Source: Hyphomicrobium sp. | Lineage (GTDB): Bacteria > Pseudomonadota > Alphaproteobacteria > Rhizobiales > Hyphomicrobiaceae | Assembly: GCA_002928515.1 (NCBI GenBank) | Contig: PERI01000003.1 | Location: 62,001-126,000 of the forward strand | Length of the DNA: 64,000 nt | Direction: 5' to 3' | Shown here: in pieces, positions 1 through 64,000 of the stretch | Layout: each line of letters starts with the position of its first letter | How positions within the stretch are numbered: position 1 is the stretch's first letter | Program-made: the position numbers and the translations under genes | Notes under the pieces: model-generated | What the model saw: the letters and a program-made list of their open reading frames with translations, nothing else | The model's database searches: none | Told to the model about the DNA's origin: nothing

Positions 1-70
1 CGACCTCAACCGTCGGATTGCCGCGACTGTCGAGAATTTCGCGGCCGATGATGTCGACGATAGCGGTCAT
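1..70 (-). CDS. eno: enolase, N-terminal fragment (runs off the window)
   Basis: The reverse complement of the first 70 bases starts with ATG at 68-70 and reads [20 protein letters not shown], the nearly invariant N-terminus of enolase, which interconverts 2-phosphoglycerate and phosphoenolpyruvate in glycolysis. Only the first 23 codons are present. The gene is divergent from queC, so bases 71-326 are the shared upstream region. Confidence 0.93.
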
Positions 71-166
71 GGAACGTCCTAGCTTGGTTGGGTAGCCGTT
101 TGAGCAAGCGCAGTGCTCGCATAAGGTTGTGCGGCGTTGTAAACCCGATTGATGAAACGTCAAAGA

Positions 167-203
167 CCCTGCGGGCGGGTAAAACCTACCCGAACAGGCA
201 GGG
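167..203 (+). promoter_or_regulatory. nested hairpin in the queC upstream region
   Basis: CCCTGC at 167-172 pairs with GCAGGG at 198-203, and inside it CGGGT at 176-180 pairs with ACCCG at 188-192. It lies about 125 bases upstream of queC in the divergent eno/queC spacer. No U-tract follows, so it is not a classical terminator. I do not match it to a known preQ1 riboswitch class. Confidence 0.3.
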
Positions 204-225
204 TTGGGATATCGACAGAGCGCGA

Positions 226-324
226 GGTGACGGTAGCAATATGGTTGCGATCAGCGTCCGGTGCCTCGATGACATCGATTTGGCGAGTTTGAAGCCGGTC
301 TCTATTGACGGAAAGAGTTTTTGA
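226..324 (+). pseudogene. possible C-terminal remnant of a GFA-family protein
   Basis: An open frame from 88 to 324 ends in [19 protein letters not shown] followed by VSIDGKSF. This resembles, from memory, the C-terminal tail of some GFA (Mss4-like, formerly glutathione-dependent formaldehyde-activating) proteins. The cysteine-rich N-terminal zinc site of that family is absent and the preceding 46 codons look like random translation. I therefore read it as a decayed gene end, with the stop overlapping the extreme start of queC. It could be a chance frame. Confidence 0.3.
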
Positions 325-326
325 TC

Positions 327-1031
327 GTGGCAGATGATTCCGCTCTGGTTCTGTTTTCAGGCGGTCAGGATTCGACGGTCTGCTTGGCTTGGGCGTTGCA
401 GCGCTATCGGCGCGTCGAGACTATCGGTTTTGACTATGGGCAGCGGCACGCAATCGAGTTGCAGCAGCGTCACGTCGTACTTGCGGCTTTTCGCACACTC
501 GATCTAGCGCACGACAAGCTAGGGCCAGACACTGTTTTGGATTTGCCCGCACTGAGTGCCATCAGCGACAGTTCTTTGACGCGCGATACCGAGATCGCGT
601 TTGCGGCATCTGGATTGCCTACGACATTCGTGCCGGGCCGTAATCTCTTATTTCTGACCTATGCGGCAGCGCTCGCTTATCGGCGCGGGCACTCAACGCT
701 GATCGGCGGCATGTGCGAGACGGATTTCTCCGGCTATCCCGACTGTCGCCATGCCACCATTCAATCACTTGCCACGTCGCTGTCGCTGGGTCTTGATCGC
801 CAAGTGCTGATCGAGACGCCGCTGATGTTCGTGGATAAGGCGGGCACTTGGGCGATGGCGGACAGTCTGGGTGGATCAGCGCTGGTCGATTTGATTATCG
901 AGCACACGCATACCTGTTACCTTGGAGATCGTTCCATACGCCATGATTGGGGTTATGGCTGCGGCACCTGCCCGGCGTGCGAGCTGCGCGCCAAGGGGTG
1001 GCGGCAATGGACGAGCACGAAGCCCGCGTAA
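327..1031 (+). CDS. queC: 7-cyano-7-deazaguanine synthase QueC
   Basis: QueC is the ATP-dependent enzyme that turns 7-carboxy-7-deazaguanine and ammonia into preQ0 in queuosine synthesis. The PP-loop SGGQDS is at residues 11-16 and the C-terminal zinc site has cysteines at about 197, 212, 215 and 218 (C-x14-C-x2-C-x2-C). I choose GTG at 327 because GGAAAGAG at 310-317 is at good ribosome-binding distance; a TTG at 321 is in frame but too close. At 234 aa the length is normal. queE, queD and queF follow within 3 kb. Confidence 0.95.
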
Positions 1032-1203
1032 ATGCTCTTAAAGCAACCGCCTCCCCTCATGAATTCTCTGAAATCATAGTGGGTTGAATAGCCTGTTCCT
1101 CAAGGAACGGCGGGGCTCGGGCGCGGGCTCTAAAAGCAGTGTCATGAACCGTTCGCATCCTCCCTGCGACAGAGACTTGAGACCCCGAACCGGACAGCCA
1201 ACC

Positions 1204-1395
1204 ATGACACGCACAGCAACAAGTCAGATGCTCAAGACCGTGAATTTCATCGTTGGGTTTGCCTTGGTGGTCATGCTGTTTCCGCATCATGGCGAACTTC
1301 CAGAAAAGCCAGCCGGTGTGCGCACCGCCATCGAACTCATCTCCAAAAAGATGTCGGTGCGCGTGATGAATACCTCGGCCATCGCCAGCGTATAA
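1204..1395 (+). CDS. small single-pass membrane protein, unknown
   Basis: From ATG 1204 the frame encodes 63 aa with one hydrophobic segment (residues about 13-25, FIVGFALVVMLF) and a C-terminal stretch with basic residues. In-frame ATGs at 1084 and 1144 would add an implausible Arg/Ser-rich leader. It is convergent with the YhhQ-type gene and lies between queC and that transporter. I recognise no family, so coding status is moderately likely only. Confidence 0.45.
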   Translation: MTRTATSQMLKTVNFIVGFALVVMLFPHHGELPEKPAGVRTAIELISKKMSVRVMNTSAIASV

Positions 1396-1408
1396 ATTTT
1401 CCTATTCC

Positions 1409-2116
1409 CTAAGTCTTGATCTTGAACGGGTTGAAATCCGTGTTCCGGTCATAGTGATCGACGTTCTCGGCGCGTTTGAGCGCACGCACGACACGCGTGG
1501 TCAATGGCAGGAACGCGATTTCGACCAACGTCTTGGTGACGAACTGCGAGACCATCAACGTCAGTACCAGTTCGTTGGGCATGATGCCGGAATTCCAAAA
1601 CGCGAGCGGATAAAACAGCGTCGAGTCCACCGCTTCGCCAGCAACTGTGGATGCCACAAAGCGCAAGCTCATATTGCGGCCTTCGCTAGCGACTTTCATT
1701 TTTGCCAGCACGTAGGAGTTGACGAACTCACCGCAGAAATAGGCGATCATCGAGGCACCGACGATACGCCAAGCATTGCCGAAGGCAATTTCATAGACCT
1801 GCTGGTTGGGCCAGCCGGGTGCGGGTGGTAGGGAGACGACAACGGCTGCCATGATGGCTGCAAAGATCAAAGCAGCAAAGCCGGTCCAGATGACGCGTCG
1901 GGCGCGCGCGTAACCGTACACTTCGGTGAGAATGTCGCCGAAGATGTAGGAAATCGGAAAGAACAACACGCCAGCACCGAAGGTGACTGCGCCGATGAAT
2001 GGCAAATCGAGCGTCGCGGCTTTGGCCGGACCGATCAGGTTCGAGCACACCAGGATCACGACGAACGCCACCATGACGAGATCGAAGTAGCGGTAGTTTC
2101 GGTGATCGTTCGCCAT
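1409..2116 (-). CDS. queuosine precursor transporter, YhhQ/VUT family
   Basis: A 235-aa polytopic inner-membrane protein with the family signature around residues 45-75 (GAGVLFFPISYIFGDILTEV). YhhQ-family (COG1738) proteins import queuosine precursors such as preQ0/preQ1. Hydrophobic helices lie near residues 10-30, 40-60, 75-100, 110-135 and 180-200. The gene is on the minus strand between queC and queE/D/F, so import and de novo synthesis are encoded together. The start at 2116 gives MANDHRNYRYFD before the first helix. Substrate is inferred from family and context. Confidence 0.85.
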   Translation of the reverse strand: MANDHRNYRYFDLVMVAFVVILVCSNLIGPAKAATLDLPFIGAVTFGAGVLFFPISYIFGDILTEVYGYARARRVIWTGFAALIFAAIMAAVVVSLPPAPGWPNQQVYEIAFGNAWRIVGASMIAYFCGEFVNSYVLAKMKVASEGRNMSLRFVASTVAGEAVDSTLFYPLAFWNSGIMPNELVLTLMVSQFVTKTLVEIAFLPLTTRVVRALKRAENVDHYDRNTDFNPFKIKT

Positions 2117-2260
2117 GGTTTATTCCCCGCTTATCGTACCGATCACGGCTCAGTCTTTGACGACGCTTTGGACCATTCACAGCGTCAATTTCGGCGTGGC
2201 GCATTCGGGTGCACAACCGCCATCTTGACACCCTGCGTTCAGCGTCCCACTCATCCGCGC

Positions 2261-2890
2261 ATGTATCAGGTCAAAGAAATCTTTTACACGTTGCAGGGCG
2301 AAGGAGCGAATGCTGGTACGCCGGCGGTGTTCTGTCGGTTTGCCGGTTGCAATTTGTGGTCGGGCCGCGAGGCTGATCGCCATGCGGCGCAGTGCCAGTT
2401 TTGCGACACGGATTTTGTCGGTGTCGATGGCGTGGGCGGTGGCAAGTTTGCCAGTGCCGACGATTTGGCGCGCGCGTGTCGCGCTGCTGTGACGGCAGCG
2501 AGCGGGCCATGCTTCATCGTGCTCACGGGCGGCGAACCGATGCTGCAAGTCGATCAAGCTTTGGTCGATGCTCTGCACGCGCGCGGATTCAATATTGCGA
2601 TTGAAACGAACGGGACGCTGCCCGTTTTGGAAACCATTGACTGGGTGTGCGTCAGTCCCAAAGCTGGCACCGCGTTGAAGCAAACATCGGGCGATGAATT
2701 AAAGCTGGTCTATCCTCAAGAGGGGCTAGATCCCGCCACTTTGCGCGAACTCGATTTCGAGCATCGGTTTTTGCAGCCGATGGACGGGCCGCGACAAGCC
2801 GAGAATACTCGGGCAGCCATCGACTACTGCATGGCCAACCCGCCGTGGCGGCTATCGGTACAAACCCATAAGGTCTTGGGCATTCCTTAA
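2261..2890 (+). CDS. queE: 7-carboxy-7-deazaguanine synthase QueE (radical SAM)
   Basis: QueE rearranges 6-carboxytetrahydropterin to 7-carboxy-7-deazaguanine using S-adenosylmethionine and a [4Fe-4S] cluster. The typical QueE N-terminus (MYQVKEIFYTLQGEGANAG) fixes the start at ATG 2261; upstream in-frame codons are not conserved-looking. The cluster motif is the atypical C-x14-C-x2-C form, residues about 29-47, known for several proteobacterial QueE proteins. TGGEP follows near residue 88. The protein is 209 aa, complete and followed by queD and queF on the same strand. Confidence 0.95.
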   Translation: MYQVKEIFYTLQGEGANAGTPAVFCRFAGCNLWSGREADRHAAQCQFCDTDFVGVDGVGGGKFASADDLARACRAAVTAASGPCFIVLTGGEPMLQVDQALVDALHARGFNIAIETNGTLPVLETIDWVCVSPKAGTALKQTSGDELKLVYPQEGLDPATLRELDFEHRFLQPMDGPRQAENTRAAIDYCMANPPWRLSVQTHKVLGIP

Positions 2891-2992
2891 TTGCCGGTCA
2901 ACACCTGCTTCACAGTCTATTATCACGCGGCATAAAGGCTTTTTGCACGTCGCATCTTTAATCGTCAGGCGAAATCGCCTATTCACGCGGCC

Positions 2993-3379
2993 ATGCGCAT
3001 CTACAAAGACTTCACCTTCGAGGCCGCGCACTTTTTGCCAAGTGCAGTGCCTGGAACCGCCAATGCCCGCATCCACGGGCATTCGTTTCGCGCGCGCGTC
3101 GTCATCGACGGCGAGCCGGACGCCGAGACGGGTTACGTGTTCCACTTCGATGAACTATCGGCAGCATTGGCAGATACCGAAGACGCGCTCGATCATCGAC
3201 TGCTCAATGAGGTCGAAGGATTGTCGGCGCCGACGTTGGAGCGCATTGCGATTTGGATTTGGTCGCGACTGTCGAACCGCGTGCCGGGGTTGGCGGAAGT
3301 GCATGTCTCGCGCGACAGTTGTCATGAGGGTTGCATTTATACCGGCCCTTCGCGCGCAACGCGTCTGGCTGCGGAGTAG
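2993..3379 (+). CDS. queD: QueD-like 6-carboxytetrahydropterin synthase, altered active site
   Basis: QueD converts dihydroneopterin triphosphate to 6-carboxytetrahydropterin. The 128-aa protein aligns end to end with E. coli QueD. The zinc histidines are kept (H13, and H28/H30 in HGHSF), as are D67-H68. The catalytic Cys of E. coli QueD (C27, in HKCGRLHGH) is Asn24 here (TANARIHGH), and Glu110 corresponds to Asp108 in SRDSC. Either this clade uses a different proton donor or the enzyme does related pterin chemistry. It sits 7 bases before queF. Confidence 0.88.
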   Translation: MRIYKDFTFEAAHFLPSAVPGTANARIHGHSFRARVVIDGEPDAETGYVFHFDELSAALADTEDALDHRLLNEVEGLSAPTLERIAIWIWSRLSNRVPGLAEVHVSRDSCHEGCIYTGPSRATRLAAE

Positions 3380-3385
3380 AGCGCG

Positions 3386-3847
3386 ATGGCACACGAGCCG
3401 GTGAATGTTTCGCAGTTGGGGTCGCAGACACCGCTGCCCGCATCTCCTGATGAAGCCGTCCTAGAGCGCGTCGCCAATCCGCATCCCGATACGCTGTATG
3501 TGGCTCGTTTCACGCAGCCTGAATTTACGTCGCTGTGTCCGGTGACGGGGCAGCCGGATTTTGCGCATCTCGTGATCGACTATGTGCCTAACGATTGGTT
3601 GGTCGAAAGCAAGTCGCTGAAACTTTATCTCGCCGCGTTTCGCAATCACGGGGCTTTTCACGAGGATTGCACAGTGGCGATCGGCAAGCGGATCGCTGAG
3701 TTATTGACGCCGCATTATTTGCGCATCGGCGGTTACTGGTATCCGCGTGGCGGCATGCCGATCGATGTGTTTTGGCAGTCCGGCACGTTGCCAGATGGCG
3801 TGTGGCTGCCCGATCAAGGCGTCGCGCCTTATCGCGGGCGTGGTTGA
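3386..3847 (+). CDS. queF: NADPH-dependent 7-cyano-7-deazaguanine reductase QueF, short type
   Basis: QueF reduces the nitrile of preQ0 to preQ1. This is a 153-aa single-domain (YkvM-type) form. The nucleophilic cysteine sits in [11 protein letters not shown] (near residue 50) and the QueF signature ESKSLKLYL is near residue 75. GGAGTAGAGCG provides the ribosome binding site, and the spacing to queD indicates one transcript. Its last 19 bases overlap the 3' end of the convergent membrane-protein gene. With queC, queE and queD it completes the pathway from pterin to preQ1. Confidence 0.95.
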
Positions 3848-4290
3848 TCGTTCGCGTCGTCGTCATCACCGTGCGAGATCAGTTTTTTGTCGTCGCCCTG
3901 CCCGTCGTCGGGTTCGTCGGTGCGCATGTCTTTCAGCGTCTGGTCGAGTTCGGTGCCGAAATCTTTCAGCATGTCGATGGTGAAGCTGTTGATCCAGCGA
4001 TTGAACATTGGCCGCGTCAGCCAGGATGTGAAGCAGGCGACAGCGGCAGTCGCTGCCACGAGCATGCGCGCGGTGACACCTTCGAACTGTAGCCAGTGAA
4101 TGGCCCAATAGGCATCGCCGAAGCCGAGCGTGAAGAACGTCGCCAGCGCTGCCAGCCCGGTGCGATCGTTGTAAGCTTCCCATACGACCATCAGATGGAT
4201 GGCCATGTAGAACACGGCGAACACTTGCGATGCCAGCATCACACGATCGAGTATGATTTTCCGGCGCTGGTGGCGTTCGTCGAAAGACAT
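3829..4290 (-). CDS. conserved-looking membrane protein, unknown
   Basis: A 153-aa protein starting [11 protein letters not shown] at ATG 4290 (an upstream in-frame start gives an unlikely leader). Hydrophobic segments are near residues 18-38 ([19 protein letters not shown]), 48-68 and 75-90. The tail is very acidic, with aspartate clusters from about residue 125. It is convergent with queF and overlaps it by 19 bases. I recognise no domain; the layout suggests an inner-membrane protein with a charged cytoplasmic tail. Confidence 0.7.
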
Positions 4291-4423
4291 AGATCTTGTT
4301 ATGCGGACTGCTGCTGCATCGCGCAACGAACATCCGACACGATCAAAAAATTCCATTCGATACGATGCAGCGGTGCCATAGCTATTCTAGATTGCTTGAG
4401 ACTTTCGGCTCGCGCAAAATCCA

Positions 4424-4879
4424 TCACTTCAAAAAACGATGTGCAGTTTTTGGATCGGGCATCAAGCAGGTATCGCGCGTGCCAAACCATTGCAGGCGAT
4501 TGCGCTGGACCCAATCATAGATGCGGTCGCCGATAACATTCGGGACGATGCGTCCCAAGTTTCCAAGCAGGCGCCAGGGTTGTGGCATTGTTCGGGCGGC
4601 TGCGAGCGCGCCTTGCCAACGGGTGTAGGGAATGCCGTTGCTGAGGACCATGAAGGTGTCGAAGCGGTCGGCGTCCAAGTTGTAATGGCGATAGAGTGCG
4701 CGTGGCAACGGCTGTTGGATGGCTGCAAACTTCGATGCGCCTTCTGGATCGCGCGCCAGCATCCATTGTACGCCGGTGGCACAGAGCACGCACAGACCAT
4801 CGAAAATGACGAGCGGCGCGCTATCGTCGAACGATGGAACATTGGGGTCGTCGCGATAGCTGTAGGGAATGTGCGTCAC
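4424..4879 (-). CDS. DUF393 (DCC family) thiol-disulfide oxidoreductase-like protein
   Basis: The 151-aa product carries the DCC-family signature FDGLCVLC (residues about 25-32), an N-terminal strand and a CxxC-like pair resembling thioredoxin-fold proteins. DUF393 members are predicted thiol-disulfide oxidoreductases with no firm substrate. The start is GTG at 4879. It stands alone between a divergent secreted-protein gene and the convergent-side membrane protein, so the context says little. Confidence 0.8.
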   Translation of the reverse strand: MTHIPYSYRDDPNVPSFDDSAPLVIFDGLCVLCATGVQWMLARDPEGASKFAAIQQPLPRALYRHYNLDADRFDTFMVLSNGIPYTRWQGALAAARTMPQPWRLLGNLGRIVPNVIGDRIYDWVQRNRLQWFGTRDTCLMPDPKTAHRFLK

Positions 4880-5120
4880 GCAAGCTCCGACCGAACAATG
4901 AGAACACGACGGCGTAAGTATAGCTGCGCCGATGCCGATGATATGGCGACTTTCGCGCGCAGCTCAGTGGTTATGGCAGTCAGCGATACTCAGCGGAAAA
5001 TAGCGGAATTTTCCAATTTACATGTTGCTGCCAGCCCATGTCGCCCGGCTCCTTCAAGGTTTTTGCCGCGACGCTTATGACATGGCGTGTGCTCGCGTTT
5101 TCTCCTCAAGGACTTTTGCC

Positions 5121-5543
5121 ATGACCTCGAACTCTCAACTGCGCATGATTTCCGCTGCTGCTCTCCCCCTCACCTTGCTGATCTTTGCCATGCCGGCTGC
5201 CGCCGGTCCCCGCAATTGCAACGATGCGATTACGACGCATGAAATGAATTTCTGTGCCGAACGCGATTTCAAAGCTGCCGACAAAAAGTTGAACGCCGCT
5301 TATCGCAACGCGATGTCTCGCACATACGAGCGGGATCTCGACAAACCTTACGATGCGAAAGGCTGGAAGTCGGCGCTTCGCACCAGCCAACGGGCTTGGA
5401 TCGCGCACCGTGATGCGGATTGTAAAAATCTCGTCGCGCGGGAATGGTCGGGCGGCACGGGTACGACGGTCGCTTCGCTCGGCTGCATGACCACAAAGAC
5501 GTTGCAACGGACCAAGGAACTGCGCGAACGGTATGAAGACTGA
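5121..5543 (+). CDS. secreted LprI/DUF1311-like protein
   Basis: A 140-aa protein with a clear signal peptide (about residues 1-27, ending AMPAAAG) followed by the Cys-rich DUF1311 pattern: CNDAITTHEMNFCAERDF, then a helical region with QRAWIAHRDADCKN and a late GCMTTKT cysteine. The family includes the lysozyme inhibitor LprI of mycobacteria and many uncharacterised periplasmic proteins. ATG 5121 is preceded by CAAGGAC; an upstream frame from 5022 would place the signal peptide internally. Function is inferred only at family level. Confidence 0.8.
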   Translation: MTSNSQLRMISAAALPLTLLIFAMPAAAGPRNCNDAITTHEMNFCAERDFKAADKKLNAAYRNAMSRTYERDLDKPYDAKGWKSALRTSQRAWIAHRDADCKNLVAREWSGGTGTTVASLGCMTTKTLQRTKELRERYED

Positions 5544-5631
5544 GATTTGATGGCGTCGGCCGTGGTGTGAAAACTGCGGCCGACAATTTCAGCTTTAGGT
5601 GATTAGATAGCGTGCCGTTGTCGTCGCCACA

Positions 5632-6345
5632 TTAGTGCTCACCTTTAAATCCGGGCAATCGTACGGCGCTGCGCGAGCGTGCGAGCCACATGGCTTGGTC
5701 GTGCGCGAGATCGAAATCGCGGCGTACGGTCGATGGGGCGATGTGGCGTCGGAAATAGGCAGCCCAACGGAATTCTGAATAGGGCGTGGTGGTTTTGGCA
5801 AAGCCGCCCGCCTCGCGCACGGACCATGCGAGATCGCGATATGGATCAGACGCCAATTCGCGCACGTGCGTTGGAAGTTGTGCGGCCTGCACACTTTGCC
5901 CTGACGAGTTGAAAGGATGAATGCGGCCGTCTGCTGCCATTCGGTTCCAAAACCGTGATGGCGACACGTGAGATAAATCTTCGATGATATCTACGAAGGC
6001 GTCTGGGATATCGCTCTGCCACAACGCCAAGCTCAAGTGATGATGATCGATAATGTAGATCTCATTGTTGGGACCGAGAACGGCGGGTATGGGCCGCTTT
6101 TCCAGATATCGCATCATCTTGCGTGGCTTATCCGTGCGACTTTCGATCTTCTCGCGTTTGGCGGCGACGGCGCGCATGCCGACAGCCATTTGTGTTGGGC
6201 GAAACAGATCGAGTGGGACGAGGATCGGTTTTCCGGGCTTGATCCGGCGGGGCATATACGGTGCCCGATTTTTGCTGATGTGCTGACAGATGTGTTGGGG
6301 ACGCTGATGGCTGACGTGAACGCAGACGCAAGGCACTTCCAGCAT
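5632..6345 (-). CDS. orphan ParB-like nuclease-family protein
   Basis: The 237-aa protein contains a ParB/sulfiredoxin-like core: KPILVPLDLFRPTQMAVG (about residues 38-55), then a region with IIDHHHLSLALW, the histidine-rich segment typical of the putative ParB-like nuclease family. ATG 6345 follows GGAGGGATC, an excellent ribosome binding site, so I prefer it to the upstream ATGs at 6384 and 6432. No parA or centromere-like repeats are nearby, so a partition role is unlikely. Neighbours are unrelated single genes. Confidence 0.72.
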   Translation of the reverse strand: MLEVPCVCVHVSHQRPQHICQHISKNRAPYMPRRIKPGKPILVPLDLFRPTQMAVGMRAVAAKREKIESRTDKPRKMMRYLEKRPIPAVLGPNNEIYIIDHHHLSLALWQSDIPDAFVDIIEDLSHVSPSRFWNRMAADGRIHPFNSSGQSVQAAQLPTHVRELASDPYRDLAWSVREAGGFAKTTTPYSEFRWAAYFRRHIAPSTVRRDFDLAHDQAMWLARSRSAVRLPGFKGEH

Positions 6346-6513
6346 GATCCCTCCAACGCGCTCAACGCGAATGAATGGATTCATTGTTTCGTCATTATAG
6401 TTAAAAATGTATTGACGCCGGTCGCTCAGCAATCGCGATTGAGCATATCTGCATCATGATTTTGCCATTGGAATCGCGCGTTTCTTCACGCGTTGCGAAT
6501 GAGGGGGACAGCG

Positions 6514-6939
6514 ATGACCGCACTGCCGAATAATATTCAAAACTTGCTTGAGCAATTGTCGACCAGTTCGCGCCAGGAACTCGATCTCGTTTTATCGTTG
6601 GCTGAAGCGATCCGACGAGCCGATGAACAGGTGCTGCGCGAAGTGCGCAGCGTTACGCTGCAACATGAAATTCGGCGCGAGGCGATCGTTGAAGAGTTGC
6701 ATACACTTGCGACGCGGTTGTGCTGCCTGCCGCCCAAGCGCCCGGCAACATTTACTGCGACGCCGACGCGCACCGCGATCCGTCAGCAGGAACCTGTCGC
6801 TGCGGCACCGATTGATGTTGAGAGCAAGCCGGTCAACGTTCAGGGGCACACCAACGGTGGCGGACACTGGCGTGAGGCGGCGCAAAAAATTGACGAGGAA
6901 TTGGATTTTACGTTTGGAAGTCACGCGCCCAGGCATTGA
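6514..6939 (+). CDS. hypothetical protein with helical N-terminus
   Basis: A 141-aa frame from ATG 6514, preceded by GAGGGGG at good distance. The first 75 residues look like an amphipathic helical region (NNIQNLLEQLSTSSRQELD onward), followed by a Pro/Thr-rich linker and a short acidic C-terminal segment. It has no signal peptide, membrane segment or recognised motif. It could be a small cytoplasmic regulatory protein; no function is assigned. Confidence 0.6.
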   Translation: MTALPNNIQNLLEQLSTSSRQELDLVLSLAEAIRRADEQVLREVRSVTLQHEIRREAIVEELHTLATRLCCLPPKRPATFTATPTRTAIRQQEPVAAAPIDVESKPVNVQGHTNGGGHWREAAQKIDEELDFTFGSHAPRH

Positions 6940-7114
6940 GTGGGCTTCGCATTATCACGAGGTTTAGCATTCGAATAACGGCGGTTTTTTCGCGGCAGCA
7001 CTGGAATGATTTGAGCCGCGCGGTAATGATCGGTAAGATTGAGGGCGGGTTATTGTTTAGAGCGATGAGCGAATTCACACCGCCAGATTGGCGAACACAA
7101 TTGGAGATGCTGCC

Positions 7115-7615
7115 ATGACAATCGCGACTTCATTTTCTCGCTTGACACTTGCAGCCGCGGGCTCGGTCTTGGCGCTGTCGGTCACTGCCGCCGTGCCAAC
7201 GATTGCGGCTGAGCCTCGGCTCGTTGCAGGCACTCTGACCTGTAAAGGGCAAGGGTCGGTCGGTTTCATTATCGGATCGCAAGAGCGATTGGATTGCCGG
7301 TTTAACCCGGCGGGTTCGGGGCCGCATCACAGCTACGTCGCTTCGGTGACGAAATACGGTCTCGATATTGGCGTCAAAGGTCCAAGCACTCTGGTTTGGA
7401 CTGTGCTGTCGTCCACGTCAGCGTTGCCGCGCGGTGCTTTGGTCGGTGAGTATGGCGGCGTGTCGGCCGACGCGTCCGTCGGTATCGGTGGTGGCGCGAA
7501 CGCGTTGCTGGGTGGATCGAACAAGTCGATCACGTTGCAGCCGCTGAGTGTGCAAGGCCAGACCGGTGTCAATCTCGCAGTCGGCGTGACGGGCTTGACG
7601 TTGCGTCGCGGCTAA
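7115..7615 (+). CDS. secreted DUF992-like protein
   Basis: The 166-aa product begins with a signal peptide (about residues 1-29, ending TIAAEP) and continues with the DUF992 pattern: GTLTCKGQGSVGFIIGSQ, a second cysteine in LDCRF, and Gly-rich strands at the end. DUF992 proteins are periplasmic and functionally uncharacterised in Hyphomicrobiales. GGAG lies upstream of ATG 7115. A terminator at 7729-7762 follows. Confidence 0.8.
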   Translation: MTIATSFSRLTLAAAGSVLALSVTAAVPTIAAEPRLVAGTLTCKGQGSVGFIIGSQERLDCRFNPAGSGPHHSYVASVTKYGLDIGVKGPSTLVWTVLSSTSALPRGALVGEYGGVSADASVGIGGGANALLGGSNKSITLQPLSVQGQTGVNLAVGVTGLTLRRG

Positions 7616-7918
7616 TGTCGCGCTGCACGCGCTCGGGAACATTACAATTGCGGCGTTAACGCTGAAAATTGTGGAGCGTAACGCTGGTTTGTGGTAATCT
7701 TTTTAGAATGCCGAAAGGTTGTTGAGAGCGCCAGTCCGTTATTGCGGACTGGCGTTTTTTTTGGGCGGATCGCAGAACTGTGAAGCGGTTGTCTGCGCAT
7801 GATGGTTCAATCGTGCTAAGATGATGAGGCCAGCGATGTCTGGCTCGACGCGATCGGCCTCCTCATGCGAGCGACCGATTACGCCTGAACAGTGGGCCTG
7901 GAAGAAGGAACACATGTC
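7616..7918. other. intergenic stretch with a terminator
   Basis: No convincing gene is present between the DUF992-like gene and the HIG1-like gene. Apart from the terminator at 7729-7762 I see only a short repeated motif (GCGTTAACGCTG and GCGTAACGCTGG near 7650-7685). Confidence 0.6.
7729..7762 (+). terminator. intrinsic terminator
   Basis: A perfect 10-bp stem CGCCAGTCCG / CGGACTGGCG with a 6-base loop is followed by eight T residues. It ends transcription from the DUF992-like gene side, about 115 bases after its stop codon. Confidence 0.9.
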
Positions 7919-8317
7919 ATGGCCACCCACTACGACGACACACATCACATCGTTATCTCGGATGAAGACGCTCGCGGCGGGACAACCGGGCATCATGTCC
8001 GCTATGTGCTCGGCCTCGGGCTGACCGGCATCATTGCGGCGTTCGCAGCGGTTGCGATTTATTTCGGGTACGACCGGCTGCATAGCAACGTTTCGGCGGC
8101 GCTGGCGCAGAACCCGTCCGACGTTTTGCAGACTATCGCGCCTTACGCAGGCATTGTTCTCGTCGGCGCGATTGCGGTGGGATTGCTTCTCGGCATCTGG
8201 AATATGATTTCCGGACGCAGCGAAAACGACAGTCAATCTTTCATGCGGTTTCGCGTCGTTGCGCAGTTCGCGCTGATCTGCGTAATCATGGCGTTGATGT
8301 ACGTATCAGCGGCCTAG
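7919..8317 (+). CDS. HIG1/twin-transmembrane-helix-like protein
   Basis: A 132-aa membrane protein whose C-terminal half (VGLLLGIWNMISGRSENDSQ, then FMRFRVVAQFALICVIMALM) matches the pattern of small HIG1-domain twin-transmembrane proteins in alphaproteobacteria. These relate to mitochondrial respiratory-supercomplex assembly factors. Unlike the usual short bacterial forms, it has an extra N-terminal membrane segment near residues 23-45 after a His/Asp-rich start. ATG 7919 is chosen over the 7892 alternative because AAGAAGGAA precedes it. A respiratory role is an inference from family. Confidence 0.7.
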   Translation: MATHYDDTHHIVISDEDARGGTTGHHVRYVLGLGLTGIIAAFAAVAIYFGYDRLHSNVSAALAQNPSDVLQTIAPYAGIVLVGAIAVGLLLGIWNMISGRSENDSQSFMRFRVVAQFALICVIMALMYVSAA

Positions 8318-8345
8318 ACTGAGTGCGGAACAGTTTTTGGTTTGA

Positions 8346-8367
8346 AGCGGTGGCGTGAGCCACCGCT
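8346..8367. terminator. hairpin between convergent genes
   Basis: AGCGGTGGC-GTGA-GCCACCGCT is a perfect 9-bp stem with a 4-base loop in the 65-base gap between two convergent genes. No T-tract follows on either strand, so it may act as a weak bidirectional terminator or an RNA-stabilising structure. Confidence 0.5.
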
Positions 8368-8382
8368 CAACGTTGCTTTGAA

Positions 8383-8943
8383 CTAATGCGATTTGGCAGC
8401 ATGACCACCTTCGCTGCGGCCGAGCCGGTCAACGTAGGCAATGCCGACGGCTGACAAAATAAACATGCCATGGATGATGGTCTGCCACATGACACCGGCC
8501 TCGGTGTATTTGGCGCCCTCTGCGCCGAGGTTGCCAGCCTCGATAAAGGTTTTGAGCAGATGGATCGACGAGATGCCGATGATCGCCATGGCGAGCTTGA
8601 TCTTCAGCACGCTGGCGTTGACGTGATCGAGCCACTCGGGTTGATCGGGATGACCTTCGAGGCGTAAGCGGGAAACGAATGTTTCGTAGCCGCCGACGAT
8701 GACCATGACGAGAAGGTTCGAGATCATCACGACGTCGATGAGCGCCAAGACCAGCAGCATGATTTGCTGTTCGTTGAAATCGGTGGCGTGTGTGATGAGG
8801 TGCAACAACTCTTTGAGAAACAGCACGACATAAACGCACTGCGCTAAAATGAGACCGAGATACAACGGCACCTGGAGCCAACGCGAGCCGAAGATGAGCG
8901 AGGACAGAAATTTGCGGCTCGATTGTTCTTGGATTTGTGACAT
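8383..8943 (-). CDS. YqhA family (UPF0114) inner-membrane protein
   Basis: The 186-aa protein shows the YqhA layout: a short charged N-terminus, a helix with GSRWLQVPLYLGLILAQCVY, a second helix pair around LALIDVVMISNLLVMVIVGG, the conserved YETFVSRL segment, and a late helix SSIHLLKTFI. YqhA-family proteins have no established biochemical role. The start is ATG 8943. Confidence 0.85.
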   Translation of the reverse strand: MSQIQEQSSRKFLSSLIFGSRWLQVPLYLGLILAQCVYVVLFLKELLHLITHATDFNEQQIMLLVLALIDVVMISNLLVMVIVGGYETFVSRLRLEGHPDQPEWLDHVNASVLKIKLAMAIIGISSIHLLKTFIEAGNLGAEGAKYTEAGVMWQTIIHGMFILSAVGIAYVDRLGRSEGGHAAKSH

Positions 8944-9069
8944 TGGTCCCCGGCTCCGTTTTAAGCGCTGGAGCCTAGGTAGTTGCGACTCTGCAAGATT
9001 CCAAGCTGCAAATGGCGGCGCGACAATAGGTACGTGGGGGCTGCGAACCGTTGCAAAAAATTGTGGCTG

Positions 9070-9537
9070 TTAATCGCGGTAAGGGGATTTGGCGGGGTTG
9101 CCTGCCGTATCGGTCCAGATGTCGTCAGGCAATGCGCGGTCGCGATAGCAGACGCGACCATGATCGGGACATGTGATGATATCGATGGGTGCACGCGTGC
9201 CGACGACGAGGCAGCGTGTCGGCTGATCCGTTCGGTTGTGCAAGTAATGCCCAGTGGGTTCGCCCGCTTTGAAGGTGGCGGCGTCGCCGGGATGGAGGAT
9301 TATTTCGGTGTCGCCTTCGATCAGTGTGACTTCGCCGTCGAGCACATAGACCATTTCGTCTTCGGCGCTGTGCCAGTGTTTGATCGACGAGCGTGAGCCG
9401 GGCTGTAGCGTTTCAACCAGCGCGCCGAATTGCGTGAGGCCGCCCGCCTCGCTGATCCACTCGGATTTTTTGGCACCGAGGGGAAAGTCGGTGCCGTCGA
9501 TTTCGACGACAAGCTGAGCAGGAGTGAAGGCAGGCAT
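9070..9537 (-). CDS. cupin-domain protein
   Basis: A 155-aa single cupin. Motif 1 reads IKHWHSAEDEMVYVLDGEV (residues about 52-70, with the H-x-H-x4-E metal set) and motif 2 lies in HPGDAATFKAGEPTGHYL with its distal His. Such proteins bind Fe or Mn as small dioxygenases, isomerases or sensors. It ends 15 bases from the cytochrome b561 gene on the same strand, so the two are probably co-transcribed. Substrate unknown. Confidence 0.85.
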   Translation of the reverse strand: MPAFTPAQLVVEIDGTDFPLGAKKSEWISEAGGLTQFGALVETLQPGSRSSIKHWHSAEDEMVYVLDGEVTLIEGDTEIILHPGDAATFKAGEPTGHYLHNRTDQPTRCLVVGTRAPIDIITCPDHGRVCYRDRALPDDIWTDTAGNPAKSPYRD

Positions 9538-9552
9538 GACTATGCCTCCGGG

Positions 9553-10107
9553 CTACGACGGTTGCCGCGAGAACGGGAGCATGCGGCGCAAGGCGTTGTC
9601 TTTGAAGACGTAGTGATGGGCGAGGCCGGCAACGGCATGGAGTGCAATCAAGGCGTAGCCGATCTGGCCGTACGTGGTGTGAATGACTTCGACGCTCTCG
9701 GCGAAGTCTTTGTCCGGTGCGATCACCGGGGGGACTTCCAGGCCGAACCAGAACGGAATGCGTTCGCCCTCCCCGCTCAGCATGAGCACGCCGCCGATGG
9801 GCATGCCGATCATGAGCACATAGAGCGCGACGTGAACGATGCGCGATGCGATCCGTTGCCAACGCTGCGGCGGCGGGACCACCGGCGGCATCGTAGTCAG
9901 GAGACGCACGGCCAATCGTATCCAAACGAGAATGAACACCGTAAGGCCGAGCGTGTAATGCCAGGCTTTGATTTCGTCGCGTGCCTCGCTGCCGCGCGGG
10001 AAATATGCGCGCCCTTCGATGGCGACATAGACGGCTATGAGGAGCAGAAGCATGATCCAGTGCAGGGCGATGAGCAAAGAATTGCTGCGCGTTTGGGTGT
10101 GGGGCAA
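9553..10107 (-). CDS. cytochrome b561-family protein
   Basis: A 184-aa four-helix membrane cytochrome. Candidate haem ligands are H16 (ALHWIM), the WHY histidine near residue 50, HVAL in helix 3 and the His pair in ALHAVAGLAHHY in helix 4. Bacterial b561 proteins (CybB-like) pass electrons from ubiquinol or to oxidants such as superoxide. Helices span about 10-28, 47-68, 88-110 and 145-168. The downstream cupin gene follows closely. Confidence 0.88.
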   Translation of the reverse strand: MPHTQTRSNSLLIALHWIMLLLLIAVYVAIEGRAYFPRGSEARDEIKAWHYTLGLTVFILVWIRLAVRLLTTMPPVVPPPQRWQRIASRIVHVALYVLMIGMPIGGVLMLSGEGERIPFWFGLEVPPVIAPDKDFAESVEVIHTTYGQIGYALIALHAVAGLAHHYVFKDNALRRMLPFSRQPS

Positions 10108-10393
10108 GGTCTATCTCCCGGACTGCGATGCGCGTCTTTCGTGACGTTAGATATTAGCCAACATTGATTGAGTTGGCATGACATGCGGCAGAAAACATTG
10201 GGCCGGGGTACATGGCACCGGGTCAAACGTCACATAATAATGTTTTGAACGGACGTTGAACGCGTTGGCTTCGCGTTCTTGCGCGGAGCGACAATGGCTA
10301 TGCGGCGTCTATGATTATTTTTTGAGCGCGTGAACCAAAGCTGGCGACGGCGCGACTGAGTGATCAGGAGCAACAATGCCGTAGGAGGCGATC

Positions 10394-10678
10394 ATGTTGA
10401 AGCGCACTGCACTGTTTATTATTTTCGCGGGTTTTGGATTTATCGCAGCGTCGCACTTTGCGCATGCCGGTGGTCCGGCGTCGGGTTTGGTGTCGGCTGG
10501 TGAACATCAGTCCAGCATCCATCTGGTGCGCAAGGATCGCGCGCGTTCGCGGCTCAAGCTGAACTTCACGCAATCGGGCGGTGCTTGTGGCGTGTGGAAA
10601 TGCACCTGGCCGACGAGCGATGGCGGATGTCTCGTTTGGGAAAAGACCAAGTGCAAGACGATCAATCCGTTTGAGTGA
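10394..10678 (+). CDS. small secreted Cys-containing protein, unknown
   Basis: A 94-aa protein with a signal peptide (about residues 1-25, ending HFAHAG) and a mature part whose C-terminus has four cysteines (ACGVWKCTWPT, then GGCLVWEKTKC), suggesting two disulfides. AGGAGGCGATC directly upstream of ATG is a strong ribosome binding site. I do not recognise a family. Confidence 0.65.
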   Translation: MLKRTALFIIFAGFGFIAASHFAHAGGPASGLVSAGEHQSSIHLVRKDRARSRLKLNFTQSGGACGVWKCTWPTSDGGCLVWEKTKCKTINPFE

Positions 10679-10909
10679 TCGTGCCGCACTGTTGGGTATC
10701 GCGTCTCGGAAAATTCATAGTTCTATCGTGTGGTCCGTGCCGGAGATTTTCTGGCGCGGACTTCGCTGACTTATGCCGGGCAAGAGGCTAAGGCGTCAGC
10801 GACCTGTTTGTTGACGTGTATGCGGATGATCCGCAGCGTTTCCCACTCGTCCTGATGCTGCCTTGTTATTCGTTAAGTTCGACTCTCTTGGTAAAATGTT
10901 GAGGGCAGT

Positions 10910-11482
10910 ATGCGTAGTGTGGCTTTGGTTTTCGCGTTTGCGATTGTTTGCGTATCGACCGTGCCGGCGAGCGCTATCAGTTGGAGTGTGCAAATGAACT
11001 GCGCCAGCGACTACTATGCGTATTGCTCGAAGCATGTCGCCGGGTCGCCTGGATGCCACGCGTGCATGCGCTCAAACCGGCCGAAACTGTCGTCCGCATG
11101 TGTGAGCGCGCTGATTGATGACGGCGTATTGCCGAAGACAAACCGATCGCAGACGCAAACAACGCTCGCTGTGACGCGGGCGAGGCCTGCAAAGTCTTTA
11201 AGGCCAGTGCGCGTGACGAACCCGGCTGGCAAGCGTGCTATCGCCAAGGCCGTGACGGTGCCGCAGGGTTCACGTGGGGCGTTAGATGTTGCGAATGCCA
11301 GTGTCATTACGCGTGAGAAGCGACTTGCTCGTTCGACCAGACGCCAAACGTCGCGCCCGCAGAAATCGGACGATGTGACGTTGGCCGTGAATGCGCAAAC
11401 GTTCGAGGCGTTGAGGAACCGGCGGCCTTATTTCCTGCCGTCGTCAGAGTATCAGGCGACCGCGTCGATCTCCACGCCGTAG
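10910..11482 (+). CDS. secreted basic protein with N-terminal Cys-rich motif
   Basis: The 190-aa product has a signal peptide (residues about 1-23, ending ASAIS). Next comes a Cys-rich block with six cysteines between about residues 31 and 64 (NCASDYYAYCSKHVAG, then CHACMRSN and a later SACVSAL), reminiscent of the cysteine-rich repeats in Hyphomicrobiales secreted proteins. The rest is Arg/Lys/Thr-rich and probably disordered. The upstream region is ordinary and three REP-like elements follow the stop codon. Confidence 0.6.
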   Translation: MRSVALVFAFAIVCVSTVPASAISWSVQMNCASDYYAYCSKHVAGSPGCHACMRSNRPKLSSACVSALIDDGVLPKTNRSQTQTTLAVTRARPAKSLRPVRVTNPAGKRAIAKAVTVPQGSRGALDVANASVITREKRLARSTRRQTSRPQKSDDVTLAVNAQTFEALRNRRPYFLPSSEYQATASISTP

Positions 11483-11554
11483 GGGTGATGGTGGGGTAGG
11501 TTTGAGACGTGCGAGAATGACGGGGCGTCGTAGGCTGTAAAAAGTTTTCTTCAC

Positions 11555-11579
11555 GTCATCCCGGCGAAGGCCGGGATCC
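11555..11579. repeat. REP-like hairpin element, copy 1
   Basis: GTCATCCCGGCGAAGGCCGGGATCC: the internal arms CCCGGC and GCCGGG form the stem. This resembles short dispersed palindromes common between alphaproteobacterial genes. Copy 2 lies about 40 bases away in inverted orientation. Confidence 0.8.
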
Positions 11580-11616
11580 GTGCGCGTTTCAAGTTTTGTG
11601 CTGAACTTCGGCTTGC

Positions 11617-11645
11617 CCGGATCCCCGCCTTCGCGGGGATGACGG
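11617..11645. repeat. REP-like hairpin element, copy 2 (inverted)
   Basis: The sequence around GGATCCCCGCCTTCGCGGGG followed by ATGACG is a variant of copy 1 in the opposite orientation, with arms CCCCGC and GCGGGG. Copies 1 and 2 form an inverted pair. Confidence 0.8.
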
Positions 11646-11716
11646 GTGTGGGTGGCGTGGTGGAGTTTGACGTCAAGTCGTCGTGCCGCGAAATTACGTT
11701 TTTGGATATTTGTCGT

Positions 11717-11743
11717 GGGTCCCGGCCTTCGCCGGGATGACGG
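11717..11743. repeat. REP-like hairpin element, copy 3
   Basis: GTCCCGGCCTTCGCCGGGAT followed by GACGG has arms CCCGGC and GCCGGG and the same orientation as copy 2. It ends about 20 bases before the stop codon side of the AT-rich HEPN-like gene. Confidence 0.8.
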
Positions 11744-11763
11744 AATACTGATCGTTTTCGGCT

Positions 11764-12489
11764 TTACCACGCGATTTTAGCCCGACGCTTCTCTAGTTGC
11801 TCCAGCCACGTTATCAAATCTGGCTGCTGCACTCGCCAGTCTCGTGTTAAACTGACGATGGTGGGATAAGACATGGTCGATGTGACTGTACCGGAAGTGT
11901 ACGCATTATGGACTGTGTAGATATGATTGCGTGTGACTGCCTCGATGCTGTCCCTATAATTTTCTTTTAGCTCTTCGAGCGTGGGAATAATGGTGATCAA
12001 AACAGCATTTCCATAACGAATTGCTTCTTCGCGGGAAGCGACTTTGCCTTTGTGCACGACTTCATTTCTGAGCTTCACATATTCGTTTGATAATATCGGA
12101 GCAGTCATCCCTCTTTCAGCAAGATGCAGCATCATGTAAGCACCAAGTTGACGCTCTGACTGTTTTGATAGCTGCTTCCATGTGGTGTTGATAACTTCGT
12201 CACGGACGTTCTTATTTTTAAGAACTACTCGAATATAGAATTCTATAAAACGCTCTAATGAAGACGCAAACGAGACCACTGCTTCCCTAAAGTAGCCGTC
12301 TAAAATTGCGTTTGCCGCAAGTTCCATTAGATATTCGAAACGTTGTTCTTGCAGAGCGATGCGCGTCTCGTGCCCATTTCTACATTTCAGCTTGAAACTA
12401 CCATCGTCTTGGAGTTCAGCCATGTACCGAACATCATCAGGTTGACCGCTTTCCTGAAAGCAGACCATGCAAATTAGTCCAAGCCTCAT
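11764..12489 (-). CDS. zinc-ribbon/HEPN-like protein, probably acquired
   Basis: A 241-aa protein. C7-x2-C10 and C36-x3-H40 form a plausible N-terminal zinc site. A helical region (residues about 60-180) follows, with FREAVVSFASSLERFIEFYI and RNEVVH at 141-146, an R-x4-H motif typical of HEPN domains, many of which are RNases or toxin-like. ATG 12489 is used; GTG 12498 is also in frame. Its codons are much AT-richer than the neighbours (a sampled 60-base line is about 35% GC). It directly follows the thrS 3' fragment. The HEPN reading is inferred from a motif and helix pattern. Confidence 0.6.
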   Translation of the reverse strand: MRLGLICMVCFQESGQPDDVRYMAELQDDGSFKLKCRNGHETRIALQEQRFEYLMELAANAILDGYFREAVVSFASSLERFIEFYIRVVLKNKNVRDEVINTTWKQLSKQSERQLGAYMMLHLAERGMTAPILSNEYVKLRNEVVHKGKVASREEAIRYGNAVLITIIPTLEELKENYRDSIEAVTRNHIYTVHNAYTSGTVTSTMSYPTIVSLTRDWRVQQPDLITWLEQLEKRRAKIAW

Positions 12490-12633
12490 CCGCCGCACCG
12501 CAAATCTGGCGGCATAGCCTCGGATTTGAGGGATGCGAGAGCGGCGTCGAGAGAGACGACCGTTTGGTCTTGAGAGCCTAAGCGGCGGATGGAGACGTTG
12601 CGGGCGTCGGCATTGCGGAGGCCGATGGCGATA
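12486..12633 (-). pseudogene. duplicated 3' end of thrS
   Basis: Bases 12502-12633 match the 3' end of the intact thrS (13231-13362) at roughly 85-90% by eye. In frame it reads [20 protein letters not shown] and on through the ThrRS C-terminus to PPDL, then ends as RCGG-stop. The intact gene ends PPDLV. There is no start-side thrS sequence, so it is a fragment. It is the far boundary of the toxin-antitoxin insert. Confidence 0.85.
12502..12633. repeat. direct repeat, distal copy of thrS 3' end
   Basis: Same orientation as 13231-13362, separated by about 600 bases carrying the toxin-antitoxin genes. Differences are scattered rather than clustered, for example GCGAATGCGG against GCGAGAGCGG, so the copies diverged or have different origins. 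Confidence 0.85.
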
Positions 12634-12657
12634 AAGGGTTCTTGCGTTGGTAGCATC

Positions 12658-12951
12658 TCAGCGTATTTCATCCGTCTCTGGCTTGGTCCGCGCACCGTGG
12701 CGAATGTGCAGGATGATAACTTCGGTGTCGCGTATGGAATGATAAATCAGATATGGATATTGCACGACCTTGAGGACACGCACACGTTCGAAGTCAGACG
12801 CACGACCGATCATGGGATAGTCCGCGAGTAAGTCGATCGTATCGGCAATCGCGCGACGCACGCTTTCGGCTCCTTGTGGGCTCACGGAAAGCAAATAGTC
12901 TCGAATTTCAAAAAGGTCCGCCAGCGCCCGAGGGCTCAGCGTGACGATCAT
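12658..12951 (-). CDS. ParE/RelE-family toxin
   Basis: The 97-aa product begins MIVTLSPRALADLFEIRDYL and ends in the family motif HIRHGAR, with the strand LKVVQYPYLIYHS near residues 63-75. ParE toxins inhibit gyrase, whereas RelE relatives cleave mRNA; sequence alone favours the ParE-like branch but not firmly. ATG 12951 overlaps the antitoxin stop as ATGA, a classic toxin-antitoxin coupling. It lies between two copies of the thrS 3' end. Confidence 0.85.
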   Translation of the reverse strand: MIVTLSPRALADLFEIRDYLLSVSPQGAESVRRAIADTIDLLADYPMIGRASDFERVRVLKVVQYPYLIYHSIRDTEVIILHIRHGARTKPETDEIR

Positions 12952-13175
12952 GCCCAAGGCCGGCGTAGCAAGTCTTCAACCGCGTCATCCGGCGCGCGCT
13001 CGTCTCGATCGAGTTGGGCTAGCGCCTTTAGGATAGCCGCGCGGTGTTCGTGCGGCACGACAAACGGCTCAGCGATCTCGCCTGCGATTTCATTAAGCAC
13101 TCGCGCGGCGTAAGCCTGCCGGTCTGGCGGCAAGCGTTTTATTTTCTCGATGGCGCTTTCCAGCGATTTGATCAT
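12948..13175 (-). CDS. antitoxin partner of the ParE-like toxin
   Basis: A 75-aa protein with an amphipathic N-terminal part (MIKSLESAIEKIKRLPPDRQ) and an acidic C-terminal tail (RDERAPDDAVEDLLRR) that would cover the toxin. It precedes the toxin with a 4-base overlap. The fold class of the DNA-binding part is not clear to me. The two genes probably autoregulate. Confidence 0.75.
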   Translation of the reverse strand: MIKSLESAIEKIKRLPPDRQAYAARVLNEIAGEIAEPFVVPHEHRAAILKALAQLDRDERAPDDAVEDLLRRPWA

Positions 13176-13223
13176 GGTCGAAGGTTAGCACAAGATGCCC
13201 GCGCTGCAATGGCCACGACGCCA

Positions 13224-15167
13224 TCACACTAAATCTGGCGGCATCGCCTCGGATTTGAGGGATGCGAATGCGGCGTCGAGAGAGACGACTGTCTGATCTT
13301 GAGAGCCGAGGCGACGGATGGAGACGTTGCGGGCGTCGGCGTCGCGCAAGCCCACGGCGATGATGACGGGGACTTTGGCGAGCGAGTGCTCGCGCACTTT
13401 GTAGCCGATCTTTTCGTTGCGGAGGTCTGACTCGACGCGCAGGCCAGCCGCTTTGAACGCGGCGACAACTTCATTCGCATACGTGTCGGCTTCGCTGGTG
13501 ATGGTCGCGACCACGATCTGCAATGGTGCGAGCCACAACGGGAAATGACCGGCGAAGTTCTCGATCAAAATTCCGGTGAAGCGTTCGAGCGAACCGAACA
13601 TCGCGCGGTGGATCATCACCGGCGTTTTCTTTTGTGAGTGCTCGTCGATGTAGAAAGCGTCCAAGCGACCGGCGAGGTTGAAATCGACCTGGGTGGTGCC
13701 GCACTGCCATTCGCGGCCGATGGCATCGCGCAACACGTATTCGAGTTTGGGGCCGTAAAATGCCCCCTCGCCCGGCTGCAACGCGGTTTTGACGCGGCCG
13801 TTCGATTGCCGTTTCACTTCGTCGAGCACATCGCCCAACGCCTTCTCGGCTTTGTCCCAGAGATGATCGGCGCCGACGCGCTTTTCAGGCCGCGTCGAGA
13901 GCTTGATGAAAATATCTTCGAAGCCGAAGTCTTTGTAGATCGCCAACATCAGATCGTTGATCTTGAGACATTCCTCCATGATCTGATCTTCGGTGATGAA
14001 TATGTGCGCGTCGTCCTGCGTGAAGTGGCGCACGCGCAGCATGCCGTGCAGCGCGCCAGATGGCTCATAGCGATGCACCTTGCCGAACTCGGCGATTTTG
14101 AGCGGCAGATCGCGATAGCTTTTCAGACCGTGCTTATAAATTTGCACGTGGCCGGGACAGTTCATCGGCTTGCAGCAGAACACGCGCTCGTCGGGAAGCG
14201 TGGTCGTAAACATGTTCTCGCCGTAGTTTTCCCAGTGACCGGAGAGCTCCCAGAAGTGTTTCTCCATCATGTCGGGCGAATTGACTTCCATATATCCGGC
14301 GCGTTCCTGGGCGCGACGCATGTAGGCGATCAGTGTCTGGAATAGTGTCCAGCCCTTTGCATGCCAGAACACAGAGCCCGGCGCTTCTTCCTGGAAATGG
14401 AACAGGTCCATTTCGCGTCCGAGTTTGCGATGGTCGCGCTTTTCAGCTTCTTCGAGTTGTTTGAGATATGCGTCGAGATCTTCCTGGGTTGCCCATGCGG
14501 TGCCGTAGATGCGCTGGAGCTGCGGGTTGTTTGAATCGCCGCGCCAATACGCACCGGCAAATTTTTGCAGCTTAAAGGCTTTGCCGATTGCGCCCGTGGA
14601 TGTCATGTGCGGGCCACGGCACAGATCGAGCCACGTGCCTTGGCTGTAGATTTTCAAATCTTGATCTTCGGGGATGGCATCGACGAGTTCGATTTTGAAC
14701 AGCTCGCCTTTGGCGCGGAAGAACTCTTTCGCTTTGTCGCGCGACCATAGCTCTTTGGTGAAAGGCGCGTTCTTGGCGATGATCTCGTGCATCTTCTTTT
14801 CGATTTTCGCGAGATCGTCCGGCAAAAACGGTTCGGCCTTGGCGAAGTCGTAGAAGAAGCCGTTGTCGATGACCGGGCCGATGGTGACTTGCGTGCCGGG
14901 CCACAGCGCCTGCACAGCTTCGGCCATGACGTGGGCCGCGTCGTGGCGGATGAGTTCGAGGGCGGCCGCATCGGTACGGGCGACGAAATTGATCGATGAG
15001 TCTTTGGTGATCGGGTCCGACAGGTCGCTCAAGACGCCATCGAGTTGCATGGCGACCGTGCGCTTTGCGAGCGATGGCGAGATGCTTTTTGCGACTTCAA
15101 AGCCTGTCGTGCCGGATGCGATCTTGCGCTGCGCACCGTCGGGAAAAGTCAGCGTGATGTCGCTCAT
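13224..15167 (-). CDS. thrS: threonyl-tRNA synthetase
   Basis: A 647-aa class II synthetase that charges tRNA-Thr. Order: TGS domain (about 1-62), editing domain with HDAAH (H-x3-H) and CRGPH (C-x3-H), catalytic core with NCPGH (zinc Cys) and motif 2 [15 protein letters not shown], and a C-terminal anticodon-binding domain from about 545. All key motifs are intact, so the enzyme should be active and edit Ser-tRNA. Its last 130 bases are duplicated downstream. The start is ATG 15167. Confidence 0.97.
13231..13362. repeat. direct repeat, proximal copy inside thrS 3' end
   Basis: This is the part of the intact thrS that recurs at 12502-12633. The reading frame continues through it to a normal stop, so the intact gene carries the complete 3' end after whatever event created the duplication. 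Confidence 0.85.
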
Positions 15168-15270
15168 CGTCGTGCTCCTTTGCTCACTCGCCGCGTACCA
15201 ACCGGCGTAAGACTGATGTTGTGGCGGGTTTGGCGCGACAGGCCTTGAGCTGTCAAGGGCAGAAACGACA

Positions 15271-15300
15271 ACGCCGCCCCGGAGCGAACCAGAGCGGCGT
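15271..15300 (-). terminator. weak terminator-like hairpin after the hydrolase
   Basis: ACGCCGC at 15271-15277 pairs with GCGGCGT at 15294-15300. On the minus strand it follows the alpha/beta hydrolase stop and is followed by TGTCGTTTCT rather than a clean T-tract. It lies between that gene and thrS. Confidence 0.35.
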
Positions 15301-15324
15301 AAGGCTATTAGATTTCAGGCGCTG

Positions 15325-16194
15325 TTATTCAGCGGCGCGTGAGGCTGAACGGCGGCGGCCTTCGGCGAATTCGGCGATGTCTTCGTTCAAGATCACGGAA
15401 TGGGTGTAATGCAGACCGTGGGGTGCGCCGGGATAGGTTTTGTAAAGTGCGCCGGGGATAAGTTTGGCGGCGATATCGCCCGAGACGCCGATCGGCACGG
15501 TGGCATCGTCCTCGCCGTGGATGACGAGCGTTGGAATTTTGATCGCGGCGGCTTCTGTTCGGAAGTCGGTCGATGAAAAGGCCGTGACGCAATCGAGCGT
15601 CGCTTTTGGCGAGGCTTGCATGGCGAGTTCGCAATTGGACGCAAGCATCGCGTTGCTGACAGGCGATGAGAGTAGTGTGACACCATAGAATTTTTTGGTG
15701 AAGTCGGTGAGAAAGCCGGGGCGATCTTTTCTCAAGCCCTCCTTCATTTCGTCGAACGCCGTTTCATCGACCCCGTTGGGGTTGTCGTCGGTCTTGAGCA
15801 GGAAGGGGATAATCGAGGCGACAAGAATGGCACTCGTGACCCGGCCTTTGGCATTGTGGCGGGCGAGATATTCGACGACTTCGCCGCCACCCATCGAGAA
15901 GCCGACGAGCGTTACGTCTTGCACGTCGAGTTTGTCGAGGAAGGCCGCCAGGTCGGCGCCCATAGTTTTGTAGTCGTATCCAGAATAGGGCTTGTCGGAG
16001 TGGCCGAAGCCGCGACGGTCATAGGCAATGCAGCGGAAGCCGCGTTCGGTCAGATCGACCATCTGATATTCCCACATGGCGGAACTGAGTGGCCAGCCGT
16101 GAATGAAAACAATCGGTTTGCCGTTGCCGTGCGATCCTGGATTCCAGTCTTGGACGTAAAGACGGACGCCGTCTTTGGTTTCGATAAAACTCAT
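15325..16194 (-). CDS. alpha/beta hydrolase, chloroperoxidase-like
   Basis: A 289-aa alpha/beta-hydrolase with the oxyanion motif FIHGWPLS, nucleophile elbow VGFSMGGGEV, acidic residue in IHGEDDATVP and terminal histidine in GAPHGLHYTH, the full triad. The closest recognisable group is the non-haem chloroperoxidase/esterase family; substrate is unknown. ATG 16194 follows CAGGAGTT. An upstream frame to 16272 is extra and unlike the family. Confidence 0.88.
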   Translation of the reverse strand: MSFIETKDGVRLYVQDWNPGSHGNGKPIVFIHGWPLSSAMWEYQMVDLTERGFRCIAYDRRGFGHSDKPYSGYDYKTMGADLAAFLDKLDVQDVTLVGFSMGGGEVVEYLARHNAKGRVTSAILVASIIPFLLKTDDNPNGVDETAFDEMKEGLRKDRPGFLTDFTKKFYGVTLLSSPVSNAMLASNCELAMQASPKATLDCVTAFSSTDFRTEAAAIKIPTLVIHGEDDATVPIGVSGDIAAKLIPGALYKTYPGAPHGLHYTHSVILNEDIAEFAEGRRRSASRAAE

Positions 16195-16404
16195 GATTTT
16201 AACTCCTGGTTGACCATCGAACAGGCAGCGGGACGGTGCATAGGCGCTGCACGCCTTGAAATGAATGGTCAAAAATTAACGCCACCGGCCCACGCCAGTT
16301 CCAATTCGAAGCTGCCCGTTAGTTACAATTTTATGGAATTTGAAGGGTTGCTGTTCATGTTGACGCGGTAGTTTAACGGCGCATTGACCGTCGAGGGGCA
16401 GATG

Positions 16405-16899
16405 ATGGCCGCGCCGAAACTTCTAATTCGCAAACGCATGCAATCCATTCAGGGTCGCGTGCGTCCGTGCGGGCATGTGCAGGCCTTGGTCGATCCGGCA
16501 TTGCAAGCGTTGCTGGAGGAACATTTTCTGGCAGAGGCGTTGTTCCGGCGTTCGGCCTACTCGGCGAGCTGGCCTGCAGGCGCGATTGCTATTCCAGCGG
16601 CGCTTGCACCTGCCATGGGATCGTTTTTAAAAAATGACGCCTGCCCGGAAATTACCGTCAAGACGATGCTGTCGGGTCAGCATTATCAAGGCGCGACGAT
16701 CTGGGAATTGATGTGCTTTGAATTGGTCGCGAAGCTATCGTTCGACAATATGTTGGCTTTGATCGAAAGCGTTTCGCAATTTTCTCACGACGTCATTTAT
16801 TCTGGCCCGACATCTTTGGTGGTGGACGATGTGTGCGCGTTCGAACGCGATGCAGAGCTGGACCAGCCTATTTTGAGCGCTTCGGAATTAGCGGCTTAA
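16405..16899 (+). CDS. hypothetical protein
   Basis: A 164-aa frame with GAGGGG upstream of the paired ATGs at 16402/16405. The sequence is largely helical and Ala/Leu-rich, with PCGHVQALVDPALQALLEE near the start and a segment SFLKNDACPEITVKTML. There is no signal peptide or membrane helix and no motif that I recognise. It is convergent with yidD. Confidence 0.55.
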   Translation: MAAPKLLIRKRMQSIQGRVRPCGHVQALVDPALQALLEEHFLAEALFRRSAYSASWPAGAIAIPAALAPAMGSFLKNDACPEITVKTMLSGQHYQGATIWELMCFELVAKLSFDNMLALIESVSQFSHDVIYSGPTSLVVDDVCAFERDAELDQPILSASELAA

Positions 16900-16915
16900 G
16901 CGCATTGTGCGCAGA

Positions 16916-17230
16916 TTACGATTGCAAATGACGGCCTGACCAACGACCGTAGCGCCACGGCGTCCAAGCGTGATGTTCATGGCGGATGTCAGGGACTGGA
17001 TCGACGCCGGATGTTCCACGCGGGCCGCAACGGACCAAGCGTGAGAGTGTCAGCCAGCCGCCACGCCAAGCGCCGTTGGTTTCAATGGCGTCAAGCGCGT
17101 AGGATGAGCACGTTGGGTAATGACGACATTGCCATCCGACGAGCGGTTTGAATGTCACGCGATACAGATGGATTGGCGCTTTCAGCGCCGACTTACAAAC
17201 GTGATGGGCGATGTCGCGTGCGCTGGTCAT
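16916..17230 (-). CDS. yidD: membrane protein insertion efficiency factor YidD
   Basis: A 104-aa protein with the YidD core (LYRVTFKPLVGWQCRHYPTC followed by SSYALDAI) and a conserved RCGPRGTSGVDPVP segment. YidD assists YidC-dependent membrane protein insertion at the inner membrane. It starts 4 bases inside the scaffold gene (ATGA overlap), so the two are translationally coupled. The His/Trp-rich tail is normal for the family. Confidence 0.93.
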   Translation of the reverse strand: MTSARDIAHHVCKSALKAPIHLYRVTFKPLVGWQCRHYPTCSSYALDAIETNGAWRGGWLTLSRLVRCGPRGTSGVDPVPDIRHEHHAWTPWRYGRWSGRHLQS

Positions 17231-17703
17231 GAGGCTGCTGGGTTGGTCGCAGTGATGCGTGGTTCGGATTGCTGGCTTTCGATTTGGGCCATGGCCGCTT
17301 CGACCGCATCGAACACGAGCAAGGTTGAAGCATGGCGTGCCTTGTAATGGCGCACAGGCTCCAGCATCGCGAGATCGGCAAAGCGTCCTGATGGGCCTGG
17401 CCCGTTGTCTTTCAGCATCGCGCGCATTTGGCGGGCGACGACGCGAAAGTCTTCTGCGCTGGTGCCGACAATTTCGCGCGCCACGACCGATGCTGCGGCT
17501 TGTCCCAACAGACAGGCTTTGACTGTTTGACCGTAGTCGGTGACAACGCCGTGGCGCATATCGAGATCGACGGTAATCGACGATCCGCAGAGTTTCGATT
17601 GTGCGGATGCGGTCGCATCAGGTTTAGGCAGCCGTTGGCCGCGTGTCGTCGCGCCGGCAATTTCCAGAATCCGCGTGTTGTAGATCTCGTCCAGATCGGC
17701 CAT
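17227..17703 (-). CDS. IscU/NifU-like iron-sulfur scaffold protein, third Cys missing
   Basis: A 158-aa IscU-like fold. The first two cluster cysteines are present (KLCGS near residue 39 and KACLLG near 63). In the third position, where IscU usually has K-C-x-L-x-W, the sequence is HYKARHASTLLVFDAV and lacks cysteine. It may be an accessory or regulatory member rather than a full scaffold. It overlaps yidD by 4 bases. In many Hyphomicrobiales folE lies between this gene and hisI; it is absent here. Confidence 0.82.
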   Translation of the reverse strand: MADLDEIYNTRILEIAGATTRGQRLPKPDATASAQSKLCGSSITVDLDMRHGVVTDYGQTVKACLLGQAAASVVAREIVGTSAEDFRVVARQMRAMLKDNGPGPSGRFADLAMLEPVRHYKARHASTLLVFDAVEAAMAQIESQQSEPRITATNPAAS

Positions 17704-17864
17704 GCCGAAGTTACCTCAAGAATTGGTGCGCGGGATCTATAACGACTTTCGTTCACTCGCCCGATGCGCGTATATAATGGATTATAACGTGGGTTACGAG
17801 ATCGGCCACGCGTCGCACCCGTTCTCATGACGTCCATCGTTTCCAGAGCTGTAAGGCCTCGCCC

Positions 17865-18299
17865 ATGTCGAAACCGTTATCGATGCCATTCGCCGAACGC
17901 GGCTCGCCTAGCGAGATCGAGCGCGGCAACGCGTTTCAGCCGAAGTTCGATGAGCATGGGCTTATTCCAGCTATTGTGACGGAGAGCGGTTCGGGTGTGG
18001 TGCTTATGTTTGCGCACATGAATGCGGATGCGTTGCGTTTGACGCTGGATAGCGGCGTTGCGCATTTCTGGAGTCGCTCTCGGTCCAAGCTTTGGAAGAA
18101 GGGCGAAGAGAGCGGCAACCTGCTATCGGTCGTTGAGATCACGACCGATTGCGATCAGGATGTGGTGTGCCTTTCGGTCAACGTGGCTGGTAACGGCGTG
18201 GCGTGTCACACGGGAGCGAAGTCGTGTTTCTATCGTCGTGTGAACGTGGTGGCCGGTGACGTTTCGACGATTGAACTCGTACCCACGTCGCGCTCGTGA
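17865..18299 (+). CDS. hisI: phosphoribosyl-AMP cyclohydrolase HisI
   Basis: HisI opens the purine ring of phosphoribosyl-AMP in step three of histidine synthesis. The 144-aa enzyme contains [17 protein letters not shown], the D-x-D-x-D metal set in TTDCDQDVV, and [11 protein letters not shown]. It is the single-domain form, not fused to HisE. The start is ATG 17865. A TATAAT at 17773-17778 upstream could be its -10 element, but no good -35 is visible. Confidence 0.95.
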
Positions 18300-18487
18300 G
18301 TGCTCAAAATCGCGAGATTGGTATGGCCAATTTCGGCAGCGATGTTGGGTTAACGACCGGTTGATGCAGTCGATACAAATTGAATCGATTTAACCAAATC
18401 TGCATTTCTCAGATGAGCAACCGGAGATGGTGTGGCATATTTTTCTCGTCACTAGGTTGCATCTCTTTTAATTTATGGAGTATTTTT

Positions 18488-18685
18488 ATGAAGAGTTTTG
18501 TTGTCGCTTCTCTTTTGGCTATGACGCTCGCAGGGGCTGCTCCAGCCCACGCTGGTGGTAAGGGCATCGGTCTCGGACTGGGCGCCAAAGTTGGCGTCGG
18601 TGCTAACGTTAAGCTCAAGGGCCTGTCTAAAATTAAGGTTGGCTTGGGCGTTGGCGTCGGCTTGGGTCTCGGCATCGGTAAGTAA
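18488..18685 (+). CDS. 65-aa secreted glycine-zipper-like peptide
   Basis: ATG 18488 is preceded by GGAG at ideal spacing. After a signal peptide (residues about 1-22, ending PAHAG) the mature 43 residues are almost entirely Gly/Val/Leu/Lys in near-alternating pattern (GLGLGAKVGVGANVKLKG, then KIKVGLGVGVGLGLGIGK). Such composition suits a glycine-zipper, a self-assembling or membrane-active peptide. A terminator follows at 18714. No accessory immunity or processing gene is nearby. Function unknown. Confidence 0.65.
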   Translation: MKSFVVASLLAMTLAGAAPAHAGGKGIGLGLGAKVGVGANVKLKGLSKIKVGLGVGVGLGLGIGK

Positions 18686-18713
18686 ATTTTGCTGACATTC
18701 ATATTGCAAACTG

Positions 18714-18746
18714 TTGCCGACCAGAGGGCATTCTTTTGGTCGGCAA
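18714..18746. terminator. terminator hairpin between convergent genes
   Basis: TTGCCGACCA pairs with TGGTCGGCAA around a 13-base loop and is followed by TTTCGTTT. It separates the glycine-rich peptide gene from the convergent barrel gene. Confidence 0.65.
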
Positions 18747-18776
18747 TTTCGTTTCGGCGTTCGCAAACTTTGTGCG

Positions 18777-20012
18777 TCAGAATGTGTGGCTGATGCCGAC
18801 GAGGCCGAGCAGTTGATCTGTTTCGAGCTCGGCGAATGTCGTTTCAAAATGCAAATAGCTGAGTTGGCTGGTGAGCTTGACGCGATCTGTGATCGGCGTT
18901 TCAAAGTTTATCGCGGCTTCATATTTTTGATCGGTGCGCTCAAGTCCGCGAAATTCGCGATGTGTGTAGGCTGCTTGAAGTCCAAGTGTCGATCGCTCGG
19001 GCCATGCTATCGTGATGCCGAGAACGCCAACAAACTCTTCGACGACTTTGGCATCGAGGAAATCGGTTTCCTCAAGGCTGCGTTTGGCGCTGGCCGTCAT
19101 TTGGACGTTATCGGATATCTTGTAGTTGGCTTCTGCGGCAAACGTGTGAGCCAATAAAGGATTGAATATGGGATCGTCGTAAACTCGATAGACGGGCGCA
19201 TAATTTAAAGACGCACTGAGCGCGCCACTTTGGAACGTGCTGCCCAACACCGCCAACGTCGACATATTGTTGCGATCTATAAGAAAGTCGTCGCGTTGCT
19301 CGACATATCTTTTGGTATCAGCGCCAAGGGCGAACGTGAGCTGCCATGCCTCGGATAGTTTATGTTTGATGCCCGCGTGCGCCGATAGTGAAATACGATC
19401 GCGATCGTCTTGGTTGGCGAACTCAAGAAACAGATTATCGACATCGCGATAGTCGAGATAAGCTGCGTTCGCACTGACAAATGGACTAGACGACACCACA
19501 GATGACGACCATTGCTTCTCGAAGCCGATGCTGTTTTCGGTGACGACTTCGTCGAGTTCAAGCGAATGTAGGCTGGAAGCCGTGAGCGTGTAGCCTCGCG
19601 CATCGTCGGTGAAGGTGCCTTTCAAAGCATAGAGGCCGTTGCGCGCTTCGCTTTGAGCGGTAAAGGCGCGATCTATGACATCGAGCTGCAGCGTAAGTTG
19701 GCCTTGGTCCAATGTGCGGGATTGGATGGCAGAGGCTTTGGTCTGCACAACAGCGCTCGATCTTTCTGAGAAGCTCGGACCTGCGTTGTTTGTTGCGCCG
19801 ACTGCAATGCCAATTTCGGCGGCCTGAGCGACTGAGCTATCCGTAGTGTCTGGCTTTGACGCCTGCGAGATACCTTCGGTGAGAGCGCCGCGCAGCGGCG
19901 AAAGATTACCGCCGATGGATTGGGCTTCAGTCGGCGTCGTTCCTGCAATGACGGTCATCGCGCAAACATAAGCGACTGCGCAAGACTGAGGCCGAAGCCA
20001 ACACGACAGCAT
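18777..20012 (-). CDS. outer-membrane beta-barrel-like protein
   Basis: A 411-aa protein with a signal peptide (residues about 1-30, ending PTEAQ), an N-terminal Ser/Thr-rich linker, and from about residue 105 successive amphipathic strands (SLHSLELDEV, AAYLDYRDVD, MSTLAVLGSTFQ, LSASLNYAPVYRV) ending in aromatic HTF, the C-terminal signature of outer-membrane proteins. It resembles BBP2-like/exopolysaccharide-porin families. ATG 20012 is preceded by CAGGATCG. A palindrome lies about 70 bases upstream. Confidence 0.75.
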   Translation of the reverse strand: MLSCWLRPQSCAVAYVCAMTVIAGTTPTEAQSIGGNLSPLRGALTEGISQASKPDTTDSSVAQAAEIGIAVGATNNAGPSFSERSSAVVQTKASAIQSRTLDQGQLTLQLDVIDRAFTAQSEARNGLYALKGTFTDDARGYTLTASSLHSLELDEVVTENSIGFEKQWSSSVVSSSPFVSANAAYLDYRDVDNLFLEFANQDDRDRISLSAHAGIKHKLSEAWQLTFALGADTKRYVEQRDDFLIDRNNMSTLAVLGSTFQSGALSASLNYAPVYRVYDDPIFNPLLAHTFAAEANYKISDNVQMTASAKRSLEETDFLDAKVVEEFVGVLGITIAWPERSTLGLQAAYTHREFRGLERTDQKYEAAINFETPITDRVKLTSQLSYLHFETTFAELETDQLLGLVGISHTF

Positions 20013-20456
20013 GAAAACGATCCTGAAAATCGATGAATGAAAATATACGCAGGATGACGCGTGCTTTAATCACTGATACAATCTAAGATTGTAGTTAACG
20101 ATCTATGAATGTCTGCTGACTTCGTTATTGCGGCGATGGCTCATCGCTTTTTTGCGGACGCATTGCGAGCTGAGAACACGTTCTCGGGTGCTGGTTGTGG
20201 TGATGCGCACTTGACGGCTTCATGATCGACGCGCGCGATGCCCGATGACGAGGTTCACACTTTTTTTCAACGTAACGCCGGCGCATGTCGCGTCGTCGTT
20301 CTACCAAGATCATTGATTGCAACCGATGCGACCCCACCTCAAGGTAGGGAGCTCTTAATATCATCGCAGTAGCATGGTTAAACTTAGTTCGAAGACTTTG
20401 CCCCGACTCGACTAACATGCGGCATGGTGGTGAGAACTTCGGTCAGGAGGTCCGCC
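20013..20456. other. 444-base intergenic stretch
   Basis: Apart from the palindrome at 20078-20092 I see no convincing gene, RNA or terminator. An open frame on the minus strand at 20125-20418 lacks a ribosome binding site and sensible composition. Confidence 0.6.
20078..20092. promoter_or_regulatory. palindrome upstream of the barrel gene
   Basis: ACAATCTAAGATTGT is a perfect 15-bp palindrome around a central A. It sits 66-80 bases upstream of the barrel start codon, in the position of an operator. No cognate regulator gene is adjacent. Confidence 0.4.
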
Positions 20457-21482
20457 ATGGCGGGCACGAAAAATGGTTCAGGCGTCAAGATTGGCCTAGC
20501 GCTCGGCGGTGGTGCCGCTCGCGGTTGGGCGCACATCGGCGTCATCAAGGCCCTGACAGCGGCTGGACTGAAACCCGACATCATCGCTGGCACATCGATC
20601 GGCGCCGTCGTTGGCGGTTGCTACGCGGCGGGTCATCTAGAGGACCTAGAAAGTTTTGCGCGCGAACTGACACCACGGCGCATATTCGGATATCTCGATT
20701 TCAATTTGGCGGGCAACGGGCTGATCGCAGGTCAACGGCTGTGTGAACGCCTCGAACGCCATATGGGCGATACCAATATCGAAGATTTGCCAACGCGCTT
20801 TACGGCCGTCGCGACGGAGATCGGCACGGGCCACGAACATTGGCTTTCGCGCGGACGCCTCGTCGAAGCGGTGCGTGCTTCGTATGCATTGCCCGGCATT
20901 TTCAAGCCCGTGAAAATCAACGGTCGCTGGTTGTTCGATGGCGCCCTCGTCAATCCTATTCCGGTTTCGGTGTGTCGTGCGCTCGGTGCGCGCTATGTGA
21001 TCGCGGTCAATCTCAATTTCGATATTCTCGGCCGTGGATCGGTGCTGCCGGTTCCGGAATTGGATGCTGCTGATGACGATGAAGCCGACGCCATTTTTGA
21101 ATCGACCATCGATCAGATGCCAGAAAAGCGCAGCGTCAGAAGTTTGTTGATGCGTCAGATGTTTGGCAAGAGCGACGGCGCGCCGGGCATTTCAACTGTT
21201 ATGGTCGATGCGTTCAATATTGTGCAGGATCGTATTGCTCGCTCGCGTCTCGTCGGCGATCCACCGGATGCGATTATTTCGCCGCGCTTGTCCGATGTCG
21301 GGTTATTCGATTTCCATCGCGCGACAGACACCATTGCGCGCGGTTTGCAATCGGCAGAACGGCAGATCGAAGATATCACGCGTGAAATCGAGACGCGGCG
21401 CGCGCGTCGGCCTGCTGGGCTCGGTCAAGCAAGCGATATCGTCGTTGACGGACGTGCGATGCTTCAGCCTGTCGCTAAGTAG
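20457..21482 (+). CDS. patatin-like phospholipase, RssA type
   Basis: A 341-aa patatin with the oxyanion loop GGGAARGW, catalytic Ser47 in GTSIG and Asp161 in DGALVNP, the complete Ser-Asp dyad. Such proteins are phospholipases or lysophospholipases at the cytoplasmic or membrane face. AGGAGG before ATG 20457 makes this the best start. The C-terminal tail is Arg-rich and its 3' end overlaps the convergent CBS gene by 19 bases. Confidence 0.92.
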   Translation: MAGTKNGSGVKIGLALGGGAARGWAHIGVIKALTAAGLKPDIIAGTSIGAVVGGCYAAGHLEDLESFARELTPRRIFGYLDFNLAGNGLIAGQRLCERLERHMGDTNIEDLPTRFTAVATEIGTGHEHWLSRGRLVEAVRASYALPGIFKPVKINGRWLFDGALVNPIPVSVCRALGARYVIAVNLNFDILGRGSVLPVPELDAADDDEADAIFESTIDQMPEKRSVRSLLMRQMFGKSDGAPGISTVMVDAFNIVQDRIARSRLVGDPPDAIISPRLSDVGLFDFHRATDTIARGLQSAERQIEDITREIETRRARRPAGLGQASDIVVDGRAMLQPVAK

Positions 21483-21895
21483 CCCCGCATCGCGGTGACT
21501 TCGAGTTCGACTTCTGCGGTGTGATGTTTGACGACATCGCCGATCGACACGATGCCAACAAGCGAGCCGTCTTCGATCACGGGCAGATGGCGGAAGCGGC
21601 CTTGAGTCATCGCATCCATGATCTCTTCGAGCGTGCTGGTTTTGCTGCACGAGACCACTTCGCGCGTCATACCGGAGCTGGCTACCATGGTGAGCGCTTT
21701 AGGACCGTGCTCGGCGATCAGGCGGATGATATCTCGCTCGGAGATGATGCCGACGACTTTGCCATTTTCGCCAACGATGACGACAGCGCCAATTTTACGT
21801 TGCGCTAAACGCGTGGCAATTTCCTGGATGGTATCTTCAGCGCGAGCGGTCGAAACTCCGCGCGCTTTGGTTTTGAGAATTTGGCCAATGTTCAC
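21464..21895 (-). CDS. tandem CBS-domain protein
   Basis: A 143-aa protein made of two CBS motifs (about residues 8-65 and 72-130): AVVIVGENGKVVGIISERDI and HLPVIEDGSLVGIVSIGDVV. CBS pairs bind adenine nucleotides and act as stress- or energy-sensing modules. No catalytic domain is attached. It is convergent with the patatin gene. Confidence 0.92.
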   Translation of the reverse strand: MNIGQILKTKARGVSTARAEDTIQEIATRLAQRKIGAVVIVGENGKVVGIISERDIIRLIAEHGPKALTMVASSGMTREVVSCSKTSTLEEIMDAMTQGRFRHLPVIEDGSLVGIVSIGDVVKHHTAEVELEVTAMRGYLATG

Positions 21896-22108
21896 GTTCG
21901 CAACCTCCAGTCAAGCGCTGTGCGCCACAGGAGAGCGGACTATGGATGGCACTGATCAAGTCGTTACGATCAACAGAATTTGGCCATCGCACTTCAGTCC
22001 GGCCTCATGCCGGCAACACCGCGTTTCTCTGCCCCTTCGCACTTATCATTCCAACTCTTACGGCCGGATGCATCAAAGCTGAGGCAATTCATGACGCTTG
22101 GCAAGCGC

Positions 22109-22837
22109 TCATTCGATTTCTGCTTGGGATGGTGAAGCGTTGTGCGTTGCGATATCGAAAAAGCCAAACGCGAGCAGGCCAAATGCATAGCCGCCCAAGT
22201 GCGCTTCCCACGCGATGGTTCCGGTTGAGCCCATCGAACCAAAGCCGACGATCGCCAGAAGATTAATGCCGACGAACAGCGCGGATGACAGAAGTATGCG
22301 TCGATGCGTGAGAGCTTCTGCAAGACTTGTGAGCGGGATCGTTTCTGGTGCTTCGCGCAAAAGGAAGCCTTCTCCGCGATCAAGGGCGGCGAACAAAAAT
22401 CTCATCACGCCGCCCATCATCGCCGCGACTGCACCTGACGCGCCGATTACCGGCACTAACAAACCGGGATGCATGATCCAGAATGCGCAAGCCCCGGCGA
22501 CGCCACCCATCAGCGTGAACGCGATAAAGCGCAACGATCCGATGCGTCGGCACAGCACCGAGCCGAAGGCCAAAAGCCACGCCGAGTTGATCGCCAAGTG
22601 AGTTGCATCGGCATGGGTGAAGGCGTGGGTGATAAATGATGTGAAGGACGCGATTTCACCGCCGGGAATATCGGCTGAGTAACCGGAGTAACGGGCCGGA
22701 ATAAATGCCAGCGCAATGAGCCACCAATTGGCATCTCCGACAGGCATCCACTGGCGCGCGACGTGGACCACAATGAAAATTGCAATCATGCCGAGCACGG
22801 CGCCAGGCACATTGAAGATGGGTTCGCGTTGAGGCAC
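22109..22837 (-). CDS. rhomboid-family intramembrane serine protease
   Basis: A 242-aa polytopic membrane protein with the catalytic Ser134 in GASGA and His213 in AWEAHLGGY, the rhomboid dyad, and the HAFTHADATHLAINSAWL segment before them. It would cut transmembrane helices of unknown substrates. A first helix is near residues 10-28 and about six helices in all are predictable. The start is ATG 22837. Confidence 0.92.
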   Translation of the reverse strand: MPQREPIFNVPGAVLGMIAIFIVVHVARQWMPVGDANWWLIALAFIPARYSGYSADIPGGEIASFTSFITHAFTHADATHLAINSAWLLAFGSVLCRRIGSLRFIAFTLMGGVAGACAFWIMHPGLLVPVIGASGAVAAMMGGVMRFLFAALDRGEGFLLREAPETIPLTSLAEALTHRRILLSSALFVGINLLAIVGFGSMGSTGTIAWEAHLGGYAFGLLAFGFFDIATHNASPSQAEIE

Positions 22838-23115
22838 GCCGCACGGTCTCCGTCACTCGCGTGGCATTGGCCCAATCCAGAACACGCTCCCTTGGGTGTT
22901 AACGATCAATCGACAGTCCGGCAACTCCTTGATTTGCTTGTTTTCCGTCCCAGCGATGTTGCCGCGCTGAGGGTGTGTGTTAGGCGCGCGTGCTTCGAGG
23001 CCTGATGGCACGAACCATGCGACTGAGGGCTGAGAGAGCTTTGATGGCTGGTTGCGTTGTATCGCGTTGGTACAGCGCATGCCGCGATGAACACACAGAC
23101 AAGAGTTAACCCAGT

Positions 23116-23748
23116 ATGGACGTTGCCGTCACCCAGACCCTATACGCCTACTGGAACGAGGTTCGCGGCGACCGAATTGCGCCGAAGCGTTTCGAGATCG
23201 AGCCGTCGCGCATCGCCGGTATTCTGCCCGATACCTTTATCTTGGAACGCGTCGATGGCGATACGTGTCGGTTTCGCCTCGCTGGCACGCGTATATGCGA
23301 GACATTCGGGACCGAATTTAAGGGGTTAAACGTCTTTGAGATGTTCGGAGAAGAAGACCGGCTCACTCTGAAACGGCAGATCTCGGTGATCTGTCGCCAA
23401 GGTGCTGTCGGGCTGTTTCAGTTGCGGGCCGAGACGGCAACGGGGCTGTCCTGCCAATTCGAGATGTCGTTGCTGCCATTGATGCATACGTTAGATCGTG
23501 TCGATCGCTTCGTGGGAGCGATTGCGCCGCTCAAAGCGTATCCATGGCTTGGAACGCAAGCTCTTTTTGGCGTGCATATTGTTTCTCATGCCCTGGTCTG
23601 GCCGGACGGTCGCCAGCACGCGATGATCGATAATATCAGTCGGCAAGGACCCTTTCCTTTACATCAACGCGAAGCGCGTATCGTGCGCTCGGACCGGCGC
23701 CAGTTCCGCGTCTATGATGGCGGCTTGTCGCTCAGCGACGACAGCTAA
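23116..23748 (+). CDS. PAS-domain protein (PAS_5-like)
   Basis: A 210-aa protein whose first 140 residues match the alphaproteobacterial PAS_5 pattern: YAYWNEVRGDRIAPKRFEIE, LPDTFILERVDG, and FRLAGTRICETFGTEFKG. These small PAS proteins occur next to c-di-GMP and cell-cycle functions in Hyphomicrobiales. No kinase, GGDEF or EAL domain is attached. A PilZ protein follows on the same strand 246 bases later. Confidence 0.82.
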   Translation: MDVAVTQTLYAYWNEVRGDRIAPKRFEIEPSRIAGILPDTFILERVDGDTCRFRLAGTRICETFGTEFKGLNVFEMFGEEDRLTLKRQISVICRQGAVGLFQLRAETATGLSCQFEMSLLPLMHTLDRVDRFVGAIAPLKAYPWLGTQALFGVHIVSHALVWPDGRQHAMIDNISRQGPFPLHQREARIVRSDRRQFRVYDGGLSLSDDS

Positions 23749-23993
23749 AACGCCGATTGGTATAAATTTCTCAATACTTTTACGACTACTTCCCTCCATC
23801 AGCCGCGGCTCGATGGCTTTCGATGTGTGGCTCGACAGCGCACTCAGCTTCCGGAACCAATTTTTTGGGGCGGGAGTTAGATGTTCATTAAGACCCACGG
23901 GACATAATCCAAGGCGAGAGTGGCCAGCGCCTAGACCGGCAATCGCGCACTCGTACGTTGTTCTGCTTGCGCATTTTGCGAGGACTGCTGTCC

Positions 23994-24623
23994 ATGCCGG
24001 TAAATGCTGAACTTCTCAAACGCGGAGCCAAGAGGCCTGATCTCTTGCTCAATGGCGATAAGCGTCGTCATCGCCGACTGCCGCTGTCGATAGCTGGTCG
24101 CTTCATGCGCGCCGACAGGATCGATTACGATTGCCAATTGCGCGATATTTCCGTCGGCGGCGCGTCAATCATGACGCAGACGCACGTTAGTGAGGGCGAA
24201 AACATTGTCGCCTATTTCCAAAATCTCGGCGGGTTGGAAGGGACTGTCGTTCGGACCCACGATCAAGGCTTTGCCATTCAATTTCGAATTTCTGATCACA
24301 AACGAGAAAAGCTCGCAGCGCAGATAACTTGGCTGATCAATCGCGAAGATTTTCCCGATGAGTTCGGCCGCGCGCATGAGCGCTTGGGGATGGCTGGTCG
24401 GAAAACCACACTCAAGGTCGAAGATGGCATCGTGGTCGATGTCGATTTGCTCGATGTGTCGGTGTCAGGTGCCTCGGTCGGAACGACGGCGCGACCGGCC
24501 ATTGGCTGCGAAGTTTCGGTTGCAAGACTGGCCGCCATCGTCAGACGCCACCACGAAAAAGGCATTGGGGTCGAATTTGTCCGTGTGCTGCCAGAAGCGT
24601 CTCTGCGGGCTCATTTCCCGTAA
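23994..24623 (+). CDS. tandem PilZ-domain protein
   Basis: The 209-aa product has a PilZ domain (about residues 22-105) with the RRHRR basic motif and DISVGGAS, the c-di-GMP-binding pair R-x3-R and D-x-S-x2-G. A second PilZ-like unit (about 125-205) keeps DVSVSGAS but has a weaker arginine motif, so probably only the first binds c-di-GMP. It precedes the LapG-like gene by 165 bases, consistent with c-di-GMP-controlled surface functions. Confidence 0.85.
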   Translation: MPVNAELLKRGAKRPDLLLNGDKRRHRRLPLSIAGRFMRADRIDYDCQLRDISVGGASIMTQTHVSEGENIVAYFQNLGGLEGTVVRTHDQGFAIQFRISDHKREKLAAQITWLINREDFPDEFGRAHERLGMAGRKTTLKVEDGIVVDVDLLDVSVSGASVGTTARPAIGCEVSVARLAAIVRRHHEKGIGVEFVRVLPEASLRAHFP

Positions 24624-24788
24624 GTTCATGAGTTTTGTTTTGGTTGTGTGATGTCGCAAAAAAATCGCCGAAAAGCCAAATTCCAAAAGATAAAATTTGA
24701 GCTAAGTTTAGTTCGAATGCCACGGCGGGCGTTCAGCGTATTTGCAGAGCTTAGGCGTAGTGTCTTGTTGCGTGTTCGAGGGCGTTTC

Positions 24789-25451
24789 ATGCAAGTTGGT
24801 TGCGTACGAGTTTGTCTCGTTTTGAGTATGTTGGGTCTGGGTGGATTATCGTCCCCCGATTCAGCTACGGCTCAGAATTTTGCCGCGCTGGATACAGCCC
24901 GGCCATCTCCGCAGTTCATGCGGATCTATGGCAGCGCACAGCCGCCGTTCGGGTTTGTGCGCTTTTGCGATGCCTATCCTTTGGAGTGCTCAACGCCTTC
25001 TTCGGGCGATGCCAGATTTTCGGCTACGCCTGAGCGGCTGAGTGAACTCGACAGCGTCAATCGGGCTGTCAACACGGAGATCGAACCGGCAACGGATCTG
25101 GAAATTTATGGCGTGACCGAGCATTGGACGATGCCAGTGTCACGCGGGGATTGTGAAGATTACGCTCTTATGAAGCGGCGGCGTTTACAGGCACTCGGTT
25201 GGCCAGCGAGTGCGCTGCTGATCACCGTCGTGCGCGATGAAAAGAACGAAGGTCATGCGGTGCTGACAGCGCGGACCACGCAGGGCGATTTCATTCTCGA
25301 TAATAAGGTCGAGAGCGTGAAACTTTGGAATCAGACGCCATATCACTTCGTGATGCGCCAATCGTACATCGATCCACGTGTGTGGGTGTCGCTCGATCCG
25401 ACAGATCCTGCAACGCCGGCCGCCATCGCAGGTGTTCAGGCCAACCCATGA
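24789..25451 (+). CDS. LapG-like/BTLCP periplasmic cysteine peptidase
   Basis: A 220-aa secreted transglutaminase-like cysteine peptidase with triad C122 (RGDCEDYAL), H156 (EGHAVL) and D171 (ILDNK). LapG members are periplasmic and clip surface adhesins under c-di-GMP control; BTLCP homologues are widespread and often lack a known adhesin. ATG 24789 with GAGGG upstream gives a signal peptide (about residues 1-28). Longer frames from 24648 or 24717 add a basic leader. A terminator follows. Confidence 0.85.
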   Translation: MQVGCVRVCLVLSMLGLGGLSSPDSATAQNFAALDTARPSPQFMRIYGSAQPPFGFVRFCDAYPLECSTPSSGDARFSATPERLSELDSVNRAVNTEIEPATDLEIYGVTEHWTMPVSRGDCEDYALMKRRRLQALGWPASALLITVVRDEKNEGHAVLTARTTQGDFILDNKVESVKLWNQTPYHFVMRQSYIDPRVWVSLDPTDPATPAAIAGVQANP

Positions 25452-25531
25452 TGGGAGACGCGCTCACTTAGAACCAGGCCCGGGTCATGATCCCTCGTGT
25501 TCCCCCCGACCTCATATTCGGGCCTGATGAC

Positions 25532-25577
25532 GGGCCGGACGCTTCTCCCCCCGGAGTGTCCGGCCCACTTTATTTTT
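25532..25577 (+). terminator. intrinsic terminator
   Basis: GGGCCGGAC (25532-25540) pairs with GTCCGGCCC (25558-25566) and is followed by ACTTTATTTTT. It ends the PilZ/LapG-like transcript and faces the convergent carbonic anhydrase gene. Confidence 0.85.
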
Positions 25578-25596
25578 GAGCCTGCGAAAGTATTGG

Positions 25597-26127
25597 CTAA
25601 GCTTGCGGTTTCAGACCCACGGCATAACGCTGCCAATTCGTGACGTAGCGACCGGCGGCACCGGTAAAGCGTTTCACGTCATCGTCGCTCAATTCGCGCA
25701 CGATCTTACCGGGTGATCCCATGACGAGCGAGCGCGGTGGGATGTTCTTGCCTTCCGGTATCAGGGCGTTGGCACCGATCACACATTCCTCGCCAATGTT
25801 TGCGCCATTGAGAATGACCGAACCGATGCCGATCAGCGAACGTGCGCCAATCGTGCAGCCGTGCAGCATGACCATGTGGCCGATGGTGCAATCGGGTCCG
25901 ATGGTCAGCGGAAAGCCTGGATCGGTATGCAGCACGCAACCGTCTTGGACGTTCGAACGCTGGCCGACCGTGATCCACTCATTATCGCCACGCAATACAG
26001 CGCCGAACCAAACGCTGGCATCCGTCTCAAGGCGCACGCGGCCGAGCAGCACGGCATTGGGTGCAACCCAAAATTGGCCGTCAGCGGGCGTTTCGACGTT
26101 GGTACCGTCAAGGGAATAGAGGGTCAT
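25597..26127 (-). CDS. gamma carbonic anhydrase-like hexapeptide protein
   Basis: A 176-aa left-handed beta-helix protein of the gamma-CA/YrdA family: [19 protein letters not shown], then [13 protein letters not shown] and [15 protein letters not shown] with the metal histidines (LHTD, IGH and LHG). It may be a carbonic anhydrase or related acyl-transfer-like scaffold. Its order with DUF3126 and cysE on one strand is typical of Hyphomicrobiales. Confidence 0.9.
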
Positions 26128-26168
26128 CGCAACTCGCAGGGCATATTAGGCGCAGCTCTATTGGCGCG

Positions 26169-26384
26169 TCACACGCCTTCGAGATCCATGTCGAGAATGG
26201 CCATCTGGAATTGATAGGACGTCTCGCCGTCTTCGACTTCTTTATAAAGTGCGGCTACGAATTCGCCGCCGATGAAAACTTCTGCCATGTCGTCTTTCTT
26301 GGGCTGCGGACGCACTTCTAAAGTGGCCGCGCCGAAGGTCTTTTTCAAATACGCTTCAACGCGCGCGAGTTCATCTTTTTTCAA
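26169..26384 (-). CDS. DUF3126 family protein
   Basis: A 71-aa cytoplasmic protein matching DUF3126: MKKDELARVEAYLKKTFG, VRPQPKKDDMAEVFIG and YQFQMAILDMDLEG. It sits 28 bases after cysE. The family is restricted to alphaproteobacteria and is uncharacterised. Probably co-transcribed with cysE and the gamma-CA gene. Confidence 0.88.
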   Translation of the reverse strand: MKKDELARVEAYLKKTFGAATLEVRPQPKKDDMAEVFIGGEFVAALYKEVEDGETSYQFQMAILDMDLEGV

Positions 26385-26412
26385 TGCTCATACTCCTGAT
26401 TGTAGCGCAGAC

Positions 26413-27237
26413 TTAAAGTCCGCCGAAATCGTCAACCCAACCTTGATCCATCGAACGCGCGGGCTCGGAACATCCGGCTGGACCTACGACCTTTGCCGGA
26501 ATACCGGCGACGGTGACGTTTGGCGGCACCTCCGACAGGACCACGGAACCTGCAGCAATGCGTGAGCAACTGCCGACCTTGATATTGCCGAGCACTTTTG
26601 CACCGGCACCCACCAGCACGTTGTCGCCGATCTTCGGGTGGCGGTCGCCGATGTCTTTACCGCTACCGCCCAAAGTCACAGCGTGCAAAAATGAGCAGTT
26701 GTCGCCGACTATGGCCGTTTCACCGACCACAAAGCCGGTGGCGTGATCGAGCATGATGCCTTTGCCGAAGCGCGCCGCTGGATGGATATCGACTGTAAAA
26801 ATACGCGACGCTTGGCTTTGCAAATAGAATGCGAAATCGCGACGTCCGCGCTGCCACAACACATTGGCAAAGCGATGCGTGACGAGTGCTTGGAAGCCTT
26901 TGAAATAGAGAAGCGGTTCGAGATAGCGCGTGCACGCTGGATCGCGATCATAGACAGCTGCCAAATCGGCGCGCAAAATATTGCCGAGGTTAGGATCGGC
27001 ATCGAGCACAGATTGGAATGTTTGGCCGATCAAAACGGCATCGACATCGGTATGGGACAAACGCTGTGCGAGGCGATGGCACACCGCCTCCTCCAAGCGC
27101 TGATGGCTGAGCACGGTTGCGAAAATAAAACTGCCCAGCGCTGGCTCGTTGGCCATGGCGTGTTCGGCTTCCACGCGCATTTGATCCCAGATGGGATCGA
27201 TCACTTGGATGCGTCCTTGGGCTGCTGTGGGCTTCGA
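26413..27237 (-). CDS. cysE: serine O-acetyltransferase CysE
   Basis: CysE makes O-acetylserine for cysteine synthesis. The protein has the N-terminal helical domain and a left-handed beta-helix with DIHPAARFGKGIMLDHATG, then SFLHAVTLGGSGKDIGDRHP and VLVGAGAKVLGNIKVG. GTG 27237 follows AAAGGGAT at ideal spacing and gives 274 aa. An ATG at 27273 would add 12 basic residues without a binding site. Confidence 0.93.
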   Translation of the reverse strand, partial: SKPTAAQGRIQVIDPIWDQMRVEAEHAMANEPALGSFIFATVLSHQRLEEAVCHRLAQRLSHTDVDAVLIGQTFQSVLDADPNLGNILRADLAAVYDRDPACTRYLEPLLYFKGFQALVTHRFANVLWQRGRRDFAFYLQSQASRIFTVDIHPAARFGKGIMLDHATGFVVGETAIVGDNCSFLHAVTLGGSGKDIGDRHPKIGDNVLVGAGAKVLGNIKVGSCSRIAAGSVVLSEVPPNVTVAGIPAKVVGPAGCSEPARSMDQGWVDDFGGL

Positions 27238-27469
27238 CACGTCATATCCCTTTCGTCGTCTCTGCTTGCGCATTAGCCGGGTCGGCTGGAATGGTCAATC
27301 CACCGCGTATTCACCATAACTTCAGACGTGCGACTGCGTTGGCGCAACGACTATATCATGACAAAGGTTTCTGTTGCGATACCGCGATTATCAGGTGTGC
27401 GTTGCCGATTGCGGATGCCAGGACTATGACGCTGAATACAATGTCCGCGTTACCATCAAGGACCAAGCC

Positions 27470-28270
27470 ATGCTTTCACCTGCCGGATCGGTCTCATCGT
27501 TACGCCTAGAAAAGGATGGCGCGCTGGCCTGGATCATAGCCGACAATCCAGCACGCATGAACGCGCTGACGGCCGAGATGTGGCGCACTTTGCCTGAGCA
27601 CGTTTCCGCGGCCGTTGGTGACCCGGATGTGCGCGTCATCATCCTGCGCGGTTCGGGGGTCAAAGCATTTTCGGCGGGCGCCGATATTTCTGAATTCGAA
27701 AGCGCGAGGTCTGGCGACAGCGCTGCGAGCTATGACGCCCTGAACGATGCAGCCTTCAATGCCCTGATCAGTTGCCCGAAGCCGGTGATTGCGATGATCC
27801 ACGGTTTTTGTCTGGGTGGCGGACTAGGCATCGCGTTGTGTTGCGATTTGCGCATCGCCGACGATGCGAGCCAGTATGCAATCCCAGCCGCGAAACTCGG
27901 CATCGGTTATAATGCGCGGTGGGTGAGACCTATTTTGAATGCGATCCCGCCAGCGCGTGCTAAAGAATTGTTATTTACAGGGCGTCGTTTTCGGTCGGCA
28001 GAGGCCGAGGCGATGGGTCTGGTGAACAGACTTGTGGCGACGAGCGAACTTGAGACCGCGACGCGCGCATTAGCGGCTGAGATTGCGGGCAATGCGCCGT
28101 TGTCGGTTGCAGCAGCCAAGCGTGTCATCGATGAAATTGCGCGACATCCCGAAACGCCTGATATGGCCGCATTGGATGCAGCGGTGGCTCAATGTTTTGC
28201 CAGCTCCGATTATGCGGAAGGCCGACGCGCGTTTCTAGAAAAGCGAAAACCGCATTTCAAAGGCGAATAG
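27470..28270 (+). CDS. enoyl-CoA hydratase/isomerase family protein
   Basis: A 266-aa crotonase-fold protein: the oxyanion region FSAGADISEF near residue 66 and MIHGFCLGGGLGIALCCDLR near residue 108, then AKLGIGY. The position of the first catalytic glutamate is not obvious, so isomerase or hydratase activity is unclear. ATG 27470 follows AAGGACC. It abuts the deacetylase gene, 2 bases apart. Confidence 0.85.
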   Translation: MLSPAGSVSSLRLEKDGALAWIIADNPARMNALTAEMWRTLPEHVSAAVGDPDVRVIILRGSGVKAFSAGADISEFESARSGDSAASYDALNDAAFNALISCPKPVIAMIHGFCLGGGLGIALCCDLRIADDASQYAIPAAKLGIGYNARWVRPILNAIPPARAKELLFTGRRFRSAEAEAMGLVNRLVATSELETATRALAAEIAGNAPLSVAAAKRVIDEIARHPETPDMAALDAAVAQCFASSDYAEGRRAFLEKRKPHFKGE

Positions 28271-28272
28271 CG

Positions 28273-29322
28273 ATGCGTGTGATATCAGCAATCCTATCAT
28301 ACCTCGTGTGTCTTGGCTGGATGATGGCTGCGCATGCAGGTGATCGGATGATGCCGCCGCAGTGCTTTTCGGCACAAGAGTTGGCGGCGGTTGCCGGAGA
28401 AAAAAGCGTTCGTCGTGGCGATCGCAGTTTCGATGGGGTTCAGCTATCGCGCGAGATTGTACCGATTAAACCGATTGCTGCGGATCGCCGTGGCGCCATT
28501 CGTCGTGTCGATATGCCCAACGGGGAAAAGCTGATCGCGTTGACGCTCGACCTGTGCGAACAAACCGGAGAAGTTGCCGGTTATGATGGTGCTATTTTCG
28601 ATTATTTGCGACGCGAGGGCGTCAAGGCGACTATTTTTGTCGGCGGTAAGTGGATGCGCTCGCATCAGATGCGGGCAACGCAACTCGTGCTCGATCCTTT
28701 GTTCGAATTGGCCAATCACAGCGATACGCACCGCAACCTCCGTCTCCTCGATACCAAGGCCTTGCGCAGTCAAATTCTTGGACCGCAGCACACATTCGCT
28801 GCACTACGATTTGCAGCAGCGGCACGGCAATGTGTGATGTCACACGATGATCAAGAGGCACGCGATGCGCCGGGTCAAATGACGTTATTCAGATTTCCGT
28901 TTGGGGCCTGTAATCAACCAGCATTGGATGCCGTCAACGATGCTGGACTTCTCGCTATTCAGTGGGACGTCTCGACGGGCGATCCGGCACCGACTCAATC
29001 GGCCAGCGCCATTGCGCGCGCGATGATCTCACGCGTACGGCCCGGTTCAATCATTATCGCGCACGCCAATGGCAGAGGCTGGAACACAGCAGCTGCGCTG
29101 CCGATTGCGATCCCGAAGCTGAAGGCTATGGGTTATCGTTTCGTCACAGTTTCCGAATTGCTCAGGATTGGCACGCCTGTGATTTCAAAAACCTGTTACG
29201 ATTTCAAACCTGGCGATGCGGATCGCTATGACTTTATGTTTTCGGCAAAGAAAACGTTCAATCAGCCTGTCACTGCTCGATCTAAAGCGGTGCGGCGTGT
29301 GAAACCGGTGAAACGCACATGA
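28273..29322 (+). CDS. secreted polysaccharide deacetylase-family protein
   Basis: A 349-aa NodB-fold protein with a signal peptide (residues about 1-22, ending AAHAG). Motif 1 reads LTLDLCEQTGEV rather than TFDDG, so the second Asp is replaced by Leu. Motif 2 is NHSDTH. FRFPFGACN and HANGRGWNT are the later motifs. The change at motif 1 occurs in a Hyphomicrobiales subfamily to my recollection. Stop and next start overlap (ATGA) with the GNAT gene. Confidence 0.85.
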   Translation: MRVISAILSYLVCLGWMMAAHAGDRMMPPQCFSAQELAAVAGEKSVRRGDRSFDGVQLSREIVPIKPIAADRRGAIRRVDMPNGEKLIALTLDLCEQTGEVAGYDGAIFDYLRREGVKATIFVGGKWMRSHQMRATQLVLDPLFELANHSDTHRNLRLLDTKALRSQILGPQHTFAALRFAAAARQCVMSHDDQEARDAPGQMTLFRFPFGACNQPALDAVNDAGLLAIQWDVSTGDPAPTQSASAIARAMISRVRPGSIIIAHANGRGWNTAAALPIAIPKLKAMGYRFVTVSELLRIGTPVISKTCYDFKPGDADRYDFMFSAKKTFNQPVTARSKAVRRVKPVKRT

Positions 29323-29828
29323 GCCAGCAGATCCTATTACGTGCTGGTGTTGAAGGGTCAGCGGACGTTGCTCTGCGGCCGATGACAGAAGGCTCAGCGG
29401 CTGTGCTGGGTTCTAAACTCGCTAACATTCAGCCGTGGACGCGTTATCAGGTGCCGCCATATGCGTTGTCGGCTTTTCTCGGAGATATCGAACCTGGCGC
29501 GCCGCGCTATGAGCTTCGTCTGGGTGATGCGCTGGCCGGTGGCATGGTGTTGCGCTTGAACTGGATGCGCGGTCCCTATCTGCAATTTCTCGGACTGCTG
29601 CCCGATTTCCAGCATCAGGGTATCGGCGACTTGGTGCTGAGGTGGTTGGAAGATACCGCGGTGAAATGCGAAGACCGCAACCTGTGGGTCGCGGCCTCGG
29701 AGTTCAATGCGCGTGCGCTTTCGTTTTATGAGAGACACGGTTTTGAACGTGTCGCCACCATCGACGATCTTGTGCGCGATGGCATCAACGAGATTCTGCT
29801 ACGCAAAAAAATCGCGCCGTTGCGTTAG
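29319..29828 (+). CDS. GNAT-family N-acetyltransferase
   Basis: A 169-aa acetyltransferase with the acetyl-CoA loop around LLPDFQHQGIGDLVLRWLED and the late NARALSFYERHGF signature. Substrate unknown. It overlaps the deacetylase stop by 4 bases, so it is in the same operon. It ends overlapping the convergent membrane-protein gene. Confidence 0.88.
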   Translation: MSQQILLRAGVEGSADVALRPMTEGSAAVLGSKLANIQPWTRYQVPPYALSAFLGDIEPGAPRYELRLGDALAGGMVLRLNWMRGPYLQFLGLLPDFQHQGIGDLVLRWLEDTAVKCEDRNLWVAASEFNARALSFYERHGFERVATIDDLVRDGINEILLRKKIAPLR

Positions 29829-30169
29829 CGTTTGATCCAATAACCGAGCAAAGCCCCCGCGAGCACGAATGCGCGATGCGATATCGTGTTGCCTGGAAAT
29901 GCCTGGACGATCTGCGGAAGAAATACGACGATGGCAGCGGCAATCAGAGCGATGACCAATGACATCGACAGCGTGGCGCTTCCCGGTTGGCTGACATCGC
30001 GCAAAACTTGTGCGCCAAGCACGCCCGTCAGGAAGACGATAATGGCGAACAGGATCGCGTAGAGAAAGAGACCGAAGTCACCCGGAACCGGAATTTCGGA
30101 ATAGATGATCGGCGCGAGAAACCAGCCAATCGCGACTTGAAGTAAGAATAGAACCAATTGACCGAGCAT
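29825..30169 (-). CDS. small polytopic membrane protein, unknown
   Basis: A 114-aa protein with about four hydrophobic segments (residues 3-20, 32-50, 67-85 and 95-110). The start is ATG 30169 with GGAGGG before it; an ATG at 30181 is possible. It resembles generic Hyphomicrobiales membrane proteins of unknown function. Confidence 0.65.
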   Translation of the reverse strand: MLGQLVLFLLQVAIGWFLAPIIYSEIPVPGDFGLFLYAILFAIIVFLTGVLGAQVLRDVSQPGSATLSMSLVIALIAAAIVVFLPQIVQAFPGNTISHRAFVLAGALLGYWIKR

Positions 30170-30295
30170 ACTTCCCTCCACTCATGATGCCGACGCTAGG
30201 GCGCAGCGTTGTTCTGCACCCGCGAATCCCCCGACCCGCTGCGCGAGCCTAGACATACCCTAAACGCTCCAGATGACAAAAGTGTCCGCGCGGCA

Positions 30296-32995
<2,700 letters not shown>

Positions 32996-33042
32996 CTTAA
33001 GCTGCTTTCCGATTATTGAGTTGGGTGCCGTTGACGATTATC

Positions 33043-33744
33043 TCATGCGAAGGCGAGCCAGCCTTTGATGGCGATCCCGCGAAAGATCGGCGTGAGGCGT
33101 GTAAACCCTGCTTTGGTCATGAGTTGCACAAGTCGGTCTTCGGACACGACGGGGAGCTTACTGAAATTTTCCGCATTCATGTTGGCAACCTCTGGCGTGA
33201 CGCCGTTGAGCATGGCATGGCGCCGCCATATGCGCCGCAACAGTTCGGTCGTATCGTCGCCCGCCACGCCTACGCCATCGATGATCGCCAATGGTGCAGC
33301 CGACTTCATGCGCGCGTGGATCGCTTTCAGGAAGTCGAGCTTGGCCCCGTCATCGGGAACAAAATGCGCCGTCAGAATGCAAGTCGCAGCGTCGAAATTT
33401 TTGTCATCCAAACTATCAATAGTCGCCACATGGACTTCGGCGCGGGCGCCAATCGGTGTTGTTGCGAGACGCTGGCGCGCTAAAGTCACCATAGGCTCGT
33501 AGGTGTCGACACCAACAAACGACCATTGCGGATTGTTTTCTCCGAGCCGCAATATTTCTTCGCCGCCACCTGCTCCAACAACAAGAATTCGTGCTGGAGC
33601 TTCGGGCAAGAGTTCGAGAAACGCCGCTTCGACTATTGTAAAAATTGAGCGGCGGCCTGGGATGAACTGTTCCGCCAGACGGGCATAGTCGTTGATACTG
33701 ACGTTCTCGGGGAACTTTTGATCTTCAAATTTCAAGGCGCTCAT
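33043..33744 (-). CDS. SAM-dependent methyltransferase inside the split metH operon
   Basis: A 233-aa class I methyltransferase with motif I ILVVGAGGGEEILRL (residues about 53-67), the acidic SFVGVDTYEPM strand and the AIIDGV strand. It lies between the two halves of methionine synthase: 4 bases after the first half and 47 before the second. Being in the methionine operon suggests a link to SAM use, but the methyl acceptor is unknown. Confidence 0.85.
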   Translation of the reverse strand: MSALKFEDQKFPENVSINDYARLAEQFIPGRRSIFTIVEAAFLELLPEAPARILVVGAGGGEEILRLGENNPQWSFVGVDTYEPMVTLARQRLATTPIGARAEVHVATIDSLDDKNFDAATCILTAHFVPDDGAKLDFLKAIHARMKSAAPLAIIDGVGVAGDDTTELLRRIWRRHAMLNGVTPEVANMNAENFSKLPVVSEDRLVQLMTKAGFTRLTPIFRGIAIKGWLAFA

Positions 33745-33748
33745 TTGA

Positions 33749-34810
33749 CTACCCAGCTACAAATGGTTCGAGGCCGGAGAGGCGCATTTTGGGTTCGAAG
33801 GTCGGCAGCGCGCGTGGGGCATGTGCCTTCGCGTGCTCTGCGATGTGGGCGATGTGGTCGGGCGTCGAGCCGCAGCAGCCGCCGATGATGTTGATGAGAC
33901 CGTCGGCCATCCAAGGTTCCACTTTGCACGCCATCTCTGTGCCGGTTTCGTCGTACTCGCCCATTTCGTTTGGAAGCCCTGCGTTGGGATACGCTGAAAT
34001 GCGAACGTCGGCGACGTGAGCCAGTTCGGCGATGTACGGGCGCATCAGTTCGGCGCCCAGCGCGCAATTGAGACCAACCGAGAATGGTCGCAGATGGCGC
34101 ATTGAATACCAGAACGCTTCGGCGGTTTGGCCCGACAACGTGCGGCCCGAGCGATCGGTGATGGTGCCGGAAATCATGATCGGCAATTCGATGCCGGTTT
34201 CGTCGAACGCTTCGAGGGTGGCAAAGCCTGCGGCCTTGGCGTTCAGCGTGTCGAAAATCGTTTCTATCAAGATGATGTCGCTGCCGCCTTGGATCAGTGC
34301 TTTCACTTGGTCTTTGTAGGCTGCGCGCAACTCGTCGAAGTTGACGTTGCGATAGCCGGGATTGTTCACGTCCGGCGAGATGGACGCGGTGCGATTGGTC
34401 GGGCCGACGGCACCGGCGACGAAGCGCGGTTTGTCGGGTGTCAGCTTGTTGTATTTATCTGCGGCCGCGCGCGCGAGTTTGGCGGCGGCCACATTCATTT
34501 CAATAGCGATCTCTTCCATGCCGTAGTCGGCCATGGAGATCACTTGCGCGTTGAAGGTGTTGGTTTCGATGATATCGGCACCGGCTGCCAGATATTGCTC
34601 GTGGATGTCCTGGATCATTTTCGGCTGCGTGAGCACGAGGAGATCGTTGTTGCCTTTGATGTCGCGATGCCAGTCCTTGAAGCGCTCACCGCGATAGGCG
34701 GCTTCATCGGGCTTGTGGCGCTGGATCATCGTGCCCATCGCGCCATCGATGATGAGAATGCGCTGTGATGCTGCCTTTTCGAGTGCGGCCCAACTGGGTT
34801 TACGTGTCAT
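33749..34810 (-). CDS. metH: methionine synthase, homocysteine-methylating N-terminal domain
   Basis: A 353-aa homocysteine S-methyltransferase TIM barrel with zinc cysteines C249 (GLNCALG), C312 and C313 (GGCCGSTP), matching C247/C310/C311 of E. coli MetH. It keeps [11 protein letters not shown] and [12 protein letters not shown]. Alone it could only transfer a methyl group delivered by the B12 half at 30296-32995. A GC-rich structured spacer separates it from metF. Confidence 0.96.
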
Positions 34811-34885
34811 GTTTTTTACGTCCTTTTGCGCTGACTTGCGCGGATCTAGAAATTTTGAACCGAAAGGTACCGGGCTGCGACAGAT

Positions 34886-34962
34886 GGTGTGGAGGGCGTG
34901 AGGCTTAGCGGACCCCGATGTCTCCCCCCGTGTCCCCGCGGCCGCTGCCTCGCCCCTCCACC
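34886..34962 (-). promoter_or_regulatory. GC-rich structured spacer before metH
   Basis: On the plus strand GTGTGGAGGGCGTGAGGC (34887-34904) can pair with GCCTCGCCCCTCCACC (34947-34962), an imperfect long stem with internal loops. On the mRNA it lies about 75 bases upstream of the methionine-synthase start. I could not match it to a SAM, SAH or cobalamin riboswitch. It may stabilise RNA or modulate translation. Confidence 0.4.
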
Positions 34963-34987
34963 GCTCGCTCGCGCGAGGCCATGGTGG

Positions 34988-35902
34988 CTATGCCGCGTCC
35001 GCTTTGGGCATTCGCAGCGGCCGAAGCCCCAACAAATGACAGATGGCGTACACGAGATCGGCGCGGTTCAACGAATAGAAGTGGAATTTCTTGATGCCCT
35101 CATCGACGAGGTCCATCACCTGCTCGGTGGCGACCGCTGCGGCGACGAGATGCGTGGTTGTCGGATCGTCGTCGAGGCCTTCGAAGCGGCGCGCGAGCCA
35201 TGACGGCACGCTAGCACCTGCGCGTTGGGCAAAGCCTGCGACTTGCTTGAAATTATGGATCGGCACGATGCCGGGCATGATCGGCACCCAAATTCCCGCT
35301 GCGCGCGCGCGTTCGAGATAGCGCAGGAAGTGCGCGTTATCGAAGCCGAATTGCGTGATGATGCGGTCGGCACCGGCATCGACCTTGGCTTTTAGATTTT
35401 CGATATCGGCATCAACCGATGCGCTTTCGGGATGCTTTTCCGGATAGCCCGCGACCGAGACTTCGAATGCGCCGATCCGTTTCAATCCGGTGACGAGTTC
35501 GGCGGCATTCGCATAGCCTCCCGGATGCGGCGCATATTTTGTACCGGGGCCTTCGGGCGGATCGCCGCGCAGGGCCACGATATGGCGAACGCCTGCATCC
35601 CAATAGGCTTTGGCGACAGCGTTCACTTCATCCTTTGTGGCGTTGACGCAGGTGAGATGCGCGGCGGGTTTCAATTCGGTTTCGCGGATCAGGCGCGTCA
35701 ATGTCGTATGCGTGCGTTCGCGCGTGGACCCACCTGCCCCGTACGTCACCGATACGAATTCAGGCCGCAACGGCGCTAAGCGCGTGATCGACGACCATAG
35801 CGTGTCTTCCATTTTTTCTGTTTTGGGTGGAAAGAATTCGAAAGAGACGACGATGTCTCCAGCACCCAGCAACTTGCTCTTGCGTTCTTTTGGCTCCGCC
35901 AT
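34988..35902 (-). CDS. metF: methylenetetrahydrofolate reductase
   Basis: MetF makes 5-methyltetrahydrofolate for methionine synthase. The 304-aa TIM barrel has SFEFFPPKTEKME, VTYGAGGSTRERTHT, ALRGDPP and FGFDNAHFLRYLER. It starts within the stop codon of the regulator gene (overlap), so the two are one transcript. The order regulator-metF-metH1-methyltransferase-metH2 puts methyl-group supply and use together. Confidence 0.96.
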   Translation of the reverse strand: MAEPKERKSKLLGAGDIVVSFEFFPPKTEKMEDTLWSSITRLAPLRPEFVSVTYGAGGSTRERTHTTLTRLIRETELKPAAHLTCVNATKDEVNAVAKAYWDAGVRHIVALRGDPPEGPGTKYAPHPGGYANAAELVTGLKRIGAFEVSVAGYPEKHPESASVDADIENLKAKVDAGADRIITQFGFDNAHFLRYLERARAAGIWVPIMPGIVPIHNFKQVAGFAQRAGASVPSWLARRFEGLDDDPTTTHLVAAAVATEQVMDLVDEGIKKFHFYSLNRADLVYAICHLLGLRPLRMPKADAA

Positions 35903-36957
35903 CAGCGCGCCTCCTCAAAATTACCAGATCCGGCAAGCGAACGCGCTTGCGGCTGGCCGATTGTTTTTCTGGTTGTATCGATGCGCTCGGCTAACCAGAG
36001 CGTCACAGTCAGCTTGTCGCCTGTCGCCGTCGATTGCGGTGACAGATCGCGGACGGACTTAGGATTGAGGCCTGCATCGCGCAGCCACGTCGTCACGCTA
36101 TCATGGGTGAAGCCCAAGCGTTCGTGCGCTTCAACTTCGCGAAGAAACTCCAACGTATGCGGCGCGAAATCGACGATCAACAAACGCCCGCCCGGAGCCA
36201 GCACGCGGGCGGCCTCGCGGATGGCAAGCGCCGGGTCCGACAGGAAATGGAGAACCTGATGCATGACGATGGCATCGGCTTGCCGGTCGGCGAGAGACAG
36301 CGCGTAAATATCGCCGTGGCGGACTTGGGCATGCGCGTGACCGCCACGCGTGAGCTTGGCGCGGGCATACGCGAGCATCGCCTGGTTGACATCAATGCCG
36401 AGCCCTCGTGCATAGCGGTCGGCGAACAGATCGAGCGTGCGGCCGGTGCCGGTGCCGAGATCGAGCAGGAATTTGAACGGTCCACTGCCGAGCGCCTCTT
36501 GCATCGCCGCTTCGACATCGTGTTCGGCGACATGAAGCGCGCGAATGCGGTCCCAGTCGGCCGCGTGGGCAATGAAAAAGGCTTGTGCGCTCGATTCCCG
36601 TTCCCGCTTCAATGCGTCGGCGCGGTCGCGGTCGCGTTTGCTTTGCACGTCTTGCGTATCGACATCTGCGATCAGGCGCAGCGCTAAGCGGCCGCCGGGT
36701 GAGCGATCCGAAATGTGGAAATAGACCCAGCTCCCTTCACGGAAGCGTTCTACGAGACCGGCTTCCGAAAGCAGTTTGAGGTGGCGGCTGATGCGCGGCT
36801 GGCTTTGGCCTAGGATGAGCGTCAGATCTTTGACGTTGAGTTCGCCAGCGCCGAGCAACACTAAAATGCGCAGGCGCGTTGGCTCGGCGGCAGCCTTAAG
36901 GGCGGTCACCAAATCATCGACAGTTAGCGCTGTTATCGGGTCTGAGCTTCGTTCCAT
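35902..36957 (-). CDS. ArsR-family regulator fused to a SAM methyltransferase
   Basis: A 351-aa two-domain protein. Residues about 8-95 form a winged helix (EPTRLRILVLLGAGELNVKD, QSQPRISRHLKLLSEAGLVE). Residues about 155-320 form a class I methyltransferase with FLLDLGTGTGRTLDLF and MHQVLHFLSDP. ArsR regulators of methionine genes (SahR) sense S-adenosylhomocysteine; the fused domain may serve as a SAM/SAH sensor rather than an enzyme. A perfect palindrome lies 12 bases upstream, so autoregulation of the operon is likely. Confidence 0.9.
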   Translation of the reverse strand: MERSSDPITALTVDDLVTALKAAAEPTRLRILVLLGAGELNVKDLTLILGQSQPRISRHLKLLSEAGLVERFREGSWVYFHISDRSPGGRLALRLIADVDTQDVQSKRDRDRADALKRERESSAQAFFIAHAADWDRIRALHVAEHDVEAAMQEALGSGPFKFLLDLGTGTGRTLDLFADRYARGLGIDVNQAMLAYARAKLTRGGHAHAQVRHGDIYALSLADRQADAIVMHQVLHFLSDPALAIREAARVLAPGGRLLIVDFAPHTLEFLREVEAHERLGFTHDSVTTWLRDAGLNPKSVRDLSPQSTATGDKLTVTLWLAERIDTTRKTIGQPQARSLAGSGNFEEAR

Positions 36958-36968
36958 GCTGCATAGAT

Positions 36969-36984
36969 ATAAAGATATCTTTAT
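36969..36984. promoter_or_regulatory. operator-like palindrome of the metF/metH operon
   Basis: ATAAAGATATCTTTAT is a perfect 16-bp inverted repeat 12 to 27 bases upstream of the regulator start codon. It has the size and symmetry of an ArsR-family operator. I recall similar AT-rich palindromes described for SahR regulons but cannot verify identity here. Confidence 0.65.
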
Positions 36985-36998
36985 GTGTCAAGTGAAAA

Positions 36999-37006
36999 CG
37001 GCGGGC
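36999..37006. repeat. target-site duplication, left copy
   Basis: CGGCGGGC immediately left of the insertion element; the identical eight bases follow its right end at 39001-39008. Confidence 0.9.
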
Positions 37007-37031
37007 GGCAATTATATACGTGCTTGACCCA
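37007..37031 (+). repeat. left terminal inverted repeat
   Basis: Starts GGCAATTATATACGTGCTTG. Compared with the reverse complement of the right end it matches at 17 of 25 positions, including the first two bases and the last eleven (TGCTTGACCCA). Confidence 0.88.
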
Positions 37032-37052
37032 AACCTCCAAATCGCCTATATT
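37024..37052 (+). promoter_or_regulatory. transposase promoter partly in the left end
   Basis: TTGACC at 37024-37029, a 17-base spacer and TATATT at 37047-37052 form a good sigma-70 promoter about 24 bases before the transposase start codon. The -35 is the conserved part of the inverted repeat. Confidence 0.7.
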
Positions 37053-37075
37053 CATTGGAGTTGGAGGGATTGAGC

Positions 37076-38005
37076 ATGAAACGTCCGATCACAAGCCTGT
37101 ACGAATTTTTCGAGGTGTTTCCAGACGAGCAGTCTGTGATCGACCACCTTCGTGCAATTCGCTGGCGCGACGGTGCTTACTGCCCGCATTGCGCTTCCAA
37201 GCGCGTGATGCACTTCTCGGACAAGAAAACCCACAAGTGCCACGATTGCCGTCAGCGGTTCTCCATCAAAGTCGGCACAATTTTCGAGGATACCAAGCTG
37301 CCGCTTCGCAAATGGTTTGCAGCTATTTGGCTGATTACGAGCCACAAAAAAGGTATCGCCAGCACGCAGTTGGCGAAAGACCTTAAAATCACGCAGAAAT
37401 CGGCTTGGTTCGTTCTTCATCGTTTGCGTTACGCCGCGAAAACAAAGTCATTTCAACGCCCTTTATCTGGGGCCGTTGAGCTAGATGAAACGCTGCTCGG
37501 CGGCAAAGAAAGTAATAAGCACAAGAATAAACGTCGGAAAGGTATTAGCGGTACGGCTGGCAAAACTATCGTTTTCGGTATGTTGGAGCGCGACGGAGAA
37601 GTTCGCGCGAAAACAATAAAGAAGTTGGACGGCAAAACGGTTCGCGGCGCGGTATTCGACAATGTCGCGGATCGCACGGTTTTGCTGACTGACGAACACG
37701 TCACCTACAAGGGCCTAGACTACGGCCCTTACACGCGGTTTTCGGTCAATCATGGCCAAGGCGAATATGGTCGGGGGCCAGTGCATATCAACGGAATTGA
37801 AGGCGTGTGGTCACTTTTCAAACGCCAAATATACGGCATTCATCATCACATTTCCGCAAAGCATACCGACGCCTATCTGGGAGAAATGTGCTACAGATAC
37901 AGCCGTCGTAATTTAGAGGAATACCAGCGCGTCGATGATCTTCTGACACAAATCGAAGGCCGATTGACTTACAAGGCGCTAACTCATGACCAAGAAAAAA
38001 TATGA
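37076..38005 (+). CDS. IS1595-family transposase
   Basis: A 309-aa transposase. A zinc ribbon has C36-x2-C39 and C55-x2-C58, followed by a helix-turn-helix-like region. The catalytic core holds D137 (LDETLLGG), D206 (LTDEHVTY) and the N239/E242 region (HINGIEGVWSLFKR), the ISXO2-like DDE/DDN signature. GGAGGGATTGAGC precedes ATG 37076; frames starting earlier lack a binding site. No frameshift is seen, so it may be active. Confidence 0.95.
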   Translation: MKRPITSLYEFFEVFPDEQSVIDHLRAIRWRDGAYCPHCASKRVMHFSDKKTHKCHDCRQRFSIKVGTIFEDTKLPLRKWFAAIWLITSHKKGIASTQLAKDLKITQKSAWFVLHRLRYAAKTKSFQRPLSGAVELDETLLGGKESNKHKNKRRKGISGTAGKTIVFGMLERDGEVRAKTIKKLDGKTVRGAVFDNVADRTVLLTDEHVTYKGLDYGPYTRFSVNHGQGEYGRGPVHINGIEGVWSLFKRQIYGIHHHISAKHTDAYLGEMCYRYSRRNLEEYQRVDDLLTQIEGRLTYKALTHDQEKI

Positions 38006-38147
38006 AAAGCCATTTCACATAGAGATGTCATTTGACGAAGCAAGTGAACGGCTCGCGAATGTTAAGAAAAACGAAATAGCGGATTCACCAAGAATTAAAG
38101 CTCGTAACCCTAAACAGAAGCCTAAGAAGTCGGACGATGAAAGGTGA
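37986..38147 (+). CDS. 53-residue passenger frame of the IS1595 element
   Basis: The frame starts at an ATG inside the last 20 bases of the transposase gene, in another frame, and reads TKKKYEKPFHIEMSFDEASE and on to KPKKSDDER-stop. It is highly charged (Lys/Glu/Asp) and has a partner-protein look. Overlap with the transposase suggests translational coupling. I do not know its role; it could help transposition or be non-functional. Confidence 0.6.
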   Translation: MTKKKYEKPFHIEMSFDEASERLANVKKNEIADSPRIKARNPKQKPKKSDDER

Positions 38148-38153
38148 GATTGA

Positions 38154-38927
38154 TCAACGCCCGCGTCTAGGAGCCGTCATCGGGGTAGTAGCTGTTGGCG
38201 CTGTTCCAGCTTGCCCAGGTAGCTCGGCGGCAGTTTCTTTTGGGCGCTGCTCTGCCTCAATTTGCGCTTTTTTGGCTCGGGCTTCTTCCATGCTTCTTAC
38301 GAATGCCAAAACACTGTGGAACTCAGAAACATCTTGCGCGCGCAATAAGCCGGGGAGTGTTTCGCCAGTTGCCCGATTGGGGACATAAGCCGATATGCAG
38401 CCGATGAAATGTATCTTTTTTTCGGAAGGTGAGTGATGAAAAACCGGACCACCGCTAACGCCGTTGATGGCCACGCCATCGATCAGGTAAGCATGAGCAC
38501 CGTCCAGTCGGGCGCTGACTTTGCCAGAAAAGAAGCAGAGATTATTGGGAAGGATGCCGGGATAGCCAAGCCATCCGACTTCGACTCCCAAGCCGCAGGG
38601 CTGCTCCATTGGGAGCAATGCTATGGGGCTCTCTGGCAGTTTAAGCTCGCGTTTATGGCAAAGCACAATCGCTGAATCCGTATTCTTATCTACAAATATT
38701 ACGCGTCCTTCGGTCGAATAAAATACTGAAGTTCCGGACGCATCATGCGTAATCCGGATTGGCTGTTCCCATTCATCTGCGTGAGCGACAACATGGGCGG
38801 CGGTGGCAATGCCGCACCAATCCCCGTTGTTGCTGTAGAATGCCAAAAATCCGGTGCCATGACCCGATGGGGTTGCTATTTTGACGACGTGCGGGCTAAC
38901 AGCGGCGATTTGCTCATCCCAATTCAT
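38154..38927 (-). CDS. trypsin-like serine protease carried by the IS1595 element
   Basis: A 257-aa S1-type peptidase with H45 (ATAAHVVAHA), D84 (KNTDSAIVL) and S158 (NGVSGGPVF), a full triad. GHGTGF opens the fold and the C-terminal 40 residues are Glu/Ala/Pro/Thr-rich. It has no signal peptide, so a cytoplasmic protease or stress factor is more likely than a secreted one. ATG 38927 is inside the element, whereas the longer frame to 39014 would cross its right end. It is convergent with the transposase. Confidence 0.85.
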   Translation of the reverse strand: MNWDEQIAAVSPHVVKIATPSGHGTGFLAFYSNNGDWCGIATAAHVVAHADEWEQPIRITHDASGTSVFYSTEGRVIFVDKNTDSAIVLCHKRELKLPESPIALLPMEQPCGLGVEVGWLGYPGILPNNLCFFSGKVSARLDGAHAYLIDGVAINGVSGGPVFHHSPSEKKIHFIGCISAYVPNRATGETLPGLLRAQDVSEFHSVLAFVRSMEEARAKKAQIEAEQRPKETAAELPGQAGTAPTATTPMTAPRRGR

Positions 38928-38975
38928 GTGCCCGCACTCCTGAAAAAGAGTGACCGCTATCTGAGTCGCTTGCGG

Positions 38976-39000
38976 TGGGTCAAGCAGATATGTAGGCTCC
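38976..39000 (-). repeat. right terminal inverted repeat
   Basis: The plus strand reads TGGGTCAAGCAGATATGTAG then GCTCC, the counterpart of the left end. On the minus strand its TTGACC could supply a -35 for the protease gene, though no clear -10 follows. Confidence 0.88.
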
Positions 39001-39008
39001 CGGCGGGC
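39001..39008. repeat. target-site duplication, right copy
   Basis: CGGCGGGC, identical to the eight bases preceding the left end. Confidence 0.9.
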
Positions 39009-39368
39009 GGCCACAAGTCGGTTTCAGAAACTCCCGGATGGTCGCAATCGTACAGCACTTAGCGAAGCGTTAGCGCGGGCTTGGGTAGTGTGCGGTCACA
39101 AAGTTGGGCTTTCGACCGTCTGCTTCGGGTTCAAAATGTCGGCTGCGTTGTCGGCAATTTTACCCGACAAGGCGTGACGCGAAGCCGTGTAGATGATTGG
39201 CAGGTCGAGGCGCAGACGGCACGCAAAGGGCGCGGGTATTGTTTTGACTATATTTCGGTGTCATGAGAGGTCCATCAGCCTGTTGCGACGGGCGGCCTTT
39301 TGAGGCGGAATCAAAGTTGCACAGTCCCAAGCTGGGGTGTGCGAAGCGAAGCGAGGATGGGGCTTGGT
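39009..39368. other. 360-base stretch without a clear gene
   Basis: This is the sequence that used to continue the metF-operon upstream region before the element inserted, plus the upstream region of the MlaC-like gene. I see no coding sequence, RNA gene or terminator that I would defend. Confidence 0.55.
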
Positions 39369-39965
39369 ATGAGCAGTGGTTGTGTGGCGGTTCGTCGGAC
39401 CGTAACGAGGTATGGAATTTTCTCGCTGCTGGTTGCAATGGTGAGCACGCTCGTCGTTTCGCCGGCATCGGCTGAAGCTCCGTCGGCTTACATGCAGCGC
39501 GTGATGAACGAACTGGTCGCGGCACAACGGGCCAATTCGATTTCCGCGTTCGGTAATGTTTTGCGCAAGCACATGGATGTGCCGTCCGTGGGCATCGCTG
39601 CACTCGGGCCCCATGCCAAAGCGCTGCCGAAATCAGAACGTCCGGCTTACTTTAGCGCGGTGATCAACTTCATTGCTAAGTACGCTGCGAAAGAAGCGCC
39701 CAAATATCCTGTGACGTCTGCGACTGTCACCGGGCAAAGTGCCGAGACTGCTGGCGGCGCATCGGTCGATACACGAATAACTGTGGCCGGCAGCCCCTAC
39801 GATGTGCGCTGGCGTTTGGTGCGCTCAGGACAAAGCTACAAAGTGCGTGACGCACAAGTGCTTGGCTTTTGGGTTTCGACTACGCTCGACAATTTGTTCC
39901 AAGACTACATCAACAATAACGGCAACAATCCGCGCGCGCTTGTGGTTGCTTTAAACCGCTACTGA
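39369..39965 (+). CDS. MlaC/toluene-tolerance family phospholipid-binding protein
   Basis: A 198-aa exported protein with a signal peptide (about residues 1-35, ending VVSPASAEA) and the MlaC pattern YMQRVMNELVAAQRANSI, LGPHAKALPKSERPAYFSAV, VTGQSAET and VRDAQVLGFWVSTTL. MlaC carries phospholipid between membranes. GAGGATGGGG before ATG 39369 supports this start; 39357 is also possible. No Mla transporter genes are adjacent. A terminator follows. Confidence 0.75.
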   Translation: MSSGCVAVRRTVTRYGIFSLLVAMVSTLVVSPASAEAPSAYMQRVMNELVAAQRANSISAFGNVLRKHMDVPSVGIAALGPHAKALPKSERPAYFSAVINFIAKYAAKEAPKYPVTSATVTGQSAETAGGASVDTRITVAGSPYDVRWRLVRSGQSYKVRDAQVLGFWVSTTLDNLFQDYINNNGNNPRALVVALNRY

Positions 39966-40303
39966 TCGCGCAGAGCACCGAAAATAATTCATTCAAGCAT
40001 CAACCCGAATGGCTGAGCCATTCGGGTTTTTTATTGGCGCGTGTCGCGCGACTTTTCAATGGCCCATGCACAAGGTGCGACCGATGCGCCAGTTTTTGGT
40101 GAATAAGCCTATGAAACGCGCGGGTTTCTGCATCGCGACTGACATGACGCGCGAAAACTTCTTCACACTTTCGGATCGAATTGCGGCTTCACACGTTTGC
40201 TCATCACTGAACAGTTTGCGGCTTGCACCCTGCAATGACGCAGATGGTTTCGTTCAGACCACGTTCGAAACTATATGAGTGAAACGACAAAAGGAGTTTT
40301 CGC
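39966..40303. other. 338-base intergenic stretch with a terminator
   Basis: Apart from the terminator at 40002-40034, no gene is supported; an open frame at 40009-40278 runs through the terminator and has no binding site. AAAGGAG precedes the next gene. Confidence 0.6.
40002..40034 (+). terminator. intrinsic terminator
   Basis: A perfect 12-bp stem AACCCGAATGGC / GCCATTCGGGTT with a 3-base loop and a following TTTTTATT, just after the MlaC-like gene. Confidence 0.93.
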
Positions 40304-40840
40304 ATGAAGAGCGTCAACATCGTTCGACTGTTAGGCGTCACAAGTGCGCTTGCATCTATTCCCGCCATGCTGGCTGTCGCAGCCCACGCGCAGACGACAC
40401 CCACGGCTCCCACATCGCCACCTCCTGGCAATGCGGTCGAAGTACCACCAGAAATTCCGGCACCAGGTAGCCCATCTGCAGCACCTGAAATGACGCCAGT
40501 ACAGCCGGATGCGACCGCACCGTCTATGCCTGATACATCGGCTCCTGCGCCAACAGCTACGGCTCCGGCACCCGTCGGTCCGACAGCTTCTGAAGTTGCA
40601 GTCGGCTCAGATGTGTTCGGTTCGGATGGGCAAAAGCTCGGTGAAATCGAAGGCGTGAAAGCCGGTTCGGATGGAGCGATCAGCGAAGTCCATATGAAAA
40701 CCGGCGGTTTCTTCGGCTTCTTTGAGAAAACCGTCGTTGTTCCAGGCAGCAAGGTGACGAAGGGCGGTCAAACCGTTCAAGTCGCGATGACGTCCGATGA
40801 AGCCGATGAGCTTCCGGTGCTGACTGAAAGCAACAGCTAA
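40304..40840 (+). CDS. secreted PRC-barrel-like protein, paralogue A
   Basis: A 178-aa exported protein: signal peptide (about 1-29, ending AAHAQ), a Pro/Thr/Ala-rich linker (30-95) and a C-terminal PRC-barrel-like domain (about 98-175: VGSDVFGSDGQKLGEIEGVK, VVVPGSKVTKGG). Such domains occur in periplasmic proteins of Hyphomicrobiales. A paralogue with the same architecture follows 160 bases later. AAAGGAG precedes ATG 40304. Confidence 0.75.
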   Translation: MKSVNIVRLLGVTSALASIPAMLAVAAHAQTTPTAPTSPPPGNAVEVPPEIPAPGSPSAAPEMTPVQPDATAPSMPDTSAPAPTATAPAPVGPTASEVAVGSDVFGSDGQKLGEIEGVKAGSDGAISEVHMKTGGFFGFFEKTVVVPGSKVTKGGQTVQVAMTSDEADELPVLTESNS

Positions 40841-40890
40841 AACATTTGACATAACCTGCGCGATTATTTCGCAGGGATAAAAAATACAGG

Positions 40891-40927
40891 GCGGGTCGCA
40901 TGTCATGATGCGGCCCGCTTTGTCTTG
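40891..40927 (+). terminator. probable terminator
   Basis: GCGGGTCGCAT (40891-40901) pairs with ATGCGGCCCGC (40908-40918), one G-U pair, followed by TTTGTCTTG. It separates the two PRC-barrel-like genes, which therefore probably have separate promoters. Confidence 0.6.
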
Positions 40928-41003
40928 CCCACGTCTTGTCACACGCGAACCGGTTCCTACATGTCGAACAAGCGCGATATCGCGACAACAATCGGAGACG
41001 ACC

Positions 41004-41486
41004 ATGATTTCATCGAAGTCCATCGTAACTGCGAGTAGCGCTGCTGCACTCGCAATGTTTTTATCATTTGGCGCACACGCTGCTGAACAGCCGGTCGAAG
41101 CTCAAGCGCCTGTTGCCGTCGAGGCTGCACCTGAGGCCACGACTGCACCTGTAGAAGCGGCACCACCTGCTGAGACGCCTGCCGCGGAAACCGCAGCCGC
41201 CCCCGAAGCACCTGTTGCTGAAACGGAAATCAGTGCCAAGGATTTAGCTATCGGCAGCGCCGTGTTTGGCAACGACGGCGAGAAGATCGGTGAAGTCAAT
41301 CGCGTTACAGCCAGCGCATCGGGCACAGTCACTGAAATTCAAGTGACGACAGGTGGCAAGGCTGGTCTTGGTGCGGACGTGGTTGCCATTTCCGGCGATA
41401 AAATTACGGCCGTTTCCGATGGCGTGAAACTGTCGTTGAGTTCGCAAGAAGCCAAAAGCTTGCCTGTTATCGACGGCAACGGCTAA
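41004..41486 (+). CDS. secreted PRC-barrel-like protein, paralogue B
   Basis: A 160-aa exported protein with a signal peptide (1-26, ending AHAAE), a Pro/Ala/Glu-rich linker (27-80) and the same C-terminal domain (about 82-158: IGSAVFGNDGEKIGEVNRVT, VVAISGDKITAV). The linker is more acidic than in paralogue A. GGAGACGACC precedes ATG 41004. Tandem duplication is likely. Function unknown. Confidence 0.75.
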   Translation: MISSKSIVTASSAAALAMFLSFGAHAAEQPVEAQAPVAVEAAPEATTAPVEAAPPAETPAAETAAAPEAPVAETEISAKDLAIGSAVFGNDGEKIGEVNRVTASASGTVTEIQVTTGGKAGLGADVVAISGDKITAVSDGVKLSLSSQEAKSLPVIDGNG

Positions 41487-41513
41487 GCCTCGTCGCATTT
41501 CAATTTGGTATTG

Positions 41514-41548
41514 GCCGCGCTCTCTTGAATGGGAGCGCGGCTTTTCTT
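41514..41548 (+). terminator. intrinsic terminator
   Basis: GCCGCGCTC (41514-41522) pairs with GAGCGCGGC (41533-41541) and is followed by TTTTCTTT. It ends the paralogue B transcript and faces the convergent gene. Confidence 0.85.
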
Positions 41549-41556
41549 TGCTCGTT

Positions 41557-42252
41557 TTACTTGGCAGATGGCGCGTCGCTCGACACCGATTTTCCGGATG
41601 TGGAATAAAGCGGCAATGTTCCGGTATTGAATGCGCGTGCATCGAAATAACGGAGTTCAGATTCGAAGGCCACGGACGCAGGCGCTGATGTCATGAGCTT
41701 ATCGAGAACGTCGGAGGATTGCGCTTCGTCAAGCGTCAGCTTGAAAGAATATTTACCGGGCTCGGTAATCAACTGTTCGGGTTTCTGATCGGGACCGTCG
41801 GTGTAAAACAAAACCGTTTCCGTGCGGCTTGCTTTACCAGCGAGAGAAATGGGCGCGAACGGCTCATAGGCGCTGGCGCGGGTTTTTTCCATCGTCCAGC
41901 GGCCGAAGTCCGCCGCGTAGAAACGTTTGGGCGTTGGATGTTTTGCACTGCTGGCTTCCAAGGTCATGGATAGCACGGTGCCTGTGCGACCCCCGTCGTT
42001 GATCAGCGTGACCGGCACGGCAATCATTTCGAAATTCGAATTGTTGTAGGGCGAGCTGTACTGAATGACCGGCGGCACGAAGACTTTGATGCTGGGTGCC
42101 TTCAGCGAACTGTCCCACAAACTGTAGCCTGAAAATAGTAATGCCAGTGCTGATACTACCGCAGTCGTGCGCCCGCCGCGTTCGTGGCGGGCCACATCGA
42201 TGGCAACGTGCGATGGGTCTTGTTCGTGCAAAGGTGAATGACGCTGCGCCAT
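41557..42252 (-). CDS. membrane-anchored protein of unknown function
   Basis: A 231-aa protein: cytoplasmic N-terminus, a single helix near residues 30-50 (VVSALALLFSGYSLWDSSL), then an exported-looking domain with VTLINDGGRTGTVLSMTLEA and EPGKYSFKLTLDEAQ, suggesting a beta-sandwich. ATG 42252 (MAQRHSPL) is preferred over 42318. No recognised family; convergent with the PRC-barrel gene. Confidence 0.65.
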   Translation of the reverse strand: MAQRHSPLHEQDPSHVAIDVARHERGGRTTAVVSALALLFSGYSLWDSSLKAPSIKVFVPPVIQYSSPYNNSNFEMIAVPVTLINDGGRTGTVLSMTLEASSAKHPTPKRFYAADFGRWTMEKTRASAYEPFAPISLAGKASRTETVLFYTDGPDQKPEQLITEPGKYSFKLTLDEAQSSDVLDKLMTSAPASVAFESELRYFDARAFNTGTLPLYSTSGKSVSSDAPSAK

Positions 42253-42469
42253 GCCGTGTTTTCCCCAGATCGAGCCCCCGCCCGCAAAGACGCAACCAGC
42301 CGCGCGTGTTGCAGTCAAGCATTACTGCAAGGCGAACTGGGGCTGGTATTTTCGGGATAGAGCAATTTCCTACTCGGTTTACCAAATCGACTTGTAACGA
42401 GCGGCACAGGGACGGCGAAAGCACCGGTAGAGCCCTTGAGGCTCAGTATTGGCAACAAAGGAAAATCTC

Positions 42470-42862
42470 ATGAACACGTTGGTCAAATTTTTGACCTTGG
42501 CGGCTGCATCGCTTGCCTTGGGTTTTGGCTCACTGGCTATCGCTGCCGATGGCGTCGCCACCTATAACATGAAGAGCTTCGACACGGCTCAGACCGAGAA
42601 CCAGCATATTGTCGTTGAAGTTTTCAAAAAGGGTTGCCCGACATGCGCTGCCCAACAGCCAGGATTGAACGAAGCTAAGGCAAAGTTCCCAGGCGCAAAA
42701 TTTGTGACGGTTGATTTCCTCGGCGACCAGGATGCCGTCAAGCGGTTTGCTGCAGTCAAGCAGAGCACGATCATTGTTTACAAGGGCAACAAGGAAGTCG
42801 CCCGTCTCGTTGGCGAGACGAACAACGCAGCCATCGTCGAGGCGATCGGCAAGGGTGCCTAA
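42470..42862 (+). CDS. exported thioredoxin-fold protein
   Basis: A 130-aa protein with a signal peptide (about 1-26, ending AIAAD) and a thioredoxin-like domain with C56-x2-C59 (KGCPTCAAQQ), FVTVDFLG and IIVYKGNKEVARLVG. CPTC differs from the CGPC of thioredoxin, as in some periplasmic oxidoreductases. It precedes the CcdA-type gene by 89 bases, so electrons probably flow from the cytoplasm through that protein to this one. Confidence 0.85.
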   Translation: MNTLVKFLTLAAASLALGFGSLAIAADGVATYNMKSFDTAQTENQHIVVEVFKKGCPTCAAQQPGLNEAKAKFPGAKFVTVDFLGDQDAVKRFAAVKQSTIIVYKGNKEVARLVGETNNAAIVEAIGKGA

Positions 42863-42951
42863 GGTATCCAATTCAAACTGGAGCGGCGGAACCCGTTGGT
42901 GCGTTCGCCGCTCCTCCCCTACCCCCCCCATATGTTTTTTGAGAATTGACG

Positions 42952-43668
42952 ATGAGCAGTATTCTTCTTGCCTACGTTGCGGGTGTGGTGACGATCTTGT
43001 CGCCGTGCATCCTGCCGCTGTTGCCGATTGTGCTGGCCGGCGCGGTTCATCAGCATCGGTTGGGACCGGTGGCGCTGGCAGGCGGCCTGGTGATTTCATT
43101 CACGCTCGTTGGGCTGTTTATTGCAACGGCCGGGGTTGCGCTCGGTCTGACGCCTAAGGTTCTCAACCACATCGCTGCTGGCGTGATGATCGCATTCGGC
43201 GTGATCATGCTCTCTGAACCGTTGCAGGCGCGGTTTGCAATGGTGGCTACTGCCGCGACGAGTGGATTGGCGACGCGGACTGCATCGTATTCCGGTGACG
43301 GTTTGGCTGGACAGTTCGTGCTGGGGTCCATCCTAGGCGCGGTATGGACGCCCTGCGTAGGGCCAACCCTTGGTGCTGCCATCGCACTCGCATCGCAAGG
43401 TCAATCTATTCCCTACGCAGCAACGGTGATGTTGGCATTCGCAATCGGCACAGTGACGCCGCTGATATTCCTCATGACAGCAACACGAAATGCAGCGGCG
43501 CGTAACAAGCAGACGATGCAGCGTTACGCTGCGATTTTGAAACCGGCTCTTGGCGCTCTGCTGGTGTTGGTCGGGCTGTTGTTTCTGACTGGCTTGATGT
43601 CGACGTGGGAAGCTTTCGTGCTTGAGCGAATGCCGGACTGGTTGATCGGGTTGATCTACTCAATTTGA
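42952..43668 (+). CDS. CcdA/DsbD-type transmembrane electron carrier
   Basis: A 238-aa six-helix membrane protein with the two conserved cysteines of the CcdA family (LSPCILP in helix 1 and TPCVGP in helix 4). These proteins carry reducing equivalents across the inner membrane for cytochrome c or thioredoxin-like partners. The exported thioredoxin gene upstream is the likely partner. ATG 42952 is used; a TTG start at 42946 is less likely. Confidence 0.9.
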   Translation: MSSILLAYVAGVVTILSPCILPLLPIVLAGAVHQHRLGPVALAGGLVISFTLVGLFIATAGVALGLTPKVLNHIAAGVMIAFGVIMLSEPLQARFAMVATAATSGLATRTASYSGDGLAGQFVLGSILGAVWTPCVGPTLGAAIALASQGQSIPYAATVMLAFAIGTVTPLIFLMTATRNAAARNKQTMQRYAAILKPALGALLVLVGLLFLTGLMSTWEAFVLERMPDWLIGLIYSI

Positions 43669-43715
43669 TCCGTGCAGGCTTTGAGGTGTGCGGCCATCGA
43701 TTGGCCGCACTATCT

Positions 43716-45377
43716 CTATCTCTCGAAGCGCTTGAACTTGATGCGGTGCGGTTCGACGGCTTGGTCGCCCAGACGGCGTTTCTTGTCCTCTTCGTAGTCG
43801 GCGAAGTTGCCTTCGAACCATTCGACGTGGCTGTCGCCTTCGAAGGCAAGAATATGAGTGGCCAACCGGTCGAGGAAGAAGCGGTCATGCGAGATGACCA
43901 CGGCGCAACCCGGAAAATCTTCCAAGGCAGCTTCGAGCGCGGACAACGTTTCGGTGTCGAGATCGTTGGTTGGCTCGTCGAGGAGCAACAGGTTGCCGCC
44001 CTCTTTCAAAAGTTTCGCCAGATGCACGCGGTTGCGTTCGCCGCCTGACAGCAAGCCGACTTTCTTTTGCTGATCGGCGCCTTTGAAATTGAACCATCCG
44101 CAATAGGCGCGGCTGGGGACTTCCTTCTTGCCGCCCAGCAACATCTGATCGAGACCGCCGGAGATTTCCTCCCACACGGTTTTTTTGTCGTCGAGATGGG
44201 CACGGCTTTGATCGACGTAGGCGATTTTGACCGTTTCACCGAGCTTGATTGTGCCCTTGTCGGGTTTCTCGCTGCCGGTCAGCATTTTGAAGAGCGTGGT
44301 CTTACCCGCGCCGTTGGGACCGATAACGCCGACGATGCCGCCGGGTGGCAATTTGAATGACAGATCGTCGATCAATAACCGATCACCGAATGCCTTGCTC
44401 AAGCCTTCGGCTTCGATCACCACGCCGCCCAAACGCGGGCCGGTGGCAATTTGGATCGATGCGCGGCCGGTTTCTTCGCGGCCGGCCTCTTCGGCCAATT
44501 TTTCGTAAGCCGTGATGCGGGCCTTCGATTTTGCCTGTCGCGCCTTAGGCGACGACCTGATCCATTCCAATTCGCGCGAAAGCGCTTTTTGCTTGCCCTC
44601 TTCTTGCGCCTTCTCGGTTGCTTCGCGTTTGGCGCGCTGTTCGAGCCAGCTTGAATAGTTGCCCTTGTAAGGCACGCCCTGGCCGCGATCGAGTTCGAGC
44701 GTCCATTCGGTGATGTTGTCGAGGAAGTAACGGTCATGCGTGACGAGGATCACGCAACCGGTGTAGTCTTTGAGAAAGCGTTCAAGCCAAGCGACGCTTT
44801 CGGCGTCGAGATGGTTGGTCGGTTCGTCGAGCAGAAGAATGTCGGGCTTCGACAGCAACAATCGCGTCAGGGCCACGCGGCGCTTTTCACCGCCGGATAG
44901 TTTTTCGACACTCGCATCGCCCGGTGGTGAGCGCAGCGCGTCGAGCGCTTGTTCCACCTGCGTGTCGAGATCCCATAAATTCTGCGCGTCGATCTGATCC
45001 TGCAACGCCGTCATTTCGTCGGCGGTTTCTTCCGTGTAGTTGGCGGCAATTTCATTGTAGCGATCAAGGATGGCTTTCTTTTCCGCGACGCCTTCCATGG
45101 CGTTGCCGAGCACGTCTTTGGTGGGATCGAGTTCAGGTTCCTGCGGAAGATAGCCGACCTTGATGCCGTTGGCGGGTTTGGCTTCGCCAATGAAGTCGTC
45201 GATTTGCCCGGCCATGACTTTCAGGAGCGTCGATTTACCCGCGCCGTTAAGACCGACAACGCCGATTTTTGCGCCCGGAAGAAAGGACAGCGAGATGTCC
45301 TTCAGCACCGTCTTGCCCCCCGGATAGGTCTTGGAGAGCTTGTGCATGTGATAAACGTACTGGTGGGCCGCGGCCAT
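43716..45377 (-). CDS. ettA: energy-dependent translational throttle protein EttA
   Basis: A 553-aa ABC-F protein. Two ABC domains have Walker [10 protein letters not shown] near residue 41 and GPNGAGKTT near 361, signatures KLSGGEKRR and LSGGERNR, and Walker B segments with [11 protein letters not shown] and [11 protein letters not shown]. EttA binds the ribosomal E site and gates entry into elongation according to ATP level. Complete and single. Confidence 0.93.
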
Positions 45378-45548
45378 CGATGGCGCCTCTTGATCTTGTG
45401 CCTTGGGGAAGAGACTGCCTTCTAACCGATTGGCGCGCTTCGCTCAACGACGCACGCGTCGCGGGCTGGTGGGGCAGCGCACCACGTCTTGCGTCTTGCT
45501 GACATGAGATTTTTTCAGCGCCTCGACAGACGACGCGTCATATCATAT

Positions 45549-45563
45549 GTTCATGATATGTTC
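45549..45563. promoter_or_regulatory. LexA box (alphaproteobacterial type)
   Basis: GTTC-ATGATAT-GTTC is an exact GTTC-N7-GTTC direct repeat, the SOS box recognised by alphaproteobacterial LexA. It ends 23 bases before the polymerase start codon at 45587, where bound LexA would block transcription. Confidence 0.85.
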
Positions 45564-45586
45564 TTGAGTCTTGAGAGTTGCTCCCT

Positions 45587-46834
45587 ATGCGCCACGCTGA
45601 TGATTTTGCCAGCTTGTATATCGACTTCGACAGCTTTTTTGCGCGTGCCGAGCAGCACATGCGGCCCAACCTGCGCGGTCGGCCTGTTGGCGTCATTCCG
45701 TTACGCACGCCGCATACATCCCTGATTGCCGCCAGTCCGGAGGCCAAGCGGTTCGGTGTCAAAACTGGCACCCCGGTTGGCGAGGCGCTCGAACGTTGCC
45801 CCGACATCAAATTCGTCATTGCGCGTCACGATGTTTATGTGCGTTTGCATCACGAGATCATTGCCGTCGTCGATGATGTGGTCCCGGTCCATAAAATTTG
45901 TTCGATCGACGAAGTGTCGTGTCGGCTGCTTGCGAACGAACGCGCGGCGGCGGCGCAATTGGCGCGCACGATCAAACGCGAGTTGGCGCGGCGCATCGGA
46001 CCGACGCTGACGTGCTCGATTGGATTAGCGCCCAATGAACTGCTGGCTAAAATCGCTGCAGAAATGGATAAGCCCGACGGCCTCGTCGCCTTGCGTCAAG
46101 CCGACCTTCCTGGCCGTTTGCTCGATCTCGAACTGACAGATATTCCCGGTATCGGCCAGGCCAACGCCGCGCGCCTGCAGCGCTGCGGCATCACCAACGT
46201 GCGCGCGCTGTGGGCGTTGTCATCACCGCATGTGCGCGCCATTTGGGGCGGCGTTGCCGGCGATCGGTTCTGGGCGTTTCTGCACGGCTACCAAATCGAA
46301 CATCAAGATACCCAACGCGGGATGTTCGGACATAGCCGCGTGCTGGGTCCAGACTGGCGCACTCCGGCAAAGACATACCAATGTGCCAGACTGTTGCTCG
46401 TTAAGGCGATGCGCCGGATGCGCCGCGAGCAGTATGCTGCGACGGCACTCAGTCTCAGTCTCAGACGCGATACGGGATCACGTTGGGAGGCGGAATTTCG
46501 TGGACCGGCGTTTCGCGACGATCATACGGCATTGCAACGGCTTGGCACGCTGTTCACGCGCGCGCGCCAAGAGCGTGGAATTGGGCAAACGAAAAAAGTG
46601 CACGTCATGCTCGCGGGCATCGTGCCGATTCAAAATATTCAGCGCGATCTCCTAGAAGATGCCAACGCGCGGGCCGAGCGTGAGCGATGGGAGCGATTGT
46701 CGGATATGACGGACGCGCTGCATCACCGCTACAAGGCGCCGGTTCTCACGCTCGGCCATCACGGCACGTCGCCGGGAGATTATGCGGGTGCAAAAATTGC
46801 GTTCGGGCGCATCCCTGCCCTGGCGGATTTTTGA
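45587..46834 (+). CDS. Y-family DNA polymerase, SOS-regulated
   Basis: A 415-aa translesion polymerase with the catalytic N-terminal motif YIDFDSFFARAEQH (Asp in DFDSFF) and CSIDEVSCR (SIDE motif), and a helix-hairpin-helix near residue 190 (DIPGIGQANAARLQ). The C-terminal tail has no obvious beta-clamp motif. It differs from ImuB in keeping the catalytic acids. ATG 45587 lies downstream of a LexA box. No umuD, imuA or dnaE2 is adjacent. Confidence 0.9.
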   Translation: MRHADDFASLYIDFDSFFARAEQHMRPNLRGRPVGVIPLRTPHTSLIAASPEAKRFGVKTGTPVGEALERCPDIKFVIARHDVYVRLHHEIIAVVDDVVPVHKICSIDEVSCRLLANERAAAAQLARTIKRELARRIGPTLTCSIGLAPNELLAKIAAEMDKPDGLVALRQADLPGRLLDLELTDIPGIGQANAARLQRCGITNVRALWALSSPHVRAIWGGVAGDRFWAFLHGYQIEHQDTQRGMFGHSRVLGPDWRTPAKTYQCARLLLVKAMRRMRREQYAATALSLSLRRDTGSRWEAEFRGPAFRDDHTALQRLGTLFTRARQERGIGQTKKVHVMLAGIVPIQNIQRDLLEDANARAERERWERLSDMTDALHHRYKAPVLTLGHHGTSPGDYAGAKIAFGRIPALADF

Positions 46835-46859
46835 TGCGCGCGCCAGATCGCCACCCAGA

Positions 46860-47645
46860 TCACCACGCCGGATTTTTTACGCCCGTGAAGAAAAACACGC
46901 CAAGACCGATGGTGAATACGAGCCAGCCCCACAAAACATGCTCAAACCACACAGCCCAAAACGAGCGCTTGCGTTCATAGCGCCACGCAAACAACAGGCC
47001 GGTTACGAACGTGCCGCCCACTGCGATCCAATTGCGAAACAGCATGTGGCCCAGAGCAAATACGAGCGCATTGACGACGATGAGCGTGCTGCGATTTTGA
47101 AACAGGGGCCCATAGCGATGGAAGAAAAACACGCGATATACGAATTCTTGTGCCAACACCGACGTGAATGGATAGAGCACCATGATCTTGGCCCAACGGC
47201 CGGGTCGTTCAGCAGCGAGCGCGAACAATCTGTCGGGCATGGTGATGGCAACCAATGCGGCAACAATGGATGCGCCGACGGCAAAAATCAGCAGGATCGA
47301 GCGTACAGTTGGCCATGACACGCCGCGCAAAAGTTCACGCTTCAATCGAAATGTCGGATCGTAAGATAAAAAAATCAAAATGCCGATCATCACCGGTGGC
47401 AAGGCGTAGAACAGCGGAACTTTGTAATGGAATACCGCTTCGCGCATCAGCAGTGGCGCAACGACGAAAATCAAACCGAGTTCACATATGAGCCACATGC
47501 GGCGTTGCTGCGACGGTGTGGCGACGTCATCGGTGCGGGGCAGCGATCCACCGGCGGCAAAGCCATCGGCGCGGGGAATGGCCCGCCTGCCGGTTAGAAT
47601 GGGATATATTGAAGCTGCGGACATTTCAGATGTGTTCGAACTCAC
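46860..47645 (-). CDS. CPBP-family intramembrane metalloprotease-like protein
   Basis: A 261-aa membrane protein. CPBP motifs: VLAQEFVYRVFFF (Gln-Glu in place of the usual Glu-Glu), FALGHMLF and WFEHVLWG. The first Glu is replaced, so activity is uncertain, yet the later metal His residues are present. The N-terminal 45 residues are non-membrane. It overlaps the ELM1-like gene by 4 bases, so the two are coupled. Confidence 0.85.
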   Translation of the reverse strand: MSSNTSEMSAASIYPILTGRRAIPRADGFAAGGSLPRTDDVATPSQQRRMWLICELGLIFVVAPLLMREAVFHYKVPLFYALPPVMIGILIFLSYDPTFRLKRELLRGVSWPTVRSILLIFAVGASIVAALVAITMPDRLFALAAERPGRWAKIMVLYPFTSVLAQEFVYRVFFFHRYGPLFQNRSTLIVVNALVFALGHMLFRNWIAVGGTFVTGLLFAWRYERKRSFWAVWFEHVLWGWLVFTIGLGVFFFTGVKNPAW

Positions 47646-48697
47646 GCGCGCTCCATCAGGCCTGGGATCATCTGGGCGCGCGCTTCCCAGCGCCTTACGA
47701 TTTCATCAGCGATGATCTGCGCAGAGTTCAAAGGCTCATAAGTCCATGTGTCCCTATCACTCACGATATTAGTCATGCGCTCGGGCAATTCCCGCGTTGC
47801 ACCGTGCTTGCGCAATGCTGCGTGAAATCGCGCAAACTTTCCGCCTTTGCCTGAGGGTGTAAACACATAGATCGGTTGCCCTGTCGATACCGCTTCGCAT
47901 GTCATACTGACACTATCGGCTGTCACAATAAATGAGTCCGCGTGCGCGAGAAATTCCGGATACATATTTTTCCCTTGCCCGTTCCAGAAGTGACAATTTT
48001 TGTGAGCCGTTGCCGCGCTCAATGCCTCGGTCAATTCGCTCGGCGTGCGCCGGGACGTCGTGACCATAACGCCTGCGCCGCTGGCTACGAGCGACGTGAT
48101 TGATGCTTTCAGGCGTTCGATATCAGCGGGCGGATATCGATAGGCTGCGTTCGGCCCGCCAATGAGAACCGCAAAGCGCGGACGCGGTAGGTTGGCGATC
48201 TCAGGCGGCAGGCTCGCGCGCAAGGCATCGATGCGCGCGCGTGAATAGACATGAGGTGCCGTCAGTGTCGCGATGACATTCGGACCACGCAGTTCGTCGT
48301 GTTGCGGGACCCAAATCAGATCGGCGCTCGAGAGGCGTGTGCGCGGGTCCATCAAGATAACAGTCATGGTCTGCAAACCGGCATGGCGCTTGAGTGCACG
48401 CAGATACGGAATGGTGGTCCGTCCTGTTGCCAGCGCGATCGTCGGCCATGGCGGCGCGAATTGCGATCCGGGCTGACCGAAGCGTTCCGATGTGGCGACG
48501 GGCCCCCACGGCGCTGCCAACTTGCAGATACCTTTGGGCGTCACGCGCTTGATCACGGGCTCTGTGCCCAGCGCCGCAGCGACACCCAAGCACTGCGCTT
48601 CGTGTCCGGCTTTACCGTCGGAGACGATCCAGACGGTGCGCTCCTTGCGTTCATGCCATTTCAAGCGGCCTGTGGTGGGCTCTGGGATAGTTTTCAT
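47642..48697 (-). CDS. ELM1-like mitochondrial-fission-family protein
   Basis: A 351-aa protein similar to the ELM1 family found in plants and alphaproteobacteria: TVWIVSDGKAGHEAQCLG, APPWPTIALATGRTTIPY, and the UDP-sugar-transferase-like FIVTADSVSMTCEA segment. Its fold resembles GT-B glycosyltransferases. The role in bacteria is unknown. ATG 48697 fits the homologous start; an upstream ATG at 48784 would add 29 residues. It is followed by the CPBP gene. Confidence 0.85.
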   Translation of the reverse strand: MKTIPEPTTGRLKWHERKERTVWIVSDGKAGHEAQCLGVAAALGTEPVIKRVTPKGICKLAAPWGPVATSERFGQPGSQFAPPWPTIALATGRTTIPYLRALKRHAGLQTMTVILMDPRTRLSSADLIWVPQHDELRGPNVIATLTAPHVYSRARIDALRASLPPEIANLPRPRFAVLIGGPNAAYRYPPADIERLKASITSLVASGAGVMVTTSRRTPSELTEALSAATAHKNCHFWNGQGKNMYPEFLAHADSFIVTADSVSMTCEAVSTGQPIYVFTPSGKGGKFARFHAALRKHGATRELPERMTNIVSDRDTWTYEPLNSAQIIADEIVRRWEARAQMIPGLMERA

Positions 48698-48827
48698 GAT
48701 CGCTTGTTGTCCGATACCCGGCGCATGTCGAGCCTTAATCAGCCAAACCTGTCCGCAAGAAACGAAAAGCGCGACGCCGATCAACTTACTTGTTATTACT
48801 CAGCTAATGATTTGAGCGCGAGGCAAG

Positions 48828-49304
48828 ATGGCCCTGGAACTCGATACCCTGGATTGGCGCATTCTCAAAGAATTGCAGGCCGATGGACGGATGACCAACA
48901 TTGCTTTGGCCAGCAAGATCGGACTGTCCGCGCCGCCGTGTTTGCGCCGCGTCCGCGCGTTGGAGGAAGCGGGATTGATTGCCGGATATACTGCGATGGT
49001 CGATGAAGAAGCACTCGGCTTTACACTGACAGCCTTTGCGATGGTGCGTCTGCATAATCAGGCCGAAGCCGATTTGCGGTCGTTCGAAAATCGCGTGCTC
49101 GCTTGGCCTCTGGTGCGAGAGGCGCACATGCTTTCGGGCGAAAGCGATTTCATGTTGAAATGTACCGCGCGCGATTTGACGAGTTTTCAGAATTTCGTTC
49201 TCAGCGAATTGACGTCCGCGCCGAACGTCGCGAGCGTGAAAACGTTTCTCACGATCCGGCGTGCCAAACGCGAGCCCGGCGTGCCGATCGTTGTGCCTGG
49301 GTAA
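48828..49304 (+). CDS. Lrp/AsnC-family transcriptional regulator
   Basis: A 158-aa regulator: N-terminal winged helix (LDWRILKELQADGRMTNIAL, with APPCLRRVRALEEAGLI) and a C-terminal RAM domain with ESDFMLKCTARDLTSFQNFV. Lrp proteins sense amino acids and act as octamers. Its target is not evident from the neighbours. Convergent with greA. Confidence 0.92.
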   Translation: MALELDTLDWRILKELQADGRMTNIALASKIGLSAPPCLRRVRALEEAGLIAGYTAMVDEEALGFTLTAFAMVRLHNQAEADLRSFENRVLAWPLVREAHMLSGESDFMLKCTARDLTSFQNFVLSELTSAPNVASVKTFLTIRRAKREPGVPIVVPG

Positions 49305-49322
49305 TTATTAAAGACGAACGCG

Positions 49323-49802
49323 CTACTTCCACTCGACTTTCAATACTTCGAATGAGCGGGAGCCTTTCGGCGTCGTCACTTCGACGTTGTCACCTTTGCT
49401 TTTGCCAATGAGCGCGCGCGCAATCGGCGATGAGATCGAAATTTTCCCCTCGCGCAGGTTGGCTTCGGTGTCGCCGACGATGGTGTATTTCACCTTGTCG
49501 CCGGAATCGTCGTCGGCCAAGGATACCGTTGCCCCGAACTTGATGGTGTCGCCGGACAACTTAGACGTATCGATCACTTCAGCGCGGCTGATCTTGTCTT
49601 CCAATTCAGCGACCCGGGCCTCATTCAAGCCCTGCTGCTCTTTGGCGGCGTGGTATTCGGCGTTCTCCGACAGATCGCCATGCGCACGCGCTTCCGAAAT
49701 GGCCGCAATGATACGCGGGCGCTCAACGGATTTCAGACGCTGCAGTTCTTCTTCCAGGCTCTTATAGCCTGCGACCGTCACCGGCACCCGTTCCATCGAC
49801 AT
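49323..49802 (-). CDS. greA: transcription elongation factor GreA
   Basis: A 159-aa factor with the coiled-coil N-terminus ([40 protein letters not shown]) and the C-terminal FKBP-like domain ([18 protein letters not shown]). GreA stimulates transcript cleavage by RNA polymerase; the tip acids of GDLSENAEY are present. ATG 49802 after AAGGAG is the preferred start, not the longer frame to 49853. carB lies upstream on the same strand. Confidence 0.95.
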
Positions 49803-49959
49803 CTCTAACGTCTCCTTGCGTCCGCGCGAACCTCGCGAGGTCGGACCTTTCAAACGCTACCTGTACATGTGGGAGTGATGATCGGCGCGCACGACGCAAG
49901 GCATCGGATATCGCAGATCACCGGTCAGACATTGAAACGCAATGGCGTCCGCAATTTGC

Positions 49960-53289
<3,330 letters not shown>

Positions 53290-53448
53290 GAACCGGGCTT
53301 TTATTGCCGATTGAAGTCTTTGGCTATAGCCCACGACACATCAGTCGCAACCATCACCAGGCGATTTGCAGGATCAGCTTATAAATCACGCATTGACTGC
53401 GCGTGTGACACATGTGCGACGTGCGAGCACCGCTAGACCGGCTTCCGG

Positions 53449-54147
53449 TTACTGGGCCTTGGGAGCTGCGTCGCCTGCCACTTCCTTCGGGGGCTCCACG
53501 GTCATGTCGAGAGGAAAGCCATAGACGACTTTGAACAGGGGCTTATCCTCGCGGCCGGGGACGATCATGGCGTTGCTCACCGGCAGGCCAGTGACGGCAT
53601 CGACGTAGAACATGCGGAAGGCTTCATTCTTCGGCGCGGTGGAGTCTTTCGACGGCTCATCTTCGAGTTTATAAGAGAGAACATCCTTGCCTTCGAATTG
53701 CGTGCGACCTTTGCAACTGTAATTGCCGACGTCGGCCTGTTGCGACATGACGTTGTCCTGCATCTGACCTTTGATCTGCTGAGCGAGGTCCGGGGGGAGC
53801 ACTTTCCAGCCCTCGTCGTTCTGTCGTGACCATCCTTCATTGCCGACAAGGATAATTTCCGACTTCTGTTTGGTTGCGACCACAGTCACCTTCTGATGCA
53901 TTTTGTCGGGCAACACGTAGTCGATCTGCATCGTGGTTGGGCCTTGCTCGGTAATCATGTTGGTATCCATGCGGAACCACGATGACTTGCGCAGTTTCTC
54001 CAGCGCGGAAGCCACTTCATCGCGACATGGGTTCGCGTTGGGTTTTTCTTTTGAGGGCGCGCCGGGGGGTGCTGGTGGCGACGGTTGCGCGATGGCTGCG
54101 CTTGAAAGCAGTGTGAAAGCCAGAACACTGATAGCAAGGCGGCGCAT
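53449..54147 (-). CDS. secreted LolA-like-fold protein, paralogue 1
   Basis: A 232-aa exported protein: signal peptide (about 1-20), Pro-rich linker (22-38), then a domain of repeated beta strands (MQIDYVLPDKMHQKVTVVAT, GWSRQNDEGWKVLPP, YYVD-like FRMFYVDAVTGLPVSNAMIV). The pattern resembles LolA/LppX-like lipid-handling folds. It is paralogous to the next gene: both read DYV-or-DYL-LPDKM, YVDA-x-GLP and a late YPTD/FPLD segment. Substrate unknown. Confidence 0.7.
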   Translation of the reverse strand: MRRLAISVLAFTLLSSAAIAQPSPPAPPGAPSKEKPNANPCRDEVASALEKLRKSSWFRMDTNMITEQGPTTMQIDYVLPDKMHQKVTVVATKQKSEIILVGNEGWSRQNDEGWKVLPPDLAQQIKGQMQDNVMSQQADVGNYSCKGRTQFEGKDVLSYKLEDEPSKDSTAPKNEAFRMFYVDAVTGLPVSNAMIVPGREDKPLFKVVYGFPLDMTVEPPKEVAGDAAPKAQ

Positions 54148-54224
54148 GAGACGTGATCCTTCAATAGTGTTATCGTTCGATAGAAATAGTAAAATAGGTC
54201 AGCGTGGCGTTCCAATGGTCGGCA

Positions 54225-54842
54225 TCACTGCGATTTATGGACCGGCGCTCCGACCGGCGCTACGATTTCGATGTCGGTTGGATAACTGTATGTAACCTTG
54301 ACAACGGGTTCGTTTGTATTGCTCGCTTTCGCTACGATATTGAGCATAGGTAACCCGCTTGCGGCATCGACGTAAATCGTACGTGCCATGGCGTCGGCGG
54401 CGACGGGCTCCGGCGTCTGCGTGCGATAGGCGACATACTCTTTGCCATCGAATGTTTGCTTGCCTACACACAAATACGTCCCCAGATTGGACGGCGGTGC
54501 GTCCAATGCGGCGCGCACTTCCGAGACAATCGATTGCGTCAAGTGGGGTTGCAATTCCTCGAAGGCACCGCTGCTGCCAGCGAATGCGCGGTCGCCGACC
54601 AGCATAGTCTGTTGTTCTCCAGGCATATGTTTTCCAACAACGGTTTGCAGCATCTTATCGGGCGGGAGATAGTCAACTGTCATATCGACGGGACCTTCCG
54701 CGGTCGGCTGGGTCATGGCCACGCGAAAGGCTTTCGATGTTCGCTGCTTTTCGAAGGCGGCCAGCACGTCCTTGGTGCAATCTTCGGCGAATGCCGGAGT
54801 TGTAAGGGCTAAGGTGAGCAAAGTAGCGAGGGTGCGGCGCAT
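54225..54842 (-). CDS. secreted LolA-like-fold protein, paralogue 2
   Basis: A 205-aa exported protein: signal peptide (1-19, ending PAFAE), then VDMTVDYLPPDKMLQTVVG, LVGDRAFAGSSGAFEELQPH, TYLCVGKQTFDGKEYVAYRT and IYVDAASGLPMLNIVAK. GGAGG precedes ATG 54842. It shares domain order and two cysteines with paralogue 1, 78 bases downstream. They are probably co-transcribed and may form a pair for one envelope ligand. Confidence 0.7.
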   Translation of the reverse strand: MRRTLATLLTLALTTPAFAEDCTKDVLAAFEKQRTSKAFRVAMTQPTAEGPVDMTVDYLPPDKMLQTVVGKHMPGEQQTMLVGDRAFAGSSGAFEELQPHLTQSIVSEVRAALDAPPSNLGTYLCVGKQTFDGKEYVAYRTQTPEPVAADAMARTIYVDAASGLPMLNIVAKASNTNEPVVKVTYSYPTDIEIVAPVGAPVHKSQ

Positions 54843-54984
54843 TAAACGTATCCTCCAGGGTATTTTTCCCGGTGTTATACGCAGAGTTTGCCGCAGGTCG
54901 ATCTTAAAGTTCAGCAAGGTTGCCCGATTGCTGCTCTGGGCTGTGAGGTGACGGTTCATGCAGTTATGACGAACCACGCACCGG

Positions 54985-56043
54985 CTAAGGCTTGGTTGAC
55001 GGCATTTTGGCTCGCATGGTCTCGCAAGGGTCCGGTCGGACCGTGCGCGGGGTCAAGATCAGATAGTCGGCAGCGGGGCGACCTCCCGGGTCACGCGGTG
55101 CGTACGATGCCGGTTCGGCGTTGCCGTCTTCGACCTCGACCATCATGACCGAGATCATCGCTTTATTGGTATCACTCTGTCGGATGTACCAGGGCACGCC
55201 TCGGTCAGAGCGGACATGCCCCGTGCCTGCGATGAGGATCGCTACGCCGTGCGCATCGACACCGCGGATGACGGCATCTGCCAGCGACGCGTCGCGATAG
55301 CGCTGTGCATACGCCATGCCGCCGAATGCCGATTTGGGCATGACGCCGCAATGGGCGGTCTCGATTTCAGACAAGGACGCCTCGTTGAGTTTGTCTTCGA
55401 GTGGCCGATCAAGGTGGAGACGCGTGCGCTCGTCGTCGCTCAATGCGGATTGGCCTTCGCGCGCCACTTTGCGGATGGTCGCGCGCGGCACGTCACCTGC
55501 CATCACAACAGCACCACTGAGAATTGCGGCGTCTAGCAAAGGATCGTAGATTTTGTTGTCCCAGCCGGATTGCTCCCAATCGAGAAATTTTTTTAGGTCC
55601 GCGACTGTTGCGATACGAGCGGCGCTTGTCTGATATCTTGCGAAGGCATCGAGGCCAGCCTGCTGATCGGTTCGAATTTGCTCGAACACGATGGCACCGC
55701 GTTGCATGCTGAGGGCGTTGCGTTTGCGCTCAGCGATCGTCTCGCGCACGATCCAGGCTTGCCAAATGTGATGGTCAGCGTTGTCATGGATTTCGCCGAG
55801 GCCGATGATCGGCGCAGCGCTCAACTGTGCGATGAAGTCTTGGGGTTCTATTTGCGTCGCTGATGCGGCGTTGGCATCAAGCCGATAAATTTTGCCCGCG
55901 AGCGGATGATTGCGACCGTCTTGAGATATCCAATTGACGGGCGGCGCGGAGATGCTCTGCGCTTGTGCTGTAGTGAAGCCCAACCCAATCCAAGCGACCA
56001 CACTCAGCGCGCATGCCATCCAAGACCATTGCCGTGAAATCAC
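54985..56043 (-). CDS. ChaN-like haem-binding lipoprotein/periplasmic protein
   Basis: A 352-aa exported protein of the ChaN/Tiki superfamily: signal peptide (about 1-28), GLGEIHDNADHHIWQAW with the conserved E-x-H-D-N and HH metal/haem pattern, and TGHVRSDRGVPWYIRQ near residue 285. Campylobacter ChaN binds haem for iron use. It begins immediately at the carA stop codon, so it is cotranscribed with carA. Confidence 0.82.
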   Translation of the reverse strand: MISRQWSWMACALSVVAWIGLGFTTAQAQSISAPPVNWISQDGRNHPLAGKIYRLDANAASATQIEPQDFIAQLSAAPIIGLGEIHDNADHHIWQAWIVRETIAERKRNALSMQRGAIVFEQIRTDQQAGLDAFARYQTSAARIATVADLKKFLDWEQSGWDNKIYDPLLDAAILSGAVVMAGDVPRATIRKVAREGQSALSDDERTRLHLDRPLEDKLNEASLSEIETAHCGVMPKSAFGGMAYAQRYRDASLADAVIRGVDAHGVAILIAGTGHVRSDRGVPWYIRQSDTNKAMISVMMVEVEDGNAEPASYAPRDPGGRPAADYLILTPRTVRPDPCETMRAKMPSTKP

Positions 56044-57267
56044 TCAGCGCTCCCGCTTCGTCGCCTGTCCTTTGCCCTCGCGCATCATATTGACGAAGCG
56101 TGTGAAGAGATAATGGCTGTCCTGCGGACCCGGTGACGCTTCAGGGTGATGCTGCACAGAAAACACGGGACGGCCTTCCAGCGCCAAGCCGCAGTTCGAG
56201 CCATCGAACAATGAGACGTGCGTTTCGACCACTCCCTTTGGCAAGCTGTCGCGATCCACGGCAAAGCCATGGTTCATGGAAACGATCTCCACTTTGTTGG
56301 TCGTGTAATCTTTGACGGGGTGGTTGGCGCCGTGATGACCCTGGTGCATTTTCTTCGTCGTTGCACCCAGCGCCAATCCGAGCATTTGATGCCCGAGGCA
56401 AATGCCAAACGTCGGCAATCCGCTCTCGACGAGCTTCTTGATCTCCGGCACGGCGTATTGACCGGTCGCGGCCGGATCGCCCGGACCGTTCGATAAGAAT
56501 ATCCCGTCGGGTTTGCGGGCGAGCACATCTTCGGCCGAGGTTTTGGCTGGCACAACCGTGACTTTGCATCCCGCGGATACGAGACAACGCAGAATGTTGC
56601 GCTTCAATCCGTAGTCGATGGCGACGACATGAAATTCAGGATTCTCATTACGCGGATGGCCTTCGTTCCAAACCCAGCGCGATTCATCCCAAGTGTAGCT
56701 TTGGCCGCTCGTGACGTCAGGCACGAGATCGAGGCCAAGCAAGCCCGGCCACGCTTTTGCCTCGGCCTGCAGTTTTTCAATATCGAATGTGCCGGAAGGC
56801 TCATGCGCGATGACGCCGTTCGGCATGCCCTTTTCGCGAATGCGCGCTGTGAGGGCTCGTGTATCGATGCCGCAGATGCCGATGATGCCGCGCGTTTTCA
56901 ACCACTGATCGAGATGCTCGGCCGCGCGATAGTTCGAAGGCTCGGTGATCGAGGCGCGTAGCACGCAGCCACGCACACCCGAGCGCGCCGCTAAGTTCGA
57001 GGTTTCCGTATCCTCCGAATTGGCGCCGACGTTGCCGATGTGTGGAAACGTGAAGGTGATGATTTGGCCAGCGTATGAGGGATCAGTTAGAATTTCCTGA
57101 TAGCCGGTGATCGCCGTGTTGAAGCACACTTCGCCGACAGCCGTGCCCGTTGCACCCAAACCCACGCCTGAGATCACCGTGCCATCGTCCAAGACAAGAC
57201 GCGCGGTCTGGAGTGTTTCCTTCCAAGGTGCAGGATGAGGCACAGACGGCGACGCAGGGTGGTTCAT
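56044..57267 (-). CDS. carA: carbamoyl phosphate synthetase small subunit
   Basis: A 407-aa glutamine amidotransferase subunit that supplies ammonia to CarB. The N-terminal domain has [20 protein letters not shown], and the class I amidotransferase has FGICLGHQM (nucleophile Cys), with His and Glu in [11 protein letters not shown]. Start ATG 57267. Not adjacent to carB: a ChaN-like and two secreted-protein genes lie between. Confidence 0.97.
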
Positions 57268-57498
57268 GTTTGGGTCCGTTGTTCGGATGCGCTGGTAGTT
57301 GCGCGCAAAAATTTCTGGATGAAGACGTTAACGGGCCGAAGTCCGAAATTGCGCGGAACCTAGGGGATGGCCCTGGTGAAATCAATTGCCTGATCGGTGC
57401 GCCGCCCGTCGTAACGGTCGCGGGGCGAAAGGTGTGCGTTGGCTTGCAGGTCACGGGCGGCTCTCTTACACATCTGTCACAAGCGAAGGAGACCTGCC

Positions 57499-57936
57499 AT
57501 GCGGGCGCAGATCACGGCCGATATCAAAACGGCGATGAAGGCTGGCGAGAAGGTGCGGGTCGGAACCCTGCGTCTCATCAACGCGGCGATCCAGTCCGCT
57601 GAGATCGAGGCCAAGGGCACCATCGACGATGCTGCGGTGATTGCCGTGATGACCAAGATGGTCAAGCAACGCCGGGATTCGATCGCCCAGTACACGAGTG
57701 GAGGTCGCACCGACCTGGCAGACATAGAGGCCGCCGAAATCGCGATCATAGAAGCTTATCTGCCCAAGCAGATGAGTGAGGCCGAAACGGAGGCTGTTAT
57801 TAAAGCTGCGATCGCTGAGAGCGGGGCGACATCGGCTAAGGACATGGGCAAGGTCATGGCGATCTTGAAAGCCAAGCACGCGGGGCAAATGGATTTTCAG
57901 AAAGCCAGTGCCGTCGTTAAAGCCGCATTGAGCTAA
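57499..57936 (+). CDS. GatB/YqeY domain protein
   Basis: A 145-aa all-helical protein matching YqeY: MRAQITADIKTAMKAGEK, RLINAAIQSAEIEAKG, VKQRRDSIAQYTSGGRTDLA and EAYLPKQMSEAE. YqeY proteins resemble the tail domain of the GatB amidotransferase and bind tRNA or unknown partners. AAGGAGACCTGCC precedes ATG 57499. Its place upstream of dnaG is common in alphaproteobacteria. Confidence 0.92.
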   Translation: MRAQITADIKTAMKAGEKVRVGTLRLINAAIQSAEIEAKGTIDDAAVIAVMTKMVKQRRDSIAQYTSGGRTDLADIEAAEIAIIEAYLPKQMSEAETEAVIKAAIAESGATSAKDMGKVMAILKAKHAGQMDFQKASAVVKAALS

Positions 57937-58139
57937 TCGGCTGTCGCATTACGACGCGTGTGGAAATGGGGCCTGTGGAAAGCGGGCATCGACCTCTGGC
58001 GTATAGTGCGTATTGAGAAATCCCAGCAGCGTGCGCCGGTGCGAATCACTTATGGATGAGTGAATGATGTGATTCGCATCGCATGAGCTGCGATGTGGGG
58101 TCCCCTATGGGACTGGCGACTTTGAGGCACACTAACGGC

Positions 58140-60149
58140 ATGCGCTTCAGCCCAAATTTTCTGGATGAGATCCGCGCCCGCCTGCCCGTCAGTCAGGTTG
58201 TCGGACGCAAGGTCGCGCTCAAAAAGGCTGGACGCGAATACAAAGGCCTTTCGCCTTTTAAAGTCGAGAAGTCGCCCTCGTTCACCGTCAACGATCAAAA
58301 AGGTTTTTATCATTGCTTCGCGTCCGGCGAACATGGCGACATCTTCACGTTCGTGATGAAGACCGAAGGCCTCGAATTTCCTGAAGCGGTTGAACGGTTG
58401 GCGTCTGAGGCGGGCATCGCGATGCCGGCGCCTACGGAGCGCTCGGTCGAGCAGGACGATCAGCGCGCCCGGCTCTACAAACTGCTGGAAATTTCGGCGC
58501 GCTTTTTTGAAGAGCAATTGAAGAGTGCTGCGGGCAGCGAAGCGCGTCGCTATCTCGACAAGCGCGGATTACATGCCGAAACGCGAGGGTCCTTCCGCAT
58601 CGGTTTTGCGCCTCATGGTCGAGGGTCGTTGCGCGAACTGTTGCGCTCGCAAGGTTTTTCACTGGCCGATATGGCGACATCGGGCATGTTGATCGCGGGC
58701 GACGACATCCCCGAGCCATACGACCGTTTCCGCAATCGCATCATGTTTCCGATCCTCGATCTGAAAGGACGCGTGATCGCGTTCGGTGGTCGTGCGCTCG
58801 ATAAAGATGCGCCTGCGAAATATCTGAATTCGCCCGAGACGCCGCTGTTTCACAAAGGGCATGTGCTGTTTAACGCGTCGCGGGCTCGGCCGATCGCTCA
58901 TGACAAAGGTCGCATCATCGCGGTCGAAGGCTATATGGATGTTGCCGCCTTGCATGAAGCGGGCTTCCCGGAAGCGGTGGCGCCGCTTGGGACGGCACTC
59001 ACCGAAGATCAGATCAAGTTGCTGTGGCGCATGGTCCCTGTACCTATTCTCTGCTTCGATGGCGATGCAGCCGGTCAGAAAGCGGCCCATCGGGCTATCG
59101 ACACTGTGATGCCCAACCTCAAGCCCGGCATGAGCGTTGCTTTTGCCTTTTTGCCAGACGGTCTCGATCCCGACGATCTGATCCGGCAGCGTGGCGCGCA
59201 GGCGATGACGGATGTGTTGGCTAAAACCCGCCCACTCATCGATGTCTTATGGGATCGGGAAGTCGCCGCAGGACCGCTTTCGACACCCGAGCAGCGCGCG
59301 GCTTTAGAAGCGCGACTGCGCGGGTTAGCGGCTGGAATTACCGACCCGCTCGTGCGTGCCCACTATGAACGAGAGTTGCGTGACCGCTTGTATCAGATGG
59401 GCCGCAGGTCGCCTCAGGCGCGCACTGGCGTCCAATCTGGCAACGGTGGGGGCAATGCCTCCAGTTCGTACGCCCGCCCTGTAGGCCCTGTGGACTGGCG
59501 CCATCGTGAACGTGCGCGGCTTGAGGGCCGCCCTGAACGCGGCCGCAACTGGAGCTATGGCACCAACCGCTTTGGCGAGGCTCAGAACGCTCAGGCCGCA
59601 GCCAGTCCCGAACTGTCACGCCTGTCGCAGACCGTGCCCATCCGCGAAGCCTTGATCCTAAAAACCCTACTCAACCACCCATGGTTAATTGATGAGCATT
59701 CTGAGCAGCTTGCCGAGATAAATTTTACGTCGGAGGCACTTTCGGCGCTGCGCGATCAGATCTTATCGATCCATGCCAGCACGAATTCCCTTGACACAGC
59801 AACTCTAGCCACCCAATTGACCAAAACGGGAGTTGCCAAGGTGGTGGACCTCGTCGCGCGAACGATGACGCACAACAGCGACCGTTTTGCCGAACCCGAG
59901 GCGTCTGCCACCGAAGTCGAAGCTGCCTGGAACCACATCCTAGCGCTGCACCAGCGACAGGATGCCCTTGAGCGCATGCTCAAATCCGCTGAGGAGGCGT
60001 GGTACCGGGATTGTAGCGAAGAAACTCAGGCACGCCTGCTCGACATCAAACGGCAAATCGCGATCCAGAGCGCGATGGATCACATAGATGGTGAAGGCCC
60101 AAAACCTGACGAGATCGAGGTTGCTGCATTAATTAAGCGCGCGCTGTGA
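58140..60149 (+). CDS. dnaG: DNA primase DnaG with degraded zinc finger
   Basis: A 669-aa primase: N-terminal finger region, TOPRIM (from about residue 245: IIAVEGYMDVAALHEAGFPE, FDGDAAGQKAA) and a C-terminal helicase-interacting part. The finger reads LSPFKVEKSPSF and YHCFASG; of the four usual ligands (C, H, C, C) only one Cys remains. I recall similar finger loss in some Hyphomicrobiales primases. MRFSPNFLDEIRARLP at ATG 58140 is the family start; frames starting earlier add leader residues. Confidence 0.95.
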   Translation: MRFSPNFLDEIRARLPVSQVVGRKVALKKAGREYKGLSPFKVEKSPSFTVNDQKGFYHCFASGEHGDIFTFVMKTEGLEFPEAVERLASEAGIAMPAPTERSVEQDDQRARLYKLLEISARFFEEQLKSAAGSEARRYLDKRGLHAETRGSFRIGFAPHGRGSLRELLRSQGFSLADMATSGMLIAGDDIPEPYDRFRNRIMFPILDLKGRVIAFGGRALDKDAPAKYLNSPETPLFHKGHVLFNASRARPIAHDKGRIIAVEGYMDVAALHEAGFPEAVAPLGTALTEDQIKLLWRMVPVPILCFDGDAAGQKAAHRAIDTVMPNLKPGMSVAFAFLPDGLDPDDLIRQRGAQAMTDVLAKTRPLIDVLWDREVAAGPLSTPEQRAALEARLRGLAAGITDPLVRAHYERELRDRLYQMGRRSPQARTGVQSGNGGGNASSSYARPVGPVDWRHRERARLEGRPERGRNWSYGTNRFGEAQNAQAAASPELSRLSQTVPIREALILKTLLNHPWLIDEHSEQLAEINFTSEALSALRDQILSIHASTNSLDTATLATQLTKTGVAKVVDLVARTMTHNSDRFAEPEASATEVEAAWNHILALHQRQDALERMLKSAEEAWYRDCSEETQARLLDIKRQIAIQSAMDHIDGEGPKPDEIEVAALIKRAL

Positions 60150-60263
60150 GCGCGGACACGACGAGGACATAGCTCAGCACTGTTTTTGGTGCGTGAGTGC
60201 GATGATAGGAACCGGGTGTTTCTCCTGTTGCGGTGAGAGACCCCAGACGACGAAGGATAGCGG

Positions 60264-62249
60264 ATGGCACGGGCACAGCAGGCGGCGCAGAAAACCGAAG
60301 ACAAGGAACAGGCAGCAGCTGATGCGCCGGACCGCGACAGCCCCCTGCTCGACCTTTCCGATCAAGCCGTCAAGCGCCTGTTAAAAACGGCCAAGGCCAA
60401 AGGCTATGTCACGCTCGATCAACTAAATTCGGTGCTGCCGTCAGAAGAGGTCTCGTCTGACCAGATCGAAGACCTATACGCAATGCTGTCCGATATGGGC
60501 ATCAATGTGGTCGAAAATGATGAGGCCGAAGACGGCGGAGACGCTGCCGACGAAGTCGCCGACGATGAAGAAGGTCGCGCTTTGGTGGCACCCAACGCGC
60601 TGGTCAAATCGGAAGCCAAATCTGAACCTGCCGAACGCACCGACGATCCCGTGCGCATGTATCTGCGCGAAATGGGTTCGGTCGAGTTGCTGTCGCGCGA
60701 AGGCGAAATCGCGATCGCCAAGCGGATCGAAGCTGGCCGCGAGGCGATGATTGCCGGTCTGTGCGAAAGCCCATTGACGTTCCAGGCCATCATCATCTGG
60801 CGCGATGAGTTGAACGACGGCAAAATTTTGCTGCGCGACATCATCGATCTTGAAGCCACCTACGAAGGCCCCGAAGCGAAAGACGCGCCGGTCAACGAGG
60901 CAGGTATTCCGGTGCCTGAAGCGCCGACACGTCCGCCCGGCGCACCGGAAGGCGATGTCGAGGACGACGAAGAATTCGAAAACGCCATGTCCTTGGCGGC
61001 CATGGAAGCCGAGCTCAAGCCGAAGGTTTTAGAAACCTTCGACCAAATCGCTGGCACGTATAAAAAACTGCGCAAGCAGCAGGATAAAAAACTCGAACAG
61101 CAGGTTGCGGGTGAACTGGGTTCGCGTCAGCAGCAGAAAGCCTACGACAAGCTGCGCGAAGAAATCGTCACGGACGTGAAGTCACTGTCCCTGAACAACA
61201 ACCGTATCGAAAGCCTGGTCGAGCAGCTTTACGCGATCAATAAGCGTCTGATTGGTTTAGAAGGCCGTCTGATGCGCTTGGCCGACAGCTACGGCGTACC
61301 GCGCCAGGGCTTTATCGACGAATACTATGGCAACGAGCTGGATCAAAACTGGCTCGACCGCATGGGGACGAACGGCAAGAAATGGACGCAGTTCGTGAAA
61401 GTCGAACGAAGCCAAATCGAAACCATTCGTGGTGAAATTCACGCGCTGGCAACCGACACTGGCCTGGAAATCCCCGAGTTCCGCCGCATCGTCAAAGCGG
61501 TGCAGAAGGGCGAACGCGAAGCACGCCAGGCGAAAAAGGAAATGGTCGAAGCCAACCTGCGGCTCGTCATTTCTATTGCGAAGAAATATACCAACCGCGG
61601 TTTGCAGTTCCTCGATCTCATCCAGGAAGGCAACATCGGTCTGATGAAGGCGGTCGATAAATTCGAATATCGCCGCGGCTATAAATTCTCCACGTACGCA
61701 ACGTGGTGGATCCGCCAAGCCATCACGCGCTCGATTGCCGATCAGGCGCGCACCATTCGTATTCCGGTGCACATGATCGAGACGATCAACAAGATCGTGC
61801 GCACGTCGCGCCAAATGCTGCACGAGATCGGCCGCGAGCCGACGCCAGAAGAATTGGCTGAAAAGCTCGCCATGCCACTGGAAAAAGTGCGCAAGGTTTT
61901 GAAGATTGCGAAAGAGCCGATCTCACTTGAGACGCCAATTGGCGATGAAGAAGATTCGCATCTGGGTGATTTCATCGAAGATCGCAATGCCGTGTTGCCG
62001 ATCGAAGCCGCGATCCAGTCGAACCTGCGCGAGACGACCACACGAGTTCTTGCCTCGCTCACACCGCGCGAGGAACGCGTTCTTCGTATGCGTTTTGGCA
62101 TCGGCATGAACACCGATCACACACTGGAAGAAGTCGGCCAGCAGTTCTCGGTCACACGCGAACGTATTCGTCAGATCGAAGCCAAAGCGTTGCGCAAACT
62201 CAAGCATCCGAGCCGGTCGCGCAAGTTGCGCTCATTCTTGGATAACTGA
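60264..62249 (+). CDS. rpoD: primary sigma factor RpoD (sigma-70)
   Basis: A 661-aa sigma factor: region 1.1 (about 20-90), an acidic linker, the 1.2 segment ([20 protein letters not shown]), a large non-conserved insert, region 2 ([33 protein letters not shown]), region 3 and region 4.2 ([20 protein letters not shown]). It directs housekeeping transcription. AAGGATAGCGG precedes ATG 60264. A terminator follows. Confidence 0.98.
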
Positions 62250-62253
62250 TTTG

Positions 62254-62284
62254 AAAAAGGGCCTCAAAAATGGCCCTTTTTTTA
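62254..62284 (+). terminator. rpoD terminator
   Basis: AAAAGGGCC pairs with GGCCCTTTT around an 8-base loop, followed by a T-run (TTTTTTTTA including stem bases). Confidence 0.92.
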
Positions 62285-62339
62285 TTGCCCCGAGCTTTGG
62301 CGGTCGTTGTCGATGGACGTCCGACTTTGTCGAAGCGAT

Positions 62340-62807
62340 TTAGTTGATCGCAACGATCTCGACATCAGCCGATCCTACATGCACCCCATCACCGACGCTT
62401 TTTCCAAGCAGGGCTTGTGCAAGCGGCGCAACGTAAGACAGCGTGCCCTTGCTCGGATCGGCTTCGTCCTCACCGACGATGCGATATGTCATGCGGCGGC
62501 CATCGTCGCGCACAATCGTGACTTTCGAGTCGAACTGTACAGTCTCCAAATCGCTAGGCTGTGGGGCGAGTTCGGCCGTCAGACGGCGTTGCGTCCAATA
62601 CCGTAAATCTCGCGCTACGCGCGCGATCTCGCCGCGATCGTTAGCGGCTTGTGCGTTGGCGTGCGCTGCCTCTAGGCGTGCGACCTCGGTTTCGATGAGC
62701 TGCAAGCCTTCACTCGTCACGAGGTTGCGATGCTGCGAAATCAGTTTGTCGGGGAGCTCTTCAAAAGCATCCGTGCCGTCAGGTTCTCGGACAAAGGCTC
62801 GGCTCAT
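62340..62807 (-). CDS. GreA/GreB-family elongation factor, second copy
   Basis: A 155-aa Gre-type protein with a coiled coil (LQLIETEVARLEAAHANAQA) and a C-terminal FKBP-like domain (VTIVRDDGRRMTYRIVGEDE, SYVAPLAQALLGKSVGDGV). The tip sequence differs from GreA (no clear D-x-x-E-N pair), so it may act as a Gre-like anti-factor (Rnk/GfA type) rather than a cleavage factor. It is convergent with rpoD. Confidence 0.85.
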   Translation of the reverse strand: MSRAFVREPDGTDAFEELPDKLISQHRNLVTSEGLQLIETEVARLEAAHANAQAANDRGEIARVARDLRYWTQRRLTAELAPQPSDLETVQFDSKVTIVRDDGRRMTYRIVGEDEADPSKGTLSYVAPLAQALLGKSVGDGVHVGSADVEIVAIN

Positions 62808-62856
62808 GGATCACAATTAACGCGCTCAACTGCGCGCTCCAAATGAACAGATAAGT

Positions 62857-63129
62857 TCAGTCTTCAGGGGATTGCGCGAGTAGTGCAGCCGCAGTGAGCA
62901 GCAGCCGCCGGTCATCGGCGTTTTCGATTGCTGCGAACGCCCGCATGAGTTGCACGCTTTCGCCGAACCGTCGCTCGTCCTGGCTGATCGAAGAAAATGG
63001 CGCTTGGGCTTCAGCAAAGCCGTCCGAGCGCGTATCCATTGCTGATCGCAGCGCCTCATGCGCGCCCGACAGCGCGCGCAACTGTAAACGCAATTGAGAA
63101 AGCTGGTCCTGATTTAGGTCGTTGGACAT
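62857..63129 (-). CDS. hypothetical helical protein
   Basis: A 90-aa protein (MSNDLNQDQLSQLRLQLRAL and a C-terminal AAIENADDRRLLLTAAALLA) without signal peptide or membrane segment. It looks all-helical with a long coiled segment. ATG 63129 is chosen over the 63177 alternative, which has an odd leader. It ends 49 bases before the Gre-type gene on the same strand. Confidence 0.55.
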   Translation of the reverse strand: MSNDLNQDQLSQLRLQLRALSGAHEALRSAMDTRSDGFAEAQAPFSSISQDERRFGESVQLMRAFAAIENADDRRLLLTAAALLAQSPED

Positions 63130-63373
63130 GATCGGTTCTGCTGATGGAACCGAATGATGATACCTCGCTTGGCTCAAACGCGAATGGAAAACTTGTTTGC
63201 TATCATAGCTTTATCGTTGCGACTTTCTGCAATCTATGATTGCATCGGTCTCTAAGCGCCGAGCCTCAAATGTCGCGTCATGGGCAGGCGCAACGCTCGT
63301 AGTAGGCCGCATCACAACCTGCTAGAGAACCGCATCCAAATTTATGACACCTGTTGCTGGGGACTTTCCAACA

Positions 63374-63808
63374 ATGACCGATACGACACCTGAGAGCCAA
63401 GCGCGCGCCGCTACGGCCGCATTGATCCGCGACTACTACACAGCCTTCAACACCGGCGACACGGATGCGATGCTCGAATTTCTGACCGACGACGTCATCC
63501 ACGACGTCAATCAGGGCGAGCGGCGGACAGGCAAGGATAAGTTCCGTGCGTTCAATGCTCGCATGACGCACAATTACAAAGAAGAGTTGAAAGACATCGT
63601 CGTGCTGGTTTCAAAGGACGCGACGCGTGCGGCGGCAGAATTCAATGTTCATGGCGTTTACAAGAATTCCGAAGAAGGTTTGCCGCCCGCAGCTGGACAA
63701 ACCTACGTCCTGCCGGCCGGTACGTTCTTTGCTATTCGCGATGGAAAAATTGCGCGCGTGACCACCTATTACAATCTTACCGATTGGATTACGCAGGTCG
63801 CGGGTTAA
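63374..63808 (+). CDS. SnoaL/NTF2-like protein
   Basis: A 144-aa protein with the cone-shaped NTF2-like fold pattern: LIRDYYTAFNTGDTDAMLEF at the start, DDVIHDVNQGERRTGKDKFR, and a late AGTFFAIRDGKIARVTTYYN. Members are isomerases, cyclases or stress proteins; substrate unknown. The start at 63374 (MTDTTPES) lies in frame with an ATG at 63344 that adds ten residues. A GNAT gene follows. Confidence 0.85.
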   Translation: MTDTTPESQARAATAALIRDYYTAFNTGDTDAMLEFLTDDVIHDVNQGERRTGKDKFRAFNARMTHNYKEELKDIVVLVSKDATRAAAEFNVHGVYKNSEEGLPPAAGQTYVLPAGTFFAIRDGKIARVTTYYNLTDWITQVAG

Positions 63809-63853
63809 ACTTCGCTCCCACTACGCCTCACATACGCGCTGGAGATATCGGCG

Positions 63854-64000
63854 ATGGCGAATGAGCGCAAATCGCTCGATGTGCAGTCGATCACCGGGCA
63901 AGACATCTATAAAGTTCTGCCCGATCTCGCGCGGCTGCGCATGATCGTGTTTCGCGATTGGCCTTATCTCTATGACGGCTCTCTGGAGTACGAAGAGCAA
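63854..64000 (+). CDS. GNAT-family acetyltransferase, N-terminal part
   Basis: ATG 63854 opens a frame of 49 codons to the window edge: SLDVQSITGQDIYKVLPDLA then RLRMIVFRDWPYLYDGSLEY. This matches the N-terminus of a GNAT-family group in Hyphomicrobiales. GGAGATATCGGCG is upstream. The rest is outside the window. Confidence 0.7.
   Translation, partial: MANERKSLDVQSITGQDIYKVLPDLARLRMIVFRDWPYLYDGSLEYEEQ

Follow-up and report, generated by a model that had tools for sequence, protein, structure and literature searches.

The element at positions 37007–39000 of the window (the whole stretch of DNA analysed here, 64,000 nucleotides of a Hyphomicrobium sp. contig) is an intact member of the IS1595 family, a unit of 1994 bp. 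It probably represents a Hyphomicrobiaceae clade of transporter insertion sequences (ISs) that insert selectively 20–21 bp upstream of SahR-type operators and have a cargo slot behind the transposase. Targeting of the operator by this clade is strongly supported. The features of the element and its left flank are as follows.

34988–35902, minus strand: metF, methylenetetrahydrofolate reductase, downstream of the regulator gene (PF02219, 5.9e-93; TIGR00676 above cut-off)
35902–36957, minus strand: predicted SahR-type regulator, ArsR-family HTH plus methyltransferase domain (PF01022 and PF08241; NF033788 above cut-off)
36967–36986, no strand: SahR-type operator, 20-bp palindrome ATATAAAGATATCTTTATGT, the putative landing mark, just outside the element
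36999–37006, no strand: target duplication, left copy, CGGCGGGC
37007–37030, plus strand: left inverted repeat (IRL), GGCAATTATATACGTGCTTGACCC
37076–38005, plus strand: IS1595-family transposase, 309 aa (PF12762, PF12760 and NF033547 above cut-offs)
37986–38147, plus strand: companion module of 53 aa with the motif KYEKPxxIxMxFDEA (alignment, profile search)
38154–38927, minus strand: cargo, cytoplasm-type trypsin-like (Trypsin_2, S1) protease, 257 aa (PF13365, triad)
38977–39000, minus strand: right inverted repeat (IRR), GGAGCCTACATATCTGCTTGACCC, the reverse complement of the bases ending at 39000
39001–39008, no strand: target duplication, right copy, CGGCGGGC, an exact 8-bp match to the left copy

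GG ends are typical of IS1595, and the window element shows both GG terminal inverted repeats and an 8-bp duplication. The account in PMC8101967 gives the 8-bp duplication as a trait of the family and GG ends as a feature of the related Merlin elements. The 19-bp core arms (37013–37031 and 38976–38994) are 84% complementary. The transposase matches PF12762 (DDE_Tnp_IS1595) at 9.9e-38 and NF033547 with 189.4 bits against a cut-off of 75, and, like most subgroups of the family, it carries an N-terminal zinc ribbon (PF12760, 36.2 bits versus a cut-off of 25.4). Only the transposase, the 53-aa frame and the protease were accepted as coding candidates within the unit. The first-pass annotation had described an intact IS1595-type unit with inverted ends, an exact 8-bp duplication, a whole transposase, an overlapping 53-codon frame and a complete-triad protease, and this description holds throughout. 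A promoter-like TTGACC-17-TATATT lies upstream of the transposase at 37024–37052, its -35-like TTGACC falling within IRL; promoter-like sites in the region number 3, where 2.2 are expected. The reverse complement of IRL contains an outward-facing TATAAT, yet the promoter scan lists no promoter there. One terminator was observed in the region versus 3.2 expected. The element was matched once in its own genome (2.92 Mb) and is therefore present as a single copy.

In PMC4239095 the SahR operator is described as a 20-bp palindrome upstream of sahR, metF or ahcY, with metF as a core SahR target. The palindrome beside the left end fits this description, and its binding by the neighbouring regulator is predicted. 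No library model named SahR is among the regulator matches listed; the position of the gene next to metF suggests that its product is of the SahR type. The operator pattern, ATATAAA-NANNTNN-TTATRT, is found in 99 of 103 family genomes, with none in any of them for the reversed-pattern control. The centre differs between loci, SATATS at sahR versus CAAGTC at ahcY. At ≤1 mismatch, the six genomes that carry close relatives of the element hold 1–2 operator positions each (reversed control 0). The window's own genome (G000) has one such match, the ahcY-type second operator of its relatives being either missing or diverged. On the other side of the element, a host frame of ~220 codons, which in several relatives comes after the sahR operator and before a gene we take to be mlaC-like, was not seen at 39009–39426, directly behind the right end. 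Further along, two neighbouring frames of similar secreted type (40304–40840 and 40905–41486) share a common C-terminal region and by eye have the look of a tandem duplication.

Searching 103 family genomes with the transposase at E ≤1e-60 gave matches in seven: the window's own genome, five genomes (G010, G017, G132, G028 and G129) at 72–86% identity, and G004 at 40%. G010 is a metagenome-assembled genome of the same genus as the window, Hyphomicrobium sp. RGIG5714. Among 397 genomes of the order, a set that overlaps the family sample, there are seven further elements with transposases 58–65% identical, and 385 genomes of the class added one more, G538, at 57%. A search of named genomes for the clade transposase, which may omit the window's own genome, returned only G010 (JAFWGI010000008.1) and G132 (JABFRJ010000188.1). 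In a tblastn search of IMG/VR the transposase found no match, and among plasmids it matched 5 records at 1e-60, the best at 59.7% (Methylocystis).

In all six close elements the left end faces a SahR-type operator that fits the pattern with 0 mismatches. The gap between operator and element is 20, 20, 21, 21, 21 and 20 bp in the window, G010, G017, G132, G028 and G129, respectively. The landing locus is sahR-metF for the window, G010, G132 and G129, and ahcY for G017 and G028; the window regulator and metF and the ahcY genes of G017 and G028 were tested with profiles, the other target genes being identified by eye. Whereas the operator occurs in 99 of the 103 family genomes, a close element occurs in only 6. 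The pattern was read from the flanks of the six elements before testing, and the operator is independently conserved. The chance of a random insertion at such a place is ~2 in a million (2 operators, 2 sides and 2 positions in ~3.5 Mb), and because of these odds the spacing seen in six of six elements is not a chance result, even with the pattern first read from these flanks.

None of the nine more distant elements has a SahR-type operator in its left flank, where the best match carries 4–6 mismatches. Six of the seven order-level relatives are bounded by exact duplications, and their left flanks match the operator with 5–6 mismatches at best; the corresponding values for G158, G004 and G538, in the 200 bp before the transposase (left flank only), are 5, 6 and 4. 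G158 is without a credible duplication and is absent from the comparison of flanks and GC in bounded elements, and G004, with its 40% identical transposase, falls outside the operator clade. A palindrome with 2 mismatches, 57 bp off in the right flank of G066, was taken as a chance occurrence in AT-rich DNA. The number of G or C bases among the eight of the duplication is 1, 1, 1, 1, 1 and 3 in the six bounded sisters versus 8, 4, 6, 5, 6 and 4 in the operator clade, as raw counts without correction for host base composition and with the value for G132 taken from the left side only. The 40-bp flanks of G010 and G132 are also rather AT-rich. It seems that, in place of the AT-rich targets preferred by its sisters, the operator clade now follows a positional cue. 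Only four columns of the transposase hold a residue that all six clade members share and none of the seven sisters has.

These observations suggest that the operator guides the landing of the element. Most likely, the transposase synapse would dock at the operator complex, by contact with SahR of the host on its operator or by recognising the palindrome directly, and strand transfer would then occur at a distance of ~13–21 bp, on the side away from the gene. The element would thus end up upstream of the operator-promoter unit, which stays joined. As the regulator gene and its operator remain together the host would be spared, and as the site is conserved across the family it would form a low-cost landing pad. 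The cargo slot would comprise the small module that overlaps the transposase gene, either on its own or joined to the cargo; the cargo, in the window the protease, would decide the value of the element to the host. We see an even prospect that the fuller reading is right, namely that this is a one-transposase IS with programmed landing, via SahR-bound operator or operator DNA, and a site-specific carrier whose defence-type cargo is exchanged, proteases being one of the payload classes.

Direct recognition of the operator palindrome by the transposase, with no role for host SahR, is a serious if tentative alternative. The motif is common to six different hosts, and the clade transposase both possesses a zinc ribbon and differs from the sister group at the four fixed columns. 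However, the sahR and ahcY operators differ in their centres, and the parts that they share are those a common regulator needs. The present data fit docking on a protein and reading of the DNA alike.

The cargo of the related elements is varied. The frame downstream of the transposase gene in G010, G017 and G132 consists of the module followed by RhuM (PF13310 at 3.9e-60, 1.3e-58 and 4.8e-52, respectively), and the RhuM fusions of these three and of G266 match the PADLOC model PDC-S05 at 5.1e-88 to 3.1e-105. We take PDC in these model names to mean phage-defence candidate. The fusion in G129 joins the module to DinD (NF008573, 3.1e-103; PADLOC PDC-S13, 3.6e-103), and a dCTP-deaminase-like gene (PF22769, 1.5e-28) stands behind it at L021 7623–8192. 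Among the more distant elements, G538 has a DinD-type fusion (PDC-S13, 2.2e-78), and the fusion in G089 matches the PADLOC BstA model at 8.9e-118. The G089 element also holds a capP-like metallopeptidase (1.7e-28). At this locus (L117, 2587–5622, reverse orientation) the BstA-type fusion and the capP/IrrE-like metallopeptidase have the appearance of a defence-like pair in a 3-kb transposon, and the frame beside the element is presumably DGQHR-like. In G028 a free-standing module is followed by a proteasome-like hydrolase on the minus strand (PF00227, 25.3 bits versus 22.4); its longest frame overruns the end of the element, and an ATG at 8142 and a GTG at 8073 (L020) lie inside.

Strong PADLOC matches thus occur in 7 of 14 elements (G010, G017, G132, G129, G266, G538 and G089). 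The tested cargo of six others (G028, G245, G284, G348, G066 and G158) matches no PADLOC model. For the genes tested in G245, G284, G348 and G158, the last with an undefined right end, and for one of the two in G066, neither Pfam nor PADLOC gives a match; Pfam places the second G066 gene in SocA_Panacea, and PADLOC has no match for it. The second genes of G010, G017 and G129 are likewise without a PADLOC match, that of G010 resembling DUF2441 under its cut-off. The G348 element (L115, 4601 bp) contains a nested second IS1595-type transposase, 35% identical, at 4027–4830. All ten other elements with both ends found carry further frames or a fused module in the cargo slot. From these profile matches, we read the slot behind the transposase as one that often holds genes of putative phage-defence type.

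The 53-codon frame, which overlaps the 3' end of the transposase gene by 20 bp, matches no Pfam or NCBIfam family at E 1. It is free-standing in the window element and in G028, and in other relatives forms the N-terminal part of fusions with RhuM, DinD or BstA-type proteins. A profile built from 11 sequences and searched in 297 genomes of the order matches 11 of them. Ten are known carriers of the same transposase group, and the eleventh, G329, has the broken remains of a transposase of that group. Because the genomes matched by the profile are the carriers of the transposase group, the module is a companion of the IS and not of the protease. Going beyond the first-pass annotation, the frame is, judged by alignment and profile, a conserved module of the IS group.

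The cargo protease of the window element scores 35.2 bits against PF13365 (Trypsin_2; cut-off 27.6) and 16.4 against PF00089 (Trypsin), under the cut-off of 20.6. Its start is taken as the ATG at 38927, inside the element; the longest frame opens with a GTG at 39014, outside it. The His, Asp and Ser positions of the triad are kept in a 37% identical homologue from G787. The fold predicted from the single sequence (pLDDT 39.4) is too poor for use, and a sequence search of the PDB gave four virus capsid chains at E 0.068–0.093 that were judged to be chance. Weak PADLOC matches to RT-Protease_XI and LmuA (5.5e-08 and 4.6e-07) cover the protease parts only, and the G787 homologue has no PADLOC match at 0.001. 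The protease is present in 1 of 102 family genomes, the window's own (102 of the 103, the omitted one being unnamed). It is again confined to its own genome among 100 relatives, in a search without G129 and G132. In the class it is found in 2 of 385 genomes, the second being G787, from another family. No relative was found by tblastn among IMG/VR contigs, and no match among plasmids. The sole homologue found (L121 3728–4453, G787:C118) lies directly behind dnaJ. By eye, a second frame at this locus carries a dnaJ-like 3' piece, RelE-type and antitoxin-like frames follow, and no IS1595 frame is seen on the 5956-bp contig; the locus resembles a small island at the end of dnaJ, without IS1595.

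The element has the arrangement of a transporter IS, in that its ends and its duplication enclose the protease. Because both ends and the exact duplication surround the gene, it can move with the transposase. The first-pass annotation had looked to copies elsewhere to show that cargo and transposase travel together, and had held that related elements always lacking the protease would speak against its reading. No second copy of the combination was seen in the window's own genome or in the 102 family genomes. The relatives do lack the protease as far as seen, the G132 element being cut by the contig end, but the gene is nevertheless part of the unit. In the genomes searched, these ends enclose the protease nowhere else; the cargo is therefore exchangeable. 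The relatives without it also suggest that the protease is dispensable for transposition. Most likely it is a fitness gene of phage-defence type, a putative proteolytic effector; this is the best guess because RhuM, DinD and BstA types occupy the same slot in sister elements, although the protease's own PADLOC matches are weak.

It is unlikely that the protease gene belonged to the host and was caught between two ends by accident, or that it is a neutral passenger of no use to element or host. Such an origin would agree with the finding of no other element that carries it (1 of 102 family genomes; 2 of 385 in the class, the second without IS1595 by eye). However, the gene sits in the slot that the proteasome-like hydrolase occupies in G028, and in the same orientation, the protease frame and triad are intact, and the ten other two-ended elements fill the same slot with frames or a fused module. 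It is quite unlikely that the protease serves the element, for instance by cutting the transposase, the module or a regulator to tune transposition. Both clade elements with a stand-alone module, the window and G028, do carry peptidase-like cargo, but no peptidase family is found in the other clade elements (G132 being incomplete), and the G787 homologue is by eye outside any IS1595.

The insertions appear to be largely independent. The duplications are exact and mutually different in the window (CGGCGGGC), G017 (GAGCGAGC), G028 (GCGGCAAC) and G129 (AGTAGGCT). That of G010 is partly decayed (GTTGGACA and GTTGATCG), and the right end of G132 is off its contig. The second operator of G017, G028, G010 and G129 is empty. 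At 20 operator loci including these four, no element end and no conserved sequence at the insertion position were seen by eye; the script left the target gene unnamed in six of the 20 (L085, L092, L096, L098, L099 and L100). In a transposase tree that included G004 and the seven sisters and was built without G538 and G329, the six close transposases form one clade (support 98/99). Since most forks inside this clade are open, the tree is compatible with one origin per locus. The window and G010, with transposases 86% identical, the same locus and sister positions in the tree, may descend from a single insertion. From the number of hosts and loci, at least five insertion events are likely. It is very improbable that no target was selected and that one or two ancient insertions at sahR and ahcY were passed on by vertical descent and have since disappeared from most species: the pairing of the window with G010 at one locus, the decay of the G010 duplication and the failure of the tree to sort sahR from ahcY copies would fit, but four carriers have exact, different duplications, most family genomes and the second operator of four carriers lack a close element, and the identical spacing of 20–21 bp at two loci still needs explaining.

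Transporter ISs of the IS1595 family with passenger genes were reportedly described by Siguier in 2009. The first-pass annotation was right that such members are already known, and PMC11891212 reports a transcription regulator as the passenger of one of them, the transporter IS ISNha5. The window element resembles ISNha5-type transporters in its IS1595 transposase, its GG ends, its 8-bp duplication and passengers presumably not needed for transposition. By description, its clade differs from ISNha5 in inserting at a fixed distance from an operator, in its protease, proteasome-like, RhuM, DinD and BstA-type cargo, and in its conserved small module. BstA is described as a prophage abortive-infection protein (PMC8585504). 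The fusion protein of the G089 element resembles it by the PADLOC match given above; however, that version follows the IS module in a fusion carried by an IS1595 element, and is not the cargo of the window. The trypsin-like proteins of Lamassu (LmuA) and RT-protease systems share with the window protease the weakly scoring parts of their models, but the window element has no further large gene for an SMC, reverse transcriptase or sensor partner.

In Tn7-type transposition a conserved sequence is recognised, and the element inserts a set distance from it, clear of the gene and in one orientation. The operator clade is similar in all these respects, with one close copy found per carrier genome. 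Unlike Tn7, it has a single DDE transposase without targeting subunits of the TnsC/TnsD type, and its landing mark is an operator rather than a coding end; the window element thus falls outside the Tn7-like class with its TnsABC(D) multi-protein transposase. A literature search, open-access with few subscription papers, found no report of an operator-targeted IS1595 or of this cargo set. Passenger-carrying IS1595 elements are thus known, and the operator-guided insertion and this set of cargo are apparently new, no report of them having been found.

IS elements with a single transposase are usually loose in their choice of target. A clade found at one type of operator with a spacing that varies by 1 bp would make guided transposition, whether by protein or by DNA, open to test in a small system, and the operator site may act as a natural safe landing pad. 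IS1595 elements would be carriers of single-gene phage-defence candidates of the RhuM, DinD and BstA types, and stand-alone trypsin-like and proteasome-like proteases may join these candidates.
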